Shown: positions 1 to 51,374 of the stretch, in pieces | Position numbering within the stretch: the stretch's first letter is position 1 | Layout of the letters: the number at the start of each line of letters is the position of its first letter | Notes under the pieces: generated by a model | The model's input: only the letters and a program-made list of their open reading frames with translations | The model's database searches: none | Told to the model about the DNA's origin: nothing | Position numbers and translations under genes: made by a program | Source: Coriobacteriia bacterium | Lineage (GTDB): Bacteria; Actinomycetota; Coriobacteriia; Anaerosomatales; PALSA-660 | Direction of reading: 5' to 3' | DNA length: 51,374 nt | Assembly (NCBI GenBank): GCA_025361335.1 | Contig: JANYAK010000057.1 | Coordinates: 1-51,374, forward strand

Positions 1-24
1 GTGACGAGGAAGCGGCCTCGTCAC
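1..24. terminator. short perfect hairpin at window edge
   Basis: GTGACGAGG (1-9) is the exact reverse complement of CCTCGTCAC (16-24), giving a 9-bp stem with a 6-nt loop. There is no clear T-run, and the gene it would serve lies outside the window, so the terminator role is a guess. Confidence 0.3.
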
Positions 25-55
25 CGCGCTGCTGCGTTTGAGTCGGGAAACGAGA

Positions 56-89
56 GCGACCCCCGCGACCTCGAGGTCGCGGGGGTCGC
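56..89 (-). terminator. 34-bp perfect palindrome, probable terminator of the PLDc_N gene
   Basis: A 15-bp GC-rich arm (56-70) and its exact complement (75-89) flank a TCGA loop. On the minus strand it lies about 20 nt past the stop codon of the gene ending at 111 and is followed by only a short T stretch (CGTTTCCC). This is compatible with a strong hairpin terminator. Confidence 0.5.
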
Positions 90-110
90 GGACGACCGCT
101 ATCGGGTGCG

Positions 111-635
111 CTACTCGGCAGGTGGCGCGGGCGGCGCGGGCGGTGCCGGAGGAGTCGTCGGCGGTGCGGGCGGTGCCGGAGGAGTCGTCGGCGGTGCGGG
201 CGGTGCCATCGGCGGGGCCGGGGGAGCGTACGGCGGGGCGGTCGGCGCCATCGGAGGAGCCGGAGGTGCCGGCGGCACATACGCGCCGGCCTGCGGCCGG
301 GCAGCAGTGCCACGCTTCTGCTTCTTGTAGACCATGAAGAAGTAGAAGATGGCCGAGATGTTCACGACGAGCATCAGCACGAGCCACAGCACCTTGCTAT
401 TGCCGGTCGAGCCGGGGAACTCATACTCCTGGCGCTGCAGCACGTCGATGAACATCCAGATCCAGAAGCCGCTGAACACGAGGACTGGGACCCAGATGCA
501 ACACTGCAGCGCGATGGCGAATGCCGCTGCCGCCGCGTCGCTGCTGTCGCTCTGGGCGAAGGCCGGCGTCGCCACGCCGACCGCAGCGGCTGTGAATGCC
601 GCCAGCCCGAGATAGAACTTGCCCGTACGCGTCAT
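111..635 (-). CDS. PLDc_N-domain membrane protein with Pro-rich tail
   Basis: A 174-residue protein. The ATG at 635 is chosen because a GAGGGGGTCGGG ribosome site precedes it and it opens directly on a signal peptide (residues 1-27, ending in AFAQ). Next come two hydrophobic helices (about 37-58 and 75-96) spaced as in the PLDc_N (cardiolipin synthase N-terminal) domain, with a FIDVLQR turn between them and a basic YKKQKR stop-transfer. The last 60 or so residues are almost only Pro and Ala with a few Met, Thr and Tyr (APPAPP and TTPPAPP units). The domain is a membrane module without catalytic residues, so the function is unknown. A domain paralog lies at 36419-36745. The gene is transcribed divergently from pgeF. 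Confidence 0.75.
   Translation of the reverse strand: MTRTGKFYLGLAAFTAAAVGVATPAFAQSDSSDAAAAAFAIALQCCIWVPVLVFSGFWIWMFIDVLQRQEYEFPGSTGNSKVLWLVLMLVVNISAIFYFFMVYKKQKRGTAARPQAGAYVPPAPPAPPMAPTAPPYAPPAPPMAPPAPPTTPPAPPAPPTTPPAPPAPPAPPAE
141..207. repeat. 30-bp perfect tandem repeat (2.2 copies) in the Pro-rich coding tail
   Basis: The units at 141-170 and 171-200 are identical and a 7-base partial third copy follows. The repeat lies inside the PLDc_N gene and encodes PPAPPAPPTT-type units, so it is coding low-complexity sequence prone to slippage, not an independent element. Confidence 0.85.
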
Positions 636-801
636 GATCCCGACCCCCTCGCTACGTATGTTGCGCCAGCCACGTCGACAGGCTACCGCCCCGCCGGTGT
701 ACCCTTCGACAAGAGTGTGCATCAATCGAGCGTCGTCCGCTACTTCGACGGAGGACCAGCATGCGGCCGGATCGGCGTGGCCACGGTTGGGGGGGATCGG
801 T

Positions 802-1632
802 GTGCGGGCCCCCTCGCTGACATGCGTTCACCGGGAGGGCCTCTCGTTCCTCACGGATCAGGCGCTCGAGCGCGAGCACGGGATCCTGATCGCGTTCACT
901 CAGCGTGGTGGAGGGTGTAGCCGCGCGCCGTACGGCTCACTCAACCTCGCCGCGCATGTCGGGGACGACCCCGTCGCGGTGGACGAGAACAGGGCGAGAC
1001 TGATGCAGTCACTCGATATCGAGGGCCTCCGGTCGCGCCTGACCACCTGCGAGCAGGTGCACGGTCGGACCATACGCTTCGTCTCCGGTGCCACTGCGGG
1101 ACTGGGGGCCTTCGCCAGGCACGACGGCCCACCGCCGGTACCGGGGACCGACGCGCTGGTCACAGTGGAGACTCTAACGCCGATCATGCTCCTGTATGCC
1201 GACTGCGTGCCCGTCGTGCTCGTGGCGACCGGACCGCGACGGGGTGCGGCCGTGGTCCACGCCGGCTGGCGGGGCGCGCTGGCGTCCCTTGCGGGAAAGG
1301 CCGCTCTCAAGCTCGCCTCCGAGGCTGGATGCGAGACGCGTGACCTGATCGCCTACGTGGGCCCGCACATAGGACCGTGTCACTATGAAGTCGATGCGGA
1401 ACGGCTGTCGCAATTCATCGAGGCGTTTGGTACCATTGCCGCGGCCCAGGGCCGTTTGGACCTGGGCGCCGTCGTGTCAGAGAGCCTGAGCGAGGTCGGA
1501 GTGCCGCTCGAGAACGTGGTCCGCGCCGGCGTGTGCACAGCCGAACGGACCGATGAGTTCTACTCCTACCGTGCCGAGGGTGTCACCGGCCGGCACTGCG
1601 CTCTTGCCGTCATCCTGGAGCCATGGCGATGA
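802..1632 (+). CDS. pgeF: polyphenol oxidase / purine nucleoside phosphorylase, YfiH (PgeF, Cu-oxidase_4) family
   Basis: A 276-residue cytosolic protein of the YfiH/PgeF family. Members bind a metal at a Cys-His site and act as purine nucleoside phosphorylase/adenosine deaminase; some have been linked to editing of peptidoglycan precursors. Family motifs are visible: CEQVHG, DCVP, HAGWRG and GPHIGPCHYEV. The GTG at 802 is preferred because it follows a G-rich ribosome site (GGGGGGATC) and gives the usual family length. The frame stays open to 619, but that extension is Arg-rich and unlike the family. In many actinomycetes pgeF sits between ftsZ and yggS; here its 3' end overlaps pstS by 10 bp. 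Confidence 0.88.
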   Translation: MRAPSLTCVHREGLSFLTDQALEREHGILIAFTQRGGGCSRAPYGSLNLAAHVGDDPVAVDENRARLMQSLDIEGLRSRLTTCEQVHGRTIRFVSGATAGLGAFARHDGPPPVPGTDALVTVETLTPIMLLYADCVPVVLVATGPRRGAAVVHAGWRGALASLAGKAALKLASEAGCETRDLIAYVGPHIGPCHYEVDAERLSQFIEAFGTIAAAQGRLDLGAVVSESLSEVGVPLENVVRAGVCTAERTDEFYSYRAEGVTGRHCALAVILEPWR

Positions 1633-2480
1633 GCTCGCGAATGGTCCCTTCCCGCCGGTTCGCGTCTGTCGTTCTCGCAGTAGCCCTCGCGTCGTCGACT
1701 CTCGGGATGGCGGGCTGCAGTCGCGGCGCGCAGTCGTCGACCCAGTTGCGCGTCACCGGGTCCACGACCATCCTTCCGATCGCCGAGATCGCCAGCGAGA
1801 TGTACCAGGCGAGTCACCCCGGCGTGAAGGTGCTCGTCGCGGGCATCGGCTCCTCCGCCGGCATCGAGGCCGTGGGCAACGGGACCGCCGACATCGGAAC
1901 CTCGTCTCGCGACCTGAAGCCGGAGGAGGCATCCTTGGGGCTTGTGGACACTCCGATCGCTCACGACGCCATCGCTGTCATCGTGAATCCGTCGAACCGC
2001 GTGGCCGGCCTGTCGAAGGGACAGATCGCCGAGATCTTCGAAGGGAAGGTCACGAACTGGAAGCAGGTCGGCGGACCGGACCTGGAGATCGGTGTGGTGA
2101 ATCGCGATGAGGCGTCCGGCACGCGCGAGGCCTTCTCTAACATAGTGCTGGAGAAGCGCCCGTTCGACCCGACGGCCGCGGTACTTCCCGGGACGGGTCA
2201 GGTCCGGTTCGTGGTGGCTCAGTCGCCAGGCGCTGTCGGCTACATCTCGGTCGGGTTCGTCGACAGGTCGGTCAAGGCGCTCTCGATCGACGGCATCGCT
2301 CCCAATGAGGCCAACATAGCCTCGAAGCGGTATCCGATCTCACGCCTCCTTCACTTCCTCACCAAGGGCAGTCCGAAGGGCCTCGCGGCCGAGTTCCTCG
2401 CGTTCGTGCTGTCGCCCGCCGTCCAGGACAGTGTCGTGCGGGATGCGGGCTTCCTGCCGATCGCCGAGGGGGCGCAATGA
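1623..2480 (+). CDS. pstS: phosphate ABC transporter substrate-binding lipoprotein
   Basis: 285 residues. The N-terminus is a lipoprotein signal peptide with lipobox GMAGC (Cys32), so the mature protein should be tethered outside the membrane. The VTGSTTILPI and GSSAGIEAV segments and the NRDEASGTREAF loop are the phosphate-contacting motifs of PstS/SphX-type PBP-like proteins. It starts inside the end of pgeF (the ATG at 1629 is equally possible) and its stop overlaps the start of pstC, so pgeF-pstSCAB is probably one transcript. No convincing Pho-box repeat was found upstream. Confidence 0.93.
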   Translation: MAMSSRMVPSRRFASVVLAVALASSTLGMAGCSRGAQSSTQLRVTGSTTILPIAEIASEMYQASHPGVKVLVAGIGSSAGIEAVGNGTADIGTSSRDLKPEEASLGLVDTPIAHDAIAVIVNPSNRVAGLSKGQIAEIFEGKVTNWKQVGGPDLEIGVVNRDEASGTREAFSNIVLEKRPFDPTAAVLPGTGQVRFVVAQSPGAVGYISVGFVDRSVKALSIDGIAPNEANIASKRYPISRLLHFLTKGSPKGLAAEFLAFVLSPAVQDSVVRDAGFLPIAEGAQ

Positions 2481-3493
2481 CCGACCCGCTCGACAGAGGC
2501 GGTCGCGCGACGCCGGGTGATCGCAGGCCCGCCGCGGATCTCCTGCATCGGGAGGCGCCCGCCCCCGGCGTCAGCGGGCCATCGGCTCTCGTGCCGCCGG
2601 CGGGTCCGCCGACGCGGCTGTCCACGATCTCCCGTGCCACGTACCTGAAGGAAGCGGGCCTCAAGAACCTGTTCCTCTTGTGCGCATGCGTGGCGGTCGC
2701 CGGTGTGCTCCTCATATTCCTGTTCGTCGGCTACCGGGGATTTCCCATCTTCGGGAAGTTGGGGATCGCGGCATTCCTGGGCGGCCGCACGTGGAGCCCG
2801 AGCGCGGGCTCGTTCGGGGTACTGTCTCTCATCATCAACTCCCTGCTGGCGACGCTGGGGGCGCTCGCGATAGGAGCGCCGCTGGCGATAGGCACAGCCG
2901 TCTTCCTGTCCGACGTCGCGAGCCCCCGTGTCCGTGAGCTGGTACGGCCGGCGGTCGAGCTGTTGGCGGGGATCCCCTCGGTCGTCTACGGGCTCTTCGG
3001 ACTACTGGCTCTGCGCCCCATCATCGCGAAGACATCCGGCGGGCTCGGATTCGGTCTGGCCGCGGCGTGGATGATCCTGGCGATCATGGTCGTGCCGACG
3101 ATAGCGGCCATCTCCGAGGACGCCTTGCGCTCGGTCCCCGACGGCATCCGCGAGGCCTCCTACGCCATGGGCGCGACCAAGTGGCAGACCATCTGGCGAG
3201 TCCTTCTGCCCGCGGCGAGGGTCGGGATCATCGACGCGGTGATCCTGGGGATGGGCAGGGCGATCGGCGAGACGATGGCCGTCCTCATGGTGGCGGGCAA
3301 CGCCGCCGTCGTGCCGGCGGGCATCTTCAAGCCGTTTCTGACGCTTACCACCGTCATCGTGCTCGAGATGCCCTACGCCTCCGGCGACCACCGCACCGCG
3401 CTGTTCGGCGTGGCCATCATGCTGTTCCTCATCTCGATGGCGTTCGTGGCGTCCATCCGGCTCATCTCACGGCTCGGCAGGGAGCGCTCATGA
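2477..3493 (+). CDS. pstC: phosphate ABC transporter permease PstC
   Basis: 338 residues with an ATGA overlap with pstS. A hydrophilic Pro/Arg-rich cytoplasmic extension of about 60 residues precedes the first membrane helix (about 64-86). Five further helices follow, plus the permease-ATPase coupling loop (EASYAMGATKWQTIWRVLLP) typical of ABC importers. It forms the PstC-PstA channel for inorganic phosphate. The N-terminal extension is longer than usual, and no alternative start with a better ribosome site removes it. Confidence 0.93.
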   Translation: MTDPLDRGGRATPGDRRPAADLLHREAPAPGVSGPSALVPPAGPPTRLSTISRATYLKEAGLKNLFLLCACVAVAGVLLIFLFVGYRGFPIFGKLGIAAFLGGRTWSPSAGSFGVLSLIINSLLATLGALAIGAPLAIGTAVFLSDVASPRVRELVRPAVELLAGIPSVVYGLFGLLALRPIIAKTSGGLGFGLAAAWMILAIMVVPTIAAISEDALRSVPDGIREASYAMGATKWQTIWRVLLPAARVGIIDAVILGMGRAIGETMAVLMVAGNAAVVPAGIFKPFLTLTTVIVLEMPYASGDHRTALFGVAIMLFLISMAFVASIRLISRLGRERS

Positions 3494-4404
3494 GCGACAC
3501 GGGCGGACGAAGCGAAAAGACGAACGCGTCGGCGAGTGGCGTCCCTCCGACGAGGAGGCGCGAGCTCGTCGACAAGCGCGTCACGAACGCGCTCGCGCTC
3601 GGAGTCATCTGGTGCTTCGCCCTCGCGACGGTGGCGGCGCTCGGGAGCTTGCTGCTCTACGTGGTCATCAACGGTGCGCGCGAGCTCGCGAACCCCATCG
3701 AGTTCATCTTCAGCTGGCCCAAAGGCGTCAACGCCGAGGGCGGGATCTGGCCCACGATCCAGTCGACGCTGTATGCCACAGGACTCGCAATGATCATCGT
3801 GACCCCCATCGCCGTGCTTGCGGCGGTGTACCTCGCTGAGTACGCGGTGCAGGGCAGGCTCGTCTCCGTCATCCGATTCGCCGCCGACTCGCTCGCGTCC
3901 GTTCCGTCGATCGTCATGGGTCTGTTCGGTCTGGCTCTGTTCGTCGAGGCCGCGGGGATAGGCTTCTCGGCCCTGTCGGCCGCGCTCGCCCTGTCGTTCC
4001 TCATGCTGCCGATCGTCATGCGCACGACCGAAGAGGCGATCCGTTCGGTGCCGAAGTACATCCGATGGGGCAGCTACGGCCTCGGCGCGTCGAAGTGGCA
4101 GACCGTCAGCCGCGTCGTGCTGCCGGCGGCGCTGCCGCGCATCCTGACAGGCCTGCTCCTGGCGACCGGGCGGGCGGCGGGGGAGACCGCCGTCGTCATC
4201 TACACCATGGGCACGTCCCTCAACGCCCCGATCAGCCCGCTCGAGGGCGGGCGCACGATGCCGGTGCACGTGATGCTCATGGCCATGGAAGGCATCAACC
4301 TCAAAGCGGCGTACGGGACCGCCCTGCTGCTCGTCATCATGGTGCTCGCCTTCAACCTGACCGCCCGCTACATCGTTCGCAGGACAAGGAGGATGCAGGG
4401 ATGA
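3490..4404 (+). CDS. pstA: phosphate ABC transporter permease PstA
   Basis: 304 residues, beginning at the ATG that overlaps the pstC stop codon (ATGA). Six membrane helices, an [20 protein letters not shown] segment leading into the [12 protein letters not shown] coupling loop, and a late GRAAGETA motif identify it as the second channel subunit of the Pst phosphate importer. The next gene (pstB) again begins in a 4-bp overlap, so translational coupling along the operon is likely. Confidence 0.93.
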
Positions 4405-5228
4405 GCGAGACGCTCGCCGAGCATCAGACCGGAGTGCCGCCGCACGGCCACGCCGAGCCGGACAAGTTCGACGTCCGCAAGCTCGACTTCTTCTATGGGG
4501 ACTTCCAGGCGCTCGGAGACATCACGGTCGGCATCAAGCGCCACGCCGTGACGGCCTTCATCGGACCGTCGGGATGCGGCAAGTCGACCTTCCTGCGATG
4601 CCTCAACCGTATGAACGATCTCATCCCGGGGTCGCACGCGGAGGGAACGGTGCTACTCGACGGTGAGGACGTGTACGGCCCGGGTGTCGATCCCGTCGAC
4701 CTTCGCCGTCGGGTCGGGATGATATTCCAGCAGCCGAACCCGTTCCCCATGTCGATCTACGACAACGTCGCGTACGGGCCTAAGCTGCATGGCGTGCGCA
4801 GGAAGGCCGAACTGGACGAGATCGTCGAGAAGGCCTTGGGGCGCGCGAACCTCTGGAAGGAGGTCAAGGACATCCTGCCCAGGGGTGGCTTGACCCTGTC
4901 GGGCGGGCAGCAGCAGCGCCTGTGCATCGCCCGAGTGCTGGCGGTGGAGCCCGAGGTGCTGCTCATGGACGAGCCGTGCTCGGCCATCGATCCGACGTCG
5001 GTCCAGAAGATCGAGGACCTCATGGCGGAGCTCAAGGACCGCATCACCATCGTCATCGTGACCCACAACATGCAGCAGGCCGCCCGCGTGTCGGACTTCA
5101 CGGCGTTCTTTCTGCAGGAGAAGCTCGGTGAGGCGGCCAAGCTGGTGGAGTTCGACCGCACCGCGGTCCTGTTCACGTCCCCGAAGGACCGCCGGACAGA
5201 GGACTACATCACGGGGCGTTTCGGGTAG
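4401..5228 (+). CDS. pstB: phosphate ABC transporter ATPase PstB
   Basis: 275 residues. Walker [11 protein letters not shown]-loop IFQQPNPFP, signature [13 protein letters not shown], Walker [13 protein letters not shown] and switch His in VTHNMQQA are all intact. The [19 protein letters not shown] stretch is diagnostic of PstB among ABC ATPases. The start overlaps the pstA stop, with an AAGGAGG ribosome site just upstream. It powers the PstCA channel and usually communicates phosphate status to PhoU, encoded next. Confidence 0.95.
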
Positions 5229-5246
5229 AGGTTCCCCTGCGCCGGG

Positions 5247-5279
5247 ATGGAGCGGACGGGATGGAGCGGATGGAGCGGA
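5247..5279. repeat. three copies of ATGGAGCGGA between pstB and phoU
   Basis: ATGGAGCGGA occurs at 5247-5256, 5261-5270 and 5270-5279 in the 156-bp gap ahead of phoU, upstream of its -10 element. It could be a regulatory array or simple slippage; spacing is not uniform. Confidence 0.5.
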
Positions 5280-5314
5280 CGCGGTCCGCACCCCCCGTGC
5301 GTGCAGGACGCACG

Positions 5315-5320
5315 TATAAT
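5315..5320 (+). promoter_or_regulatory. -10 element (TATAAT) of an internal promoter for phoU
   Basis: A perfect TATAAT lies 65 bp ahead of the phoU start, just after a small hairpin (GTGCGT/ACGCAC). No good -35 is visible at the normal distance. It suggests phoU and the genes behind it can be expressed independently of pst. Confidence 0.5.
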
Positions 5321-5384
5321 GGACAGGTCCGGCTGCTGCCGGAAACCGGCGCACATGCCGGGTATGCCGAAGGATGCGATCGCG

Positions 5385-6089
5385 ATGCGTGAGAACTTCC
5401 GACAGGAACTGAAGGACAGCCGGGCAGAGGTGCTCTCCATCGGCCGGGCTGTCATGAGCCAGACCCAAGACAGCGTCAAGGCGCTCATCGAAGGGGATCT
5501 CGAGCTCGCGGAGCGGGTCATCGGCAAGGACGATGACATCGATCGCCGCACTCTGGCGGTCGAGGAGCATTCGATCGAGATAATCGCGACCCAGTTCCCC
5601 GTGGCCCGCGACCTGCGGCTGCTCCACTCCCTGACCTACATCTCGATGCACCTCGAGCGGATGGGGGACCTAGCCCTCAACATCGCGAAGGCGGCTCGAC
5701 GCACGGCCGACCGGCGGGGGCCCCAGACGCTCTACGACCTCATCCAGGCCCAGGGCAACCTCGTGCATCGCGTTCTCGAAGCGTGTCTGGAGGCGCTCGA
5801 GACGAGCGATCTCGAACTCGCCCGCAAGCTTCCCGAGCTGGATGAACCGATCGACCACCTCTTCAAGCAGTTCTTCCGCGAGTTGGCTCGCCTGCACAGC
5901 GAAGAGGACATCGAGTGGGCGTCATCGATGGTGCTGGCGGCGCGCTATCTCGAACGCATCGCGGACAACGCGGTCGACATCGGAGAGAGACTGCAGTACC
6001 TGCTGACGGGGACGTTCGAGCCGATCGTCGAGGAGTCCCGGGAACCGCGTGCCACGTCGGGGACCGCTCTCGGCGCCGGCGAGAAGTGA
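5385..6089 (+). CDS. phoU: phosphate transport regulator PhoU
   Basis: 234 residues from the ATG at 5385 (AAGGA ribosome site; MRENFRQEL matches the usual PhoU N-terminus). Two in-frame ATGs lie 21 and 30 bp upstream. The protein is all-helical with two PhoU repeats, each carrying an E/D-rich metal-binding helix (ISMHLERMGDLALNI and AARYLERIADNAVDI). PhoU represses Pst uptake and the phosphate two-component system when phosphate is plentiful. Its stop overlaps the GTG of yggS, linking the phosphate genes to the following division cluster. Confidence 0.93.
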   Translation: MRENFRQELKDSRAEVLSIGRAVMSQTQDSVKALIEGDLELAERVIGKDDDIDRRTLAVEEHSIEIIATQFPVARDLRLLHSLTYISMHLERMGDLALNIAKAARRTADRRGPQTLYDLIQAQGNLVHRVLEACLEALETSDLELARKLPELDEPIDHLFKQFFRELARLHSEEDIEWASSMVLAARYLERIADNAVDIGERLQYLLTGTFEPIVEESREPRATSGTALGAGEK

Positions 6090-6763
6090 GCGCCGTAGCC
6101 GAGCGCTATCGAGTCGTGGCGCGTCAGGTCGCCGACGCGGCGGACATCGCCGGGCGCGACCCGGCCGAGATCACGGTCGTCGCCGTCACCAAGACCGTGG
6201 GCGTGCCCGAGATCGCGGCCGCGCTCTCAGTCGGGCTGAACGACTTCGGCGAGAATCGCGCCCAGGAGTTCGTGGGCAAGCAGGCCCTGTTCCCCACCGC
6301 GCGCTGGCACTTCATCGGCACCCTGCAGACCAACAAGGTGAAGCAGGTCGTCGGACGCGCGCACCTCATCCACTCCATCGACTCCCGGCACCTCCTGCAG
6401 GCCGTGGACGGACACGCACGCGAGATCGACGTCGTGCAGCCCGTGCTCCTCCAGGTGAACGTGTCCGGCGAGGCGTCGAAGCACGGCATGACGTATGACG
6501 AGGCCGAGGAGTGCGTCGAGGCCGCGTACGGTCTGCCCGGCGTGGAGATCCGCGGGCTGATGACCATCGCCCCTCTGTCACGTCCGGCGTCGGTGCGGTG
6601 GGTGTTGTGCGAGTGCGCTTCGTGGCTCGGTCGCCTGCAGTCCCTGCATTGCCGCGGGGTGGACCTGAGCGAGCTGTCGATGGGAATGACCAACGATTTC
6701 GCCGTAGCCATCGAAGAAGGCGCTACCATAGTGCGCGTTGGCAGGGCTATATTCGGCAGGTGA
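6086..6763 (+). CDS. yggS: PLP homeostasis protein YggS/PLPBP
   Basis: 225 residues from the GTG overlapping the phoU stop. It is a single TIM-barrel fold-type III PLP protein. The PLP lysine lies in VAVTKT, and family motifs are FGENRAQE, WHFIGTLQTNK, HSIDS, GLMTIAP and LSMGMTNDFAVAI. The family binds pyridoxal phosphate without a known catalytic reaction and buffers cellular PLP. In actinomycetes it typically sits directly upstream of sepF, as here. Confidence 0.93.
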   Translation: MSAVAERYRVVARQVADAADIAGRDPAEITVVAVTKTVGVPEIAAALSVGLNDFGENRAQEFVGKQALFPTARWHFIGTLQTNKVKQVVGRAHLIHSIDSRHLLQAVDGHAREIDVVQPVLLQVNVSGEASKHGMTYDEAEECVEAAYGLPGVEIRGLMTIAPLSRPASVRWVLCECASWLGRLQSLHCRGVDLSELSMGMTNDFAVAIEEGATIVRVGRAIFGR

Positions 6764-6824
6764 GTCCCCGGCGCGCCTTCGGATCGCGGCCGCGTCGCAA
6801 ACGACGATCGAGGAGATCCCTACC

Positions 6825-7361
6825 ATGGGTTTCATGCATCGCGTCAAGGTCATGCTCGGTCTGGCTGACGACTACGACGACTACGATGACGAGTATTACG
6901 ACGACGACGAGTCCGGCGAAGACGCCTCGGTCTCCCACTCGCCCGTGAGCCCCTACGCCGCGGAATCCGCGTCCGTGCGGCGTATCCGCCGGGAACCGGA
7001 CGTGGCGAGAGCTCGTGAGGCCGCTCCCGTGCTGCGCAGCGTCGGGACCGTGGGCGAGAGTGCCGCTTCGGCGCCCGCTCCCCAGGTCCGCATCCACACG
7101 GTCGAGCCACGGTCCTTCGGCGAAGCGCAGTCGATCGGGGACAAGTTCCGCGCCGGCCAGCCGGTCATCCTGAACCTGGCGGTGACCGACCCGGACCTGG
7201 CCAAGCGGCTTCTCGACTTCGCTGCCGGTCTCACCTACGGGCTCGGCGGCGGTCTCCAGAAGGTGTCCGACAAGGTCTTCATGCTCACCCCGTTCAACGT
7301 GGACGCGGGGACCGCCGACCGGTCGCGTCTCCGCGACAGCGGCCTCTTCCCGCCCGAATAG
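6825..7361 (+). CDS. sepF: cell division protein SepF
   Basis: 178 residues. The ATG at 6825 has an AGGAG site 9 nt upstream and gives the family N-terminus (MGFMHRVKVMLGL, the membrane-binding amphipathic helix). An acidic, low-complexity linker (about 17-85, Asp/Tyr-rich) leads to the DUF552 core with PRSFGEAQSIGDKFRAGQPV and the glycine turn LTYGLGGGLQKV. SepF tethers FtsZ filaments to the membrane. It lies in the conserved yggS-sepF-proC-yggT-divIVA order. Confidence 0.93.
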   Translation: MGFMHRVKVMLGLADDYDDYDDEYYDDDESGEDASVSHSPVSPYAAESASVRRIRREPDVARAREAAPVLRSVGTVGESAASAPAPQVRIHTVEPRSFGEAQSIGDKFRAGQPVILNLAVTDPDLAKRLLDFAAGLTYGLGGGLQKVSDKVFMLTPFNVDAGTADRSRLRDSGLFPPE

Positions 7362-7426
7362 GGTCGCCCCCGCACGTCCGTCCCGACCGGCCGCGCCTGA
7401 CGGCCGCGTGAGAAGAGAGACCGCGT

Positions 7427-8239
7427 ATGACGATCCGCTCACCACTCGCCGTCATCGGCGGCGGGCGCATGGGAGAGGCCATCCTCAGCGGTCTGCTCGC
7501 AGCCGGCTACCTGGCGCCTTCAGAGATCCTCGTGGCCGAGCCGGACGACGCCCGACGGGCTGAGCTCGAGTCCGCGCATGGGGTGCGCTGCGTCGCCGGC
7601 GCTCGTGTCGCGGTGTCCGGGGCGGGCACGGTGCTCGTGGCGGTCAAGCCGCAGGTGTTCGACGAGGTGGTGACGTCGCTGGCCGATGGACTCGAACCGG
7701 GCGCGCTCGTCGTTTCCATCGCGGCCGGTATCACCACGGCGAGGGTCGAATCCCTCCTGCCGATCGGCTCGCCCGTCGTGCGCGTGATGCCGAACGCCCC
7801 GGCGATGGTGCGACGTGGGATGTCGCTCGTCAGCGCGGGCGCGGAAGCGACCTGCGCACAGGTCGAGGACGTCGCCGGGATGTTCTCCGCGCTCGGGGAC
7901 GCCGTCGTCATCGACGAGCGCTATCAGGACGCCGGCACGGCGATCTCGGGATGCGGGCCCGCCTACGTGGCGGTGTTCGTCGACGCTCTGGCCCGGGCTG
8001 GCGTACGCGAGGGGTTGTCGCGCGAGGTCGCGCAACGTCTCGCGCTGCAGACGATGCGCGGCACGGTCGAGCTGATCGAGAGCACAGGGCAGCACCCCGC
8101 GCAGGTCGTCGACGCCGTTTCCAGCCCAGGGGGTTCGACGGTCGCGGCCATCGCGGAGCTCGAGGCCACCGGCTTCAGCGCCGCGGTCTTCGCGGCCGTG
8201 CGAGCCGCGGCCAGGCGGTCCAAGGAGCTGGGGGCGTGA
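7427..8239 (+). CDS. proC: pyrroline-5-carboxylate reductase
   Basis: 270 residues, the usual ProC length. The N-terminal Rossmann motif VIGGGRMGEAI binds NAD(P)H; the C-terminal dimerisation and active-site region carries the SGCGPAYV and SSPGGSTVAAIAELE signatures. It catalyses the last step of proline synthesis. It stops inside the GTG start of yggT, so the two are translationally coupled. Confidence 0.95.
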   Translation: MTIRSPLAVIGGGRMGEAILSGLLAAGYLAPSEILVAEPDDARRAELESAHGVRCVAGARVAVSGAGTVLVAVKPQVFDEVVTSLADGLEPGALVVSIAAGITTARVESLLPIGSPVVRVMPNAPAMVRRGMSLVSAGAEATCAQVEDVAGMFSALGDAVVIDERYQDAGTAISGCGPAYVAVFVDALARAGVREGLSREVAQRLALQTMRGTVELIESTGQHPAQVVDAVSSPGGSTVAAIAELEATGFSAAVFAAVRAAARRSKELGA

Positions 8240-8487
8240 CCGCGGACTGGGTCGTCCAAGCCCTGCGTCTCTACGAGTTGCTGATATTCATCTACGCCCT
8301 GTCGTCGTGGTTCGTCGGCAACGAGACCGCGCGCGCGGTCAACAGGGCCCTCGCGGTCGTGTGCGAGCCGTTCGTCGGGCTGATCCGGCGCATCCTCCCG
8401 GATCAGCTGAGCGGTGGAGCGGGGGTCGATCTCGCCCCGCTGGTCGCGATGATCGTCCTCATAGCGGCACAGAGCATCATCCGCTAA
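8236..8487 (+). CDS. yggT: YggT-family membrane protein
   Basis: 83 residues from the GTG that overlaps the proC stop. It has one YggT repeat: a first hydrophobic helix (about 7-24, IYALSSWFV), a central loop with CEPFVGLIRRILP and a second helix (about 64-82). The family is widespread beside sepF and divIVA and has been linked to ion homeostasis; its exact activity is unknown. Confidence 0.88.
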   Translation: MTADWVVQALRLYELLIFIYALSSWFVGNETARAVNRALAVVCEPFVGLIRRILPDQLSGGAGVDLAPLVAMIVLIAAQSIIR

Positions 8488-8524
8488 GGGGGTCCGCGGG
8501 CCGCTCGCGTCAGGCTCGCGTCGG

Positions 8525-8557
8525 GACCGGGCGGCGCTCCTTCAGGCGCGCCCGGTC
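8525..8557 (+). terminator. hairpin after yggT, possible terminator
   Basis: GACCGGGCG (8525-8533) pairs perfectly with CGCCCGGTC (8549-8557) across a 15-nt loop. No T-run follows. It lies in the 185-bp gap between yggT and divIVA. Confidence 0.4.
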
Positions 8558-8672
8558 GTGGTATCGTGTACAACCAGACTGGGGAGGTGGGGTCCAATCG
8601 GCGCCGTGCGCGCCGCCCGGCAGCCCACACCGTCCTGATGCGGATCCCATGCCTCGAAAGGAACGACGGGTC

Positions 8673-9527
8673 ATGAAGCTCACCCCGCTCGACATCCACC
8701 ACAAGGAATTCCGACTCGCCCTCCGCGGATACAACCAGGAGGAGGTCGACCAATTCCTCGACGAGGTCGCCGACGAGTTCGAACGCCTCTTCAAGGAGAA
8801 CATCGACCAGGCGGAGAAGCTCGATGTCGCGAACGAGAAGGTCCGCGCGTACGCCGAGATCGAGAAGACCCTCCACAATACGATGCTGGCAGCGCAGACG
8901 TCAGCCGAGGAGATCAAGGCCAAGGCCGTGAAGGAGTCGGACGCGCTGCTGCGCGATGCCGAGATCAAGGCCAAGGAACTCGTGCAGTCCGCTCTCTCCG
9001 AGAAGCAGCGCACCCAGTCCGAGTTCATGCGCATCAAGGCTGCCGAGGATGAATTCCGGATGAAGTTCCGCTCCGTTCTCGAGGACTATATGCGCAACCT
9101 GCATGAGGTCCCGGTCGCGGCTGACGTCGCCGCGCTGGTGGGGCTCGCCGAGGCGGCTCCCGCCGACACGACGTCGCCCGTACGACCGGCGGCTCAGGAT
9201 GCGACGCCGGAGGCCGAACCTGCCGTGGAAGTCCCGCTGCCGGCCGACCCGGATCGGCCGCCGTTCATGGCGGCGGCCGAGCGGCAGCCGGACGTGGCGA
9301 TACGGCCGCGGGCCCACGTCGCCACGCGGCCCGACGAGAACACGCAGCCGTTGCCGCTCGAGGCTCCCACGCCGGGGGTCGCCCGGGGGCTGACGCTCGG
9401 TGAGATCGAGGCGCCGGACCTGCGTGCCGACGAGCCGATGTTCGAGGAGCCGGCGGAGTTCCCCGTCCCGCGTTTCGGCGGTTTCGGGGAGCGCGACGAC
9501 GACGTCGACATCGAAGAGATCGACTAG
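8673..9527 (+). CDS. divIVA: DivIVA-domain cell polarity/division protein
   Basis: 284 residues. The start at 8673 has AAAGGAA about 10 nt upstream and gives the canonical DivIVA N-terminus (MKLTPLDIHHKEFRLALRGY...EVDQFLDEV), the membrane-curvature-sensing part. A long coiled coil follows (about 30-150, Lys/Glu-rich). The last 130 or so residues are disordered, rich in Ala, Pro and acidic residues, ending in a DDDVDIEEID tail. It probably directs polar or septal growth with SepF and FtsZ. Confidence 0.92.
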   Translation: MKLTPLDIHHKEFRLALRGYNQEEVDQFLDEVADEFERLFKENIDQAEKLDVANEKVRAYAEIEKTLHNTMLAAQTSAEEIKAKAVKESDALLRDAEIKAKELVQSALSEKQRTQSEFMRIKAAEDEFRMKFRSVLEDYMRNLHEVPVAADVAALVGLAEAAPADTTSPVRPAAQDATPEAEPAVEVPLPADPDRPPFMAAAERQPDVAIRPRAHVATRPDENTQPLPLEAPTPGVARGLTLGEIEAPDLRADEPMFEEPAEFPVPRFGGFGERDDDVDIEEID

Positions 9528-9541
9528 GCGGCAGCGCGCGC

Positions 9542-9817
9542 ATGCACAGCGTCCGGATCGCCGTGCGAGTCACGCCGAGGTCGGGACGGGACGAGCTGGC
9601 GGGGTGGGCCGGCGGCGAGCTGATTGTTCGAGTGACCGCCGCTCCGGAGAGCGGCAAGGCGAATGCGGCGGTCTGCGTGGTTCTGGCTCGGGCTCTGGGC
9701 GTGCCGAAGTCGTCCGTGCGGGTCGTGCGCGGTCCGGGATCGCGGCACAAGTTGCTGGAAGTGGACGGTGTCGAGGAGTCGTTGGTCAGAGAGATCACAC
9801 GGGGACCGGGATCCTGA
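9542..9817 (+). CDS. yggU: DUF167 / YggU family protein
   Basis: 91 residues covering the whole DUF167 fold: RIAVRVTPRSGRDE near the start, then the family core APESGKANAAV and the GPGSRHK motif. The family is small and conserved with no established biochemical role. It follows divIVA by 14 bp and probably shares its transcript. Confidence 0.85.
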   Translation: MHSVRIAVRVTPRSGRDELAGWAGGELIVRVTAAPESGKANAAVCVVLARALGVPKSSVRVVRGPGSRHKLLEVDGVEESLVREITRGPGS

Positions 9818-9859
9818 CGGGCCGGCGCCCGCAGCGCAGCCGGACGGGGAGGGCGTGAC

Positions 9860-10132
9860 GTGAGCGACCAAGAGGCATCCCACGAGCGGATCCGCGTCCT
9901 GGTTGAGACATCCGAACGGGCGTTCAAGGGCTACGTCTACATGCCGGTCGCCGACGCGGGGTATCGCCTCTCGGACCACCTGAACAGCTACGACCACAAG
10001 TTCATCTGCCTGTCTGACGTGCAAGTGCTCGATCGCGGCCAACAGTACCGGGTCGGGGAGAGGCGCGAGTTCGTGGCCATAGCCATCACGTCGATCACGT
10101 ACATAACCCCGCTCCGGGACAACGAGCCTTAA
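9860..10132 (+). CDS. conserved-looking small protein of unknown function
   Basis: 90 residues from a GTG start (GGGAGGGCG upstream). The central region (about 20-60) reads GYVYMPVADAGYRLSDHLN then KFICLSDVQVLDRG, and the C-terminus has a beta-type VAIAITSITYITPL. There is no signal peptide, membrane segment or cysteine cluster. Predicted strands alternate with polar loops, like a small beta-barrel. I have a faint recollection of similar short proteins in Coriobacteriia (possibly DUF6812-type) but cannot verify it. Codon use matches the neighbours and it lies directly before the ileS T-box leader. Confidence 0.65.
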   Translation: MSDQEASHERIRVLVETSERAFKGYVYMPVADAGYRLSDHLNSYDHKFICLSDVQVLDRGQQYRVGERREFVAIAITSITYITPLRDNEP

Positions 10133-10135
10133 AGC

Positions 10136-10163
10136 CGCGCGGGAGTCTCTCGGGATCCGCGCG
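10136..10163 (+). terminator. imperfect GC hairpin after the small unknown gene
   Basis: CGCGCGGGA (10136-10144) pairs with TCCGCGCG (10156-10163) with one bulged base, 4 nt after the stop codon. It has no T-run, so it is a weak terminator candidate separating the divIVA transcript from ileS. Confidence 0.4.
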
Positions 10164-10226
10164 TCCTCGAGAACCAGCCTGCCCTGCCGCTCGGGTCCGG
10201 GGCGCCCCCGTCCGGAATCCCCCCGT

Positions 10227-10256
10227 TTGACCCATGCTGCGCCCGTCGGCTACCGT
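10227..10256 (+). promoter_or_regulatory. promoter of the ileS leader
   Basis: The -35 TTGACC (10227-10232) and -10 TACCGT (10251-10256) are separated by 18 bp. Transcription would start near 10263, just ahead of the T-box stem I. Confidence 0.7.
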
Positions 10257-10262
10257 AGGGGT

Positions 10263-10581
10263 CCACATGGCGCCCTCTCGGCGTCCCAGACTGGAACACA
10301 GGCGATGATGGGGACGAGTAGGGGAGATACACCCCTCCGGCCAGCGAGCGGGGACAGTGCGAGCCCGCGGCGAGGGACTCCACCGAAGATCACCCCGAAG
10401 CCTCGGACCGAACGGCGGCTGGCCGCCCAGTAGGCTCCGACGGGTGCGCTGCCCGTTATGACCAGGCGACCGAGTGGCGCGCGTGCCCAGCGGGGCGGCG
10501 CAAGCTGGGTGGTATCGCGGAGTGCTCATACAGGGCGCGCTTCGTCCCGGCGACTCGTGGACGAGCGTGCTCTTTTGCTTT
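10263..10581 (+). ncRNA. T-box riboswitch (tRNA-Ile), transcriptional
   Basis: Stem I has the 5' AGTA motif (10317-10320) opposite GAAG followed by the specifier codon ATC (10389-10391, Ile), with GGGG/CCCC pairing below. The conserved T-box sequence GGGTGGTATCGCGG is at 10507-10520. Its TGGT can pair with the ACCA end of uncharged tRNA-Ile, and CGTCCC (10543-10548) closes the antiterminator. The competing terminator is a 12-bp stem with one bulge (10535-10547 with 10559-10570) followed by TCTTTTGCTTT. Uncharged tRNA-Ile should promote read-through into ileS. Confidence 0.88.
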
Positions 10582-10619
10582 CGCCTCCTATGAGATCGAC
10601 GATGGACGGAAGGTTGACG

Positions 10620-13427
10620 ATGGCGGACAAGCCTGACTTCAAGCAGACGATGAACCTGCCCCAGACCGACTTCCCCATGAGGGCCGGCCTGTCCGAGAGG
10701 GAGCCGCACATGCTGCGGCTATGGGACGAGATGGATATCTACAAGCGCTCGCTGGACGTGAACGCCGGCGGCCCCACCTTCATCCTTCACGACGGCCCGC
10801 CCTACGCCAACGGGCACATCCACATGGGAACTGCGTTCAACAAGGTGTTCAAGGACCTCGTGGTCAAGTACAAGACCATGCGCGGCTATCAGGCGCCCTA
10901 CGTCCCGGGCTGGGACTGTCACGGCCAGCCGATCGAGCACCAGGTCGAGCGCAACCTCGGTCCCGAGCGGATGAAGACGATTTCGCGTACGGAGCTGCGT
11001 GCGCTGTGCCGCGAGTACGCTCTGGAGTTCGTGGACGTGCAGCGTGCCGAGTTCCAGCGGCTCGGGGTCCGTGGCGACTTCGGGGACCCGTACCTCACGC
11101 TCAACCATGAGTACGAGGCCGGCAACGTACGGATATTCAAGACCATGTACGACCGCGGCATGATCCACAAGGGCGCCAAGCCGATCCACTGGTGCGTGCG
11201 CTGCAAGACCGCGCTGGCCGAGGCCGAGATCGAGTACTCCGACGAACTCTCGGACTCCATCTACGTCAAGTTCGAGTTCACGTCCAGACCTGAGGCGTTC
11301 GCGCAGGTGAGCGAACCTGTCTCCGTCGTCATATGGACGACCACTCCCTGGACGCTGCCGGCCAATGTCGCCGTCACCCTGGCCGAGAAGGCCGACTACG
11401 TGGGGGTGCGCGTGGGCGGCGACGTCCTCGTGATGGCCGAGGCGCTGGTCACATCGGTTGCCGCTGCCGCGGGCTGGGTCGGCTACGAGGTCCTGCCTCA
11501 GCGGGTGAAGGGCTCGGAGCTGGCCGGGCTGAAGTACCGGCAGCCGGTCCACGACGGTGTCGAGGGTGTCATCATCACGGGCGAGCACGTCGAGCTCACG
11601 ACGGGATCGGGGGCCGTACATACCGCGCCGGGTCACGGCGAGGAGGACTACTTGGTGGGCCGCCGGTTCGGCCTGCCGATGCCGATGCCGGTCGATGACG
11701 AAGGCCGGTTCGACGCGGGCGGCGGGCCGTTCGCGGGCATGCAGGTGTGGGAAGCCAACCCCACCATCATCGAATGGCTCCGCGAGCGCGGGACCCTCGT
11801 CGCCGCGGGCACGATCAGTCACAGCTACCCCCACTGTTGGCGCTGCAAGCGGCCGGTCATCTTCCGCGCGACCGAGCAGTGGTTCGTGTCGATGGACGAG
11901 GCCGCCCAGGGTGTCCGCCCGCTGCGAGAGGGCGCGATGGACGCCATCGGGAAAGTCGAATGGATTCCCGGATGGTCGGTCAACCGGATGTCGGCGATGG
12001 TGGGCGACCGGCCCGACTGGTGCATCTCGCGCCAGCGCGCCTGGGGCGTGCCGATCCCCGTGTTCACCTGTCGCACGTGCGGCGAGACTGTGGCGAACGA
12101 CTCGACGTTCGACGCGGTCATCGCCCTGTGGGAGGTCGAGGGCGCGGACTCGTGGTTCATCCGGGAGCCGTCCGAGTACCTTCCCGCCGGCACCGCCTGC
12201 CCGCGCTGCGGAGGGACCGATCTCAAGGCCGAGCAAGACATCCTCGACGTCTGGTGGGAGTCCGGGGTGTCGCACACCAGCGTGCTGGAGGCCCGCCCCG
12301 AGCTGCGCCGTCCGGCCGACATGTACCTGGAGGGCAGCGACCAGCATCGCGGCTGGTTCCAGTCCGGCCTGCTCACGAGTGTGGGTGCCTACGATGAGCC
12401 GCCCTTCCGCTCGGTGCTGACGCACGGATTCATAGTCGACGGCGAAGGTCGCAAGATGTCGAAGTCGCTGGGCAACGTGGTCTCACCCATCGACGTGGTG
12501 GCGAAGTCGGGGGCGGACATAATCCGCCTGTGGGCGTGTTCGGCCGACTACAGCCAGGACGTCTCCGTGTCCGGCGAGATCCTCGACCGGACCAGCGAGG
12601 CCTACCGTCGCATCCGCAACACGTTCCGGTTCCTGTTGTCCAACCTGTACGACTACGATCCCGCGGACGCCGTGCCGTTCGATGAGATGTACGAGCTGGA
12701 CCGCTACGCCATGGTCAGCCTCGCGGACCTGGTCGATCGCGTCACAGCCGCGTACGACGAATGGCGCTTCCACATGGTCTACCGCCACCTGTACGACTAC
12801 TGCGTGGTCGACCTCTCCTCGTTCTATCTGGATGTTCTCAAGGATCGTCTGTACGCCGACGAGGCGGCCGGTCACGGGCGACGCAGCGCTCAGACGGTGC
12901 TTGCGGCGATGCTCGGGGCGATGGTGCGGCTGGTCGCTCCGGTGCTCACCTTCACCTCCGAGGAGATCTGGCTGTCCATGCCGGAAGCCCTGCGCGAGGG
13001 CGCCGCGTCGGTCCAGCTCTCGGGCTGGCCGACCGTGGACGTGCCGGCCGCCGATGCCGCGCGGTTGCGTGCGGCCTACGCGACCGTGCTCGCGGCACGG
13101 GAAGAGGTCACGAAGGCCCTCGAGCTGGCACGTAGTGCCGGCGTCGTCGGCAAGAGCCAGGAGGCCCGAGTCGTTCTGGTCGCACCGCAGGACACGATCA
13201 CCGTCCTGCGCGAGCGCGGCGGGCGCGAACTGGCGGACATGTTCATCGTCTCTGAGGTCGTGCTCGTCGTCGGGGAGGCTCCCGCCTCCGCTCCGGCCGC
13301 TGTCACCGTGGAGCCGGCCGCCGGATCGAAGTGCCCGCGGTGCTGGAATCACCGCACGGATATCGGCGCGGACGCCGCCTGCCCGGACCTCTGCGGCCGT
13401 TGCGCACGCGTGGTGTCGGCCCTGTGA
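10620..13427 (+). CDS. ileS: isoleucyl-tRNA synthetase
   Basis: 935 residues, class I synthetase of bacterial IleRS type 1 length. The HIGH-equivalent motif lies in PYANGHIHMG (61-70), the KMSKS loop starts at Lys612 (GRKMSKSLGN), and a CP1 editing domain lies between them. The C-terminus carries the IleRS zinc site: CPRCWNH, then CPDLCGRC. The ATG at 10620 is preferred (GGAAGG 6 nt upstream, family-like N-terminus) over an Arg-rich extension back to 10458 that would run through the T-box. It charges tRNA-Ile and is controlled by the T-box leader just upstream. Confidence 0.95.
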   Translation: MADKPDFKQTMNLPQTDFPMRAGLSEREPHMLRLWDEMDIYKRSLDVNAGGPTFILHDGPPYANGHIHMGTAFNKVFKDLVVKYKTMRGYQAPYVPGWDCHGQPIEHQVERNLGPERMKTISRTELRALCREYALEFVDVQRAEFQRLGVRGDFGDPYLTLNHEYEAGNVRIFKTMYDRGMIHKGAKPIHWCVRCKTALAEAEIEYSDELSDSIYVKFEFTSRPEAFAQVSEPVSVVIWTTTPWTLPANVAVTLAEKADYVGVRVGGDVLVMAEALVTSVAAAAGWVGYEVLPQRVKGSELAGLKYRQPVHDGVEGVIITGEHVELTTGSGAVHTAPGHGEEDYLVGRRFGLPMPMPVDDEGRFDAGGGPFAGMQVWEANPTIIEWLRERGTLVAAGTISHSYPHCWRCKRPVIFRATEQWFVSMDEAAQGVRPLREGAMDAIGKVEWIPGWSVNRMSAMVGDRPDWCISRQRAWGVPIPVFTCRTCGETVANDSTFDAVIALWEVEGADSWFIREPSEYLPAGTACPRCGGTDLKAEQDILDVWWESGVSHTSVLEARPELRRPADMYLEGSDQHRGWFQSGLLTSVGAYDEPPFRSVLTHGFIVDGEGRKMSKSLGNVVSPIDVVAKSGADIIRLWACSADYSQDVSVSGEILDRTSEAYRRIRNTFRFLLSNLYDYDPADAVPFDEMYELDRYAMVSLADLVDRVTAAYDEWRFHMVYRHLYDYCVVDLSSFYLDVLKDRLYADEAAGHGRRSAQTVLAAMLGAMVRLVAPVLTFTSEEIWLSMPEALREGAASVQLSGWPTVDVPAADAARLRAAYATVLAAREEVTKALELARSAGVVGKSQEARVVLVAPQDTITVLRERGGRELADMFIVSEVVLVVGEAPASAPAAVTVEPAAGSKCPRCWNHRTDIGADAACPDLCGRCARVVSAL

Positions 13428-13467
13428 CCGTCGAGGCCACGGCTGCATAGACCGCGCACGCCGATGG

Positions 13468-13473
13468 TATACT
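13468..13473 (+). promoter_or_regulatory. -10 element (TATACT) ahead of the dksA-like gene
   Basis: TATACT lies 86 bp before the start at 13559. The -35 region is GC-rich and indistinct. The predicted start site (about 13480) falls right before the 9-bp hairpin at 13484-13510. Confidence 0.5.
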
Positions 13474-13483
13474 CAACATAGGC

Positions 13484-13510
13484 GCGACCCCCGCACCGCT
13501 GGGGGGTCGC
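13484..13510 (+). terminator. GCGACCCCC/GGGGGTCGC hairpin in the ileS - dksA-like gap
   Basis: A perfect 9-bp stem (13484-13492 with 13502-13510) with a 9-nt loop. It may terminate ileS. It also begins within a few bases of the predicted downstream start site, so it could instead cap the 5' end of the next mRNA. Confidence 0.45.
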
Positions 13511-13558
13511 CGTTCGTAGTGCGCGAAGAACACCCCACGGACCGGAGGTCCTTTGAAC

Positions 13559-13924
13559 ATGGACGCCAGCAGTCTTGCCGAATTGAGAGCGGTCCTCGAG
13601 GCCGAGCGTGCGCGTCTGGCTGATGAGTTGGTCGACCTCGAGCGCGACAGCTCGACCAACCTCTCCGATCAGAGCGGCGAGAACAACTACCGGGACCACA
13701 TGGCGGATCAGGGAACGGCCACGTTCGGCAAGGAGCTCGAGATGTCGCTCGAGGGCAACGCCCGCGAGCTGTACGCGCAGGTCGAGCGGGCGCTGGCCCG
13801 GCTTGACGCCGGCGAGTTCGGCAAGTGCGTTCGTTGCGGAGCCGACGTGGGTGTCGACCGGCTGCATGCGATGCCGGCCGCCGAGCTGTGCATCACTTGC
13901 AAGGAATGGGAAGAGTCCCGCTAG
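13559..13924 (+). CDS. TraR/DksA-type zinc-finger protein
   Basis: 121 residues from the ATG at 13559 (CGGAGG 10 nt upstream). An N-terminal helical hairpin (about 5-95) is followed by a four-Cys zinc ribbon, CVRCG...CITC, near the C-terminus. This is the TraR/DksA-C4 class known for RNA polymerase secondary-channel factors. The DxxDxA tip of true DksA is not obvious; SDQSGENNYRDH occupies that region. In several Gram-positives such a gene (yteA type) lies beside lspA and rluD, as here. It likely modulates transcription, but the target is unknown. Confidence 0.82.
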   Translation: MDASSLAELRAVLEAERARLADELVDLERDSSTNLSDQSGENNYRDHMADQGTATFGKELEMSLEGNARELYAQVERALARLDAGEFGKCVRCGADVGVDRLHAMPAAELCITCKEWEESR

Positions 13925-14460
13925 TGCTTCGCCGCCCCGCGACCGTCTTCGCGGCCGTATTCGCCGGAGTCATCGCAGCGGATCAGCTCACCAAGTACCT
14001 GGTCCGTACGCTCATGGCGCCCCCAGGCACCTCGTGGCCGCTGGTCGGACGGCTTCTGCGCCTGACCTACGTCCGGAACACGGGGGCCGCCTTCGGGATG
14101 CTTCCCGGGCACCAGAGCGTGTTCGTGACCGTCTCGATCCTGATGCTCGCCGGAGTGGCCGTGTATTGGTTCCGCGTCCGCCCGAGGAGGGCTCTGCTCG
14201 TCTTCGCGCTGGCCCTGCTGTCGGCCGGAGCACTCGGCAACCTGATCGAACGCATCGCCTCCGGGCGGGTCACGGACTTCATTCAAGTCCCGTTCGACTT
14301 CCCGGTGTTCAACGTCGCGGATTCGGCGATCGTGGTAGGAGTCGGCCTTCTCCTGTGGTGGATCCTGTTCGGTCCGGCGGAACATTGGGCCGCTTCGGGA
14401 GGTTCCCCAGGCGTCGCGAAGTCCCTCCCCAACGGCGACGGAGAGGTGTCCCATGTCTGA
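13924..14460 (+). CDS. lspA: lipoprotein signal peptidase
   Basis: 178 residues from the GTG overlapping the upstream TAG (TAGTG) with GGGAAGAG in front; an ATG at 13906 is in frame but has no usable ribosome site. Four membrane helices carry the family signatures DQLTK, RNTGAAFG and GALGNLIER, with catalytic aspartates in VTDFI and FNVADSAI. It cleaves the signal peptide of diacylglyceryl-modified prolipoproteins such as PstS in this window. It overlaps rluD by 8 bp. Confidence 0.95.
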   Translation: MLRRPATVFAAVFAGVIAADQLTKYLVRTLMAPPGTSWPLVGRLLRLTYVRNTGAAFGMLPGHQSVFVTVSILMLAGVAVYWFRVRPRRALLVFALALLSAGALGNLIERIASGRVTDFIQVPFDFPVFNVADSAIVVGVGLLLWWILFGPAEHWAASGGSPGVAKSLPNGDGEVSHV

Positions 14461-15463
14461 CAAGGGGCTGTTGACGCACACCGTTCGCGGCGACGACGTG
14501 GACAGTCGCATCGATGTGCTGCTCGCGGAGATCGATCTCGTGGCGAGTCGGGCTGTCGCGCAGAAGCTCATCGAACGCAACTGCGTCCGGGTGAACGGCC
14601 AGACCGTGAACAAGCGTCACAGGGTCAGGTCCGGAGACCACATCACCGTCGAGATCCCGCCGTCCCAGAGCTCGGACCTTATCGCCGAGGACGTGGCGCT
14701 GGACATCCGCTTCGAGGATCCCGACATGATCGTGCTGTCGAAGGCGGCCGGCATGGTCGTCCATCCGGCACACGGCCACTGGTCGGGCACCCTCGTTCAC
14801 GCCCTCCTCGGGCATAGCGACGACCTCGGCACCCTTGCGGGAGAAGAACGGCCGGGGATCGTGCATCGCTTGGACAAGGACACGTCAGGCCTGATGCTCG
14901 TCGCGAAGAACGACGACACCCAGCGCGCGCTGTCGTCAGCCATACAGCAGCGGCTGGTAGACAGGCGCTATCTCACGCTGGTGCACGGCAGGATCGTGCC
15001 CGACAGCGGGATGATCGACGCTCCGATCGGGCGTCACCCCAAGGATCGGCAGAAGATGTGGGTGACCGACTCTTCCGGATCCAGACAGGCCGTGACGTCG
15101 TTCCGCGTCTTGGAGCGCTTCGAGGCAGGCGCGACAGATGATGGGTACACCCTGATCGAGTGCAAGCTTCAGACAGGACGCACGCATCAGATACGGGTGC
15201 ACCTCGCCTACATCCAGCACCCCGTCGTCGGGGACCAGCTCTACGGACGCCGCAACATCAAGCACGACTTGGGGCTCGAGAGGCAGTTCCTTCACAGCTA
15301 CCGCCTCGCGCTCGAGCATCCGGTGACGGGAGACTCTCTGGCAATCGTCGACCCGCTGCCACGCGACCTCGCGGATGCGCTGCGTTCCATCGGGGATCGC
15401 AGTACCGGTCGGACGTCCGTAGGCGAAGAGGTCCTGCCCGGGGTGCTCGACGCGAACGTGTGA
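14453..15463 (+). CDS. rluD: RluA/RluD-family 23S rRNA pseudouridine synthase
   Basis: 336 residues. An S4 RNA-binding domain (about 15-75) is followed by the pseudouridine synthase core with catalytic Asp in HRLDKDTSGL and the QTGRTHQIRVHL motif. The lspA-rluD pairing is widespread. The C-terminal 30 residues after the core are non-conserved. The exact target uridines cannot be read from sequence; RluD of E. coli acts on helix 69 of 23S rRNA. Confidence 0.9.
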   Translation: MSDKGLLTHTVRGDDVDSRIDVLLAEIDLVASRAVAQKLIERNCVRVNGQTVNKRHRVRSGDHITVEIPPSQSSDLIAEDVALDIRFEDPDMIVLSKAAGMVVHPAHGHWSGTLVHALLGHSDDLGTLAGEERPGIVHRLDKDTSGLMLVAKNDDTQRALSSAIQQRLVDRRYLTLVHGRIVPDSGMIDAPIGRHPKDRQKMWVTDSSGSRQAVTSFRVLERFEAGATDDGYTLIECKLQTGRTHQIRVHLAYIQHPVVGDQLYGRRNIKHDLGLERQFLHSYRLALEHPVTGDSLAIVDPLPRDLADALRSIGDRSTGRTSVGEEVLPGVLDANV

Positions 15464-15555
15464 TCGCCCGTTCGCCGGGTGGTCGGATGCTCGTGTCGGA
15501 GATGTCGGGTATAACGGAGTCAGGCCTCACGCGGACGGAACGGTTGGGAGTGATC

Positions 15556-15927
15556 ATGGGCAAGCGCGTTCTTGTGGTCGAGGACGACCCGCAGAACTCG
15601 TACCTGATCGGGTTCATCCTCGAGAGGAACGGCTACGAGGTGGTCACGGCAGCCGACGGCGAGGAGGCGATAGCCGCGGTCGAAGCCCAGCTACCCGACC
15701 TCATCCTGATGGACATGCTCCTGCCTCGCATGGACGGGTACGAAGCGACGCGGGCGCTCAAGGCGAGCGCCGAGACCAGGGATGTGCCCATCGTCGCTCT
15801 CACGGCCTACTCGATGAAGGGCGATCGCGAGAGGATACTCGAAAGCGGGTGCGACGGTTACATCAGCAAGCCGATCGACCCCGAGACATTCGTTTCCGAC
15901 ATGGAGAGATACTTCGAGGGTGCCTGA
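15556..15927 (+). CDS. single-domain response regulator (DivK/CheY-like)
   Basis: 123 residues, one receiver domain and no output domain. The acidic pocket is in VVEDDPQN, the phospho-acceptor is Asp53 (LILMDMLLP), the conserved Thr is in VALTAYSMKGD and the Lys is in YISKPIDP. The KPIDPETF ending resembles DivK-type regulators. The ATG at 15556 has GGGAG 5 nt upstream. It is the first of four co-oriented signalling genes, so it may shuttle phosphate to or from the kinase encoded next. Confidence 0.88.
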   Translation: MGKRVLVVEDDPQNSYLIGFILERNGYEVVTAADGEEAIAAVEAQLPDLILMDMLLPRMDGYEATRALKASAETRDVPIVALTAYSMKGDRERILESGCDGYISKPIDPETFVSDMERYFEGA

Positions 15928-15984
15928 CACGACGCGACCCAACCCAGGCCAGCCGAGCCCCAGCGGGCCGTGGCCGGTGGTCCG

Positions 15985-17256
15985 ATGAGAGTCCTGGTCG
16001 TCGATGACGACGAGGCGAGCCGCTATCTGGCCGCCGCCCTCCTGAAGGCCCATGGGCACGACGTGGTCGAGGCGCGCGACGGGCGCGAGGCTCTCGACAA
16101 GGCCCGAGGCGGCGGCATCGATATCGTCGTCTCCGACATCCTGATGCCCGTGATGGATGGCTATACCTTCCTGCGCGAGTGGAAGGCCGATGCGTCCCTG
16201 TCGGCCGCGCCGGTCATCTTCTACACCGCGTCATATACGGAGCCGGAGGACCGGCGTTTCGCTGAACGGCTCGGCGCGGACGTCTTCATGGTCAAGCCGC
16301 AGGAACCCGAGGTGTTCGTGGCCACCGTAGAGGACACCTTCACCCGCAGCGGCGGCGAGACCATCGGCTCCAAGCCTCCCGAGCTTCGGCGGGAGAGTGA
16401 CGTTCTCCGAGACTACAGCGCCCGGATCGTGGCGAAGCTGGAGCAGAAGGTCGTGGAGCTCGACGGCGCGAATCGCGACCTGACGCGTACTGTCGGGGTG
16501 CTCTCGGACGAGGTGGAGGTCAAGGAGGCGCTGATCGAGCAACTGACGGCGGACGCCGACGAGACACGCCGGGTCGAGGAGATGAAGTCGGGCTTCGTCT
16601 CGATGGTCTCCCATGAGCTGCGCACGCCGTTGACCTCCGTGATCGGCTACACCGACCTCCTGGAACAGATGGACACGCCCGAGAACATCGGACTGTTTCA
16701 TCAGTTCCTTGGCAAGATCCACGATTCCGCGGATCGCATGCGCTCGCTTGTCGACAACCTGCTCGACGTGTCGCGGATCCAGACAGGACCCGTCCGTCCC
16801 GAACTCGAGTCGGTCGACGCCGCCGAGTTCGTCAAGGCCGAAGTCGGGTGGACCCAGGTTCCCGCAGGCAGGTCCGTACACTTCACAGGCCAGTCTGGGG
16901 GGTGCCGGATCTTCGTCGACCGGTCGCGGCTCGGCAGGGCGATCCGGCATCTCATCGGCAACGCGTTGAAGTATTCGCCGGACGGCGGGGATGTCGAGGT
17001 CAGTGTCTCGTATGATGAAGAGTACCTCCGCATCGCGGTCGCCGACGAGGGTATCGGCATAGCGCCCGGTGAGTTGGCGCACGTGTTCGACCGGTTCGTC
17101 CAAGCAGACATGTCCGACACGCGCTCGTTCGGCGGGATCGGTGTCGGGCTCTACCTCGCGAGGCAGACCGTCGAGGCCCACAGGGGGTTGATCGAGGTCG
17201 TCAGCACGGAGGGCGAGGGGTCGGTGTTCACCATCGTGCTCCCGGTCATAGCGTAA
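15985..17256 (+). CDS. receiver-histidine kinase hybrid, cytosolic
   Basis: 423 residues, no membrane segment. Order: N-terminal receiver (1-118; Asp51 in SDILMP), coiled-coil linker (about 145-195, LEQKVVELDGANRDL), HisKA with phospho-His210 (MVSHELRTPL), then HATPase with N-box IGNALKYSPDGG, DEGIGIAPGE and GIGVGLYLARQTVEAH. With an input receiver instead of a sensor, the kinase is probably controlled by phosphorylation from another kinase. The upstream receiver and the downstream regulator and kinase are candidate partners. Confidence 0.9.
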   Translation: MRVLVVDDDEASRYLAAALLKAHGHDVVEARDGREALDKARGGGIDIVVSDILMPVMDGYTFLREWKADASLSAAPVIFYTASYTEPEDRRFAERLGADVFMVKPQEPEVFVATVEDTFTRSGGETIGSKPPELRRESDVLRDYSARIVAKLEQKVVELDGANRDLTRTVGVLSDEVEVKEALIEQLTADADETRRVEEMKSGFVSMVSHELRTPLTSVIGYTDLLEQMDTPENIGLFHQFLGKIHDSADRMRSLVDNLLDVSRIQTGPVRPELESVDAAEFVKAEVGWTQVPAGRSVHFTGQSGGCRIFVDRSRLGRAIRHLIGNALKYSPDGGDVEVSVSYDEEYLRIAVADEGIGIAPGELAHVFDRFVQADMSDTRSFGGIGVGLYLARQTVEAHRGLIEVVSTEGEGSVFTIVLPVIA

Positions 17257-17264
17257 GGAAGGCC

Positions 17265-17990
17265 ATGGAGGTCTCGCAACGCGTCCTGCTGGTGGAGGAT
17301 GAGCGGCCCATCAGGGACGCCGTCGCCGCGTACCTGGAGAAGGAAGGCTATTGGGTGACGGCCGTCGCCGACGGCCAGTCGGCGATCGAGGCCTTCGAGC
17401 GCAAGCCGTTCGACTTGGTCGTGCTCGACCTCAATCTGCCCAAGGTCTCGGGCGAGGAGGTGTGCCGGCGGATCCGCGACAACTCCGACGTCCCGATCAT
17501 CATGCTGACGGCCAAGGACGCCGAGGAGCAGCGCGTGCAGGGCTTCTCGATGGGCGCGGACGACTACCTCGTCAAGCCGTTCAGTCCGCGCGAGCTGGTC
17601 GCGCGAGTGCGCGCGCTCCTGCGTCGGGCGCATGCGGAGTCCGACCCCCAACGCGATCGGATCGAGCATGCGGGACTCGTGATCGATCTGCCGTCGCACA
17701 CCGTCTCCCTCGATGGAACCGATCTCGACCTGACCGCCAGCGAGTACAAGCTGCTGGTCACGCTGGCCAGATACCCGGGGCGGGTCTACCCGCGTATGGA
17801 ACTCGTCGAGAAGGTGCTCGGATACGACTTCGAGGGGTACGAGCGCGCCATCGACAGCCACGTGAAGAACCTGCGGGCCAAGCTCGACGACGACCCTCGC
17901 GACCCTCGTTTCATCCAGACCGTCACCGGGGTCGGGTACCGCTTCGATCCATCCGGCAGCGGTCCCAGCGGTGGAGGCCCCGCCCGGTGA
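17265..17990 (+). CDS. OmpR/PhoB-family response regulator
   Basis: 241 residues: receiver (Asp55 in VVLDLNLP, Lys in YLVKPFSP) and a C-terminal winged helix (about 140-228; LTASEYKLLVTLA and VTGVGYRFDP). It follows the hybrid kinase by 8 bp and overlaps the next kinase gene (GTGA), so its direct partner is likely the sensor kinase at 17987. Target genes cannot be deduced; no binding repeats are evident in the adjacent gaps. Confidence 0.93.
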   Translation: MEVSQRVLLVEDERPIRDAVAAYLEKEGYWVTAVADGQSAIEAFERKPFDLVVLDLNLPKVSGEEVCRRIRDNSDVPIIMLTAKDAEEQRVQGFSMGADDYLVKPFSPRELVARVRALLRRAHAESDPQRDRIEHAGLVIDLPSHTVSLDGTDLDLTASEYKLLVTLARYPGRVYPRMELVEKVLGYDFEGYERAIDSHVKNLRAKLDDDPRDPRFIQTVTGVGYRFDPSGSGPSGGGPAR

Positions 17991-19417
17991 GGCGACCCGG
18001 GCTCGCGCTGCAGCTCGGCGTGGCGTTCGCGGTGGTCGCCGGCATCACCGCGATGCTGGCGGCCGGGATAGTCACGCTTTCATGGCAGCGGACCTTCGAT
18101 TCCTATGTGGCCGAGCGTGTCCAGACGGACGCGAAGACATTGGCCGAGATGACCGCCCGATCCTACGCGATCGACAGGGGATGGACCGAGCAGTCACTCG
18201 TCGAGATCGCCACGGTGGGGGTCAGCCGCGGCCTGCGGGTCCAGATCCTCGACCACGGCAGCGCCGTGCTGTTGGACAGCGCCACGCTGTCGTTCCACTC
18301 GGGGATCGCCGGCATGTCCGGCGTGCCCGGGGCGGCCGGGATCACCGGCGCGCAGGCCGAGGCGACGCCCCTGTCCCAGCCGGTCGTCCGGATCCCGGTC
18401 TACGTGGACGACAGCCTGGTCGGGGCGGTGCGGGTCGCCTCGGTATCCCCCGGCAGCTTCCTCACCGATCAGGACGTGCGGTTCCGCAGTGCCTCGTCCA
18501 CCGGCATGCTCATCGCCGCGCTCCTCGCGGTCGGGCTGGCCACGGTCGGGGGCGCGATGTACTCGCGCGTGTTCAGTCGTCCGATCGAGCGCGTGACGCG
18601 GACCGCGGGCGCCCTGCGCTCGGGGCAGCGCGATGCGCGCACGGGGATGACGGGCGATGATCCCGTGCGGGTGCTCGGTCGGACCTTGGACGAGATGGCC
18701 GATTCGATCCAGGCGGAGCGCGAGTTCGAGCGCCGTCTGACCGCGGACGTGGCGCACGAGTTGAGGACCCCCCTTCAAGCCATACAGGCGACCGTCGAGG
18801 CCATGCAAGACGGCGTGCTCCCGGCCGATGGGGAGCATCTCGGGGTCGTCCGGGATGAGACCGTGCGGCTCGGCCGACTCGCAGGCAGCATCCTCGAGCT
18901 GTCCAGGCTCGAGAACCGTAGCGTCACCATGCGGACCGCGCCCATCGACCTGGGCATCCCGCTGTCCAGGTCCGTCGAGACCCACCGGGCTCTGATCGAT
19001 TCGCTCGACCTGCGGCTGGTCGAGGAGTCGGACGAGGGCGCGATCGTGCTCGGAGACGTCGACCGCCTCACTCAGGCGTTCGGCAACCTGATGTCGAACG
19101 CGGCCCACTACACCCCCGAGGGCGGCACCATCTCGGTGCGCCTGATGGTGATGCCTCCCCACGCGGTCGTCACGGTCACGGACACGGGGATCGGCATCTC
19201 CGAGGCGGACCGTGAGCGGGTCTTCAGCCGCTTCTGGCGGTCGGACGAGGCGCGGCAGCGCGCCCGCACGGGCTTCGGCGTCGGGCTGTCCATCGTGCGG
19301 GAGATCGTCGAACAGCATGGCGGAGACGTGTCGCTGGCCCCGGCCGGCGAAGGGCCCGGGACCGTCGCCACGGTGCGTGTGCCGCTGATGGACCGCAAGT
19401 CCAGACAGAGCGCCTGA
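17987..19417 (+). CDS. membrane sensor histidine kinase
   Basis: 476 residues from the GTG overlapping the regulator stop. TM1 is about 9-30, an extracytoplasmic sensor domain spans about 31-170 with a Gly/Ala-rich loop (GIAGMSGVPGAAGITG), and TM2 is about 173-195. HAMP (about 196-248), HisKA with phospho-His257 (VAHELRTPL) and HATPase (LMSNAAHYTPEGG, DTGIGIS, GFGVGLSIVREIV) follow. It forms a two-component pair with the upstream regulator. The ligand is unknown. Confidence 0.92.
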   Translation: MRRPGLALQLGVAFAVVAGITAMLAAGIVTLSWQRTFDSYVAERVQTDAKTLAEMTARSYAIDRGWTEQSLVEIATVGVSRGLRVQILDHGSAVLLDSATLSFHSGIAGMSGVPGAAGITGAQAEATPLSQPVVRIPVYVDDSLVGAVRVASVSPGSFLTDQDVRFRSASSTGMLIAALLAVGLATVGGAMYSRVFSRPIERVTRTAGALRSGQRDARTGMTGDDPVRVLGRTLDEMADSIQAEREFERRLTADVAHELRTPLQAIQATVEAMQDGVLPADGEHLGVVRDETVRLGRLAGSILELSRLENRSVTMRTAPIDLGIPLSRSVETHRALIDSLDLRLVEESDEGAIVLGDVDRLTQAFGNLMSNAAHYTPEGGTISVRLMVMPPHAVVTVTDTGIGISEADRERVFSRFWRSDEARQRARTGFGVGLSIVREIVEQHGGDVSLAPAGEGPGTVATVRVPLMDRKSRQSA

Positions 19418-19503
19418 AGCGCATCGTCGCGTGGCGGGTGCGCTCGCCGAGGCGTCGATGGCGAGGCTTGCACGGCCCGGGGCGCTCGCGCGGTCGGCGG
19501 GGG

Positions 19504-19532
19504 TTGTCGCTCCGTCGCGCGACTGGTAACGT
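19504..19532 (+). promoter_or_regulatory. promoter of the pyr operon
   Basis: The -35 TTGTCG (19504-19509) and -10 TAACGT (19527-19532) have a 17-bp spacer. The predicted start (about 19539) falls just before the PyrR-binding hairpin. Confidence 0.65.
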
Positions 19533-19540
19533 TGGCCGCG

Positions 19541-21239
<1,699 letters not shown>

Positions 21240-21256
<17 letters not shown>

Positions 21257-22532
21257 GGGCGGACGGGTCGTCGACCCCGCGGCGGATCTCGACATCATCG
21301 CCGATGTGATCATCCGCGACGGATGTATCGTCGAGATCGGGCCCGACCTCACCATCCCGAAGGGCGAGACTGTCGAGTGCGCCGAGAAGATCATCCTGCC
21401 CGGCCTCGTGGACGTGCACACGCACCTTCGCGAACCGGGGCGTGAGGACGAGGAGACCATCCGCACGGGAACGCGTGCCGCGGCTCATGGCGGCTTCACG
21501 GCCGTGTGCGCCATGCCCAACACCGAGCCGGTGGCCGACGAGGGCGCGGCGATACGCTTCCTGGTCGACAGGGCGGAGCGAGACGGCGTCGTGCGGGTGT
21601 ACCCGATCGGCGCGATCACAGCACGACAGGAGGGCAGAGCCCTGGCCGAGGCGGGCGACATGGTCAGCGAGGGCGCCGTGGCGTTCTCCGATGACGGCCA
21701 CGGTGTGCAGGACGCGGGCATGATGCGGCTCGCGATGGATTACATCAAGCGCTTCGGTGTGCCGATCGTGAGCCACTGTGAGGACGCGGGGCTTGTGGGC
21801 AAGGGCGTCGTCAACGAGGGGGTCGTCTCGACACGGCTCGGCATGGCCGGCTGGCCGGCCGCGGGCGAGGAGATCATGGTCGCGCGCGACATCCGCCTGG
21901 CCGAGCTCACCGGGTGCCGACTGCACCTCGCGCACCTGTCGACGGCGGGCTCGGTGGAACTGGTCCGCGTGGCGAAGGCCAAGGGGATCCCGGTCACGTG
22001 CGAGGTCACCCCGCATCACCTGTTCCTGACCGAGGACGACATCGACCTCGACTACCGCACCGAGCTCAAGATGAACCCGCCGCTGCGCACGGCCGCGGAT
22101 GCCGCCGCTCTCCTCGCCGGGCTGGCCGACGGAACGGTGGACTGTATCGCCACCGACCATGCCCCGCACGCCCCTCATGAGAAGGCCCTCGAGTTCGAGC
22201 TCGCGCCATTCGGGACGACAGGGCTGGAGACGGCCCTGTCCTTGGTCGTGACCGAGCTGGTCTCGCGAAGGAGGGCGACCTGGGGCGATGTCGCTTCGTG
22301 GATGTGCCACAATCCGCGCGTGGCCCTCGGTCTGCCGCCGGTGAGCCTCGCGCCGGGGCAGGTGGCCGACATCACGATCGTCGACCCGGAAGCCCGGGTC
22401 GATGTCACCGCCGACTGGTTCGAGAGCGGCTCGCGCAACTCGGCCTTCATGGGTCGCAAGCTGCTCGGCCGGGCGACGGAGGTGCTTGTCGGAGGCTACT
22501 TCGCTCTTCGCAACGGGAAGGTGGTCGCGTGA
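21240..22532 (+). CDS. pyrC: dihydroorotase
   Basis: 430 residues. The GTG at 21240 is preferred over the one at 21231 because GGGAGG lies 8 nt upstream of it. Amidohydrolase fold of the class I DHOase type: metal motif VDVHTHLREPG, substrate loop AMPNTEP, then SHCED, LHLAHLST and the catalytic Asp in TDHAPH. It cyclises carbamoyl-aspartate to dihydroorotate. Its stop overlaps the GTG of carA. Confidence 0.94.
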
Positions 22533-23830
22533 CCCTCTCGCGGCGTGCGCTCCTCGCCCTCGAAGATGGGAGGTGCTTCCCGGGTCTTGCCTGTGGGGCC
22601 GACGGGACGTCCGACGGCGAGGCGGTGTTCAACACGTCCATGACGGGATATCAGGAGATCTTGACCGACCCGTCCTACGCCGGGCAGATCGTCACGATGA
22701 CCATGCCGCATATCGGCAACTGCGGCGTGAACGAAGAGGACATGGAGTCCCGCGGCGTGTTCGCCCGTGGGCTCGTCGTGAGACAGATGAGCCGCGTGTC
22801 GTCGAACTGGCGCGCCACATCCACCCTGCCGGCGTTCCTTCACCAGCAGGGGGTCGTGGCGATCGAGGGAGTCGACACCCGGCTGCTTACCCGCCACCTT
22901 CGCGAGCGAGGCGCGATGCGTGCGGTGATCTCGACGGAGGACCTGGACCCCATATCCCTCTCGGCGAAGGCCGCCTCCGCACCGGGACTCGTCGGCCGTG
23001 ACCTTGTGCGCGAGGTGGCGGTGACCTCGCCGTTCGAATGGGGGAGCGAGGATCCCACGGGATACCGGCCCGCGGACACCGGGACGGCGCCGGCCGGTCC
23101 GAGTCGCCGCGTCGTCGCGTTCGACTCGGGCATCAAGTTCAACATCCTGCGACGCCTGGCCGAAGCAGGGTGCTCCGTCCGGATCGTGCCGCCGACCACA
23201 TCGGCCGCCGAGGTCCTCGCGCTGTCTCCAGACGGCGTCTTCCTCGCGAACGGACCGGGCGACCCGGCCGCGGTCGACTACCTGTACAACACCCTCGGCG
23301 CACTATTAGGGACGGTGCCGGTCTTCGGGATCTGCCTCGGCCACCAGATGCTGTCCCTGGCTGTGGGAGCGACGACCTTCAAGCTCAAGTACGGCCACCG
23401 GGGCGGGAACCAGCCGGTCATGAACCTTCTGACCGGCCAGGTCGAGGTGACCAGTCAGAACCACGGTTTCTGCGTCGACTTCGCCTCGGTCGGGCCACTT
23501 GTCCCCGCTTCCAGCGGCGGGCTCGACCACGACCCAGGCGACATGGCCGCATGGGTCAGGGCGGGCGTCGCACCGGTGGTCTCCTCGGAGCGGTTCGGAC
23601 CGGTCCAGCTCACCCACGTGAACCTCAACGACATGACAGCGGAAGGACTGCGCCTGCTGGAGAAGAAGGCGTTCTCCGTGCAGTACCATCCCGAGGCGGC
23701 TCCAGGGCCGCACGATGCGCGCTACCTGTTCGGCGCGTTCATGGCGCTCATGGACGGCCGCGACGACTACCTATCGGCCCACGATCCGCGCGTCGCTCGC
23801 GCGCGCGGCGCTGCGGAAGGGGATCGATGA
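22529..23830 (+). CDS. carA: carbamoyl-phosphate synthase small subunit
   Basis: 433 residues, longer than the usual 360-400. The N-terminal CPSase domain begins with LALEDGRCFPG. The C-terminal class I glutamine amidotransferase has the nucleophile Cys in FGICLGHQML and the His-Glu pair in YHPEAAPGPHD. About 30 extra residues (about 318-350, GPLVPASSGGLDHDPGDM onward) are inserted between NHGF and THVNLND, where most CarA proteins have a short turn. A C-terminal tail of about 25 residues follows the core. It supplies ammonia to CarB, encoded after one intervening gene. Confidence 0.93.
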   Translation: MTLSRRALLALEDGRCFPGLACGADGTSDGEAVFNTSMTGYQEILTDPSYAGQIVTMTMPHIGNCGVNEEDMESRGVFARGLVVRQMSRVSSNWRATSTLPAFLHQQGVVAIEGVDTRLLTRHLRERGAMRAVISTEDLDPISLSAKAASAPGLVGRDLVREVAVTSPFEWGSEDPTGYRPADTGTAPAGPSRRVVAFDSGIKFNILRRLAEAGCSVRIVPPTTSAAEVLALSPDGVFLANGPGDPAAVDYLYNTLGALLGTVPVFGICLGHQMLSLAVGATTFKLKYGHRGGNQPVMNLLTGQVEVTSQNHGFCVDFASVGPLVPASSGGLDHDPGDMAAWVRAGVAPVVSSERFGPVQLTHVNLNDMTAEGLRLLEKKAFSVQYHPEAAPGPHDARYLFGAFMALMDGRDDYLSAHDPRVARARGAAEGDR

Positions 23831-24663
23831 TCCGGACGGTGCTTGTGCCGGCCGAAACGTCGGCGGACTGCGCGCTCGTCATGCGGTTCGTCGTCGGCCT
23901 GCGAAGGCTCGGAGTGGTGAGGGTGATCGTCGCACACGTGGTCGACGCCTCGGGGTTGGAGGGCCCGGTCATCGCGGCGCAGGTCGATGCCGAGCGCGAG
24001 CGCATGGCGGCGTGCGCCCGCCCCTTGCGGGAAGCGGGCCTCGACGTCGAAGTGCGCATACCCGCGGGAGATCCGGAACGCGAGCTGCTGGCTCTGGCCA
24101 CGGAGGCTCATGTCGACGCGATCGTCGTCGGGACGAGCGGCAGGTCGACGAGGGACGCGTTCTTCGCCGGGGGGTCGGTAGCAGAGCGGATCGCGGTGAG
24201 ATCCACCGTTCCGGTCTTGGTGGTGAGGCACGACCTGTTGCGCAGCGTCTCCGAGCCCGCGGCGCTCGCGACACGGTTCGCGAGCCGGCCGCTGGTGCCG
24301 ACGGACTTCTCGGCTCCCGCGCAGAGGGCGTTCGACACGCTTCTCGGATTCCCGACCGACGCCGTCGGGGTCATTCGGCTGCTGCACGTCCTGCCCGTGG
24401 GGGCCGCGGGGCAAGACGAGACTGGCACCGAGTTCCAGTTGAGGAACATGGTGGCGACGGCGAAACAGCGCGGGTTGAGCGCGCAAGCGGTCGTCGGTCA
24501 TGGGGCACCGGAGCGGGCCGCGCTCGCCGAGATCGACGAGAGCCGGGTGACCGGTGTCGTCATCGGGACCCGCGGTCGCTCGATGCTCAAGGGTGCGCTG
24601 GTCGGTTCGGTCTCGATGACGCTCGCGCGGCAGGCTTCGTGCCCCGTCCTGATCGTCCCGTGA
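23827..24663 (+). CDS. tandem universal stress protein (UspA domains x2)
   Basis: 278 residues made of two UspA domains (about 1-140 and 150-278). Each ends with the ATP-binding G-2X-G-9X-G-S/T motif: GTSGRSTRDAFFAGGS and GTRGRSMLKGALVGS. Both therefore look nucleotide-binding. It sits between carA (4-bp overlap) and carB (15-bp gap), so it is co-translated with both subunits of carbamoyl-phosphate synthase. That is not a usual place for a USP gene. A link between adenylate status and pyrimidine flux is conceivable but unproven. Confidence 0.88.
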   Translation: MIRTVLVPAETSADCALVMRFVVGLRRLGVVRVIVAHVVDASGLEGPVIAAQVDAERERMAACARPLREAGLDVEVRIPAGDPERELLALATEAHVDAIVVGTSGRSTRDAFFAGGSVAERIAVRSTVPVLVVRHDLLRSVSEPAALATRFASRPLVPTDFSAPAQRAFDTLLGFPTDAVGVIRLLHVLPVGAAGQDETGTEFQLRNMVATAKQRGLSAQAVVGHGAPERAALAEIDESRVTGVVIGTRGRSMLKGALVGSVSMTLARQASCPVLIVP

Positions 24664-24678
24664 GGAGGAGCGCCGCCA

Positions 24679-27600
24679 GTGCCGCGACGCGATGATATCT
24701 CGACCATCCTGGTGATCGGCTCCGGGCCGATCGTGATAGGGCAGGCGTGCGAGTTCGACTACTCGGGCGCCCAGGCCTGCAAGGTGCTGCGCGACGAAGG
24801 GTACCGGGTCGTGTTGGTCAACAGCAATCCGGCGACGATCATGACGGACCCGGAGTTCGCGGACCGCACATACCTCGAGCCGGTCACCCCGGAGTTCGTC
24901 GAGAAGGTGATCGCGGCCGAGCGGCCCGATGCTCTGCTGCCCACGCTCGGCGGGCAGACCGGCCTCAACTGCGCCGTGGCCCTCGCGGAGTCCGGCGTGT
25001 TGGAGCGCTACGGCGTCGAGCTGATCGGGGCGAAACTCGACGCCATCAAGAAGGGGGAGGATCGCAAGCTGTTCGCGGAGGCGATGGCCGCCATCGGTCT
25101 CGAGGTGCCGAGGGGCGGCTACGCGTACTCGGTGAGTGATGCCGAGCGACTCCCAGGTGAGCTTGGTGGCTTCCCGCTCGTCATCCGCCCTTCGTTCACC
25201 ATGGGCGGGGCGGGCGGCGGGATCGTGTACAACGTCGACGAGCTGCGGGATCAGGTGGCGCATGGCGTCTCGCTTTCCCCGACGGGAGAGGTGCTCGTCG
25301 AGGAGAGCGTGATCGGCTGGAAAGAGTACGAGATGGAGGTCATGCGCGACGCGAACGACAACACCGTGATCGTGTGCTCCATCGAGAACATCGACGCCAT
25401 GGGGGTCCACACGGGCGACTCGATCACCGTCGCACCCGCCCAGACGCTGACCGACCGCGAGTACCAAGTGATGCGCGACGCGTCATTGGCCATTCTGCGC
25501 GAGATAGGGGTCGAGACCGGCGGGAGCAACGTGCAGTTTGCCGTGAACCCCCTCGACGGCCGCATGCTCGTCATCGAGATGAACCCTCGCGTCTCGCGGT
25601 CGAGCGCGCTGGCCTCGAAGGCCACGGGGTTCCCCATCGCCAAGATCGCCGCCAAGCTGGCGGTCGGATTCACCCTGGACGAGATCTCCAACGACATCAC
25701 GCGTGAGACCCCCGCGTGCTTCGAACCGAGCATCGACTACACGGTCGTGAAGGTGCCGCGCTGGGCGTTCGAGAAGTTCAAGGGCACGGACACGACCCTC
25801 ACGACGCGGATGAAGTCCGTGGGCGAGGCGATGGCCATCGGCCGAACGTTTTCGGAGGCGCTGGGCAAGGCGTTCCGGTCGCTCGAGACCGGTAGGCTGG
25901 GGCTGGGGGCGGACGGCAAGGATGCTTTCGACGAGGTCAAGTTCGACAGAGGGCTCACCGTGCCCAACGAGAACCGGATGTTCTACATCGCCGACGCGCT
26001 GTGGCGCGGCCGCGATGTCCAGGAGATATCCGATCTGACCCGCATCGACCCTTGGTTCATCGATCAGGTGAAGTCTCAGGTCGAAGTCGAGGGGATGGTC
26101 CGTAAAGTCTCACTTGAGGGTATGTCCGCCGACCTCATGCGGTCGGCCAAGCAGCATGGGCTCTCCGACCCTCAGCTCGCCCACCTGCTGCATTCGGACG
26201 AGACGTCAGTGCGTGCCAGAAGGCTCGAGCTCGGGGTGAGGCCCACGTTCAAGTCGGTCGACACCTGTGCCGGTGAGTTCCTCGCAACCACGCCCTATTA
26301 CTACAAAACGTACGAAGACGAGGACGAGGTCGCCCCGGCGACCCGCCCTCGCGTGGTGATCCTGGGCGCCGGGCCGAACCGCATCGGCCAGGGCATAGAG
26401 TTCGACTACTGCTGCGTGCACGCCAGCTACGCCCTGCATGCGGCAGGCTATGAGACGGTGATGATCAACTGCAACCCCGAGACCGTGTCGACGGACTACG
26501 ACACGTCCGACCGACTGTACTTCGAGCCGCTCACGTTCGAGGACGTCATGGACGTCATCGAGGCGGAGAAGCCGGTGGGAGTCCTCGTCACGTTCGGCGG
26601 TCAGACCCCCCTCAAACTCGCGCGCGCCCTCGAAGACGCCGGCGTCCCGATCCTCGGGACCAAGCCCGAGGCGATCGACCTTGCCGAGGACCGGGAGCGG
26701 TTCGCCGAGGTGCTCGACCGGCTCGGCATCGCGTACCCCGCCGCGGGCACCGCGCGATCCGCCTCGGAAGCGGTCGAGGTCGCGTCGCGGATCGGGTATC
26801 CGTTGCTCGTGAGGCCGTCGTACGTGCTCGGTGGCCGCGGCATGGTCATCGCATACGACGAGGAGTACCTGCTGCGCCACGTCGCGGACGCCGTGGTCGT
26901 GAGCCCTGATCATCCCGTACTGCTGGACCGGTTCCTCGAGGGTGCGATCGAGGTCGACGTGGACGCGGTCTGCGACGGCCGCGACGTCTACATCGGCGGC
27001 GTCATGGAACACATCGAAGAGGCGGGCATCCATTCCGGCGACTCCGCATGCTGCATCCCGCACTTCACGCTTGGCGACTCCATCGTCGAGGAGATCCGCG
27101 GCCACACGCGTCGGATCGCCTTGGAGATCGGGACGCACGGCCTGATAAACATCCAGTTCGCGGTCAAGGACTCGACCGTGTACGTGCTCGAAGTCAACCC
27201 GCGGGCCAGCCGCACGGTCCCCTTCGTGAGCAAGGCGACCGGCGTGCCGCTGGCCAAGGTCGCGGCCCGGGTCATGGCCGGCGAGATGCTCGCCGATCTC
27301 GCCCTGCCCCCCGAGGAACGCGATCTTGGGCGGTTCTGCGTCAAGGAGGCCGTCATGCCGTTCGGCCGCTTCCCCGGCGCGGACTCGGTGCTCGGTCCCG
27401 AGATGAAGTCGACCGGTGAGGTCATGGGGTCCGCGGCCGACTTCCCCGCGGCGTACGCGAAAAGTCAACTCGCCATCGACTACTCCCTGCCCAGCGAGGG
27501 TGTCGCGTTCATCTCGGTGTGCGACCGGGACAAGCGCGCCATCGTCGGTGTCGCCATGCACCTGAGGGCCTTGGGCTTCGAGATCCTCAGCACCCGCGGG

Positions 27601-27948
27601 ACGGCGCGCGGACTGCGTGCGGCGGGCATCCCCGTCACCGAGGTTCTCAAGGTGCACGAGGGCCGGCCCAACATCGTGGACCGCATGACCGACGCTCAGG
27701 TCCAGCTGGTCATCAACACGCCGTTCGGGCGAGAGACTCGGTCGGACGGCTATCAGATCCGGGCGGCGGCGATCCGGCATGGCATCACCAACATCACGAC
27801 GATGGCTGCCGCGCAGGCGTCCGTCCAGGCCATCGAAGCGATGAAGGCCGGCCGGCTCGGGGTCAGCGCCCTGCAGGACTTCGATCGCTGGCAGGCGCCG
27901 GTTCCGTGCGACAGCGCCGCGGTACACCGCGACGTGGCCGGCGAGTGA
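24679..27948 (+). CDS. carB: carbamoyl-phosphate synthase large subunit
   Basis: 1089 residues, full length. The two homologous ATP-grasp synthetase halves begin [19 protein letters not shown] and [19 protein letters not shown]; the lysine and glutamate loops of both halves are intact. The C-terminal MGS-like allosteric domain (about 940-1070, [14 protein letters not shown] and INTPFG) would bind effectors such as UMP. Start is the GTG at 24679 with GAGGAG upstream. It forms carbamoyl phosphate with CarA. Confidence 0.95.
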
Positions 27949-27950
27949 CC

Positions 27951-28772
27951 ATGTGCTCGACCGACATCCATGAGCGCAGGCCAGTGCTGGAACACGTCGA
28001 GGTGATGGCCAACGACCGTCTCGCCCAAGGTGTCGGCCTGCTCGTCATGCGCGCGCCACGCATCGCCGCGAGCGTCGAGCCCGGCCAGTTCGTCCACCTG
28101 CGTATCTCCATGGGCACCGACTCCATCCTGCGCCGCCCGTTCTCGGTGCACCGTGTCGTCGGAGACACGATCGAGGTGCTGTACCAGGTCCTCGGACGCG
28201 GGACCCGGGATCTCGCGGGCAAGCGCAGGGGCGACGCCATGGACGCTATCGGCCCCCTCGGGCACGGATGGAAGGTGGAACCGGGCGTCGCTCACGCGCT
28301 CCTCGTCGCGGGCGGGCTCGGCGCCGCCCCCCTGGGGATGCTGGCGGAGGACCTGGCCGGTCGGGGAGTCGCCGTGTCGGTGGCACTCGGTGCTCCCACG
28401 GCGGAACGCCTCGTCGCTCGGGCGCTGTTCGAGCGGGTGGCTCGTCGAGTCGAGCTCGCGACCGATGACGGGAGCGCGGGTGAGGCGGGATTCGTGACGT
28501 CGGTCTCGGCCCGCCTCCTGGAACGCGACCTTCCCGACATCGTGTGCGTGTGCGGTCCCGAGATCATGGCCAGGCGGGTGGCCGAGCAGGCGGCCGATGC
28601 CGGCGTGCGCTGTCTGGTCTCCCTCGAACGGCTGATGGCCTGCGGGGTCGGCGCGTGTCTGTCGTGCGTGGTGACGACGAAGAGCGGGCGCCTGCGCGCC
28701 TGCGTCGACGGACCGGTCTTCGACGCAGAGGAGGTGGTCTGGGATGGATCCGAAGTCCCCCCGCGCCACTGA
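27951..28772 (+). CDS. pyrK: dihydroorotate dehydrogenase B electron-transfer subunit
   Basis: 273 residues. FAD-binding motif RRPFSVH, NAD-binding GGLGAAPLGM and a C-terminal [2Fe-2S] cysteine cluster, CGVGACLSC plus a distant Cys in RACVDG, as in PyrK. It passes electrons from PyrD to NAD+. The ATG at 27951 is assumed; a GTG at 27945 overlapping the carB stop is equally possible. It overlaps pyrD by 29 bp. Confidence 0.92.
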   Translation: MCSTDIHERRPVLEHVEVMANDRLAQGVGLLVMRAPRIAASVEPGQFVHLRISMGTDSILRRPFSVHRVVGDTIEVLYQVLGRGTRDLAGKRRGDAMDAIGPLGHGWKVEPGVAHALLVAGGLGAAPLGMLAEDLAGRGVAVSVALGAPTAERLVARALFERVARRVELATDDGSAGEAGFVTSVSARLLERDLPDIVCVCGPEIMARRVAEQAADAGVRCLVSLERLMACGVGACLSCVVTTKSGRLRACVDGPVFDAEEVVWDGSEVPPRH

Positions 28773-29694
28773 CGCCTCGTCCCAAGTCGACCTGACCGTC
28801 GACATGGCAGGGCTCAAGCTGCGCAATCCCGTGATGACCGCGTCGGGGACCTTCGCCTCCGGTCGCGAGTATGCGGACTTCCTCGATCTGAGCCGGCTCG
28901 GCGCGGTCGTGACGAAAGGCGTCTCGCTGGAGCCGTGGGCGGGCAACGCATCGCCCCGCATCGCCGAGACCGCCAGCGGGATGCTCAACTCCATCGGGCT
29001 GCAGAACCCGGGAGTGGAAGCGTTCGTCGCGCGCGACCTGGCCTGGCTGGCCGGTCACGATGTCCCGGTCATCGTGAACGTGTCGGGGCATACGGTAAAG
29101 GAATACGCGGCCGTCGTGGAGCGGCTGGACGCCGAGCCGTCCGTGGCGGGTATGGAGATCAACATCTCATGCCCCAACGTGGACGCCGGCGGGATGGCGT
29201 TCGGGACCGACTGCACGGCTGCTGCGGAGGTGACGAGGGCCGCCCGCGCCGTCACGGGCAAGCCCCTCATCATCAAGCTGAGCCCCAACGTGACCGACAT
29301 CGCGGACATCGCCCGAGCCGTCGAGGCGGCGGGTGCCGACGCGGTCAGCCTGATCAACACCGTTCTGGGTATGTCCATAGACGCACGATCGCGTCGCCCG
29401 CGGCTCGCCCGGACGGTGGGCGGGCTGTCCGGGCCGGCCATCAAGCCCGTCGCGTTGCGAATGGTGTGGCAGGTGGCCTCAGCGATCGAGCTGCCGGTGA
29501 TCGGGATGGGCGGAGTGCGGACCGCCGAGGACGCCGTCGAGTTCATGCTCGCGGGTGCGACGGCTGTCGCGGTGGGGACCGCGAGCTTTGTGGACCCGAC
29601 CGCCACGATACGGGTGATCGATGGACTCGAGAGCTTCTGCCAAGAGACCGGGGTCGCGCACGTGAGCGACCTGACCGGCGCGCTGGTTCTCTGA
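28744..29694 (+). CDS. pyrD: dihydroorotate dehydrogenase, class 1B
   Basis: 316 residues. FMN barrel with N-terminal NPVMTASGTF, substrate loop LNSIGLQNPG and the class 1 base Cys in INISCPNVD; GMGGVRTAEDAVEFMLAGA binds the FMN phosphate. Pairing with PyrK and the lack of an N-terminal membrane helix place it in the NAD-linked 1B class, which suits anaerobes because no quinone is needed. It oxidises dihydroorotate to orotate. Confidence 0.95.
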   Translation: MDPKSPRATDASSQVDLTVDMAGLKLRNPVMTASGTFASGREYADFLDLSRLGAVVTKGVSLEPWAGNASPRIAETASGMLNSIGLQNPGVEAFVARDLAWLAGHDVPVIVNVSGHTVKEYAAVVERLDAEPSVAGMEINISCPNVDAGGMAFGTDCTAAAEVTRAARAVTGKPLIIKLSPNVTDIADIARAVEAAGADAVSLINTVLGMSIDARSRRPRLARTVGGLSGPAIKPVALRMVWQVASAIELPVIGMGGVRTAEDAVEFMLAGATAVAVGTASFVDPTATIRVIDGLESFCQETGVAHVSDLTGALVL

Positions 29695-29707
29695 CATGGG
29701 GGCAGTC

Positions 29708-31102
29708 ATGGACACAGGACAGGTCGAGGACACAGGACAGGTCGAATTCGAACGAACGGCGGTCACGCGTCCGTCGTGGGCGGTCGTGATCGCCGTCGTG
29801 GTCCTCGTGGCCGCGCTGGTCGGTACAGGGGTGTTCCTCGTCCTCAGGAACCGCCCCGCGGCGCTGCCCGTGCGGACGGCGGCGCAGGACGCGCTGTTCA
29901 GTCTGCAGGCGCCCGCGTCCGCCTGGTGGAGTGGCGATGGGGGGTACGTCGTGGTGCAGGCCGTCGGCCGAGACGGACGGCCGACCGTCACCATCTGGGA
30001 TCGCGCGAAGAATGCGCGGCGGGTCCTTCCGAGCTATCGCGTCGTCGGGGTCGAGCCGCACGCTCCGAGGATATGGATCGTGTCCGATCCGTCTCCGGTC
30101 CCCACCGACCCGTCGCGTGACTCCGCGCCGGCTCGCGTCATCGACATCGCCGGCGACGGTGTGGACACCCGCCCCTCGGAACTTTCGGCGCTCCGGCTCG
30201 ACCTGCCCGGCAAGCCCCGATCCGATGTGGACGCTCGTTGGACGAGTTGGCCCGGCGCTGCGGGGTACGCCGTCTCCGTGGAGATAGACGTGAACCAAGG
30301 CGGTTGCCCTTCGGCCTTGCGCTTCAGCAAGGTCGCTTCCAGCCTCAACGCCTGGCCGGCCAAGATCCCCACCGGCGTGGTGACCTTCGAGCCGATCGGC
30401 TGGTCCCCCTCGGGCAGGTACTTCTCGGTCATCACTCAGGTGGACGCGGCCACGACGGAGGCGCTCGTCGCGCAATGGACCGCCGAGTTCGTCGCGCAGA
30501 GGGCCGGCGGGGCGTCTCCGACGTCGGGAGCGCCGGACAGCGCTCGGCCGGTCGTCGCGGCACCGCGCCACAAGGCCGAGATCCTGGTCTTCTCGGCCGA
30601 GACAGGCACCCTCGCGGCCCGGTACACTCTCACGGCTCCCGTCCTGGTGCCTAACTCCAGCACCGCGTTGGCCGCGTGGGTCGGCCCTCGCGACACGATG
30701 GTGTTCCTGGACGGCACTCCCCAGGGAGTGCGGGTGTTGCAGGCCGAGCCCGGCGGCTCGCCCAAGGAGATTCCCTTGAGCATCCCCCGCTGGTCCGAGA
30801 CGTCCATGACCTCTGCGTGGCTCGCGGGTTCGGACGCTACTGCCATCATGGTGGCGCGCGTGCCCGTCGGGGGCGACGGGCGCTCGACTCAGACTTGGCG
30901 AGTGGCGCTCGACGGCGAGTCGGCCGGTCTTGGCACCGTCACGGGCAGCGTGGCGGCTCGATGGACGCGCAGTGGAGGATGGCTCTCGCTCGAGGGCCTC
31001 ATCGGCTCGACGGCATGGGCCGCCTTCCAGTCCGCTCCGCCCGCACCGTCACGCAGGGTCCTGACGGTAGTGGGGCCGTCGGGCCCCGTGCCGGCCCGGT
31101 AG
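29708..31102 (+). CDS. membrane-anchored protein of unknown function in the pyr operon
   Basis: 464 residues from the ATG at 29708 (GGGGGC upstream); an ATG at 29696 adds four residues but has no ribosome site. A short acidic cytosolic tail contains an exact DTGQVE duplication, then one membrane helix (about 23-44). The remaining 420 residues lie outside and are beta-rich: WSGDGGYVVVQAVG, GWSPSGRYFSVITQV and AWVGPRDTMVFLDG look like blades of a TolB/WD40-type propeller. There is no catalytic motif. It has single cysteine-poor character and operon-like codon use. It lies 13 bp after pyrD and 26 bp before pyrF. I do not recognise the family. Confidence 0.75.
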   Translation: MDTGQVEDTGQVEFERTAVTRPSWAVVIAVVVLVAALVGTGVFLVLRNRPAALPVRTAAQDALFSLQAPASAWWSGDGGYVVVQAVGRDGRPTVTIWDRAKNARRVLPSYRVVGVEPHAPRIWIVSDPSPVPTDPSRDSAPARVIDIAGDGVDTRPSELSALRLDLPGKPRSDVDARWTSWPGAAGYAVSVEIDVNQGGCPSALRFSKVASSLNAWPAKIPTGVVTFEPIGWSPSGRYFSVITQVDAATTEALVAQWTAEFVAQRAGGASPTSGAPDSARPVVAAPRHKAEILVFSAETGTLAARYTLTAPVLVPNSSTALAAWVGPRDTMVFLDGTPQGVRVLQAEPGGSPKEIPLSIPRWSETSMTSAWLAGSDATAIMVARVPVGGDGRSTQTWRVALDGESAGLGTVTGSVAARWTRSGGWLSLEGLIGSTAWAAFQSAPPAPSRRVLTVVGPSGPVPAR

Positions 31103-31128
31103 TCGGGATGGAAGAGGGGATCCCCGAG

Positions 31129-31830
31129 ATGCGTGAGCGCATCATCGTCGCACTCGACACGCCCGACGCCGCGTCGGCGCTCTCCATCGCTTCGGCGCTC
31201 GTCGGCCACGCTCGATGGGTCAAGGTCGGCATGACCCTCTTCTACGCGGAGGGTCCGTCGATCGTGGCGTCGCTGGGCGATCTGGGATTCGACGTGTTCG
31301 TCGATCTCAAGCTCCACGACATCCCGCATCAGGTGCGTGGCGCCGCCCGGTCCTTGAGCACCTTGGGCGCGCGCATGATCACCGTGCACGCCGGCGGAGG
31401 GGCGGACATGATGGAGGCCGCCGTCGTCGGCGCGAGCGAAGGCGCGGCCGCCTCAGGGATGGAGCCACCCGCCGTCATCGCAGTCACGGTGCTCACGAGC
31501 ATGGACGGGGACACTCTCGCCTCCGTGGGGGTCAAGGACCCGCCGGCGACCCAGGTGGCCGGATTGGCCGCTCTGGCTCTCACCGCGGGAGTGGACGGCA
31601 TCGTGTGCTCTCCGCGGGAGGCAGCGGACATGCGCGCCCTGCTGGGGGAGCAGGCTCTGATCGTCACCCCCGGCGTCCGTCCCGCCTGGGCGGAGATCGG
31701 GGATCAGGCTCGAACGGGCACTCCTGGCGAGGCGATAGCCGCGGGCGCCTCGCACATCGTGATCGGCCGGCCGATCACGGGCGCACAGGACCCGATGCTC
31801 GCGTTCGAACGCATCGTCGCGGAAGGGTAG
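31129..31830 (+). CDS. pyrF: orotidine 5'-phosphate decarboxylase
   Basis: 233 residues, type 1 OMP decarboxylase length. IIVALDTPD at the N-terminus, the catalytic Lys-Asp array DLKLHDIPHQV, and phosphate loops TPGVRPAW and IVIGRPITGA. The ATG at 31129 (GAGGGG 9 nt upstream) is preferred to one at 31108. It makes UMP from OMP, the last step of the pathway encoded here. Confidence 0.95.
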   Translation: MRERIIVALDTPDAASALSIASALVGHARWVKVGMTLFYAEGPSIVASLGDLGFDVFVDLKLHDIPHQVRGAARSLSTLGARMITVHAGGGADMMEAAVVGASEGAAASGMEPPAVIAVTVLTSMDGDTLASVGVKDPPATQVAGLAALALTAGVDGIVCSPREAADMRALLGEQALIVTPGVRPAWAEIGDQARTGTPGEAIAAGASHIVIGRPITGAQDPMLAFERIVAEG

Positions 31831-31836
31831 GCAAAC

Positions 31837-32421
31837 ATGGCATCGATGTCCGAAGCAGAGGTTCTGTGCGCACTCAAGGAGGCGGACGCGGTTCTGTCGG
31901 GTCACTTCCAGCTCACGAGCGGACGGCACTCGGACACGTACGTCCAGTGCGCGCGGGTGCTTGAGGACCCCGCTCTCACCACGCGGCTCGCCGCCGCCAT
32001 GGTCGAGCGCCTTCCCTCCAAACAGTTCGACGTCGTGGCAGCGCCCGCGATCGGCGGCATCATCATCGGCTTCGCGGTCGCGCAGGCGCTCGGAGCCAGG
32101 TTCGTCTTCAGCGAGCGCGAGTCGGGGGTCATGCGGTTCAGGCGGGCGTTCTTTGTGCCCGAGGGCGCCCGGGTGCTCGTCGTGGAGGACGTGGTGACAA
32201 CCGGCGGGTCCGTCGCGGAAGTGGTGGATCTGGTGCGACAAGCGGGCGGCGATCCTGTGGCGGTGACCAGCATCATCGACCGCGGCGGACCGAAGGCGTT
32301 CGATATCCCCCTGTACCCTCTACTTCGACTCGAGGTGGAGTCATGGGAGCCCGCAACGTGTGGCCAATGCGCCTCGGGAGAGGCGATCACGTCCCCAGGC
32401 AGCCGCAGAAGCGGCAAATAG
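31837..32421 (+). CDS. pyrE: orotate phosphoribosyltransferase
   Basis: 194 residues. The PRPP-binding motif VLVVEDVVTTGGSVAEVV is intact; FQLTSGRHSDTYVQC binds orotate, and FVFSERESGVMRFRRAF forms the mobile loop. It converts orotate and PRPP to OMP for PyrF, whose gene ends 6 bp upstream. The C-terminal end (CGQCASGEA) carries two cysteines of unknown role. It is the last gene of the pyr operon. Confidence 0.95.
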   Translation: MASMSEAEVLCALKEADAVLSGHFQLTSGRHSDTYVQCARVLEDPALTTRLAAAMVERLPSKQFDVVAAPAIGGIIIGFAVAQALGARFVFSERESGVMRFRRAFFVPEGARVLVVEDVVTTGGSVAEVVDLVRQAGGDPVAVTSIIDRGGPKAFDIPLYPLLRLEVESWEPATCGQCASGEAITSPGSRRSGK

Positions 32422-32541
32422 TGCTATGCATTGCCGCAGGTCAGGGGTAACATCACGGACAGATTCAGCACGGTCGGGCCCGGGGTGCTCGGCAGTTCAT
32501 CAGGGCCAGAAGGCCCGTCCGGAAGGTTACGAGGAGGAAAC

Positions 32542-32850
32542 ATGGCACTACCGATCCTTTCCGCCGCCGATCGTCAGGCCGCTCTCAAGAAGGCGGCTGA
32601 TGCCAGGCAGAAGCGCGCGGCTCTGCGAGCCGACATCAAGTCCGGCAAGATGACGTTCCAGGGCGTGATGAAGAACGCGGAGGACCCGATCGTCGCGCGG
32701 ATGCGGGTCGTCACTCTCCTTGAGAGCCTGCCCGGCTTCGGCAAGGCCAAGGCGGCCAAAGTCATGGCCGACCTTGAGATCTCCGAGAGCCGTCGCGTCC
32801 AGGGACTCGGCGCCCGGCAGCGCGAGATGCTCATGGACCGGCTGGGATAG
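32542..32850 (+). CDS. mihF: integration host factor, actinobacterial type (mIHF)
   Basis: 102 residues from the ATG at 32542, set by a strong GAGGAGGAAA site. The helix-turn-helix core LLESLPGFGKAKAAKVMADL then LEISESRRVQGLGARQRE matches the mycobacterial mIHF/sIHF H2TH DNA-binding domain, which is unrelated to HU/IHF. It is an essential nucleoid protein in mycobacteria and typically precedes gmk and rpoZ, as here. The family is characteristic of Actinomycetota and is the strongest taxonomic marker in the window. Confidence 0.93.
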   Translation: MALPILSAADRQAALKKAADARQKRAALRADIKSGKMTFQGVMKNAEDPIVARMRVVTLLESLPGFGKAKAAKVMADLEISESRRVQGLGARQREMLMDRLG

Positions 32851-32873
32851 ACGTCCGCGCCCGGGGGCCGTAC

Positions 32874-33473
32874 GTGGCCGGGGCGCGTCAGACCCACATG
32901 GGCGATAGCCATCTGTTCATAATCTCCGGCCCGTCCGGAGCGGGAAAAGGGACCTTGGTGAGCGAACTCGTTCGCCGGGTCCCTGACGTATGGGTTTCGG
33001 TGTCCGCCACGACCCGCGCACCTCGGCCGGGCGAGAAGGAGGGCATCGACTACTTCTTCCTGACCCCCGCGGAGTTCGACGTGCGCGTGCGCCATGGCGA
33101 GTTCCTGGAGCACGCCATGGTGCACGGCAACCGCTACGGGACACTGAGGGCGCCTGTCGAGCGGCGCTTGGGCGGTGGCGTCGACGTGATCTTGGAGATC
33201 GACCCTCAGGGAGCGGAGCAGGTCCACAAGCTGATCGATCGTTCCAAGCTGATCTTCGTGAAGGCACCATCCACAGACGAGCTGGAACGCAGGATCCGCA
33301 GCCGGGGGGCCGAGTCCGACGACCAGGTCAGGACTCGACTCAAGACGGCCGAACGGGAGCTGCGGGTTGAGGGGATGTATGATTTCGTGGTATTGAATGA
33401 CGACATCAAGCGAGCCACTGACGAGCTCGTCGACTACATCCGCTCGTTCTCCGCGGAGAAGACGCCTGAGTAG
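32874..33473 (+). CDS. gmk: guanylate kinase
   Basis: 199 residues from the GTG at 32874 (GGGGG 6 nt upstream); an ATG at 32898 gives a closer family N-terminus (MGDSHLFIISGPSG) but lacks a ribosome site. The P-loop GPSGAGKGT, GMP-binding SVSATTRAPRPGE and DYFF, and the DPQGAEQV segment are intact. It phosphorylates GMP to GDP. It lies between mihF and rpoZ. Confidence 0.94.
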   Translation: MAGARQTHMGDSHLFIISGPSGAGKGTLVSELVRRVPDVWVSVSATTRAPRPGEKEGIDYFFLTPAEFDVRVRHGEFLEHAMVHGNRYGTLRAPVERRLGGGVDVILEIDPQGAEQVHKLIDRSKLIFVKAPSTDELERRIRSRGAESDDQVRTRLKTAERELRVEGMYDFVVLNDDIKRATDELVDYIRSFSAEKTPE

Positions 33474-33516
33474 GTGCGTCCCCGCGCCCCGGTGAATGGA
33501 AGAGGGAAGCGCCCGT

Positions 33517-33765
33517 ATGGTCATCAAGCCAGAGATCGACACGCTGCTGTCGAAGGTCGACTCGAAGTACACGCTCTGCATCGTCTCGGCCAAGCGTGCC
33601 CGTCAGATCAACGACATGCTGCACGGTGTCCGCGACCAAGCGCTGCTGACGATGTCGGCGCCTCAGATCGCGCAGATCACCTCGACGAAGCCGCTCACGC
33701 TGGCGCTCGAGGAGATCGCAGTCGGCGACGTCAGCTATGAGCGGGTGAAGGACGGCATCAAGTAG
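33517..33765 (+). CDS. rpoZ: RNA polymerase omega subunit
   Basis: 82 residues from the ATG at 33517 (GAGGGAAG 8 nt upstream). The omega core is visible: SKYTLCIVSAKRARQIN, then STKPLTLALEEIA. It assists assembly of the beta' subunit. The gmk-rpoZ order is conserved; coaBC, which often follows, is here 15 kb away. Confidence 0.93.
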   Translation: MVIKPEIDTLLSKVDSKYTLCIVSAKRARQINDMLHGVRDQALLTMSAPQIAQITSTKPLTLALEEIAVGDVSYERVKDGIK

Positions 33766-33775
33766 GCCACGCGTC

Positions 33776-34960
33776 GTGATCGAGCGGCATCGACGGCGCC
33801 TGCTGGTCCTCGAGCCGTATCATGGCGGCTCCCATCGAGCGGTGCTCGACGTTCTCCTGCCCGCGATCTCAACCCTGGGCTGGGAAGCCGACGTGCTTAC
33901 CCTGCCGGCGCGCAAGTGGAAGTGGCGCATGCGGGGGGCCGCCATCACCATGGCCGCCGAGACGCGTCGCCTCCACGAGGCTTGGTCGGATGGCCGAGCG
34001 GCGTCCGATCCCGGGAGCGCGGCGACTCTGTCCAGGGGGGCTGCCGACCGTGGCCCCTGGGATCTCATCCTGGCCTCGACGTTTCTCAATCTGGCGGAGT
34101 TTCTGGGGCTCGCCGGCGACGCGGTCGCGGGGGTGCCGAAGGCCGTCTACTTCCACGAGAACCAGCTGGTCTACCCCAATCGTCACACGGCCGAGTGGGA
34201 CCTGCAGTTCCCGCTCACCAATATCACCAGCGCCTTGGCGGCGGACCTTTGCCTGTTCAACACGGCATGGAACCTCGATTCCTTCGTGAGCGCGATCCCC
34301 CCGTTCATCGACCAGTTCCCCGACCACCATCCCCGGGGTATCGCCGAACAGATCAGCGCCAAGTCCGCTGTCCTGCACCCGCCGTTCGACCCCGCGCCGT
34401 TCGACGCGGCGACGCGCCAGCGCGGCCCCCGATGCCGGATCGTGTGGCCCCATCGATGGGAACACGACAAAGCGCCCGAGGCGTTCTTCGCTGCAGTCGG
34501 CGTGCTTGCCGCGGAGGGTCTCGACTTCGAGGTCGCCGTGGCCGGCCAGCCGTTCGCCGAGACCCGGGAGCAGTTCGAAGCGGCGGCCCCCGGACTCGCC
34601 GGCCGGCTGGTCCACATGGGTGCGCCCGCCAGCCGCGAGGACTATGCGGCGCTGCTGGCCAGTTGCGACGTCGCCGTCTCCACGGCCGTGAACGAATTCT
34701 TCGGCCTGGCGATGGTGGAGGCGGCCTACGCGGGCTGCCATCCCCTGGTGCCCGACCGGCTTGCCTATCCCGAGATCTACCCCGAGCCCATGCGGTACTC
34801 AGATGAAGAGGACCTCGTGTCGAGGCTGAGAGCGGCCATCCTCGACCGCCCTCCGGCGGGGCAGGGGAGGAGCCTGGCGGAACCGTACACGGTCGGTCGC
34901 CTCGCGCCCGAGTACGCCGCCACGTTCGATCGCCTAGCCGAGGCCGGCGGCGCCAGGTAG
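33776..34960 (+). CDS. GTDC1-like glycosyltransferase (DUF3524 / tRNA-queuosine mannosyltransferase family)
   Basis: 394 residues. The N-terminus LLVLEPYHGGSHRAVLD and the KWKWRMRG, YFHENQLVYP and LFNTAWN motifs are those of DUF3524 proteins, whose vertebrate member GTDC1/QTMAN adds mannose to queuosine in tRNA-Asp. The C-terminal half is a GT-B domain of GT4 type: WPHRWEHDKAPE, AVAGQPFAE, then ASCDVAVSTAVNEFFGLAMVEAAYAG with the conserved donor-binding Glu. The start is a GTG with a poor ribosome site. The acceptor in bacteria is not known to me, so tRNA modification is inference; another glycoconjugate is possible. Confidence 0.8.
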   Translation: MIERHRRRLLVLEPYHGGSHRAVLDVLLPAISTLGWEADVLTLPARKWKWRMRGAAITMAAETRRLHEAWSDGRAASDPGSAATLSRGAADRGPWDLILASTFLNLAEFLGLAGDAVAGVPKAVYFHENQLVYPNRHTAEWDLQFPLTNITSALAADLCLFNTAWNLDSFVSAIPPFIDQFPDHHPRGIAEQISAKSAVLHPPFDPAPFDAATRQRGPRCRIVWPHRWEHDKAPEAFFAAVGVLAAEGLDFEVAVAGQPFAETREQFEAAAPGLAGRLVHMGAPASREDYAALLASCDVAVSTAVNEFFGLAMVEAAYAGCHPLVPDRLAYPEIYPEPMRYSDEEDLVSRLRAAILDRPPAGQGRSLAEPYTVGRLAPEYAATFDRLAEAGGAR

Positions 34961-35020
34961 CGGTCGTCGGCATCGGGAAAGGCCTCGACGGGGCCGCCGT
35001 CCAGCGATCCATCCGACCTC

Positions 35021-35049
35021 TTGCACGGTCCGGTATCTTGCACTACCAT
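35021..35049 (+). promoter_or_regulatory. promoter of the padR-ABC operon
   Basis: The -35 TTGCAC (35021-35026), a 17-bp spacer and -10 TACCAT (35044-35049). A second TTGCAC at 35038 could form an alternative promoter with GATACA near 35059. Confidence 0.6.
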
Positions 35050-35069
35050 CTAGCGTGTGATACAAGGAA

Positions 35070-35084
35070 GCGTGTCTGACACGC
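35070..35084. promoter_or_regulatory. inverted repeat, likely PadR operator
   Basis: GCGTGTC-T-GACACGC is a perfect 7-bp inverted repeat lying between the -10 and the padR ribosome site. GCGTGT also occurs at 35053-35058. Its place suits autorepression. Confidence 0.5.
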
Positions 35085-35109
35085 AAGAACCGGAGAAGCA
35101 GGGCGGATC

Positions 35110-35457
35110 ATGACTACAGAGGCGGATGGCCGCATCTCGCAGTTCCGCAAGGGGGTCGTCGAACTGGCGATCCTCGGGATGCTGCATCGCGACGAGGCGT
35201 ACGGCGGCGAGATCGTCGAGGCTCTGTCGGCGCATCCGGGGCTGGCGATCAGCGCGGGCACGGTGTACCCGCTGCTGTCGCGCCTCAAGAAGTCGGGGGT
35301 CATCGGCTCGGTGTGGCGCGAGTCGCCGGTCGGTCCCCCGCGCAAGTACTACAGATTGACACCGGCGGGCGAGACGGAGTTCGGCGAGATGATCCGCGCG
35401 TGGGATGGGGTCACGGGAGCGATGAAGTCACTACTGGGAAGGGGGGTCTCGCGATGA
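35110..35457 (+). CDS. PadR-family transcriptional regulator
   Basis: 115 residues, PadR subfamily s2 size. The winged helix spans about 12-90: VVELAILGMLHRDEAYGGEIVE, TVYPLLSRLKKSGVI and the wing SPVGPPRKYYRLTPAG. A short dimerisation helix follows. It overlaps the next gene by 4 bp and heads a five-gene operon (regulator, membrane protein, PLDc_N protein, ABC ATPase, permease). This is the common layout of PadR-controlled export systems that respond to antibiotics or envelope stress. Confidence 0.9.
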   Translation: MTTEADGRISQFRKGVVELAILGMLHRDEAYGGEIVEALSAHPGLAISAGTVYPLLSRLKKSGVIGSVWRESPVGPPRKYYRLTPAGETEFGEMIRAWDGVTGAMKSLLGRGVSR

Positions 35458-36407
35458 TCGAGCCGCTGCGGATGTCGAGCCGGGCGCTCACTCCCGAGTC
35501 CGCCCACCTCATCGAGACCTACTTGGACCGCGTGCAGGGCGCCATGCTGCTGACGGCAGGCGACGAGGCGGCCGACGCCGTCGAGGACCTGCGGGCGCAC
35601 GTACTGTCCGAGCTCGCCGAGACCGATGGATCTCCGGCGGCCGTGTCGCGGGTCCTCGGAGCGCTCGGCACGCCGGAATCCCTGGCCGCGGAGTACGCCG
35701 ATGACGACGCCGGGCGGGAATCCCGCGGCTCCGACCACCACAGCCCGGGCCACGGCACGTTCCTGGGAATGCCGTTCGACGTCCGCATGCCCACGACCGA
35801 GCGCATCGCGAGCCGCTTGTGGAACCCGCTCGATCCGAGCGTGTTCGTGCCTCGAGTGTTCGGTATCGGCTGGGACATCAACTTCGGCGCGGTCGCGGTG
35901 AAGCTCGGTATCGTGCGCCCCGACGATGAGGACGAGCCGTTCGCGACGGTGCCCGAAGGCTGGCTGCTTGTGGCGCTCGCCGTGCCGATCGCGGTCTGCG
36001 CCGTTCTCGTCGCGATGCTCGTGACCCGGTATGCGGGCATGCCCGCGTTCGCGCCTTCCCAGTGGGATGTGGCCGGCCGACCGAGCGCGTACTGGCGCAA
36101 GGAGGCCCTCGCCGCGTTCCTGCTCGCGATGTCCGTCGTTCCGACCATGTTGGCGGCTCGCGTGTTCGCGCGCCGTCGCCCCGCCTTGAACCGCGTCGCG
36201 GCCGCGGCTGCCGCCACGCTGCTGTCCACCGCCGCGCTCACGCAGTTCGTTCAGACCGTACGCACACTGGACGGAGTACATGGCGCCTGGCTCACATGGG
36301 TCGGTGTGGGCCTCACCCTGCTTCTGCCCTTCGCACTGCTCACCGTGCTGTCCCGTATCGGGCGCGCCGCCGAACAGCGTCGCGATCTCGCCGACCGTCC
36401 ACGTTAA
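35454..36407 (+). CDS. HAAS-type membrane protein linked to PadR
   Basis: 317 residues from the ATG overlapping the padR stop. The N-terminal 85 residues (IETYLDRVQGAML...DLRAHVLSEL...LGTPESLAAEY) resemble the helical HAAS domain that often follows PadR genes. A middle segment with DPSVFVPRVFGIGWDINFG resembles DUF5808. Four membrane helices follow (about 165-188, 220-240, 250-272 and 278-300). HAAS proteins are thought to act as partners or anti-repressors of PadR regulators; the signal is unknown. Confidence 0.75.
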   Translation: MIEPLRMSSRALTPESAHLIETYLDRVQGAMLLTAGDEAADAVEDLRAHVLSELAETDGSPAAVSRVLGALGTPESLAAEYADDDAGRESRGSDHHSPGHGTFLGMPFDVRMPTTERIASRLWNPLDPSVFVPRVFGIGWDINFGAVAVKLGIVRPDDEDEPFATVPEGWLLVALAVPIAVCAVLVAMLVTRYAGMPAFAPSQWDVAGRPSAYWRKEALAAFLLAMSVVPTMLAARVFARRRPALNRVAAAAAATLLSTAALTQFVQTVRTLDGVHGAWLTWVGVGLTLLLPFALLTVLSRIGRAAEQRRDLADRPR

Positions 36408-36418
36408 GGAGAAAGACC

Positions 36419-36745
36419 ATGCAGACGAACATCCCGCTCGAATCCATGCCGGTATGGCTGCTGATCGTGGGCGGAGTGGTGGCCGTGGCCCAACTGTCCT
36501 TCGAGATATTGGCGCTGGTCGACATGCTGCGGCGCCCTTCGGAGCGGCTCACGCTGGGCGGCCGCAAGTGGCTGTGGGCGATACTCATCCTAGGTGTCAG
36601 CTGGATCGGAGCGATCGTCTACTTCGCGGCCGGGGGCAAGCCCGCACTCGCGGTCGACGCGGCGTCGGCCTCGCCCGTCTCGGACCGCGCCGGTGCCGCG
36701 GTGAGCGCGCTCTACGGCCCGAAGAAGGATGGCGACGCGCGGTGA
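36419..36745 (+). CDS. PLDc_N-domain small membrane protein
   Basis: 108 residues with a strong AAGGAGAAAG site. Two membrane helices (about 11-34 and 48-68) surround LVDMLRRP, the pattern of the PLDc_N (cardiolipin synthase N-terminal) domain without any catalytic part; a short hydrophilic tail follows. It is a domain paralog of the Pro-rich protein at 111-635. In PadR/ABC operons such proteins are frequent and may sit beside the transporter. It overlaps the ATPase gene by 4 bp. Confidence 0.8.
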   Translation: MQTNIPLESMPVWLLIVGGVVAVAQLSFEILALVDMLRRPSERLTLGGRKWLWAILILGVSWIGAIVYFAAGGKPALAVDAASASPVSDRAGAAVSALYGPKKDGDAR

Positions 36746-37671
36746 GCCACGCGATCGAGATCCGCGGGCTCACGAAGGTCTACGGCGCCAAGCACGCCCT
36801 GCGGCGGGTGGACCTGACGGTGCCGGAGGGCTCCGTGTTCGGGTTCCTCGGGCCGAACGGGGCCGGCAAGACGACCACGTTGCGTATGCTCACCGGACTG
36901 GGCCGGCCCACTTCGGGAACGGTCCGCGTCCTCGGGCACGACGTCGCCATGGCCGACAACGCCGTGCGTGCGAGCATCGGCTATCTTCCGGACGTGCCGG
37001 GATTCTACGAGTGGATGACCGCGCCCGAGTTCCTGCGCTTCGCCGGCGGGCTGTTCGGGTTGCGGGGTAGGACGCTCGACGATCGGGTGACGGTCCTGCT
37101 CGATCTCGCGGGCCTGACGGGGGTGCGTACCCGGCTGGGCGGGTTCTCCCGGGGGATGAAGCAGCGCCTTGGAGTCGCTCAGGCTCTCGTCAACGCACCC
37201 CGGCTGCTCATGCTCGACGAGCCGACGAGCGCGCTGGACCCCATGGGGCGCAAGGACGTCCTGGACATGCTCGCGTCCCTGCGAGGGCGTACGACGGTCT
37301 TCTTCTCGACGCACATCCTCTCGGATGTGGAGCGCATCTGCGACACCGTCGCCGTGCTCGATCGCGGTCGCGTCGTCGCCCAGGCTCCCATCGAGGAGCT
37401 CAAGGCGCGCCACTCGTCGCGCAAGGTCGTCATCGAGGTCGCTTCCGGAGCCGACGAGCTCGCCGCGGCCCTGGTGGGCGAACCGTGGGTGTCGGCCACC
37501 ACGCGGACGCCCGAGGGCGGCATAGAGGTGACCGTACGCGACATGGAGGCCGCCGAGCGCGCGGTCCCGGCTCTCATCGCGGCGCGAGGGCTCGGGCTGC
37601 ACCGCATGGAAGCGGGAGAGGTCGGCCTCGAGGAAGTCTTCGTGGAACTCGTCGGAGGTGGCTCGCAATGA
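36742..37671 (+). CDS. ABC transporter ATPase (multidrug/ABC-2 type)
   Basis: 309 residues from the GTG overlapping the previous stop. Walker A GPNGAGKTT, signature variant FSRGMKQRLGVAQAL, Walker B LLMLDEPTSALDP and switch His in STHILSDVERI. The C-terminal 90 residues form the DUF4162-like tail of CcmA/NatA-type exporters. It pairs with the permease encoded 4 bp into its end. The operon suggests export or envelope defence; the substrate is unknown. Confidence 0.92.
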   Translation: MSHAIEIRGLTKVYGAKHALRRVDLTVPEGSVFGFLGPNGAGKTTTLRMLTGLGRPTSGTVRVLGHDVAMADNAVRASIGYLPDVPGFYEWMTAPEFLRFAGGLFGLRGRTLDDRVTVLLDLAGLTGVRTRLGGFSRGMKQRLGVAQALVNAPRLLMLDEPTSALDPMGRKDVLDMLASLRGRTTVFFSTHILSDVERICDTVAVLDRGRVVAQAPIEELKARHSSRKVVIEVASGADELAAALVGEPWVSATTRTPEGGIEVTVRDMEAAERAVPALIAARGLGLHRMEAGEVGLEEVFVELVGGGSQ

Positions 37672-38429
37672 GGGGTTTCGCTGCGTTCGTGCGCAAGGAG
37701 ATCACGGAGATCGTGCGCACGTGGCGCATCCTCGTCCTGCCGGGCATGGCCCTGCTGTTCGCCCTGACGGGTCCCGCGTTGGCGAAGTACACGCCCGAGA
37801 TCCTGCGCGCCGTCGCGGGCGATCAGCTGGGCAATCTGAAGCTTTTGCCCCCGACGTATCTCGACGCCTACGGGCAGTGGATCAAGAACCTCTCGCAGAT
37901 CGTCCTGTTCGCGCTGGTGATCATCTACGGAGGGCTCGTGTCGTCGGAGCGCAAGAGCGGGACCGCGATCCTCGTTCTGACGAAGCCGGTGTCGCGGTCG
38001 GCTTTCGTGATCGCGAAGGCGGTCGTGCACATGGCGTTCGTGGCGCTCACGATAGCGGTCGGGACCGCGCTCACATGGGGGATGACCGCCGCGATGTTCC
38101 CATCCGCTCCCGGGTCGGCGCTCTGGAAGTCGACGGGGGCGTGGCTCGCGTTCGCCGTGCTGTTCGTCGGGATCATGGCCCTGTTGTCGGTGCTGGTACC
38201 GTCGCAGGCCGGCGCCGCCGGCATCGGGCTCGGGGTCTACGTGGTCCTCGGCCTGGCCTCGCTGTGGAAGCCTCTGGGCACGTACTCGCCGGCGGGACTG
38301 TCGGGAGCGCCCGCCTCCATAGCGGCGGGACACGACGTCGCCGTGCTCTGGCCGATCCTCTCAGCCATCGCGCTGGCCGCGGTGTGCGTGGGCGCCGCCG
38401 CGGCGCTGTTCCGCCGCGGCGAGTTGTAA
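37668..38429 (+). CDS. ABC-2 type transporter permease
   Basis: 253 residues with six predicted membrane helices and the ABC-2 N-terminal amphipathic segment FVRKEITEIVRTWRILVLPG. The YGGLVSSERKSGTAILVLTKPVSRSAFVIAKA segment (written here in part: SSERKSGT) is the conserved coupling region of NatB/ABC-2 permeases. It is the last gene of the PadR operon and converges on the reverse rubrerythrin gene. Confidence 0.88.
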   Translation: MRGFAAFVRKEITEIVRTWRILVLPGMALLFALTGPALAKYTPEILRAVAGDQLGNLKLLPPTYLDAYGQWIKNLSQIVLFALVIIYGGLVSSERKSGTAILVLTKPVSRSAFVIAKAVVHMAFVALTIAVGTALTWGMTAAMFPSAPGSALWKSTGAWLAFAVLFVGIMALLSVLVPSQAGAAGIGLGVYVVLGLASLWKPLGTYSPAGLSGAPASIAAGHDVAVLWPILSAIALAAVCVGAAAALFRRGEL

Positions 38430-38438
38430 GGGCGAGCC

Positions 38439-38466
38439 GCCGGGAAGGGAGTCGCCGGGAAGGGAG
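38439..38466. repeat. two copies of GCCGGGAAGGGAG, 15-bp period
   Basis: The 13-mer occurs at 38439-38451 and 38454-38466, in the 45-bp gap between the convergent permease and rubrerythrin genes. No stable terminator hairpin is evident there. Confidence 0.7.
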
Positions 38467-38474
38467 CCGCCGCG

Positions 38475-39005
38475 CTAGATGTAGCCTCGCGCGACCCCGT
38501 CGAGCGCGATGTGGTCCGCTTCCACGGCGCTGACCGCCGGCCACACCTCGAGCAGGCGCGGCGACGTCGCTCGCGCGGCGAACTCCACGTACAGAGCGGA
38601 GGCACGGGTCTCGCGCACGACGGATTCGTCGATGTCGGCGCCCCACGATCCGAGTTCTGTACCCGGCTCGAGGAGGTCGGCGGGCTTGGGCGACCCGGCC
38701 AACTTGGAGAAGAGGGAGCAGTGCTCGGCCTCCACCTTCGCCAGACGCTTGTAGGCCGAAGCCAGCGCCGGGTTGTCCTTGCGCCCGGCCATCGCCAGGT
38801 AGAAGCGCGTGTTCGCGGTCTCCAGCTCGATCGCCGTCTCGAGGTCTGCGCGCTCCACCTCGGTCAGGGTCACGTGGTTGATGTCCTCGGGGTACTGCTC
38901 GGTCGGCACCAGCAGGTCGCCGTGGGCGCCGCAGAACGGGCAATCGCTCGGCCGCTCGTGGCCGAGGTAGGTCTCGCCGCAGATCCTGCACCGGTACATC
39001 TTCAT
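38475..39005 (-). CDS. reverse rubrerythrin
   Basis: 176 residues from the ATG at 39005 (GGAGG 5 nt upstream; a more upstream ATG at 39017 is part of that site). An N-terminal rubredoxin-like CxxC pair (CRIC and CPFC) precedes the ferritin-like four-helix bundle with diiron ExxH motifs in KVEAEH and AVEADH. This domain order is reversed relative to classical rubrerythrin and is known from anaerobes as an NADH-linked peroxide/O2 reductase. It is encoded divergently from the polyferredoxin gene. Confidence 0.85.
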   Translation of the reverse strand: MKMYRCRICGETYLGHERPSDCPFCGAHGDLLVPTEQYPEDINHVTLTEVERADLETAIELETANTRFYLAMAGRKDNPALASAYKRLAKVEAEHCSLFSKLAGSPKPADLLEPGTELGSWGADIDESVVRETRASALYVEFAARATSPRLLEVWPAVSAVEADHIALDGVARGYI

Positions 39006-39080
39006 TAGTGCCTCCATGTCGAAGCGGCCTTCGCGCGTGGCCGGACCCTGGCGCCCGACACGCTCGGCGAAACAGTCATG

Positions 39081-39108
39081 AGTATACCGCCGCGATGCCG
39101 TATCCTAA
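39081..39108 (-). promoter_or_regulatory. promoter of the reverse rubrerythrin gene
   Basis: On the minus strand, -35-like TTAGGA (39108-39103), a 16-bp spacer and -10 TATACT (39086-39081) lie about 75 bp before the start codon. No regulator site was recognised. Confidence 0.5.
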
Positions 39109-39190
39109 TCGGTCTGCGGCCCCGTCGTCGCTCGCGGGCGCCTTGTTCGCGCCTCGCATGCCCGCCCATGTCGGCAAGGTGGTTGCTCGC

Positions 39191-40201
39191 ATGTCCATGA
39201 GATCCTCTCGCATCATCGACGTCGCCACGTCCCGGCTTGTGGTCCGGGGAGGGTTCCTCCTGTTCTTCGTCTGGATCTGCGTCCGCTTGCTCGGCTTCGC
39301 GGCATGGGCGAGGGGCGTGGGCGGCTACGTGCCGCGCCCGGAGGCCGTGGCCGGGATCCTTCCGGTGGGCCACTACACGAGCTTCTTCGCCTGGCTTCGA
39401 GGGGGAGGGTGGGACGCCTTGTTGCCCGCGGGGCTCGTCATCATCCTCGGGGCGCTGGCTCTATCGTTGCTGTTCAAGCGCGGCTTCTGCGGCTGGATAT
39501 GCCCCCTTGGGAGCATCTGGGAATTCGCCGGTGTCCTGGGGCGCAAGCTGCTCGGACGGAACCTGCGCCCGCCGCACTGGCTCGACATCACCGCACGCAC
39601 CCTGCGCTACCTCATGGCCGGTTCGATCGTGTTCTGGTTGGCCAGCGTTCCCATCGATTCTGCGATCGCGTTCCGCACGCTCCCGTACATGTGGGTCGCG
39701 GACATCAAGATCATCGAGGGATTCATGACCCCGGTGTTCCTCGGCGCATGGCTGCTGGGATTCGTCCTCTCGATGTTGTTCGGCTCGGTCTGGTGTCGCT
39801 ATGCGTGCCCGCTCGGCGGTTGGTACGGCGCCATCGGGACGATGTCCGTGTGCGCCGTCGAGCGCGACGAGGCGACTTGCATCCACTGCTCGAAGTGCAC
39901 GAAGGCGTGTCACGCGTTCGTCGACGTCGAGCGCGTCAAGCGCCGTGTGGCCGCTCCAGAATGCGACGGGTGCATGGACTGTGTCCGCGTCTGCCCGGTC
40001 CCCACCGCATTGCAGGCCAAGGCGCTCGGCAGGATCCGTGTGCCGTACCAGGTGTGGCCGCTCCTGGTCGTCGGGCTATGGCTCGTGCTCTACGCAGGCG
40101 CCAAGATGACCGGTCACTGGGACACGACCATCCCGGACGCCACGTTCAAGCAGGTCATCTCGTCGGGGGTGCTCGAGCAGAGGACCCCCGGCGGGCTCTA
40201 G
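39191..40201 (+). CDS. NapH/CcoG-like membrane polyferredoxin
   Basis: 336 residues from the ATG at 39191 (AAGGTGG 9 nt upstream); the frame is open to 39008. About five membrane helices carry two CxxxCP turns (CGWICPLG and CRYACPLGG), followed by a soluble segment with two [4Fe-4S] motifs (CIHCSKCTKAC and CDGCMDCVRVCP) and a final helix. This is the architecture of NapH/YccM/NosR-type proteins, which move electrons between the quinone pool or ferredoxin and periplasmic enzymes. No reductase partner gene is nearby, so its partner is unknown. The stop codon lies within a duplicated 29-bp unit. Confidence 0.85.
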   Translation: MSMRSSRIIDVATSRLVVRGGFLLFFVWICVRLLGFAAWARGVGGYVPRPEAVAGILPVGHYTSFFAWLRGGGWDALLPAGLVIILGALALSLLFKRGFCGWICPLGSIWEFAGVLGRKLLGRNLRPPHWLDITARTLRYLMAGSIVFWLASVPIDSAIAFRTLPYMWVADIKIIEGFMTPVFLGAWLLGFVLSMLFGSVWCRYACPLGGWYGAIGTMSVCAVERDEATCIHCSKCTKACHAFVDVERVKRRVAAPECDGCMDCVRVCPVPTALQAKALGRIRVPYQVWPLLVVGLWLVLYAGAKMTGHWDTTIPDATFKQVISSGVLEQRTPGGL

Positions 40202-40255
40202 CCCCCCGCGATGCGGGCCGGCGCGGCTAGCCCCCCGCGATGCGGGCCGGCGCGG
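40198..40255. repeat. perfect 29-bp tandem duplication over the stop codon
   Basis: Positions 40198-40226 and 40227-40255 are identical. Each unit contains a CCCGC-GAT-GCGGG hairpin, so the duplication doubles a potential terminator right at the end of the polyferredoxin gene. The first copy includes its TAG stop. Confidence 0.9.
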
Positions 40256-40343
40256 GGAAGGTCGACCGCGGCTTTGAGGGTCCGGCCGTGTCGTGAGGCT
40301 GTCGGGAAGCTGTCGTGAGGCTGTCGCCTGTCGCACTTGGCTG

Positions 40344-40374
40344 TGCTAGTCTTGTGTACACATCTGTGTACACA
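40344..40374 (+). promoter_or_regulatory. extended -10 promoter with double palindromic operator
   Basis: TGC-TAGTCT (40344-40352) is an extended -10 candidate. It is followed at once by TGTGTACACA twice (40353-40362 and 40365-40374), each a perfect 10-bp palindrome, 12 bp apart. The operator would cover the start site of the oxoamine synthase gene. Just upstream, TGTCGTGAGGCTGTCG is also repeated (about 40290 and 40311). Confidence 0.6.
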
Positions 40375-40433
40375 CACTGCGGGCGGCCGGGCGCCGTCCG
40401 CGAGTCATGACGAGCCGGAGGGGGATCACCAGC

Positions 40434-41654
40434 ATGGCGATCGGGCAGGACACCGCAATCCACGACGGGATCTCCGCACGGCTGGAGGAGTTCGCCGAGC
40501 GCCGGGCGGCCATGAAGGGCGCGGACCGGTACTTCTATCTGCAGCCGACGACCGGTGTGACGAACCATCGGGTCACGATGGCGGATGGTCGCGACATGGT
40601 GATGCTCGCCTCGTACAGCTACCTGGGCCTCATCGGGCACCCGAGGATCGACGCCGCCGCCAAGGAGGCCATCGACACCTACGGGTCGGGTGCCGGCGGA
40701 GTGCGTCTGCTGACTGGCACGACCGACCTGCACCAGCGGCTCGAGTCGCGCATCGCCTCGTTCACCAAGCGTGACGACGCGTGCGTGTACTCCTCCGGAT
40801 ACGTCACCAATGTCGCCATCGTCACCGCGCTGACCGGTCCGGGTGACCTGGTCCTCATGGACAAGCTCGACCACGCGTCGATAGTCGACGGAGCCCTCCT
40901 GTCCGGTGCCAAGTGGAAGACCTATCGCCACAACGACATGACGCATCTGGAGAAGCTGCTGGCGGAGGCAGCGGGTGCGTACGCGACCGTTCTGGTCATC
41001 GCTGACTCGGTGTTCTCCATGGACGGCGACATCATGGACCTGCCGATGACGCGCGAGCTCTGCGACCGATATGGGGCGCGGCTCATGGTCGACGAGGCGC
41101 ACTCGATCGGGGCGCTGGGCGCCACCGGACATGGGATCGAGGAGCACTTCGACATGTACGGTTCCATCGACGTGAAGATGGGGACGCTGTCCAAGTCGAT
41201 CCCATCGGTGGGCGGCTACTGCGCCGGCGACGAGTTGCTCGTCGATTTCCTCCGCCACTTTTCGCGCCCGTTCATCTTCTCGGCGGCGCTGCCACCGGCG
41301 TCGACGGCCGCCGCGTTGGTCGCGTTCGACGTGATCGAGGACGAACCGTGGCGGGTCACATCGCTCCACGAGCAGCAGGCGAAGTACTCGCGGGGCTTGG
41401 CAGCTCAGGGCTGGGACACGATGCGCTCGACGACATGCGTGGTGCCGGTGATGGTCGGCGACGAGTCGAAGACCATGGACCTGACCCGGATGCTGTTCGA
41501 CCGTGGGATCTTCGTCTGCCCGATCGTGCATCCCGCCGTGCCGCGGGGGACGGATCGTCTGCGGACGTGTCTCATGGCCACACACACCGACGAGGACATC
41601 GCGCAGGCGCTAGCGGCGTTTCAGGAGTCGGGAAGAGCGCTGGGACTGATCTGA
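40434..41654 (+). CDS. alpha-oxoamine synthase family PLP enzyme (KBL/AONS/SPT-like)
   Basis: 406 residues from the ATG at 40434, with GGAGGGGG 9 nt upstream; an ATG at 40407 lacks a ribosome site. Fold-type I PLP enzyme: YSYLGLIGHP, GSGAGGVRLLTGT, DEAHSIGALGATGHG and the PLP lysine in GTLSKSIPSVGGYCAG. These fit the alpha-oxoamine synthase family, which condenses an amino acid with an acyl-thioester. Subfamily (2-amino-3-ketobutyrate ligase, 8-amino-7-oxononanoate synthase, serine palmitoyltransferase or CqsA-like) is not resolved; the SIPSVGGY form looks closest to serine palmitoyltransferase-like members. No biotin or threonine genes are nearby. Confidence 0.85.
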   Translation: MAIGQDTAIHDGISARLEEFAERRAAMKGADRYFYLQPTTGVTNHRVTMADGRDMVMLASYSYLGLIGHPRIDAAAKEAIDTYGSGAGGVRLLTGTTDLHQRLESRIASFTKRDDACVYSSGYVTNVAIVTALTGPGDLVLMDKLDHASIVDGALLSGAKWKTYRHNDMTHLEKLLAEAAGAYATVLVIADSVFSMDGDIMDLPMTRELCDRYGARLMVDEAHSIGALGATGHGIEEHFDMYGSIDVKMGTLSKSIPSVGGYCAGDELLVDFLRHFSRPFIFSAALPPASTAAALVAFDVIEDEPWRVTSLHEQQAKYSRGLAAQGWDTMRSTTCVVPVMVGDESKTMDLTRMLFDRGIFVCPIVHPAVPRGTDRLRTCLMATHTDEDIAQALAAFQESGRALGLI

Positions 41655-41771
41655 TCGGTGCGAGGGTGCGAGGTTCTGTTCCGCTGTGGCGGATCGCCCG
41701 CCGGCGATGATAGGCTGGTGGTGCTGTCGAGTGGCGCTCGCCGCCACGAGCCGAACCTCTGGAGTGTGTAG

Positions 41772-43976
41772 GTGCCCTCGACCGAGCGCGACCCGTCCGA
41801 CGAGCCCGACACTCCCGCGTTCCCGGTCGATGAACCGGCGGCGCGAAGGACTGGAGCTTCGCTCCTCTCGGGCCGTGTGAGGCGCATCGCATGGATGAGC
41901 CCTCTCTTCGTCGCAGCTATCGCCCTCTCGGGCATGCGTGATGTCGCGTGGGCCTACACTCTGGGCGAATCGGTGCTCACGCTGGTCGTCTTGGCGTCGT
42001 CCGCGATGGCGCTGCTCGCGTGGCGGTCGACGTTCGGGGGGGAGCGGCGGTTCTGGCTGGGCGTGTTCGTGTCCGGCGTCCTCATCGCGGTTTCCCAGCT
42101 CTACTACGCGTACTACGTGATCGTCGTGGATGCGCGCGGACCAGTGGTCCCGTCGCCGGCGACATGGCTCGATCTCGCCGGCGCGATCGTGTTCGTTCTG
42201 GTCCTGATGTCGTTCACGCGATTCCGCCATGCCTCGGTCGCCGCTCGCATCCGATACTCTCTCGACGTGGTAGCGCTGTCGTTCGTGACCGCCGTCGTGA
42301 CGTACATGGTGCTGATCGATCCGTGGTATGAGGCGCTCGGCCTTGATGCGCGAGCACCGCGGGTGCTTGCCGCCTGCTACCCGGTGATCGCGGGTCTCAT
42401 CGTGAACGGCGTCGTTTGCAACCTCCTGGGCGCCCATCCCTCGAAGTGGGAGTCCTGGGAGCGGCTGCTCGCCGGGGGGCTGGGATGTCTCGCGGCCGGC
42501 CTCCTGCTCTGGCCGCTGTGGTACGCATCGACGGCAGCCGGCTTCGGGGGCCGAGCGGGCATCGTGGCGCCCGAGGCACTCACGGGTGCCGGGATGCTGC
42601 TCATCCTGTGGGCGACGGTGGACAGGCGGGCGAATCGCGCTGTCAGTTGGTTCGCCGGCCACACGGGCGGGGTCGAGACGACATCGGGGTGGAGCCCGAC
42701 GCTCGTCATCCCCGGGATCGAGATCGCGGCGATCCCTCTGTTCGGAGTCCTCTCCTACCGCTGGAGGGGATACGGCGCTCCCGGTCGGTTGTACGCGCTG
42801 GCAATGACCGCCGCAGTGGGTCTGGTCGTGGCGCGCACGGTCCTGACGGTCGTGGACAACGCACACCTGCTGGATCGCGCGGTGACCGATCCGCTCACCG
42901 GGCTCTTCAATCATCGGTCCATGCACTCGCGATTGCCAAGCGCCCTTGAGGGCGCTGTGCGTTTCCACGAGCCCGTGTCGCTGGTCGTCATGGACGTGGA
43001 CGATCTTCGCGCCGTCAACGTCGCGGGGGGGCACTCGGCGGGCGACGCGGTGTTGGTCGGCGTCGCCAAGGCGGTGCGTGGCGCCGTCCGGCGCGGCGAC
43101 TGGGTGTTTCGGCTCGGTGGCGATGAGCTCGCGATCCTGCTCCCGGAAACCGGCATCGGCGACGCCTTGGCCGTCGCGCGCAAGGCGTTGGCAGCCATAC
43201 GCCGGGTTCGGCTGCCCGACGGGCGGGCAGCCACCGCATCGTTGGGGCTGGCGACGTTCCCGGTGCATGCGACGACCGTGGAAGACCTCCTGCACCGCGC
43301 GAACGGTGCGCGGTACTGGGCGAAGTACCACGGCAAGGACCAAGCGGTGGTGTACGACAGCGCGGTCGTGACCGCGCTCGACGCGGAGGAGCGCATCCGG
43401 ACCCTCCAGGAGGGCATGCACCTGGACGCCGTCCGCGCTCTTGCGGTTGCGGTCGACGCCCGCAGTCCTGGCATGGAGCACCACTCGCGCAACGTCGGGG
43501 CTCTTGCGGTCCTGTTCGTGCGTCACCTCCGGATGGACGAGCGAACGGCGAACTTGATCGAGGTCGCCGCGCTCGTGCACGACGTCGGCAAGATCGGCAT
43601 CTCCGATCGCATCCTCGGCAAGCCCGGCCCGTTGTCGGCCGACGAGATGCTTCTGGTCCGCGAGCACAGCGCACTCGGCGAGCGCATACTCGCGTCGACT
43701 CGATTCACGGAGGTTCTGCCGTGGGTCCGGCACCATCACGAGCGATGGGACGGCAGGGGATACCCCGACGGGATCGCCGGCGAGGACATCCCCGCTGAGG
43801 CGCGGATCATCGCGCTGTGCGACTCGTACGACGCGATGACCTCCGACCGGGCGTACCGCAAAGCCATGTCCAAGGCGGCCGCGCTGCAAGAGATCGATCT
43901 CAACCTCGGAACGCAGTTCGATCCGCACCTCGGCGAGGAGTTCATACGTGCGGCTGTGGCGCTCGATGAGATCTAG
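41772..43976 (+). CDS. membrane GGDEF + HD-GYP cyclic-di-GMP protein
   Basis: 734 residues, GTG start. Around eight or nine membrane helices (about 40-370) form a sensor region. The GGDEF domain (about 375-530) has GGDEL at 449-453 in place of GGDEF and an intact inhibitory-site RRGD five residues before it. The HD-GYP domain has the HD dyad (His603-Asp604 in HDVGKIGI) and HHERWDGRGYPDG. HD-GYP domains hydrolyse c-di-GMP. With the complete HD-GYP signature this copy is probably the active one of the pair; it overlaps the next, homologous gene by 29 bp. Confidence 0.88.
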   Translation: MPSTERDPSDEPDTPAFPVDEPAARRTGASLLSGRVRRIAWMSPLFVAAIALSGMRDVAWAYTLGESVLTLVVLASSAMALLAWRSTFGGERRFWLGVFVSGVLIAVSQLYYAYYVIVVDARGPVVPSPATWLDLAGAIVFVLVLMSFTRFRHASVAARIRYSLDVVALSFVTAVVTYMVLIDPWYEALGLDARAPRVLAACYPVIAGLIVNGVVCNLLGAHPSKWESWERLLAGGLGCLAAGLLLWPLWYASTAAGFGGRAGIVAPEALTGAGMLLILWATVDRRANRAVSWFAGHTGGVETTSGWSPTLVIPGIEIAAIPLFGVLSYRWRGYGAPGRLYALAMTAAVGLVVARTVLTVVDNAHLLDRAVTDPLTGLFNHRSMHSRLPSALEGAVRFHEPVSLVVMDVDDLRAVNVAGGHSAGDAVLVGVAKAVRGAVRRGDWVFRLGGDELAILLPETGIGDALAVARKALAAIRRVRLPDGRAATASLGLATFPVHATTVEDLLHRANGARYWAKYHGKDQAVVYDSAVVTALDAEERIRTLQEGMHLDAVRALAVAVDARSPGMEHHSRNVGALAVLFVRHLRMDERTANLIEVAALVHDVGKIGISDRILGKPGPLSADEMLLVREHSALGERILASTRFTEVLPWVRHHHERWDGRGYPDGIAGEDIPAEARIIALCDSYDAMTSDRAYRKAMSKAAALQEIDLNLGTQFDPHLGEEFIRAAVALDEI

Positions 43977-46164
43977 CGACCAGGCCCTGAACCGGGAGAC
44001 GGGTTTCAGCCACGATGTGCACGCCAGGGGAACCCTGTTGGGCGGGCCTGTCGGCAACGCCGTAGCGGTCGCGGGATTCCTGCTGTTCGGGGCAGCCTAC
44101 CTCAGCGCGAATTCATTGATGCCCACGCCCATGGCAGGGTTCGTCGTGGGCGAGATCGCCTTCGTCGTGCCGATGCTCGTCGCGATCGCGGCGGGTTGGG
44201 CCGTGCATCGCCGCTCCCAGGGCCCCGAGTCGCGGTTCTGGACGGCACTGGTGGGCGCGAACGTCGTGCTGCTGACCAGCGAGGCGTACTGGGCATGGTG
44301 GATCGTGGCGGTCGACGTCACCGGTCCCCCTCCTGTGTACGCGTCCTTCCAGATCCTTCACGCCTTCGCCGGCGCTTTCGTGTTCTTCGCCCTGGTCAGC
44401 ATGACTCGCCTGCAGAACGCGACGAGGATCACGAGGCTGCGGTTCGCCCTGGACGTGATCGCCGGGCTCACACTGGTGTTCGTGGCGATCTTCGGCGCGG
44501 TGGTCCAACCCCTCTTCGCCAGTATCCCTGGGATACTCGACGCCGAGCGCATAGCCGGTGCCGCATACCCGACGGCCGCGATACTGATGTTGGGGTCGAC
44601 GCTCGCCGCCATCCTGGGGCTGAAGATGACACGCTGGCGTCCGTGGGAGGGGCTGGTCGCCGGGTCCCTGTGCATCTACGCGGCCGGCATCGCCGCGTGG
44701 CCCCTGTGGCTCACTACCGCCCATGCGCACGCGGTGTCCCTCGAACGCGGCTTGCTGGAACTCGTCCCGCTGCTGGGTCACTACATGCTCGCGGTGGCGG
44801 CGATCTCTCGACTCATCATGCGGCATCAGCAGTGGCCGCTTCGACCCATGCCTCTGTTCCAGCCGTCTCGCAATCGCGTACGGGTATTGATCCTTCCCGC
44901 CATATGGCTGTCATCTGTGCCCGTCCTTTCGGTGCTCGCCATGCGCACTCCTTCGGGGACGCTCGACTACCGGGTGTATGTGGGTGCGACGACACTCATG
45001 GCGCTTGTTGTCGTCGCTAGGGCCGCGTTGTCGGCCGCCGAGAGCGGCAGTCTCTTCCACAATGCCGTGACGGATCCCGTCACGGGGCTGTTCAACCTCC
45101 GATTCCTTCACGAGCGCCTCGCGGTTGAGGTCGATGTGGCGCGGCGCTACTCGGAGGAGCTGAGCGTGATCGTCATCGATGTCGACGACTTCGAGATGGT
45201 CAACGAGTTGCACGGCCACCCCGCGGGCGATGATGTCCTGCGCGCACTCGCCGCCGTTCTCGACGAGTGCTCGCGCGAGCACGACACCGTCAGCAGGTCG
45301 GGGGATGATGAGTTTGCCGTCGTCATGCCGGACGCCGGCGCGATAGAGGCGCTCAAAGTCGGGCTGTGCGTCCAGCAGCGCCTTCAGGGCGTGAGGTTCG
45401 ATTGGGGCGCCACGATCACCGTCTCGATGGGCATCGCCACATTCCCCGACAGCGCAACAGAGCCCGAGGAGTTGTTGCGCCTCGCTGAGGGCGCCCGGTA
45501 CTGGGTGAAGCGGCATGGCAAGGCGCAAGCGCTGGTCTACGATCCCGACGTCGTGCGCGAACTGGACGTCGACGACCGAATCCATGCTCTGGAGGAGCAG
45601 TCTCATCTGGGGGCGGTACGAGCGCTTGCCGCGGCCGTGGACGCCCGCGACCCCGCCACGCGGGACCATTCGCGCCAAGTGTCGCGACTGTCGGTCGGCG
45701 TGGCGCGCCATCTGGGTCTGGACGAGCAGCGCGTCAGGCTCATCGAATCAGCCGCCACCGTGTATGACGTCGGGAAGATAGGAGTCCCTGACGACATCCT
45801 GCACAAGCCGGGTCCGCTGACGCAGGAGGAGTGGACGGTGGTGCGCGAGCACACGATCCTCGGCGAGCGCATCATGGGATTCACGGCCCGCCAGATGATC
45901 CTCCCGTGGGTGCGGCACCATCACGAGCGGTGGGACGGAAACGGCTATCCTGACGGGCTCCGGGCCGTCGCCATCCCCCTCGAGGCGCGGATCCTCGCCG
46001 TCTGCGATGCGTACCAGGCGATGCGGTCCGAGCGCCCGTATCGCCACGCCATGTCCGCGGAGACGGCTGAGACGGAACTGGTGGCCGGAATGGGCTCACA
46101 GTTCGATCCGGCGGTGGTCGAAGTGTTCCTGCGCGCGCTGGAGGGTCGGGGCGAAGAGGCCTGA
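43948..46164 (+). CDS. membrane GGDEF + HD-GYP paralog with degenerate motifs
   Basis: 738 residues from the GTG at 43948 (GAGGAG about 8 nt upstream), inside the end of its paralog. The architecture is the same: membrane helices (about 35-370), then GGDEF and HD-GYP. The GGDEF motif reads GDDEF (452-456) with an inhibitory-site REHD before it. The HD dyad is YD (Tyr606-Asp607 in YDVGKIGV), losing a metal ligand, while HHERWDGNGYPDG is intact. It is likely a pseudo-enzyme that senses or binds c-di-GMP, or regulates its neighbour through heterodimers. It probably arose by tandem duplication and diverged. Confidence 0.86.
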   Translation: MRLWRSMRSSDQALNRETGFSHDVHARGTLLGGPVGNAVAVAGFLLFGAAYLSANSLMPTPMAGFVVGEIAFVVPMLVAIAAGWAVHRRSQGPESRFWTALVGANVVLLTSEAYWAWWIVAVDVTGPPPVYASFQILHAFAGAFVFFALVSMTRLQNATRITRLRFALDVIAGLTLVFVAIFGAVVQPLFASIPGILDAERIAGAAYPTAAILMLGSTLAAILGLKMTRWRPWEGLVAGSLCIYAAGIAAWPLWLTTAHAHAVSLERGLLELVPLLGHYMLAVAAISRLIMRHQQWPLRPMPLFQPSRNRVRVLILPAIWLSSVPVLSVLAMRTPSGTLDYRVYVGATTLMALVVVARAALSAAESGSLFHNAVTDPVTGLFNLRFLHERLAVEVDVARRYSEELSVIVIDVDDFEMVNELHGHPAGDDVLRALAAVLDECSREHDTVSRSGDDEFAVVMPDAGAIEALKVGLCVQQRLQGVRFDWGATITVSMGIATFPDSATEPEELLRLAEGARYWVKRHGKAQALVYDPDVVRELDVDDRIHALEEQSHLGAVRALAAAVDARDPATRDHSRQVSRLSVGVARHLGLDEQRVRLIESAATVYDVGKIGVPDDILHKPGPLTQEEWTVVREHTILGERIMGFTARQMILPWVRHHHERWDGNGYPDGLRAVAIPLEARILAVCDAYQAMRSERPYRHAMSAETAETELVAGMGSQFDPAVVEVFLRALEGRGEEA

Positions 46165-46184
46165 GGTCCAAGACGCCCGCCGCG

Positions 46185-47069
46185 TCATCCGAGTCGGCCC
46201 ATTGCCGCGGAGACGTCGCGAGGCCGCAGCGCCTGCCGCCACAACGGTCCCGTGAGCTGCGGCAGACCGTCGCCGTACGTGGCGCGGCCCTCCTCCTGGT
46301 AGATGACACCGATCGGCAGGCGGCATTCGTCCGGAGAACACGAGAGGTCGTGGTACGTCGAGAGCGAGAGCGCGAACGCGGCGTTCTTGTCGTAGGGGTC
46401 GTGGCCCGTCTCGTCCACCTTGTATACGCGATCTCGGAACCATGTCGCCGTGTTGAGCTTGTTCCAGGTGACGCACGGCTGGAAGACGTCGACCACCGCG
46501 AACCCACGGTGTCGCATGGCGGCAACCATGAGCGCCGTCAGGTGCGCCGGGTCGGCGGAAAAGCCGCGGGCCACGAACGTCGCGCCCTCGGCAATGGCCA
46601 GCCCGAGCGTGTTGACAGGCTCCTCCAGCACGCCGTCGGGGGTCGAGATGGTCTTCATGAACTGCTCGGTCGTGGGGGAGGCCTGCCCGGTCGTCAGCCC
46701 GTAGATCTGGTTGTCGTGGACGATCACGGTCACGTCGATGTTGCGGCGGCATGCGTGCGCGAAGTGGCCCAGTCCGATGCCATATCCGTCGCCGTCGCCC
46801 ATCTCCACGACGACGTGGAGGTCGGGGTTCGAGAGCGCAAGGCCGGTGGCGACCGGCAGGGCGCGCCCATGGAGCGCGTGGAAGCCCTGGCAGCGCGTGA
46901 AGTCGGCGCCGTTTCCGTGGCATCCGATGCCCCACACGACCGCGAGTTCCTCGAAGGACCAGCCGACCTCCTGGTAGGCCTGCTTGAGCGCCTGCCACAT
47001 GCCGAAGTTGCCGCACCCCGGGCACCATGTGGGGCGGTTCGCCGTTTCGAATTCCTTCACATCAGGCAC
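46185..47069 (-). CDS. korB: 2-oxoacid:ferredoxin oxidoreductase beta subunit
   Basis: 294 residues from a GTG (GGAGG 9 nt upstream). The N-terminal WCPGCGNFGMWQAL carries the CxxC of the proximal iron-sulphur cluster, further Cys follow in GIGCHGNG, and GDGDGYGIGLGHFAHACRRN binds thiamine diphosphate-Mg; VTWNKLN and YGLTTGQ are family motifs. With KorA it oxidatively decarboxylates a 2-oxoacid (2-oxoglutarate is the usual substrate of this subtype) and reduces ferredoxin. It overlaps korA by 8 bp. Confidence 0.9.
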   Translation of the reverse strand: MPDVKEFETANRPTWCPGCGNFGMWQALKQAYQEVGWSFEELAVVWGIGCHGNGADFTRCQGFHALHGRALPVATGLALSNPDLHVVVEMGDGDGYGIGLGHFAHACRRNIDVTVIVHDNQIYGLTTGQASPTTEQFMKTISTPDGVLEEPVNTLGLAIAEGATFVARGFSADPAHLTALMVAAMRHRGFAVVDVFQPCVTWNKLNTATWFRDRVYKVDETGHDPYDKNAAFALSLSTYHDLSCSPDECRLPIGVIYQEEGRATYGDGLPQLTGPLWRQALRPRDVSAAMGRLG

Positions 47070-48861
47070 GACGGGACACCTCCAGGAGCTTGTCGTAGAT
47101 CTGCTCGGGGTTGAATGGGCGGCCGTCCCAGCGCCGCAGGTGGTCGCGTGGCGCGATGAGGCATTCCTGGCGGATGAGGCCTTCGAGCTGGCCCGTGAAG
47201 TTGCCCTCGATCACCAGTGAGCGCTTGGTGCCATCCAAGAAGGCGGCGACTTCGCCCGTGGGGAAGGGCCACATGGTGACGATCTGCATAAGAGCCACCC
47301 GCGCGCCGTCGCGCTCGAGCCATTCGATGGCCTGCAGCGCGGGTTGCTTGGTCGTGCCGAAGACGATCACCGAGACGTCCGCGGTGTCCGGAGAGGCACC
47401 GTAGTACTTGGGAGGCGGGACCAGGGTGCGCGCCAGTTCCAGCTTGCCCATCCGCTTCTCGTTCTGAGCGTTGCGGACCGAGGCGATCTCGCCCTGCGCG
47501 CCGAAGCCGTACTCGTCGTGCTCGTAGGAGTTGACGACCTGCGTGGCGCCCGTGACCCCGGGGAGGGCTCGCACGCTCACGCCGTCGCCGCCGACCTTAT
47601 AGCGCAGGTAGGCGCCGTCGGCGCCCAGCGCCTCGGGATGCGTGCGGATGTCGCCATCGGCGACCAGCTTGCCGCGGTCGATCGTCACGGCCGCGAGGTC
47701 GAAGGGCGGGGCGGAGCGCCGGTTGTCGCACAGGTACGTGTCGCCCAGCAGCACCACCGGCGTCTGGAGCTGGTCGGCGAGGTTGAACGCCATCCACGTG
47801 AGCTCGAACGCCTCGGTCGTGTCCCCCGGCGCGAGGACGACCCGGGGGAACTCACCCTGCGCGGCATGGAGGACGAATCGCAGGTCGGACTGCTCGGTCC
47901 ACGTCGGCAGGCCGGTTGCCGGCCCCGCACGCGTGAATACGCCGACCACCACGGCGGACTCGGATATCCCCGCGAGTCCGAACGCCTCGACCATGAGCGA
48001 GAAGCCGCCGCCGGCCGTGGCGCACATCGCGCGGGCGCCCCCGAAAGCCGCGCCGATGACCATGTTCATCGCCGCGATCTCGTCCTCGGTGTGCTTGACC
48101 ACGACGCCGTACTCCCGGTCGTGGGCCGCCATGAAGTGCAGCAGGGAGGAGGCGGGCGTCATCGGGTAGGCGCAGTACATGCCGATGCCCGCCGCCAGCG
48201 CCCCGAGCCCGACCGCCTCGTTCCCGTCGGCGAGCACGGCGCGGGGCGGGTCGGGGAGGGGGTCGAGCCGGAAGGGGAACGCGCAGGTGGTCGAGGAGCC
48301 ATGCTCGTATCCCTTTGTGGCGACCGCCACGTTCTGTTCGGCGACTTCGGGGGGCTTCTTGGCGAACTGGGCGCGCAGAGAGTCGGTGAGGTACGACAGC
48401 GGGTAGTGAGCGAGCCCGAGCACGGCGCCCAGGGCCGCGACGTTACGCATGATCGGCAGCCCGCCGGCCTCCTTCACGATGTCGTCGAACGGAACTGGGA
48501 CCGCGCACACTCTGGCCTGGTCCGGCAGTCCGTCCAGCTTGGCGGTCTTCGGGTCGAACACCAGCGCGCCGCCGTCGACGAGCTCGGTGTGATGGAGGTC
48601 GATGGTCTCCTGATTGAGGGCGACGAGGATGTCGATCGCGAGCACGTGCGACACGACGGGCTCAGGCGAGACTCGCACCTGGTATGCGTTGTGCCCGCCA
48701 CGAATCAGGGACGGGTACTCGGTGAGGTCGAACGTGTGCAGCCCGCCCTGCACGAAGCACCGGGCCAGCGTCTGGCCCGCGGCCTTGATGCCGAACCCGG
48801 CGGCGCCGCCGATCTTGATCTGGAGGTCCGGCCTGCTGGCGGGTCTCGGGTCGGTCGGCAT
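47062..48861 (-). CDS. korA: 2-oxoacid:ferredoxin oxidoreductase, fused gamma-alpha subunit
   Basis: 599 residues from the ATG at 48861 (AGAGGG 9 nt upstream). The N-terminal gamma domain (about 10-190; KIGGAAGFGIKAAGQTLARC, LIRGGHNAYQVRVS) is fused to the alpha domain (about 205-599) with the substrate motif YPMTPASSLLHF. This KorC-KorA fusion is common in actinomycetes and some archaea. It lacks a delta ferredoxin subunit, so a separate ferredoxin must accept electrons. It is transcribed divergently from coaBC. Confidence 0.9.
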   Translation of the reverse strand: MPTDPRPASRPDLQIKIGGAAGFGIKAAGQTLARCFVQGGLHTFDLTEYPSLIRGGHNAYQVRVSPEPVVSHVLAIDILVALNQETIDLHHTELVDGGALVFDPKTAKLDGLPDQARVCAVPVPFDDIVKEAGGLPIMRNVAALGAVLGLAHYPLSYLTDSLRAQFAKKPPEVAEQNVAVATKGYEHGSSTTCAFPFRLDPLPDPPRAVLADGNEAVGLGALAAGIGMYCAYPMTPASSLLHFMAAHDREYGVVVKHTEDEIAAMNMVIGAAFGGARAMCATAGGGFSLMVEAFGLAGISESAVVVGVFTRAGPATGLPTWTEQSDLRFVLHAAQGEFPRVVLAPGDTTEAFELTWMAFNLADQLQTPVVLLGDTYLCDNRRSAPPFDLAAVTIDRGKLVADGDIRTHPEALGADGAYLRYKVGGDGVSVRALPGVTGATQVVNSYEHDEYGFGAQGEIASVRNAQNEKRMGKLELARTLVPPPKYYGASPDTADVSVIVFGTTKQPALQAIEWLERDGARVALMQIVTMWPFPTGEVAAFLDGTKRSLVIEGNFTGQLEGLIRQECLIAPRDHLRRWDGRPFNPEQIYDKLLEVSRRA

Positions 48862-48939
48862 GGGCGTCATCCCTCTCGCGGCCAACGGTATCGATGGTCT
48901 ATGTTCCCGTTCGGCTGGGGGCGGCCCGTTGCGGCGCGG

Positions 48940-48945
48940 TATCAT
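48940..48945 (+). promoter_or_regulatory. -10 element (TATCAT) of a leaderless coaBC transcript
   Basis: TATCAT ends 6 bases before the ATG at 48952, so the predicted start site coincides with the A of the start codon. There is no Shine-Dalgarno sequence. Leaderless mRNAs are common in actinomycetes. Confidence 0.6.
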
Positions 48946-48951
48946 GCCTGC

Positions 48952-50160
48952 ATGGAACCATCGACAACACCAGTGGTCGTCTTGGGTGTGACCGGCGGCA
49001 TCGCCGTGTACAAGGCGTGCGACCTGGCGCGCGAGCTGATGCGCCGTGGCTGCCGCGTGAAGGTCGTGATGACCGCCGCGGCGCAGCGCTTCGTCACCCC
49101 GCTGACCTTCCGCACGCTCACCGGCGAGCCCGTGGGGGTGTCGCTGTGGGACGACCCGGCGTCCAGAGTCCATCACATCTCGCTGGCCGATGAGGCCGAC
49201 GTCCTCGCCATCGCCCCGTGCACCGCGAACGTCATCGTCAAGCTGGCTCAAGGGCGGGCCGACGACCTGCTCACGACGACGGCACTGGCGACCGAGGCCC
49301 GGCTCGTGATCGCTCCGGCGATGAACACGCACATGTGGCGCAAGGACGCGGTCGCCGGGGCGGTCGCGACCCTGCGCGGATGCGGGGCGCGCTTCGTCGA
49401 GCCCGCAACGGGCGAACTCGCGTGCGGCGACGTGGGGGAGGGGCGGCTCGCCGAGGTCGGCGTCATCGCCGACGCGGTGATGGCCGAGGTCACGTGCTCC
49501 CGCTCGCTCGCGGGCGTGCGCGTGCTCGTGACCGCGGGTCCGACCCGCGAGCCGATCGACGCGGTGCGCTTCATAGGGAACCGCTCCTCGGGGCGCCAGG
49601 GGTACGCGGTGGCCGACGAGGCCGCCCGTCGCGGGGCGGACGTCACGCTCGTGAGCGGGCCGACCGCTCTGCCCGACCCGTTCGGGGTGCGCGTGGTGCG
49701 CGTCGAGACCGCGTCGGAGATGCACGGGGCAGTCGAGGCGGCCTACTCGGACTGCGACCTCGTGGTGATGGCCGCCGCGGTGGCCGACATGCGTCCCGCC
49801 GCGCCGGCATCGGGCAAGCTGAAGAAGGACGCGGCTCCCGAGACGCTCCAGCTCGAGCGCACGGAGGACATCCTCGCCGCACTCGGACGGCGCAAGGGTA
49901 CTCGGGTTCTGGTGGGATTCGCCGCCGAGACCGAGCACGTGCTCGAGCATGCGCGCGAGAAGCTCACCGCGAAGAACCTCGACCTGGTCGTCGCCAATGA
50001 CGTGTCGGCCCCTGGGGCGGGATTCGACGGTCCGACCAACGTCGTGGTGTTCGTCACGCCCGAGGGCGAGGAGTCTCTCCCGCTCATGGGGAAGGAGGCC
50101 GTGGCACGCGCGCTTCTGGACAGGCTCGATCCGATGGTGAAGGGGCGCGAGTCATGCTGA
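48952..50160 (+). CDS. coaBC: bifunctional phosphopantothenoylcysteine decarboxylase/synthetase
   Basis: 402 residues. The N-terminal CoaC flavoprotein has VTGGIAVYKACDL, active His in VHHISLAD, PAMNTHMW, and the Cys loop ACGDVGEGRL. The C-terminal CoaB synthetase (about 185-400) has TAGPTREPIDAVRFI and the KLKK motif. It performs two steps of coenzyme A synthesis. It appears leaderless and overlaps the DUF190 gene by 7 bp. In many actinomycetes it directly follows rpoZ; here 15 kb separates them. Confidence 0.95.
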   Translation: MEPSTTPVVVLGVTGGIAVYKACDLARELMRRGCRVKVVMTAAAQRFVTPLTFRTLTGEPVGVSLWDDPASRVHHISLADEADVLAIAPCTANVIVKLAQGRADDLLTTTALATEARLVIAPAMNTHMWRKDAVAGAVATLRGCGARFVEPATGELACGDVGEGRLAEVGVIADAVMAEVTCSRSLAGVRVLVTAGPTREPIDAVRFIGNRSSGRQGYAVADEAARRGADVTLVSGPTALPDPFGVRVVRVETASEMHGAVEAAYSDCDLVVMAAAVADMRPAAPASGKLKKDAAPETLQLERTEDILAALGRRKGTRVLVGFAAETEHVLEHAREKLTAKNLDLVVANDVSAPGAGFDGPTNVVVFVTPEGEESLPLMGKEAVARALLDRLDPMVKGRESC

Positions 50161-50507
50161 ACGAGGGACCGGCCAAGAAACTGTCGGCCTACATCGGCGA
50201 GAACGACCACTACGACGGCAAGCCGCTGTACTCCGCGCTCGTCGCCGCGGCGAGGACCGCGGGCTGTGCCGGAGCGACCGTCCTGCGCGGCATCGAGGGG
50301 TTCGGCGCCACGAGCCGCATCCACACGGAGCACATGCTGCGGTTCTCCAGCGACCTGCCCGTCGTGGTGCAGGTCATCGACGCGGACTACCGCATCACCG
50401 CGCTGACCGAGGTGTTCCGGGCGATGGTGGGGGATGGGCTGATCACCATCGAGGACATCGTCGTGGTGCAGTACCAGGGCGGGGCAACGGGGGGACCGGG
50501 CAAGTAG
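50154..50507 (+). CDS. DUF190 family protein
   Basis: 117 residues, a small PII-like alpha/beta fold: KKLSAYIGENDHYDGKPLY at the start, then AGATVLRGIEGFG and LPVVVQVIDAD. DUF190 proteins often accompany CrcB fluoride exporters; here none is in the window and the gene is coupled to coaBC. Function is unknown; a nucleotide-binding signalling role is conceivable from the PII-like fold. Confidence 0.85.
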   Translation: MLNEGPAKKLSAYIGENDHYDGKPLYSALVAAARTAGCAGATVLRGIEGFGATSRIHTEHMLRFSSDLPVVVQVIDADYRITALTEVFRAMVGDGLITIEDIVVVQYQGGATGGPGK

Positions 50508-50591
50508 GCGTGGGGCGCTGGTCGCTCGCCGTGGCTCGAGCGTCGGTGCCGGCGCGTGAAGCGCCGCGTCCTTCACCCACGAAGACAGCGC

Positions 50592-50620
50592 TTGAATCGG
50601 CACCGGAGGCCGTCTACAGT
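50592..50620 (+). promoter_or_regulatory. promoter of tRNA-Pro
   Basis: The -35 TTGAAT (50592-50597), a 17-bp spacer and -10 TACAGT (50615-50620). Transcription would start near 50627, about 20 nt before the mature tRNA. A GGCGC/GCGCC hairpin (50551-50565) upstream may end the coaBC transcript. Confidence 0.65.
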
Positions 50621-50645
50621 AGTCGGGCCGCGCGAGCGGCAGGAA

Positions 50646-50722
<77 letters not shown>

Positions 50723-50733
50723 TAAAAGAGCAG

Positions 50734-50780
50734 GTCAGGGGCCTATTCCGAGGAATCGGAAGGGCCCCTGACTTCTCTCT
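50734..50780 (+). terminator. rho-independent terminator of tRNA-Pro
   Basis: GTCAGGGGCC (50734-50743) pairs perfectly with GGCCCCTGAC (50763-50772), followed by TTCTCTCT. It lies 11 nt after the tRNA. Confidence 0.85.
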
Positions 50781-51234
50781 AAAATGGCTCCGTGGTAAAT
50801 AGCGTCGTAATAGCTCCACGAAACCGAGCGTAGAAGCGTCTTTCCGGGCAATCGATCGTTGCGCTTTCCGCGATCCAGCGGAGCACGGATGCGCACGCAA
50901 AATGCCTGCCCAGAGCCGGTGGCGACGACTCGCACGGCTCGTGGGTTACCACAGAGAGATCGACGCGGGAGAATCGGTGGCGCGGTGTCCTCTTGCGAAT
51001 AGTCAAAGGGTCATGCGTTCGCCGACGTTCGGTCAGCGCGGGACCCATGAGCCGCGTCTGGCTGTCGGGGAGGGCTCCCGGCGCGCGCTGCTGAGCTTCA
51101 CTCTGGTCTCGGATACTTCCGCGCGTGGTTCAGCTGTGAGTTTGAAAGCCAAGCCAGCGGCAAGTAGATACTCTGATCAGGGACTTCAGCCGATAGGGTC
51201 GTGGGCCTAGTTGCGGTCAGGGACGGGTCATCCA
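50781..51234. other. intergenic stretch without a supported gene
   Basis: About 450 bases, less GC-rich than the rest. The open frames here lack ribosome sites, family-like motifs and the codon bias of neighbouring genes. No hairpin array, tRNA-end repeat or clear promoter was recognised. It may be decayed sequence between the tRNA and the insertion sequence. Confidence 0.6.
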
Positions 51235-51374
51235 GGGTCGTGTCCGAAAAGTTCTGTAAGTAGCGTGGCCGCCTGAAGTGACGAAGGTGGCCACCGCCCT
51301 CCAAGATGGTTGGTGTTCGAGGCCGACTACCAAGGAGAAGGCGATGACCAAGAGAAACGCTACGACCCAGCCGA
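51235..51374 (+). mobile_element. probable left end of an IS256-type insertion sequence (cut by window end)
   Basis: GGGTCGTGTCCGAAAAGTTC at 51235, continuing with TGTAAG, resembles the terminal inverted repeats of IS256/Mutator-type elements. About 80 bases later a strong ribosome site and a start codon open what looks like the transposase. The right end is outside the window, so the exact boundary and any target duplication cannot be shown. Confidence 0.5.
51344..51374 (+). CDS. IS256-like transposase, 5' fragment
   Basis: Only the first ten codons are present (MTKRNATTQP), with AAGGAGAAGG directly upstream; the window ends inside the gene. The assignment rests on the upstream repeat-like end and on my recollection of similar N-termini in IS256 transposases, so it is tentative. 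Confidence 0.45.
   Translation, partial: MTKRNATTQP

Follow-up and report, generated by a model that had tools for sequence, protein, structure and literature searches.

What the second of two adjacent GGDEF/HD-GYP proteins does, when key residues of both its domains are altered, is the question raised by a locus of the window (the whole 51,374-nucleotide stretch of DNA analysed here, to which positions refer). A sequence-only reading had proposed a dedicated active/inactive tandem pair. Both frames, on the forward strand like all features of the pair given below, proved real and of the lengths first proposed, the upstream partner gene (P0002, nt 41772–43976) coding for 734 aa and the downstream one (P0001, nt 43948–46164) for 738 aa. 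Their open frames overlap by 29 bp (nt 43948–43976), as had been claimed, and the overlap is plausible because a Shine-Dalgarno-like AGGAG (nt 43936–43940), read by eye, lies 7 nt 5' of the GTG at nt 43948. Its length is not conserved, since the frames of the pair in a genome of the same genus (G001) do not overlap, and a conserved 29-bp overlap was rejected on this ground. A promoter/terminator scan of the pair returned one promoter-like site, on the opposite strand, and no terminator.

GGDEF and HD_5 domains were detected by Pfam well over cut-off in both proteins. In the downstream protein the GGDEF domain spans nt 45064–45525 (PF00990, E 5.9e-33), and the HD-GYP domain nt 45625–46116 (PF13487, E 1.9e-32; PF01966, E 3.1e-15), the latter also supported by a fold match. 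About ten transmembrane (TM) helices, which the sequence-only reading had passed over, are found at the N-terminus of both proteins; downstream, ten predicted helices occupy residues 35–361 (nt 44050–45030), with a best Pfam E of 0.13 and no family assigned. No match to a profile of the TM module turned up in 80 wider loci, of which the forward ORFs were searched, and in the samples searched the ten-helix module is restricted to the order. Residues E94, R95, R96, W98, R165, D169, R288 and R358 are conserved in the module (window nt 44050–45030 and the matching part of 41772–43976).

The residue changes first proposed for the downstream protein were all recovered by motif scan and alignment. 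GDDEF (G452-D-D-E-F456, nt 45301–45315) replaces the GG(D/E)EF active-site motif, and an RxxD (REHD, R443 to D446, nt 45274–45285) is found in register at the I-site position, five residues ahead of it. Tyr606-Asp607 (nt 45763–45768) stand at the position of the HD dyad, while the HHExxDGxGYP motif is present as HHHERWDGNGYP at residues 657–668, including GYP (666–668, nt 45943–45951). By fold and sequence the downstream protein is an HD-GYP relative and not a canonical HD-GYP enzyme. In a phmmer alignment with the characterised HD-GYP protein PmGH (4mcw), Tyr606 falls exactly on the HD histidine, named H221 in the paper, in agreement with the suspected change of a metal ligand. The other metal ligands and K610 are retained. 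A further change, Gln690 (nt 46015–46017) at the position of PmGH D308, had escaped the sequence-only reading and is unique in the family set, the column being D, E or (once) A in all 65 other covering rows. Column 606 is equally strict, with His in 66/66 other family rows and Tyr in none; across wider HD-GYP domains the HD histidine was found in 83/84 (Ser in the remaining one), in a scan seeded with motifs such as HHHERWDG and thus biased towards canonical domains. Constraint is far lower at column 453, with Gly in 44/67 rows and Asp in three other rows.

The altered state is known from a single genome, a draft of 61 contigs, and the codons of Y606 (TAT) and D453 (GAT) are each one transition from a His or Gly codon, as an assembly or sequencing error would have it. 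Such an error is nevertheless very improbable, given three separate active-site changes (G453D, H606Y and D690Q) in an open frame of 738 codons whose third-position GC of 83% is coding-like.

The upstream copy had been taken as an intact HD-GYP protein. This holds for the HD dyad (H603-D604, nt 43578–43583) and for GYP, and the protein also has GGDEL (residues 449–453, nt 43116–43130) and RRGD; it does not hold for the catalytic D183 of PmGH, in whose place a serine (Ser565), not remarked before, is found. The D183-equivalent Asp is kept in just 45/67 family rows. Calling the upstream copy active is an assumption because this equivalent is missing. In PmGH, D183A abolishes or nearly abolishes activity, as do H221A, K225A and D308A, while activity is not fully lost in E185A and D305A (PMC4159591).

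The pair itself is old. The downstream protein was found in six of eight genomes searched in the bacterial family, with the upstream paralogue in each, the two partners being on separate contig ends in one of them (G004). Beyond the family, 39/69 genomes of the order had a match at 1e-90, and 41/396 genomes of the class at 1e-70, all 41 within the order, so that the protein is order-restricted at these thresholds. In a phylogeny of the pair, which had been suggested as a check (68 rows; the fragments L107 715-1704, L107 2895-3662 and L138 8924-10504 were left out), the upstream copies of the six genomes group in a clade of their own (support 97), as do the downstream ones (99), and either clade is nearer to single-copy genes from other families than it is to its counterpart (96 and 81). 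The partners are thus co-conserved, both clades comprising the same six genomes, and share a synteny: across the nine loci examined the slot is conserved, the pair being flanked by a PLP enzyme gene on one side and korBA on the other. In the window these neighbours are a forward-strand gene at nt 40407–41654, presumably coding for a PLP-dependent aminotransferase-like (AONS-like) enzyme, and a convergent gene at nt 46185–47069 (reverse strand), which we take to be a 2-oxoacid:ferredoxin oxidoreductase beta subunit-like gene. In the relatives, genes that we likewise presume to be korB and korA adjoin the pair in G001, G002, G004, G005 and G006 (in G006 the contig ends within korA), and a presumed AONS-like gene lies beside it in G001 and G002. 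The same neighbours flank a single gene in G041, G043 and G049, while L141 lacks both. On this tree and synteny, the paralogues have stood side by side since before the bacterial family diverged. Elsewhere in the order, tandem pairs or triples, often with altered GGDEF motifs, occur at L135, L142, L150-L152, L154, L156, L161, L164, L165 and L167-L170, and a homologue at L107 (G045:C171) is broken by one in-frame TGA.

The damage, on the contrary, is not conserved along with the pair. In the downstream copies of G001 (same genus, 60% identical) and of G002 (next genus), GGDEF and every essential residue (scored as H574, H606, D607, K610, H635, H658 and H659) are intact, and both partners of these two genomes are intact at all essential residues. 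A sister genus of the family (g3, three genomes) has K610M in all three, joined in two of them by H574R or H574Q. With the copies of G001 and G002 intact and those of g3 lacking other residues, the state is a patchy and recent one; by these comparisons, the damage in the window looks like a recent trait of one genome rather than a long-standing partnership. Of the dedicated active/inactive pair first proposed, the old paralogues lying side by side and the missing downstream metal ligand stand, and the conserved inactivity of one partner does not; a fixed active/inactive partnership was rejected because the sister genomes have both partners intact.

A rival account would be redundancy after tandem duplication, by which one copy, whichever it is, became free to lose activity, recently and with no regulatory gain, its decay being not yet visible. 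In 66 of the 68 rows (two fragments were left out), at least one essential residue is lost in 0/5 complete upstream and 4/6 downstream copies of the window's family (f1), the latter counting as two events because the g3 trio shares K610M. In other tandems losses affect 4/17 first or middle members and 1/13 last members, so that either partner can be hit, always the downstream one in f1 and more often the upstream one elsewhere. In the branch of the window, moreover, the changes in the two domains and at D690 came together. Loss of essential phosphodiesterase residues was seen in 9/41 complete tandem members and in 0/25 single-copy members (Fisher p 0.011); however, the losses amount to six events across the tree, all in tandem members, and once phylogeny was taken into account the contrast was not significant (median p 1 over independent pairs, too few of which were informative). 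Given six events with shared ancestry, the contrast between tandem and single-copy members was rejected as evidence.

Redundancy is also at odds with the rate of change, as neither the HD-GYP domain nor the downstream protein as a whole evolves faster than the upstream copy. HD-GYP terminal branch lengths are 0.328 (downstream) and 0.327 (upstream), the G000/G001 branch ratio (window genome first) is 1.71 downstream vs. 1.73 upstream for the TM part, 1.77 vs. 2.17 for GGDEF and 1.42 vs. 1.92 for HD-GYP, and whole-protein identity between the same two genomes is 59.8% downstream and 53.1% upstream. At a conservation threshold of 95% across 65 rows, 19 HD-GYP columns qualify, of which the downstream copy keeps 18 and breaks only H606; at a threshold of 90%, one of 28 columns is broken (G004_1of2f, G057_2of2 and G045_s were left out of this test). 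As conserved columns are kept and no branch is accelerated, a general decay of the downstream gene was rejected, and we regard plain redundancy as a somewhat unlikely explanation.

The 388-residue catalytic half of the downstream protein was predicted at a mean pLDDT of 93 and a pTM of 0.66, from a structure alignment of 49 rows in all (two from the window), 48 of them relatives of the protein; those from outside the window were part of the proteins of the 80 wider loci. The HD-GYP part of the model matches 9rbz, 4mcw and 4r8z, 9rbz being the top Foldseek match of the catalytic half; PDB chains compared beyond Foldseek were mostly GGDEF, and the HD-GYP half was less tested. The fold shared with PmGH (4mcw; Z 24.2, rmsd 2.3, 186 aligned) shows, at the level of a predicted model, that the fold is kept, and does not speak for function. 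PmGH is active and trinuclear, whereas P0001 is without the equivalents of H221, D308 and E185. Out of the eight c-di-GMP contacts of the 9rbz protein, DvhD, five (L624, Y667, M692, R696 and Y698) are kept in the downstream protein, a count read by hand from the phmmer alignment with a numbering offset inferred from residue identities.

Our preferred reading, to which we give about an even chance, is that of an old tandem pair whose downstream copy has recently become non-catalytic and is now a c-di-GMP- and/or GTP-responsive subunit. A membrane-anchored protein of c-di-GMP turnover, made of a 10-TM input module followed by GGDEF and HD-GYP, would have been duplicated in tandem long ago, and the pair kept in the conserved slot. 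The downstream copy would recently have lost cyclase activity via G453D and the ordinary metal-dependent phosphodiesterase activity via H606Y and D690Q, retaining the RxxD site, most of the residues that contact nucleotide and an HD-GYP domain that still folds, and may modulate the upstream partner or another membrane target as a non-catalytic subunit. This reading is built on the residues, the alignment, the predicted fold, the co-conservation and the fact that no decay was seen; from these we infer the loss of activity, the binding of nucleotide and the physical partnership. P0001 probably still binds nucleotide next to its partner, and its present function is most likely that of a non-catalytic, nucleotide-responsive membrane subunit. 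Against this, the state is seen in one genome, so that a conserved function does not follow, three of the eight DvhD contacts differ, and an order-wide family described below keeps Tyr together with every other metal ligand.

In favour of the preferred reading, the genome has a c-di-GMP system, with 9 GGDEF, 1 EAL, 11 HD_5 and 6 MshEN matches and no PilZ match; having six MshEN and no PilZ, the c-di-GMP output may go via type II/IV secretion or pilus ATPases.

Known systems resemble P0001 in part, and several of them speak for the preferred reading. The architecture of PA2572 (Pseudomonas aeruginosa) reportedly differs from that of P0001. The two proteins are alike in having Tyr for the HD histidine and unlike in that PA2572 has also lost the Asp, its YN-GYP domain being inactive in c-di-GMP hydrolysis (PMC3774798). 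The HD-less Vibrio proteins VC1087 and VCA0895 are inactive as well (PMC4212101). DvhD (Desulfovibrio vulgaris, PDB 9RBZ/9RC0), like P0001 a membrane-anchored HD-GYP protein without the HD dyad, is an inactive c-di-GMP receptor which, with SQ for HD, binds c-di-GMP and does not cut it (PMC13090378). It has, however, lost HD and both HH (SQ and MN), whereas P0001 has lost one ligand only; it carries dCache and PAS where P0001 has 10 TM and GGDEF, and its target is a periplasmic protease, whereas P0001 has no adjacent target gene. For the other domain, the closest parallel is CC3396/PdeA (Caulobacter), whose GEDEF has, like P0001, an acidic residue for the second Gly of GGDEF and which is DGC-inactive, binds GTP and activates its neighbour (PMC4823724); unlike in P0001, this neighbour is an active EAL domain of the same polypeptide. 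Care is needed with such motif changes, since AGDEF can be active (PMC3974145).

A similar caution applies to Tyr606, which might be a ligand or be tolerated near the site, leaving the downstream HD-GYP domain a metal enzyme. The domain keeps the other metal ligands and K610, whereas the g3 copies have lost K610 and often H574, and RpfG is active though without two of the eight PmGH ligands (PMC4159591). Opposed to this are the loss of activity in PmGH H221A and the second change, D690Q, at a position that matters in PmGH, even if VCA0681 is reported to be active with Gln at the D308 position (PMC4212101). A further argument for a metal enzyme came from the genome itself: among its 11 HD_5 matches (two loci being read as the same protein), Tyr occupies the HD position in two, P0001 and P0003, the latter a 514-aa HD-GYP protein unrelated to P0001 (G000:C53:34906-36447, equal to L007:1228-2769, reverse strand).

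Including itself, P0003 has 57 orthologues at E 3e-109 or better in the 69 genomes of the order, and Tyr is fixed at the HD histidine in 57/57. In the 31 aligned rows of the family H, D, K, H, HH, D and GYP are invariant and the other metal ligands are all kept. The DNA pattern YD[ILVM]GK matched 56/396 genomes of the class, all 56 in the order; by coordinates, 56/57 pattern matches lie inside P0003 orthologues, the remaining one being P0001, and the one orthologue still left, that of G064, reads YDLGK. To judge by this family, a metal centre may be able to accommodate Tyr. The family shares with P0001 the Tyr at the HD histidine, the retention of all other ligands and the genome; unlike P0001, it has neither GGDEF nor TM part, is orthologous across the order and has its Tyr fixed. 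Since the Tyr is invariant throughout an order-wide family, it is unsafe to equate YD with a dead enzyme, and the step from Tyr to inactivity is uncertain.

In a phylum sample 8/396 genomes had a match, and the four new ones gave three GGDEF-HD-GYP proteins also without the H189 equivalent (L235, L237 and L238) and one match without an open frame. These are ordinary degenerate domains, and as YD examples they argue against a metal enzyme. P0001 resembles the P0003 case in the other ligands kept, and the degenerate case in its single-genome spread and in D690Q. Among the papers searched, none was found that reports an assay of the P0003 family, mentions 'YD-GYP' or joins HD-GYP with pseudoenzyme or with Coriobacteri. 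A downstream domain still acting as a metal enzyme is, all considered, unlikely.

Tyr-Fe(III) ligation is used by purple acid phosphatases. This favours a metal enzyme. In a bolder proposal, which we judge decidedly unlikely, Tyr in place of His would define a distinct HD-GYP state and no dead end, with tyrosinate-Fe(III) in an order-wide binuclear 'YD-GYP' enzyme or redox-sensing switch, and P0001 would have come to this chemistry on its own, through a single base change.

The locus bears on a general problem, as degenerate c-di-GMP domains are common and a regulator is often hard to tell from a relic. Within one family of genomes the old pair occurs intact, with a single kind of damage and with damage of another kind, a natural series in which to ask at what point a paired phosphodiesterase turns into a regulator. 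Of wider interest is the YD-GYP family that spans the order and whose invariant Tyr directly challenges the habit of calling any HD-GYP protein without the His inactive. A scan of viral contigs with P0003 found none. A HEAT-repeat gene lies closely upstream of the YD-GYP gene at L240:4236-6086, L241:4907-6823 and L242:8150-10105, recognised by Pfam HEAT_2 in L240, just below the cut-off in L241 and by homology in L242.
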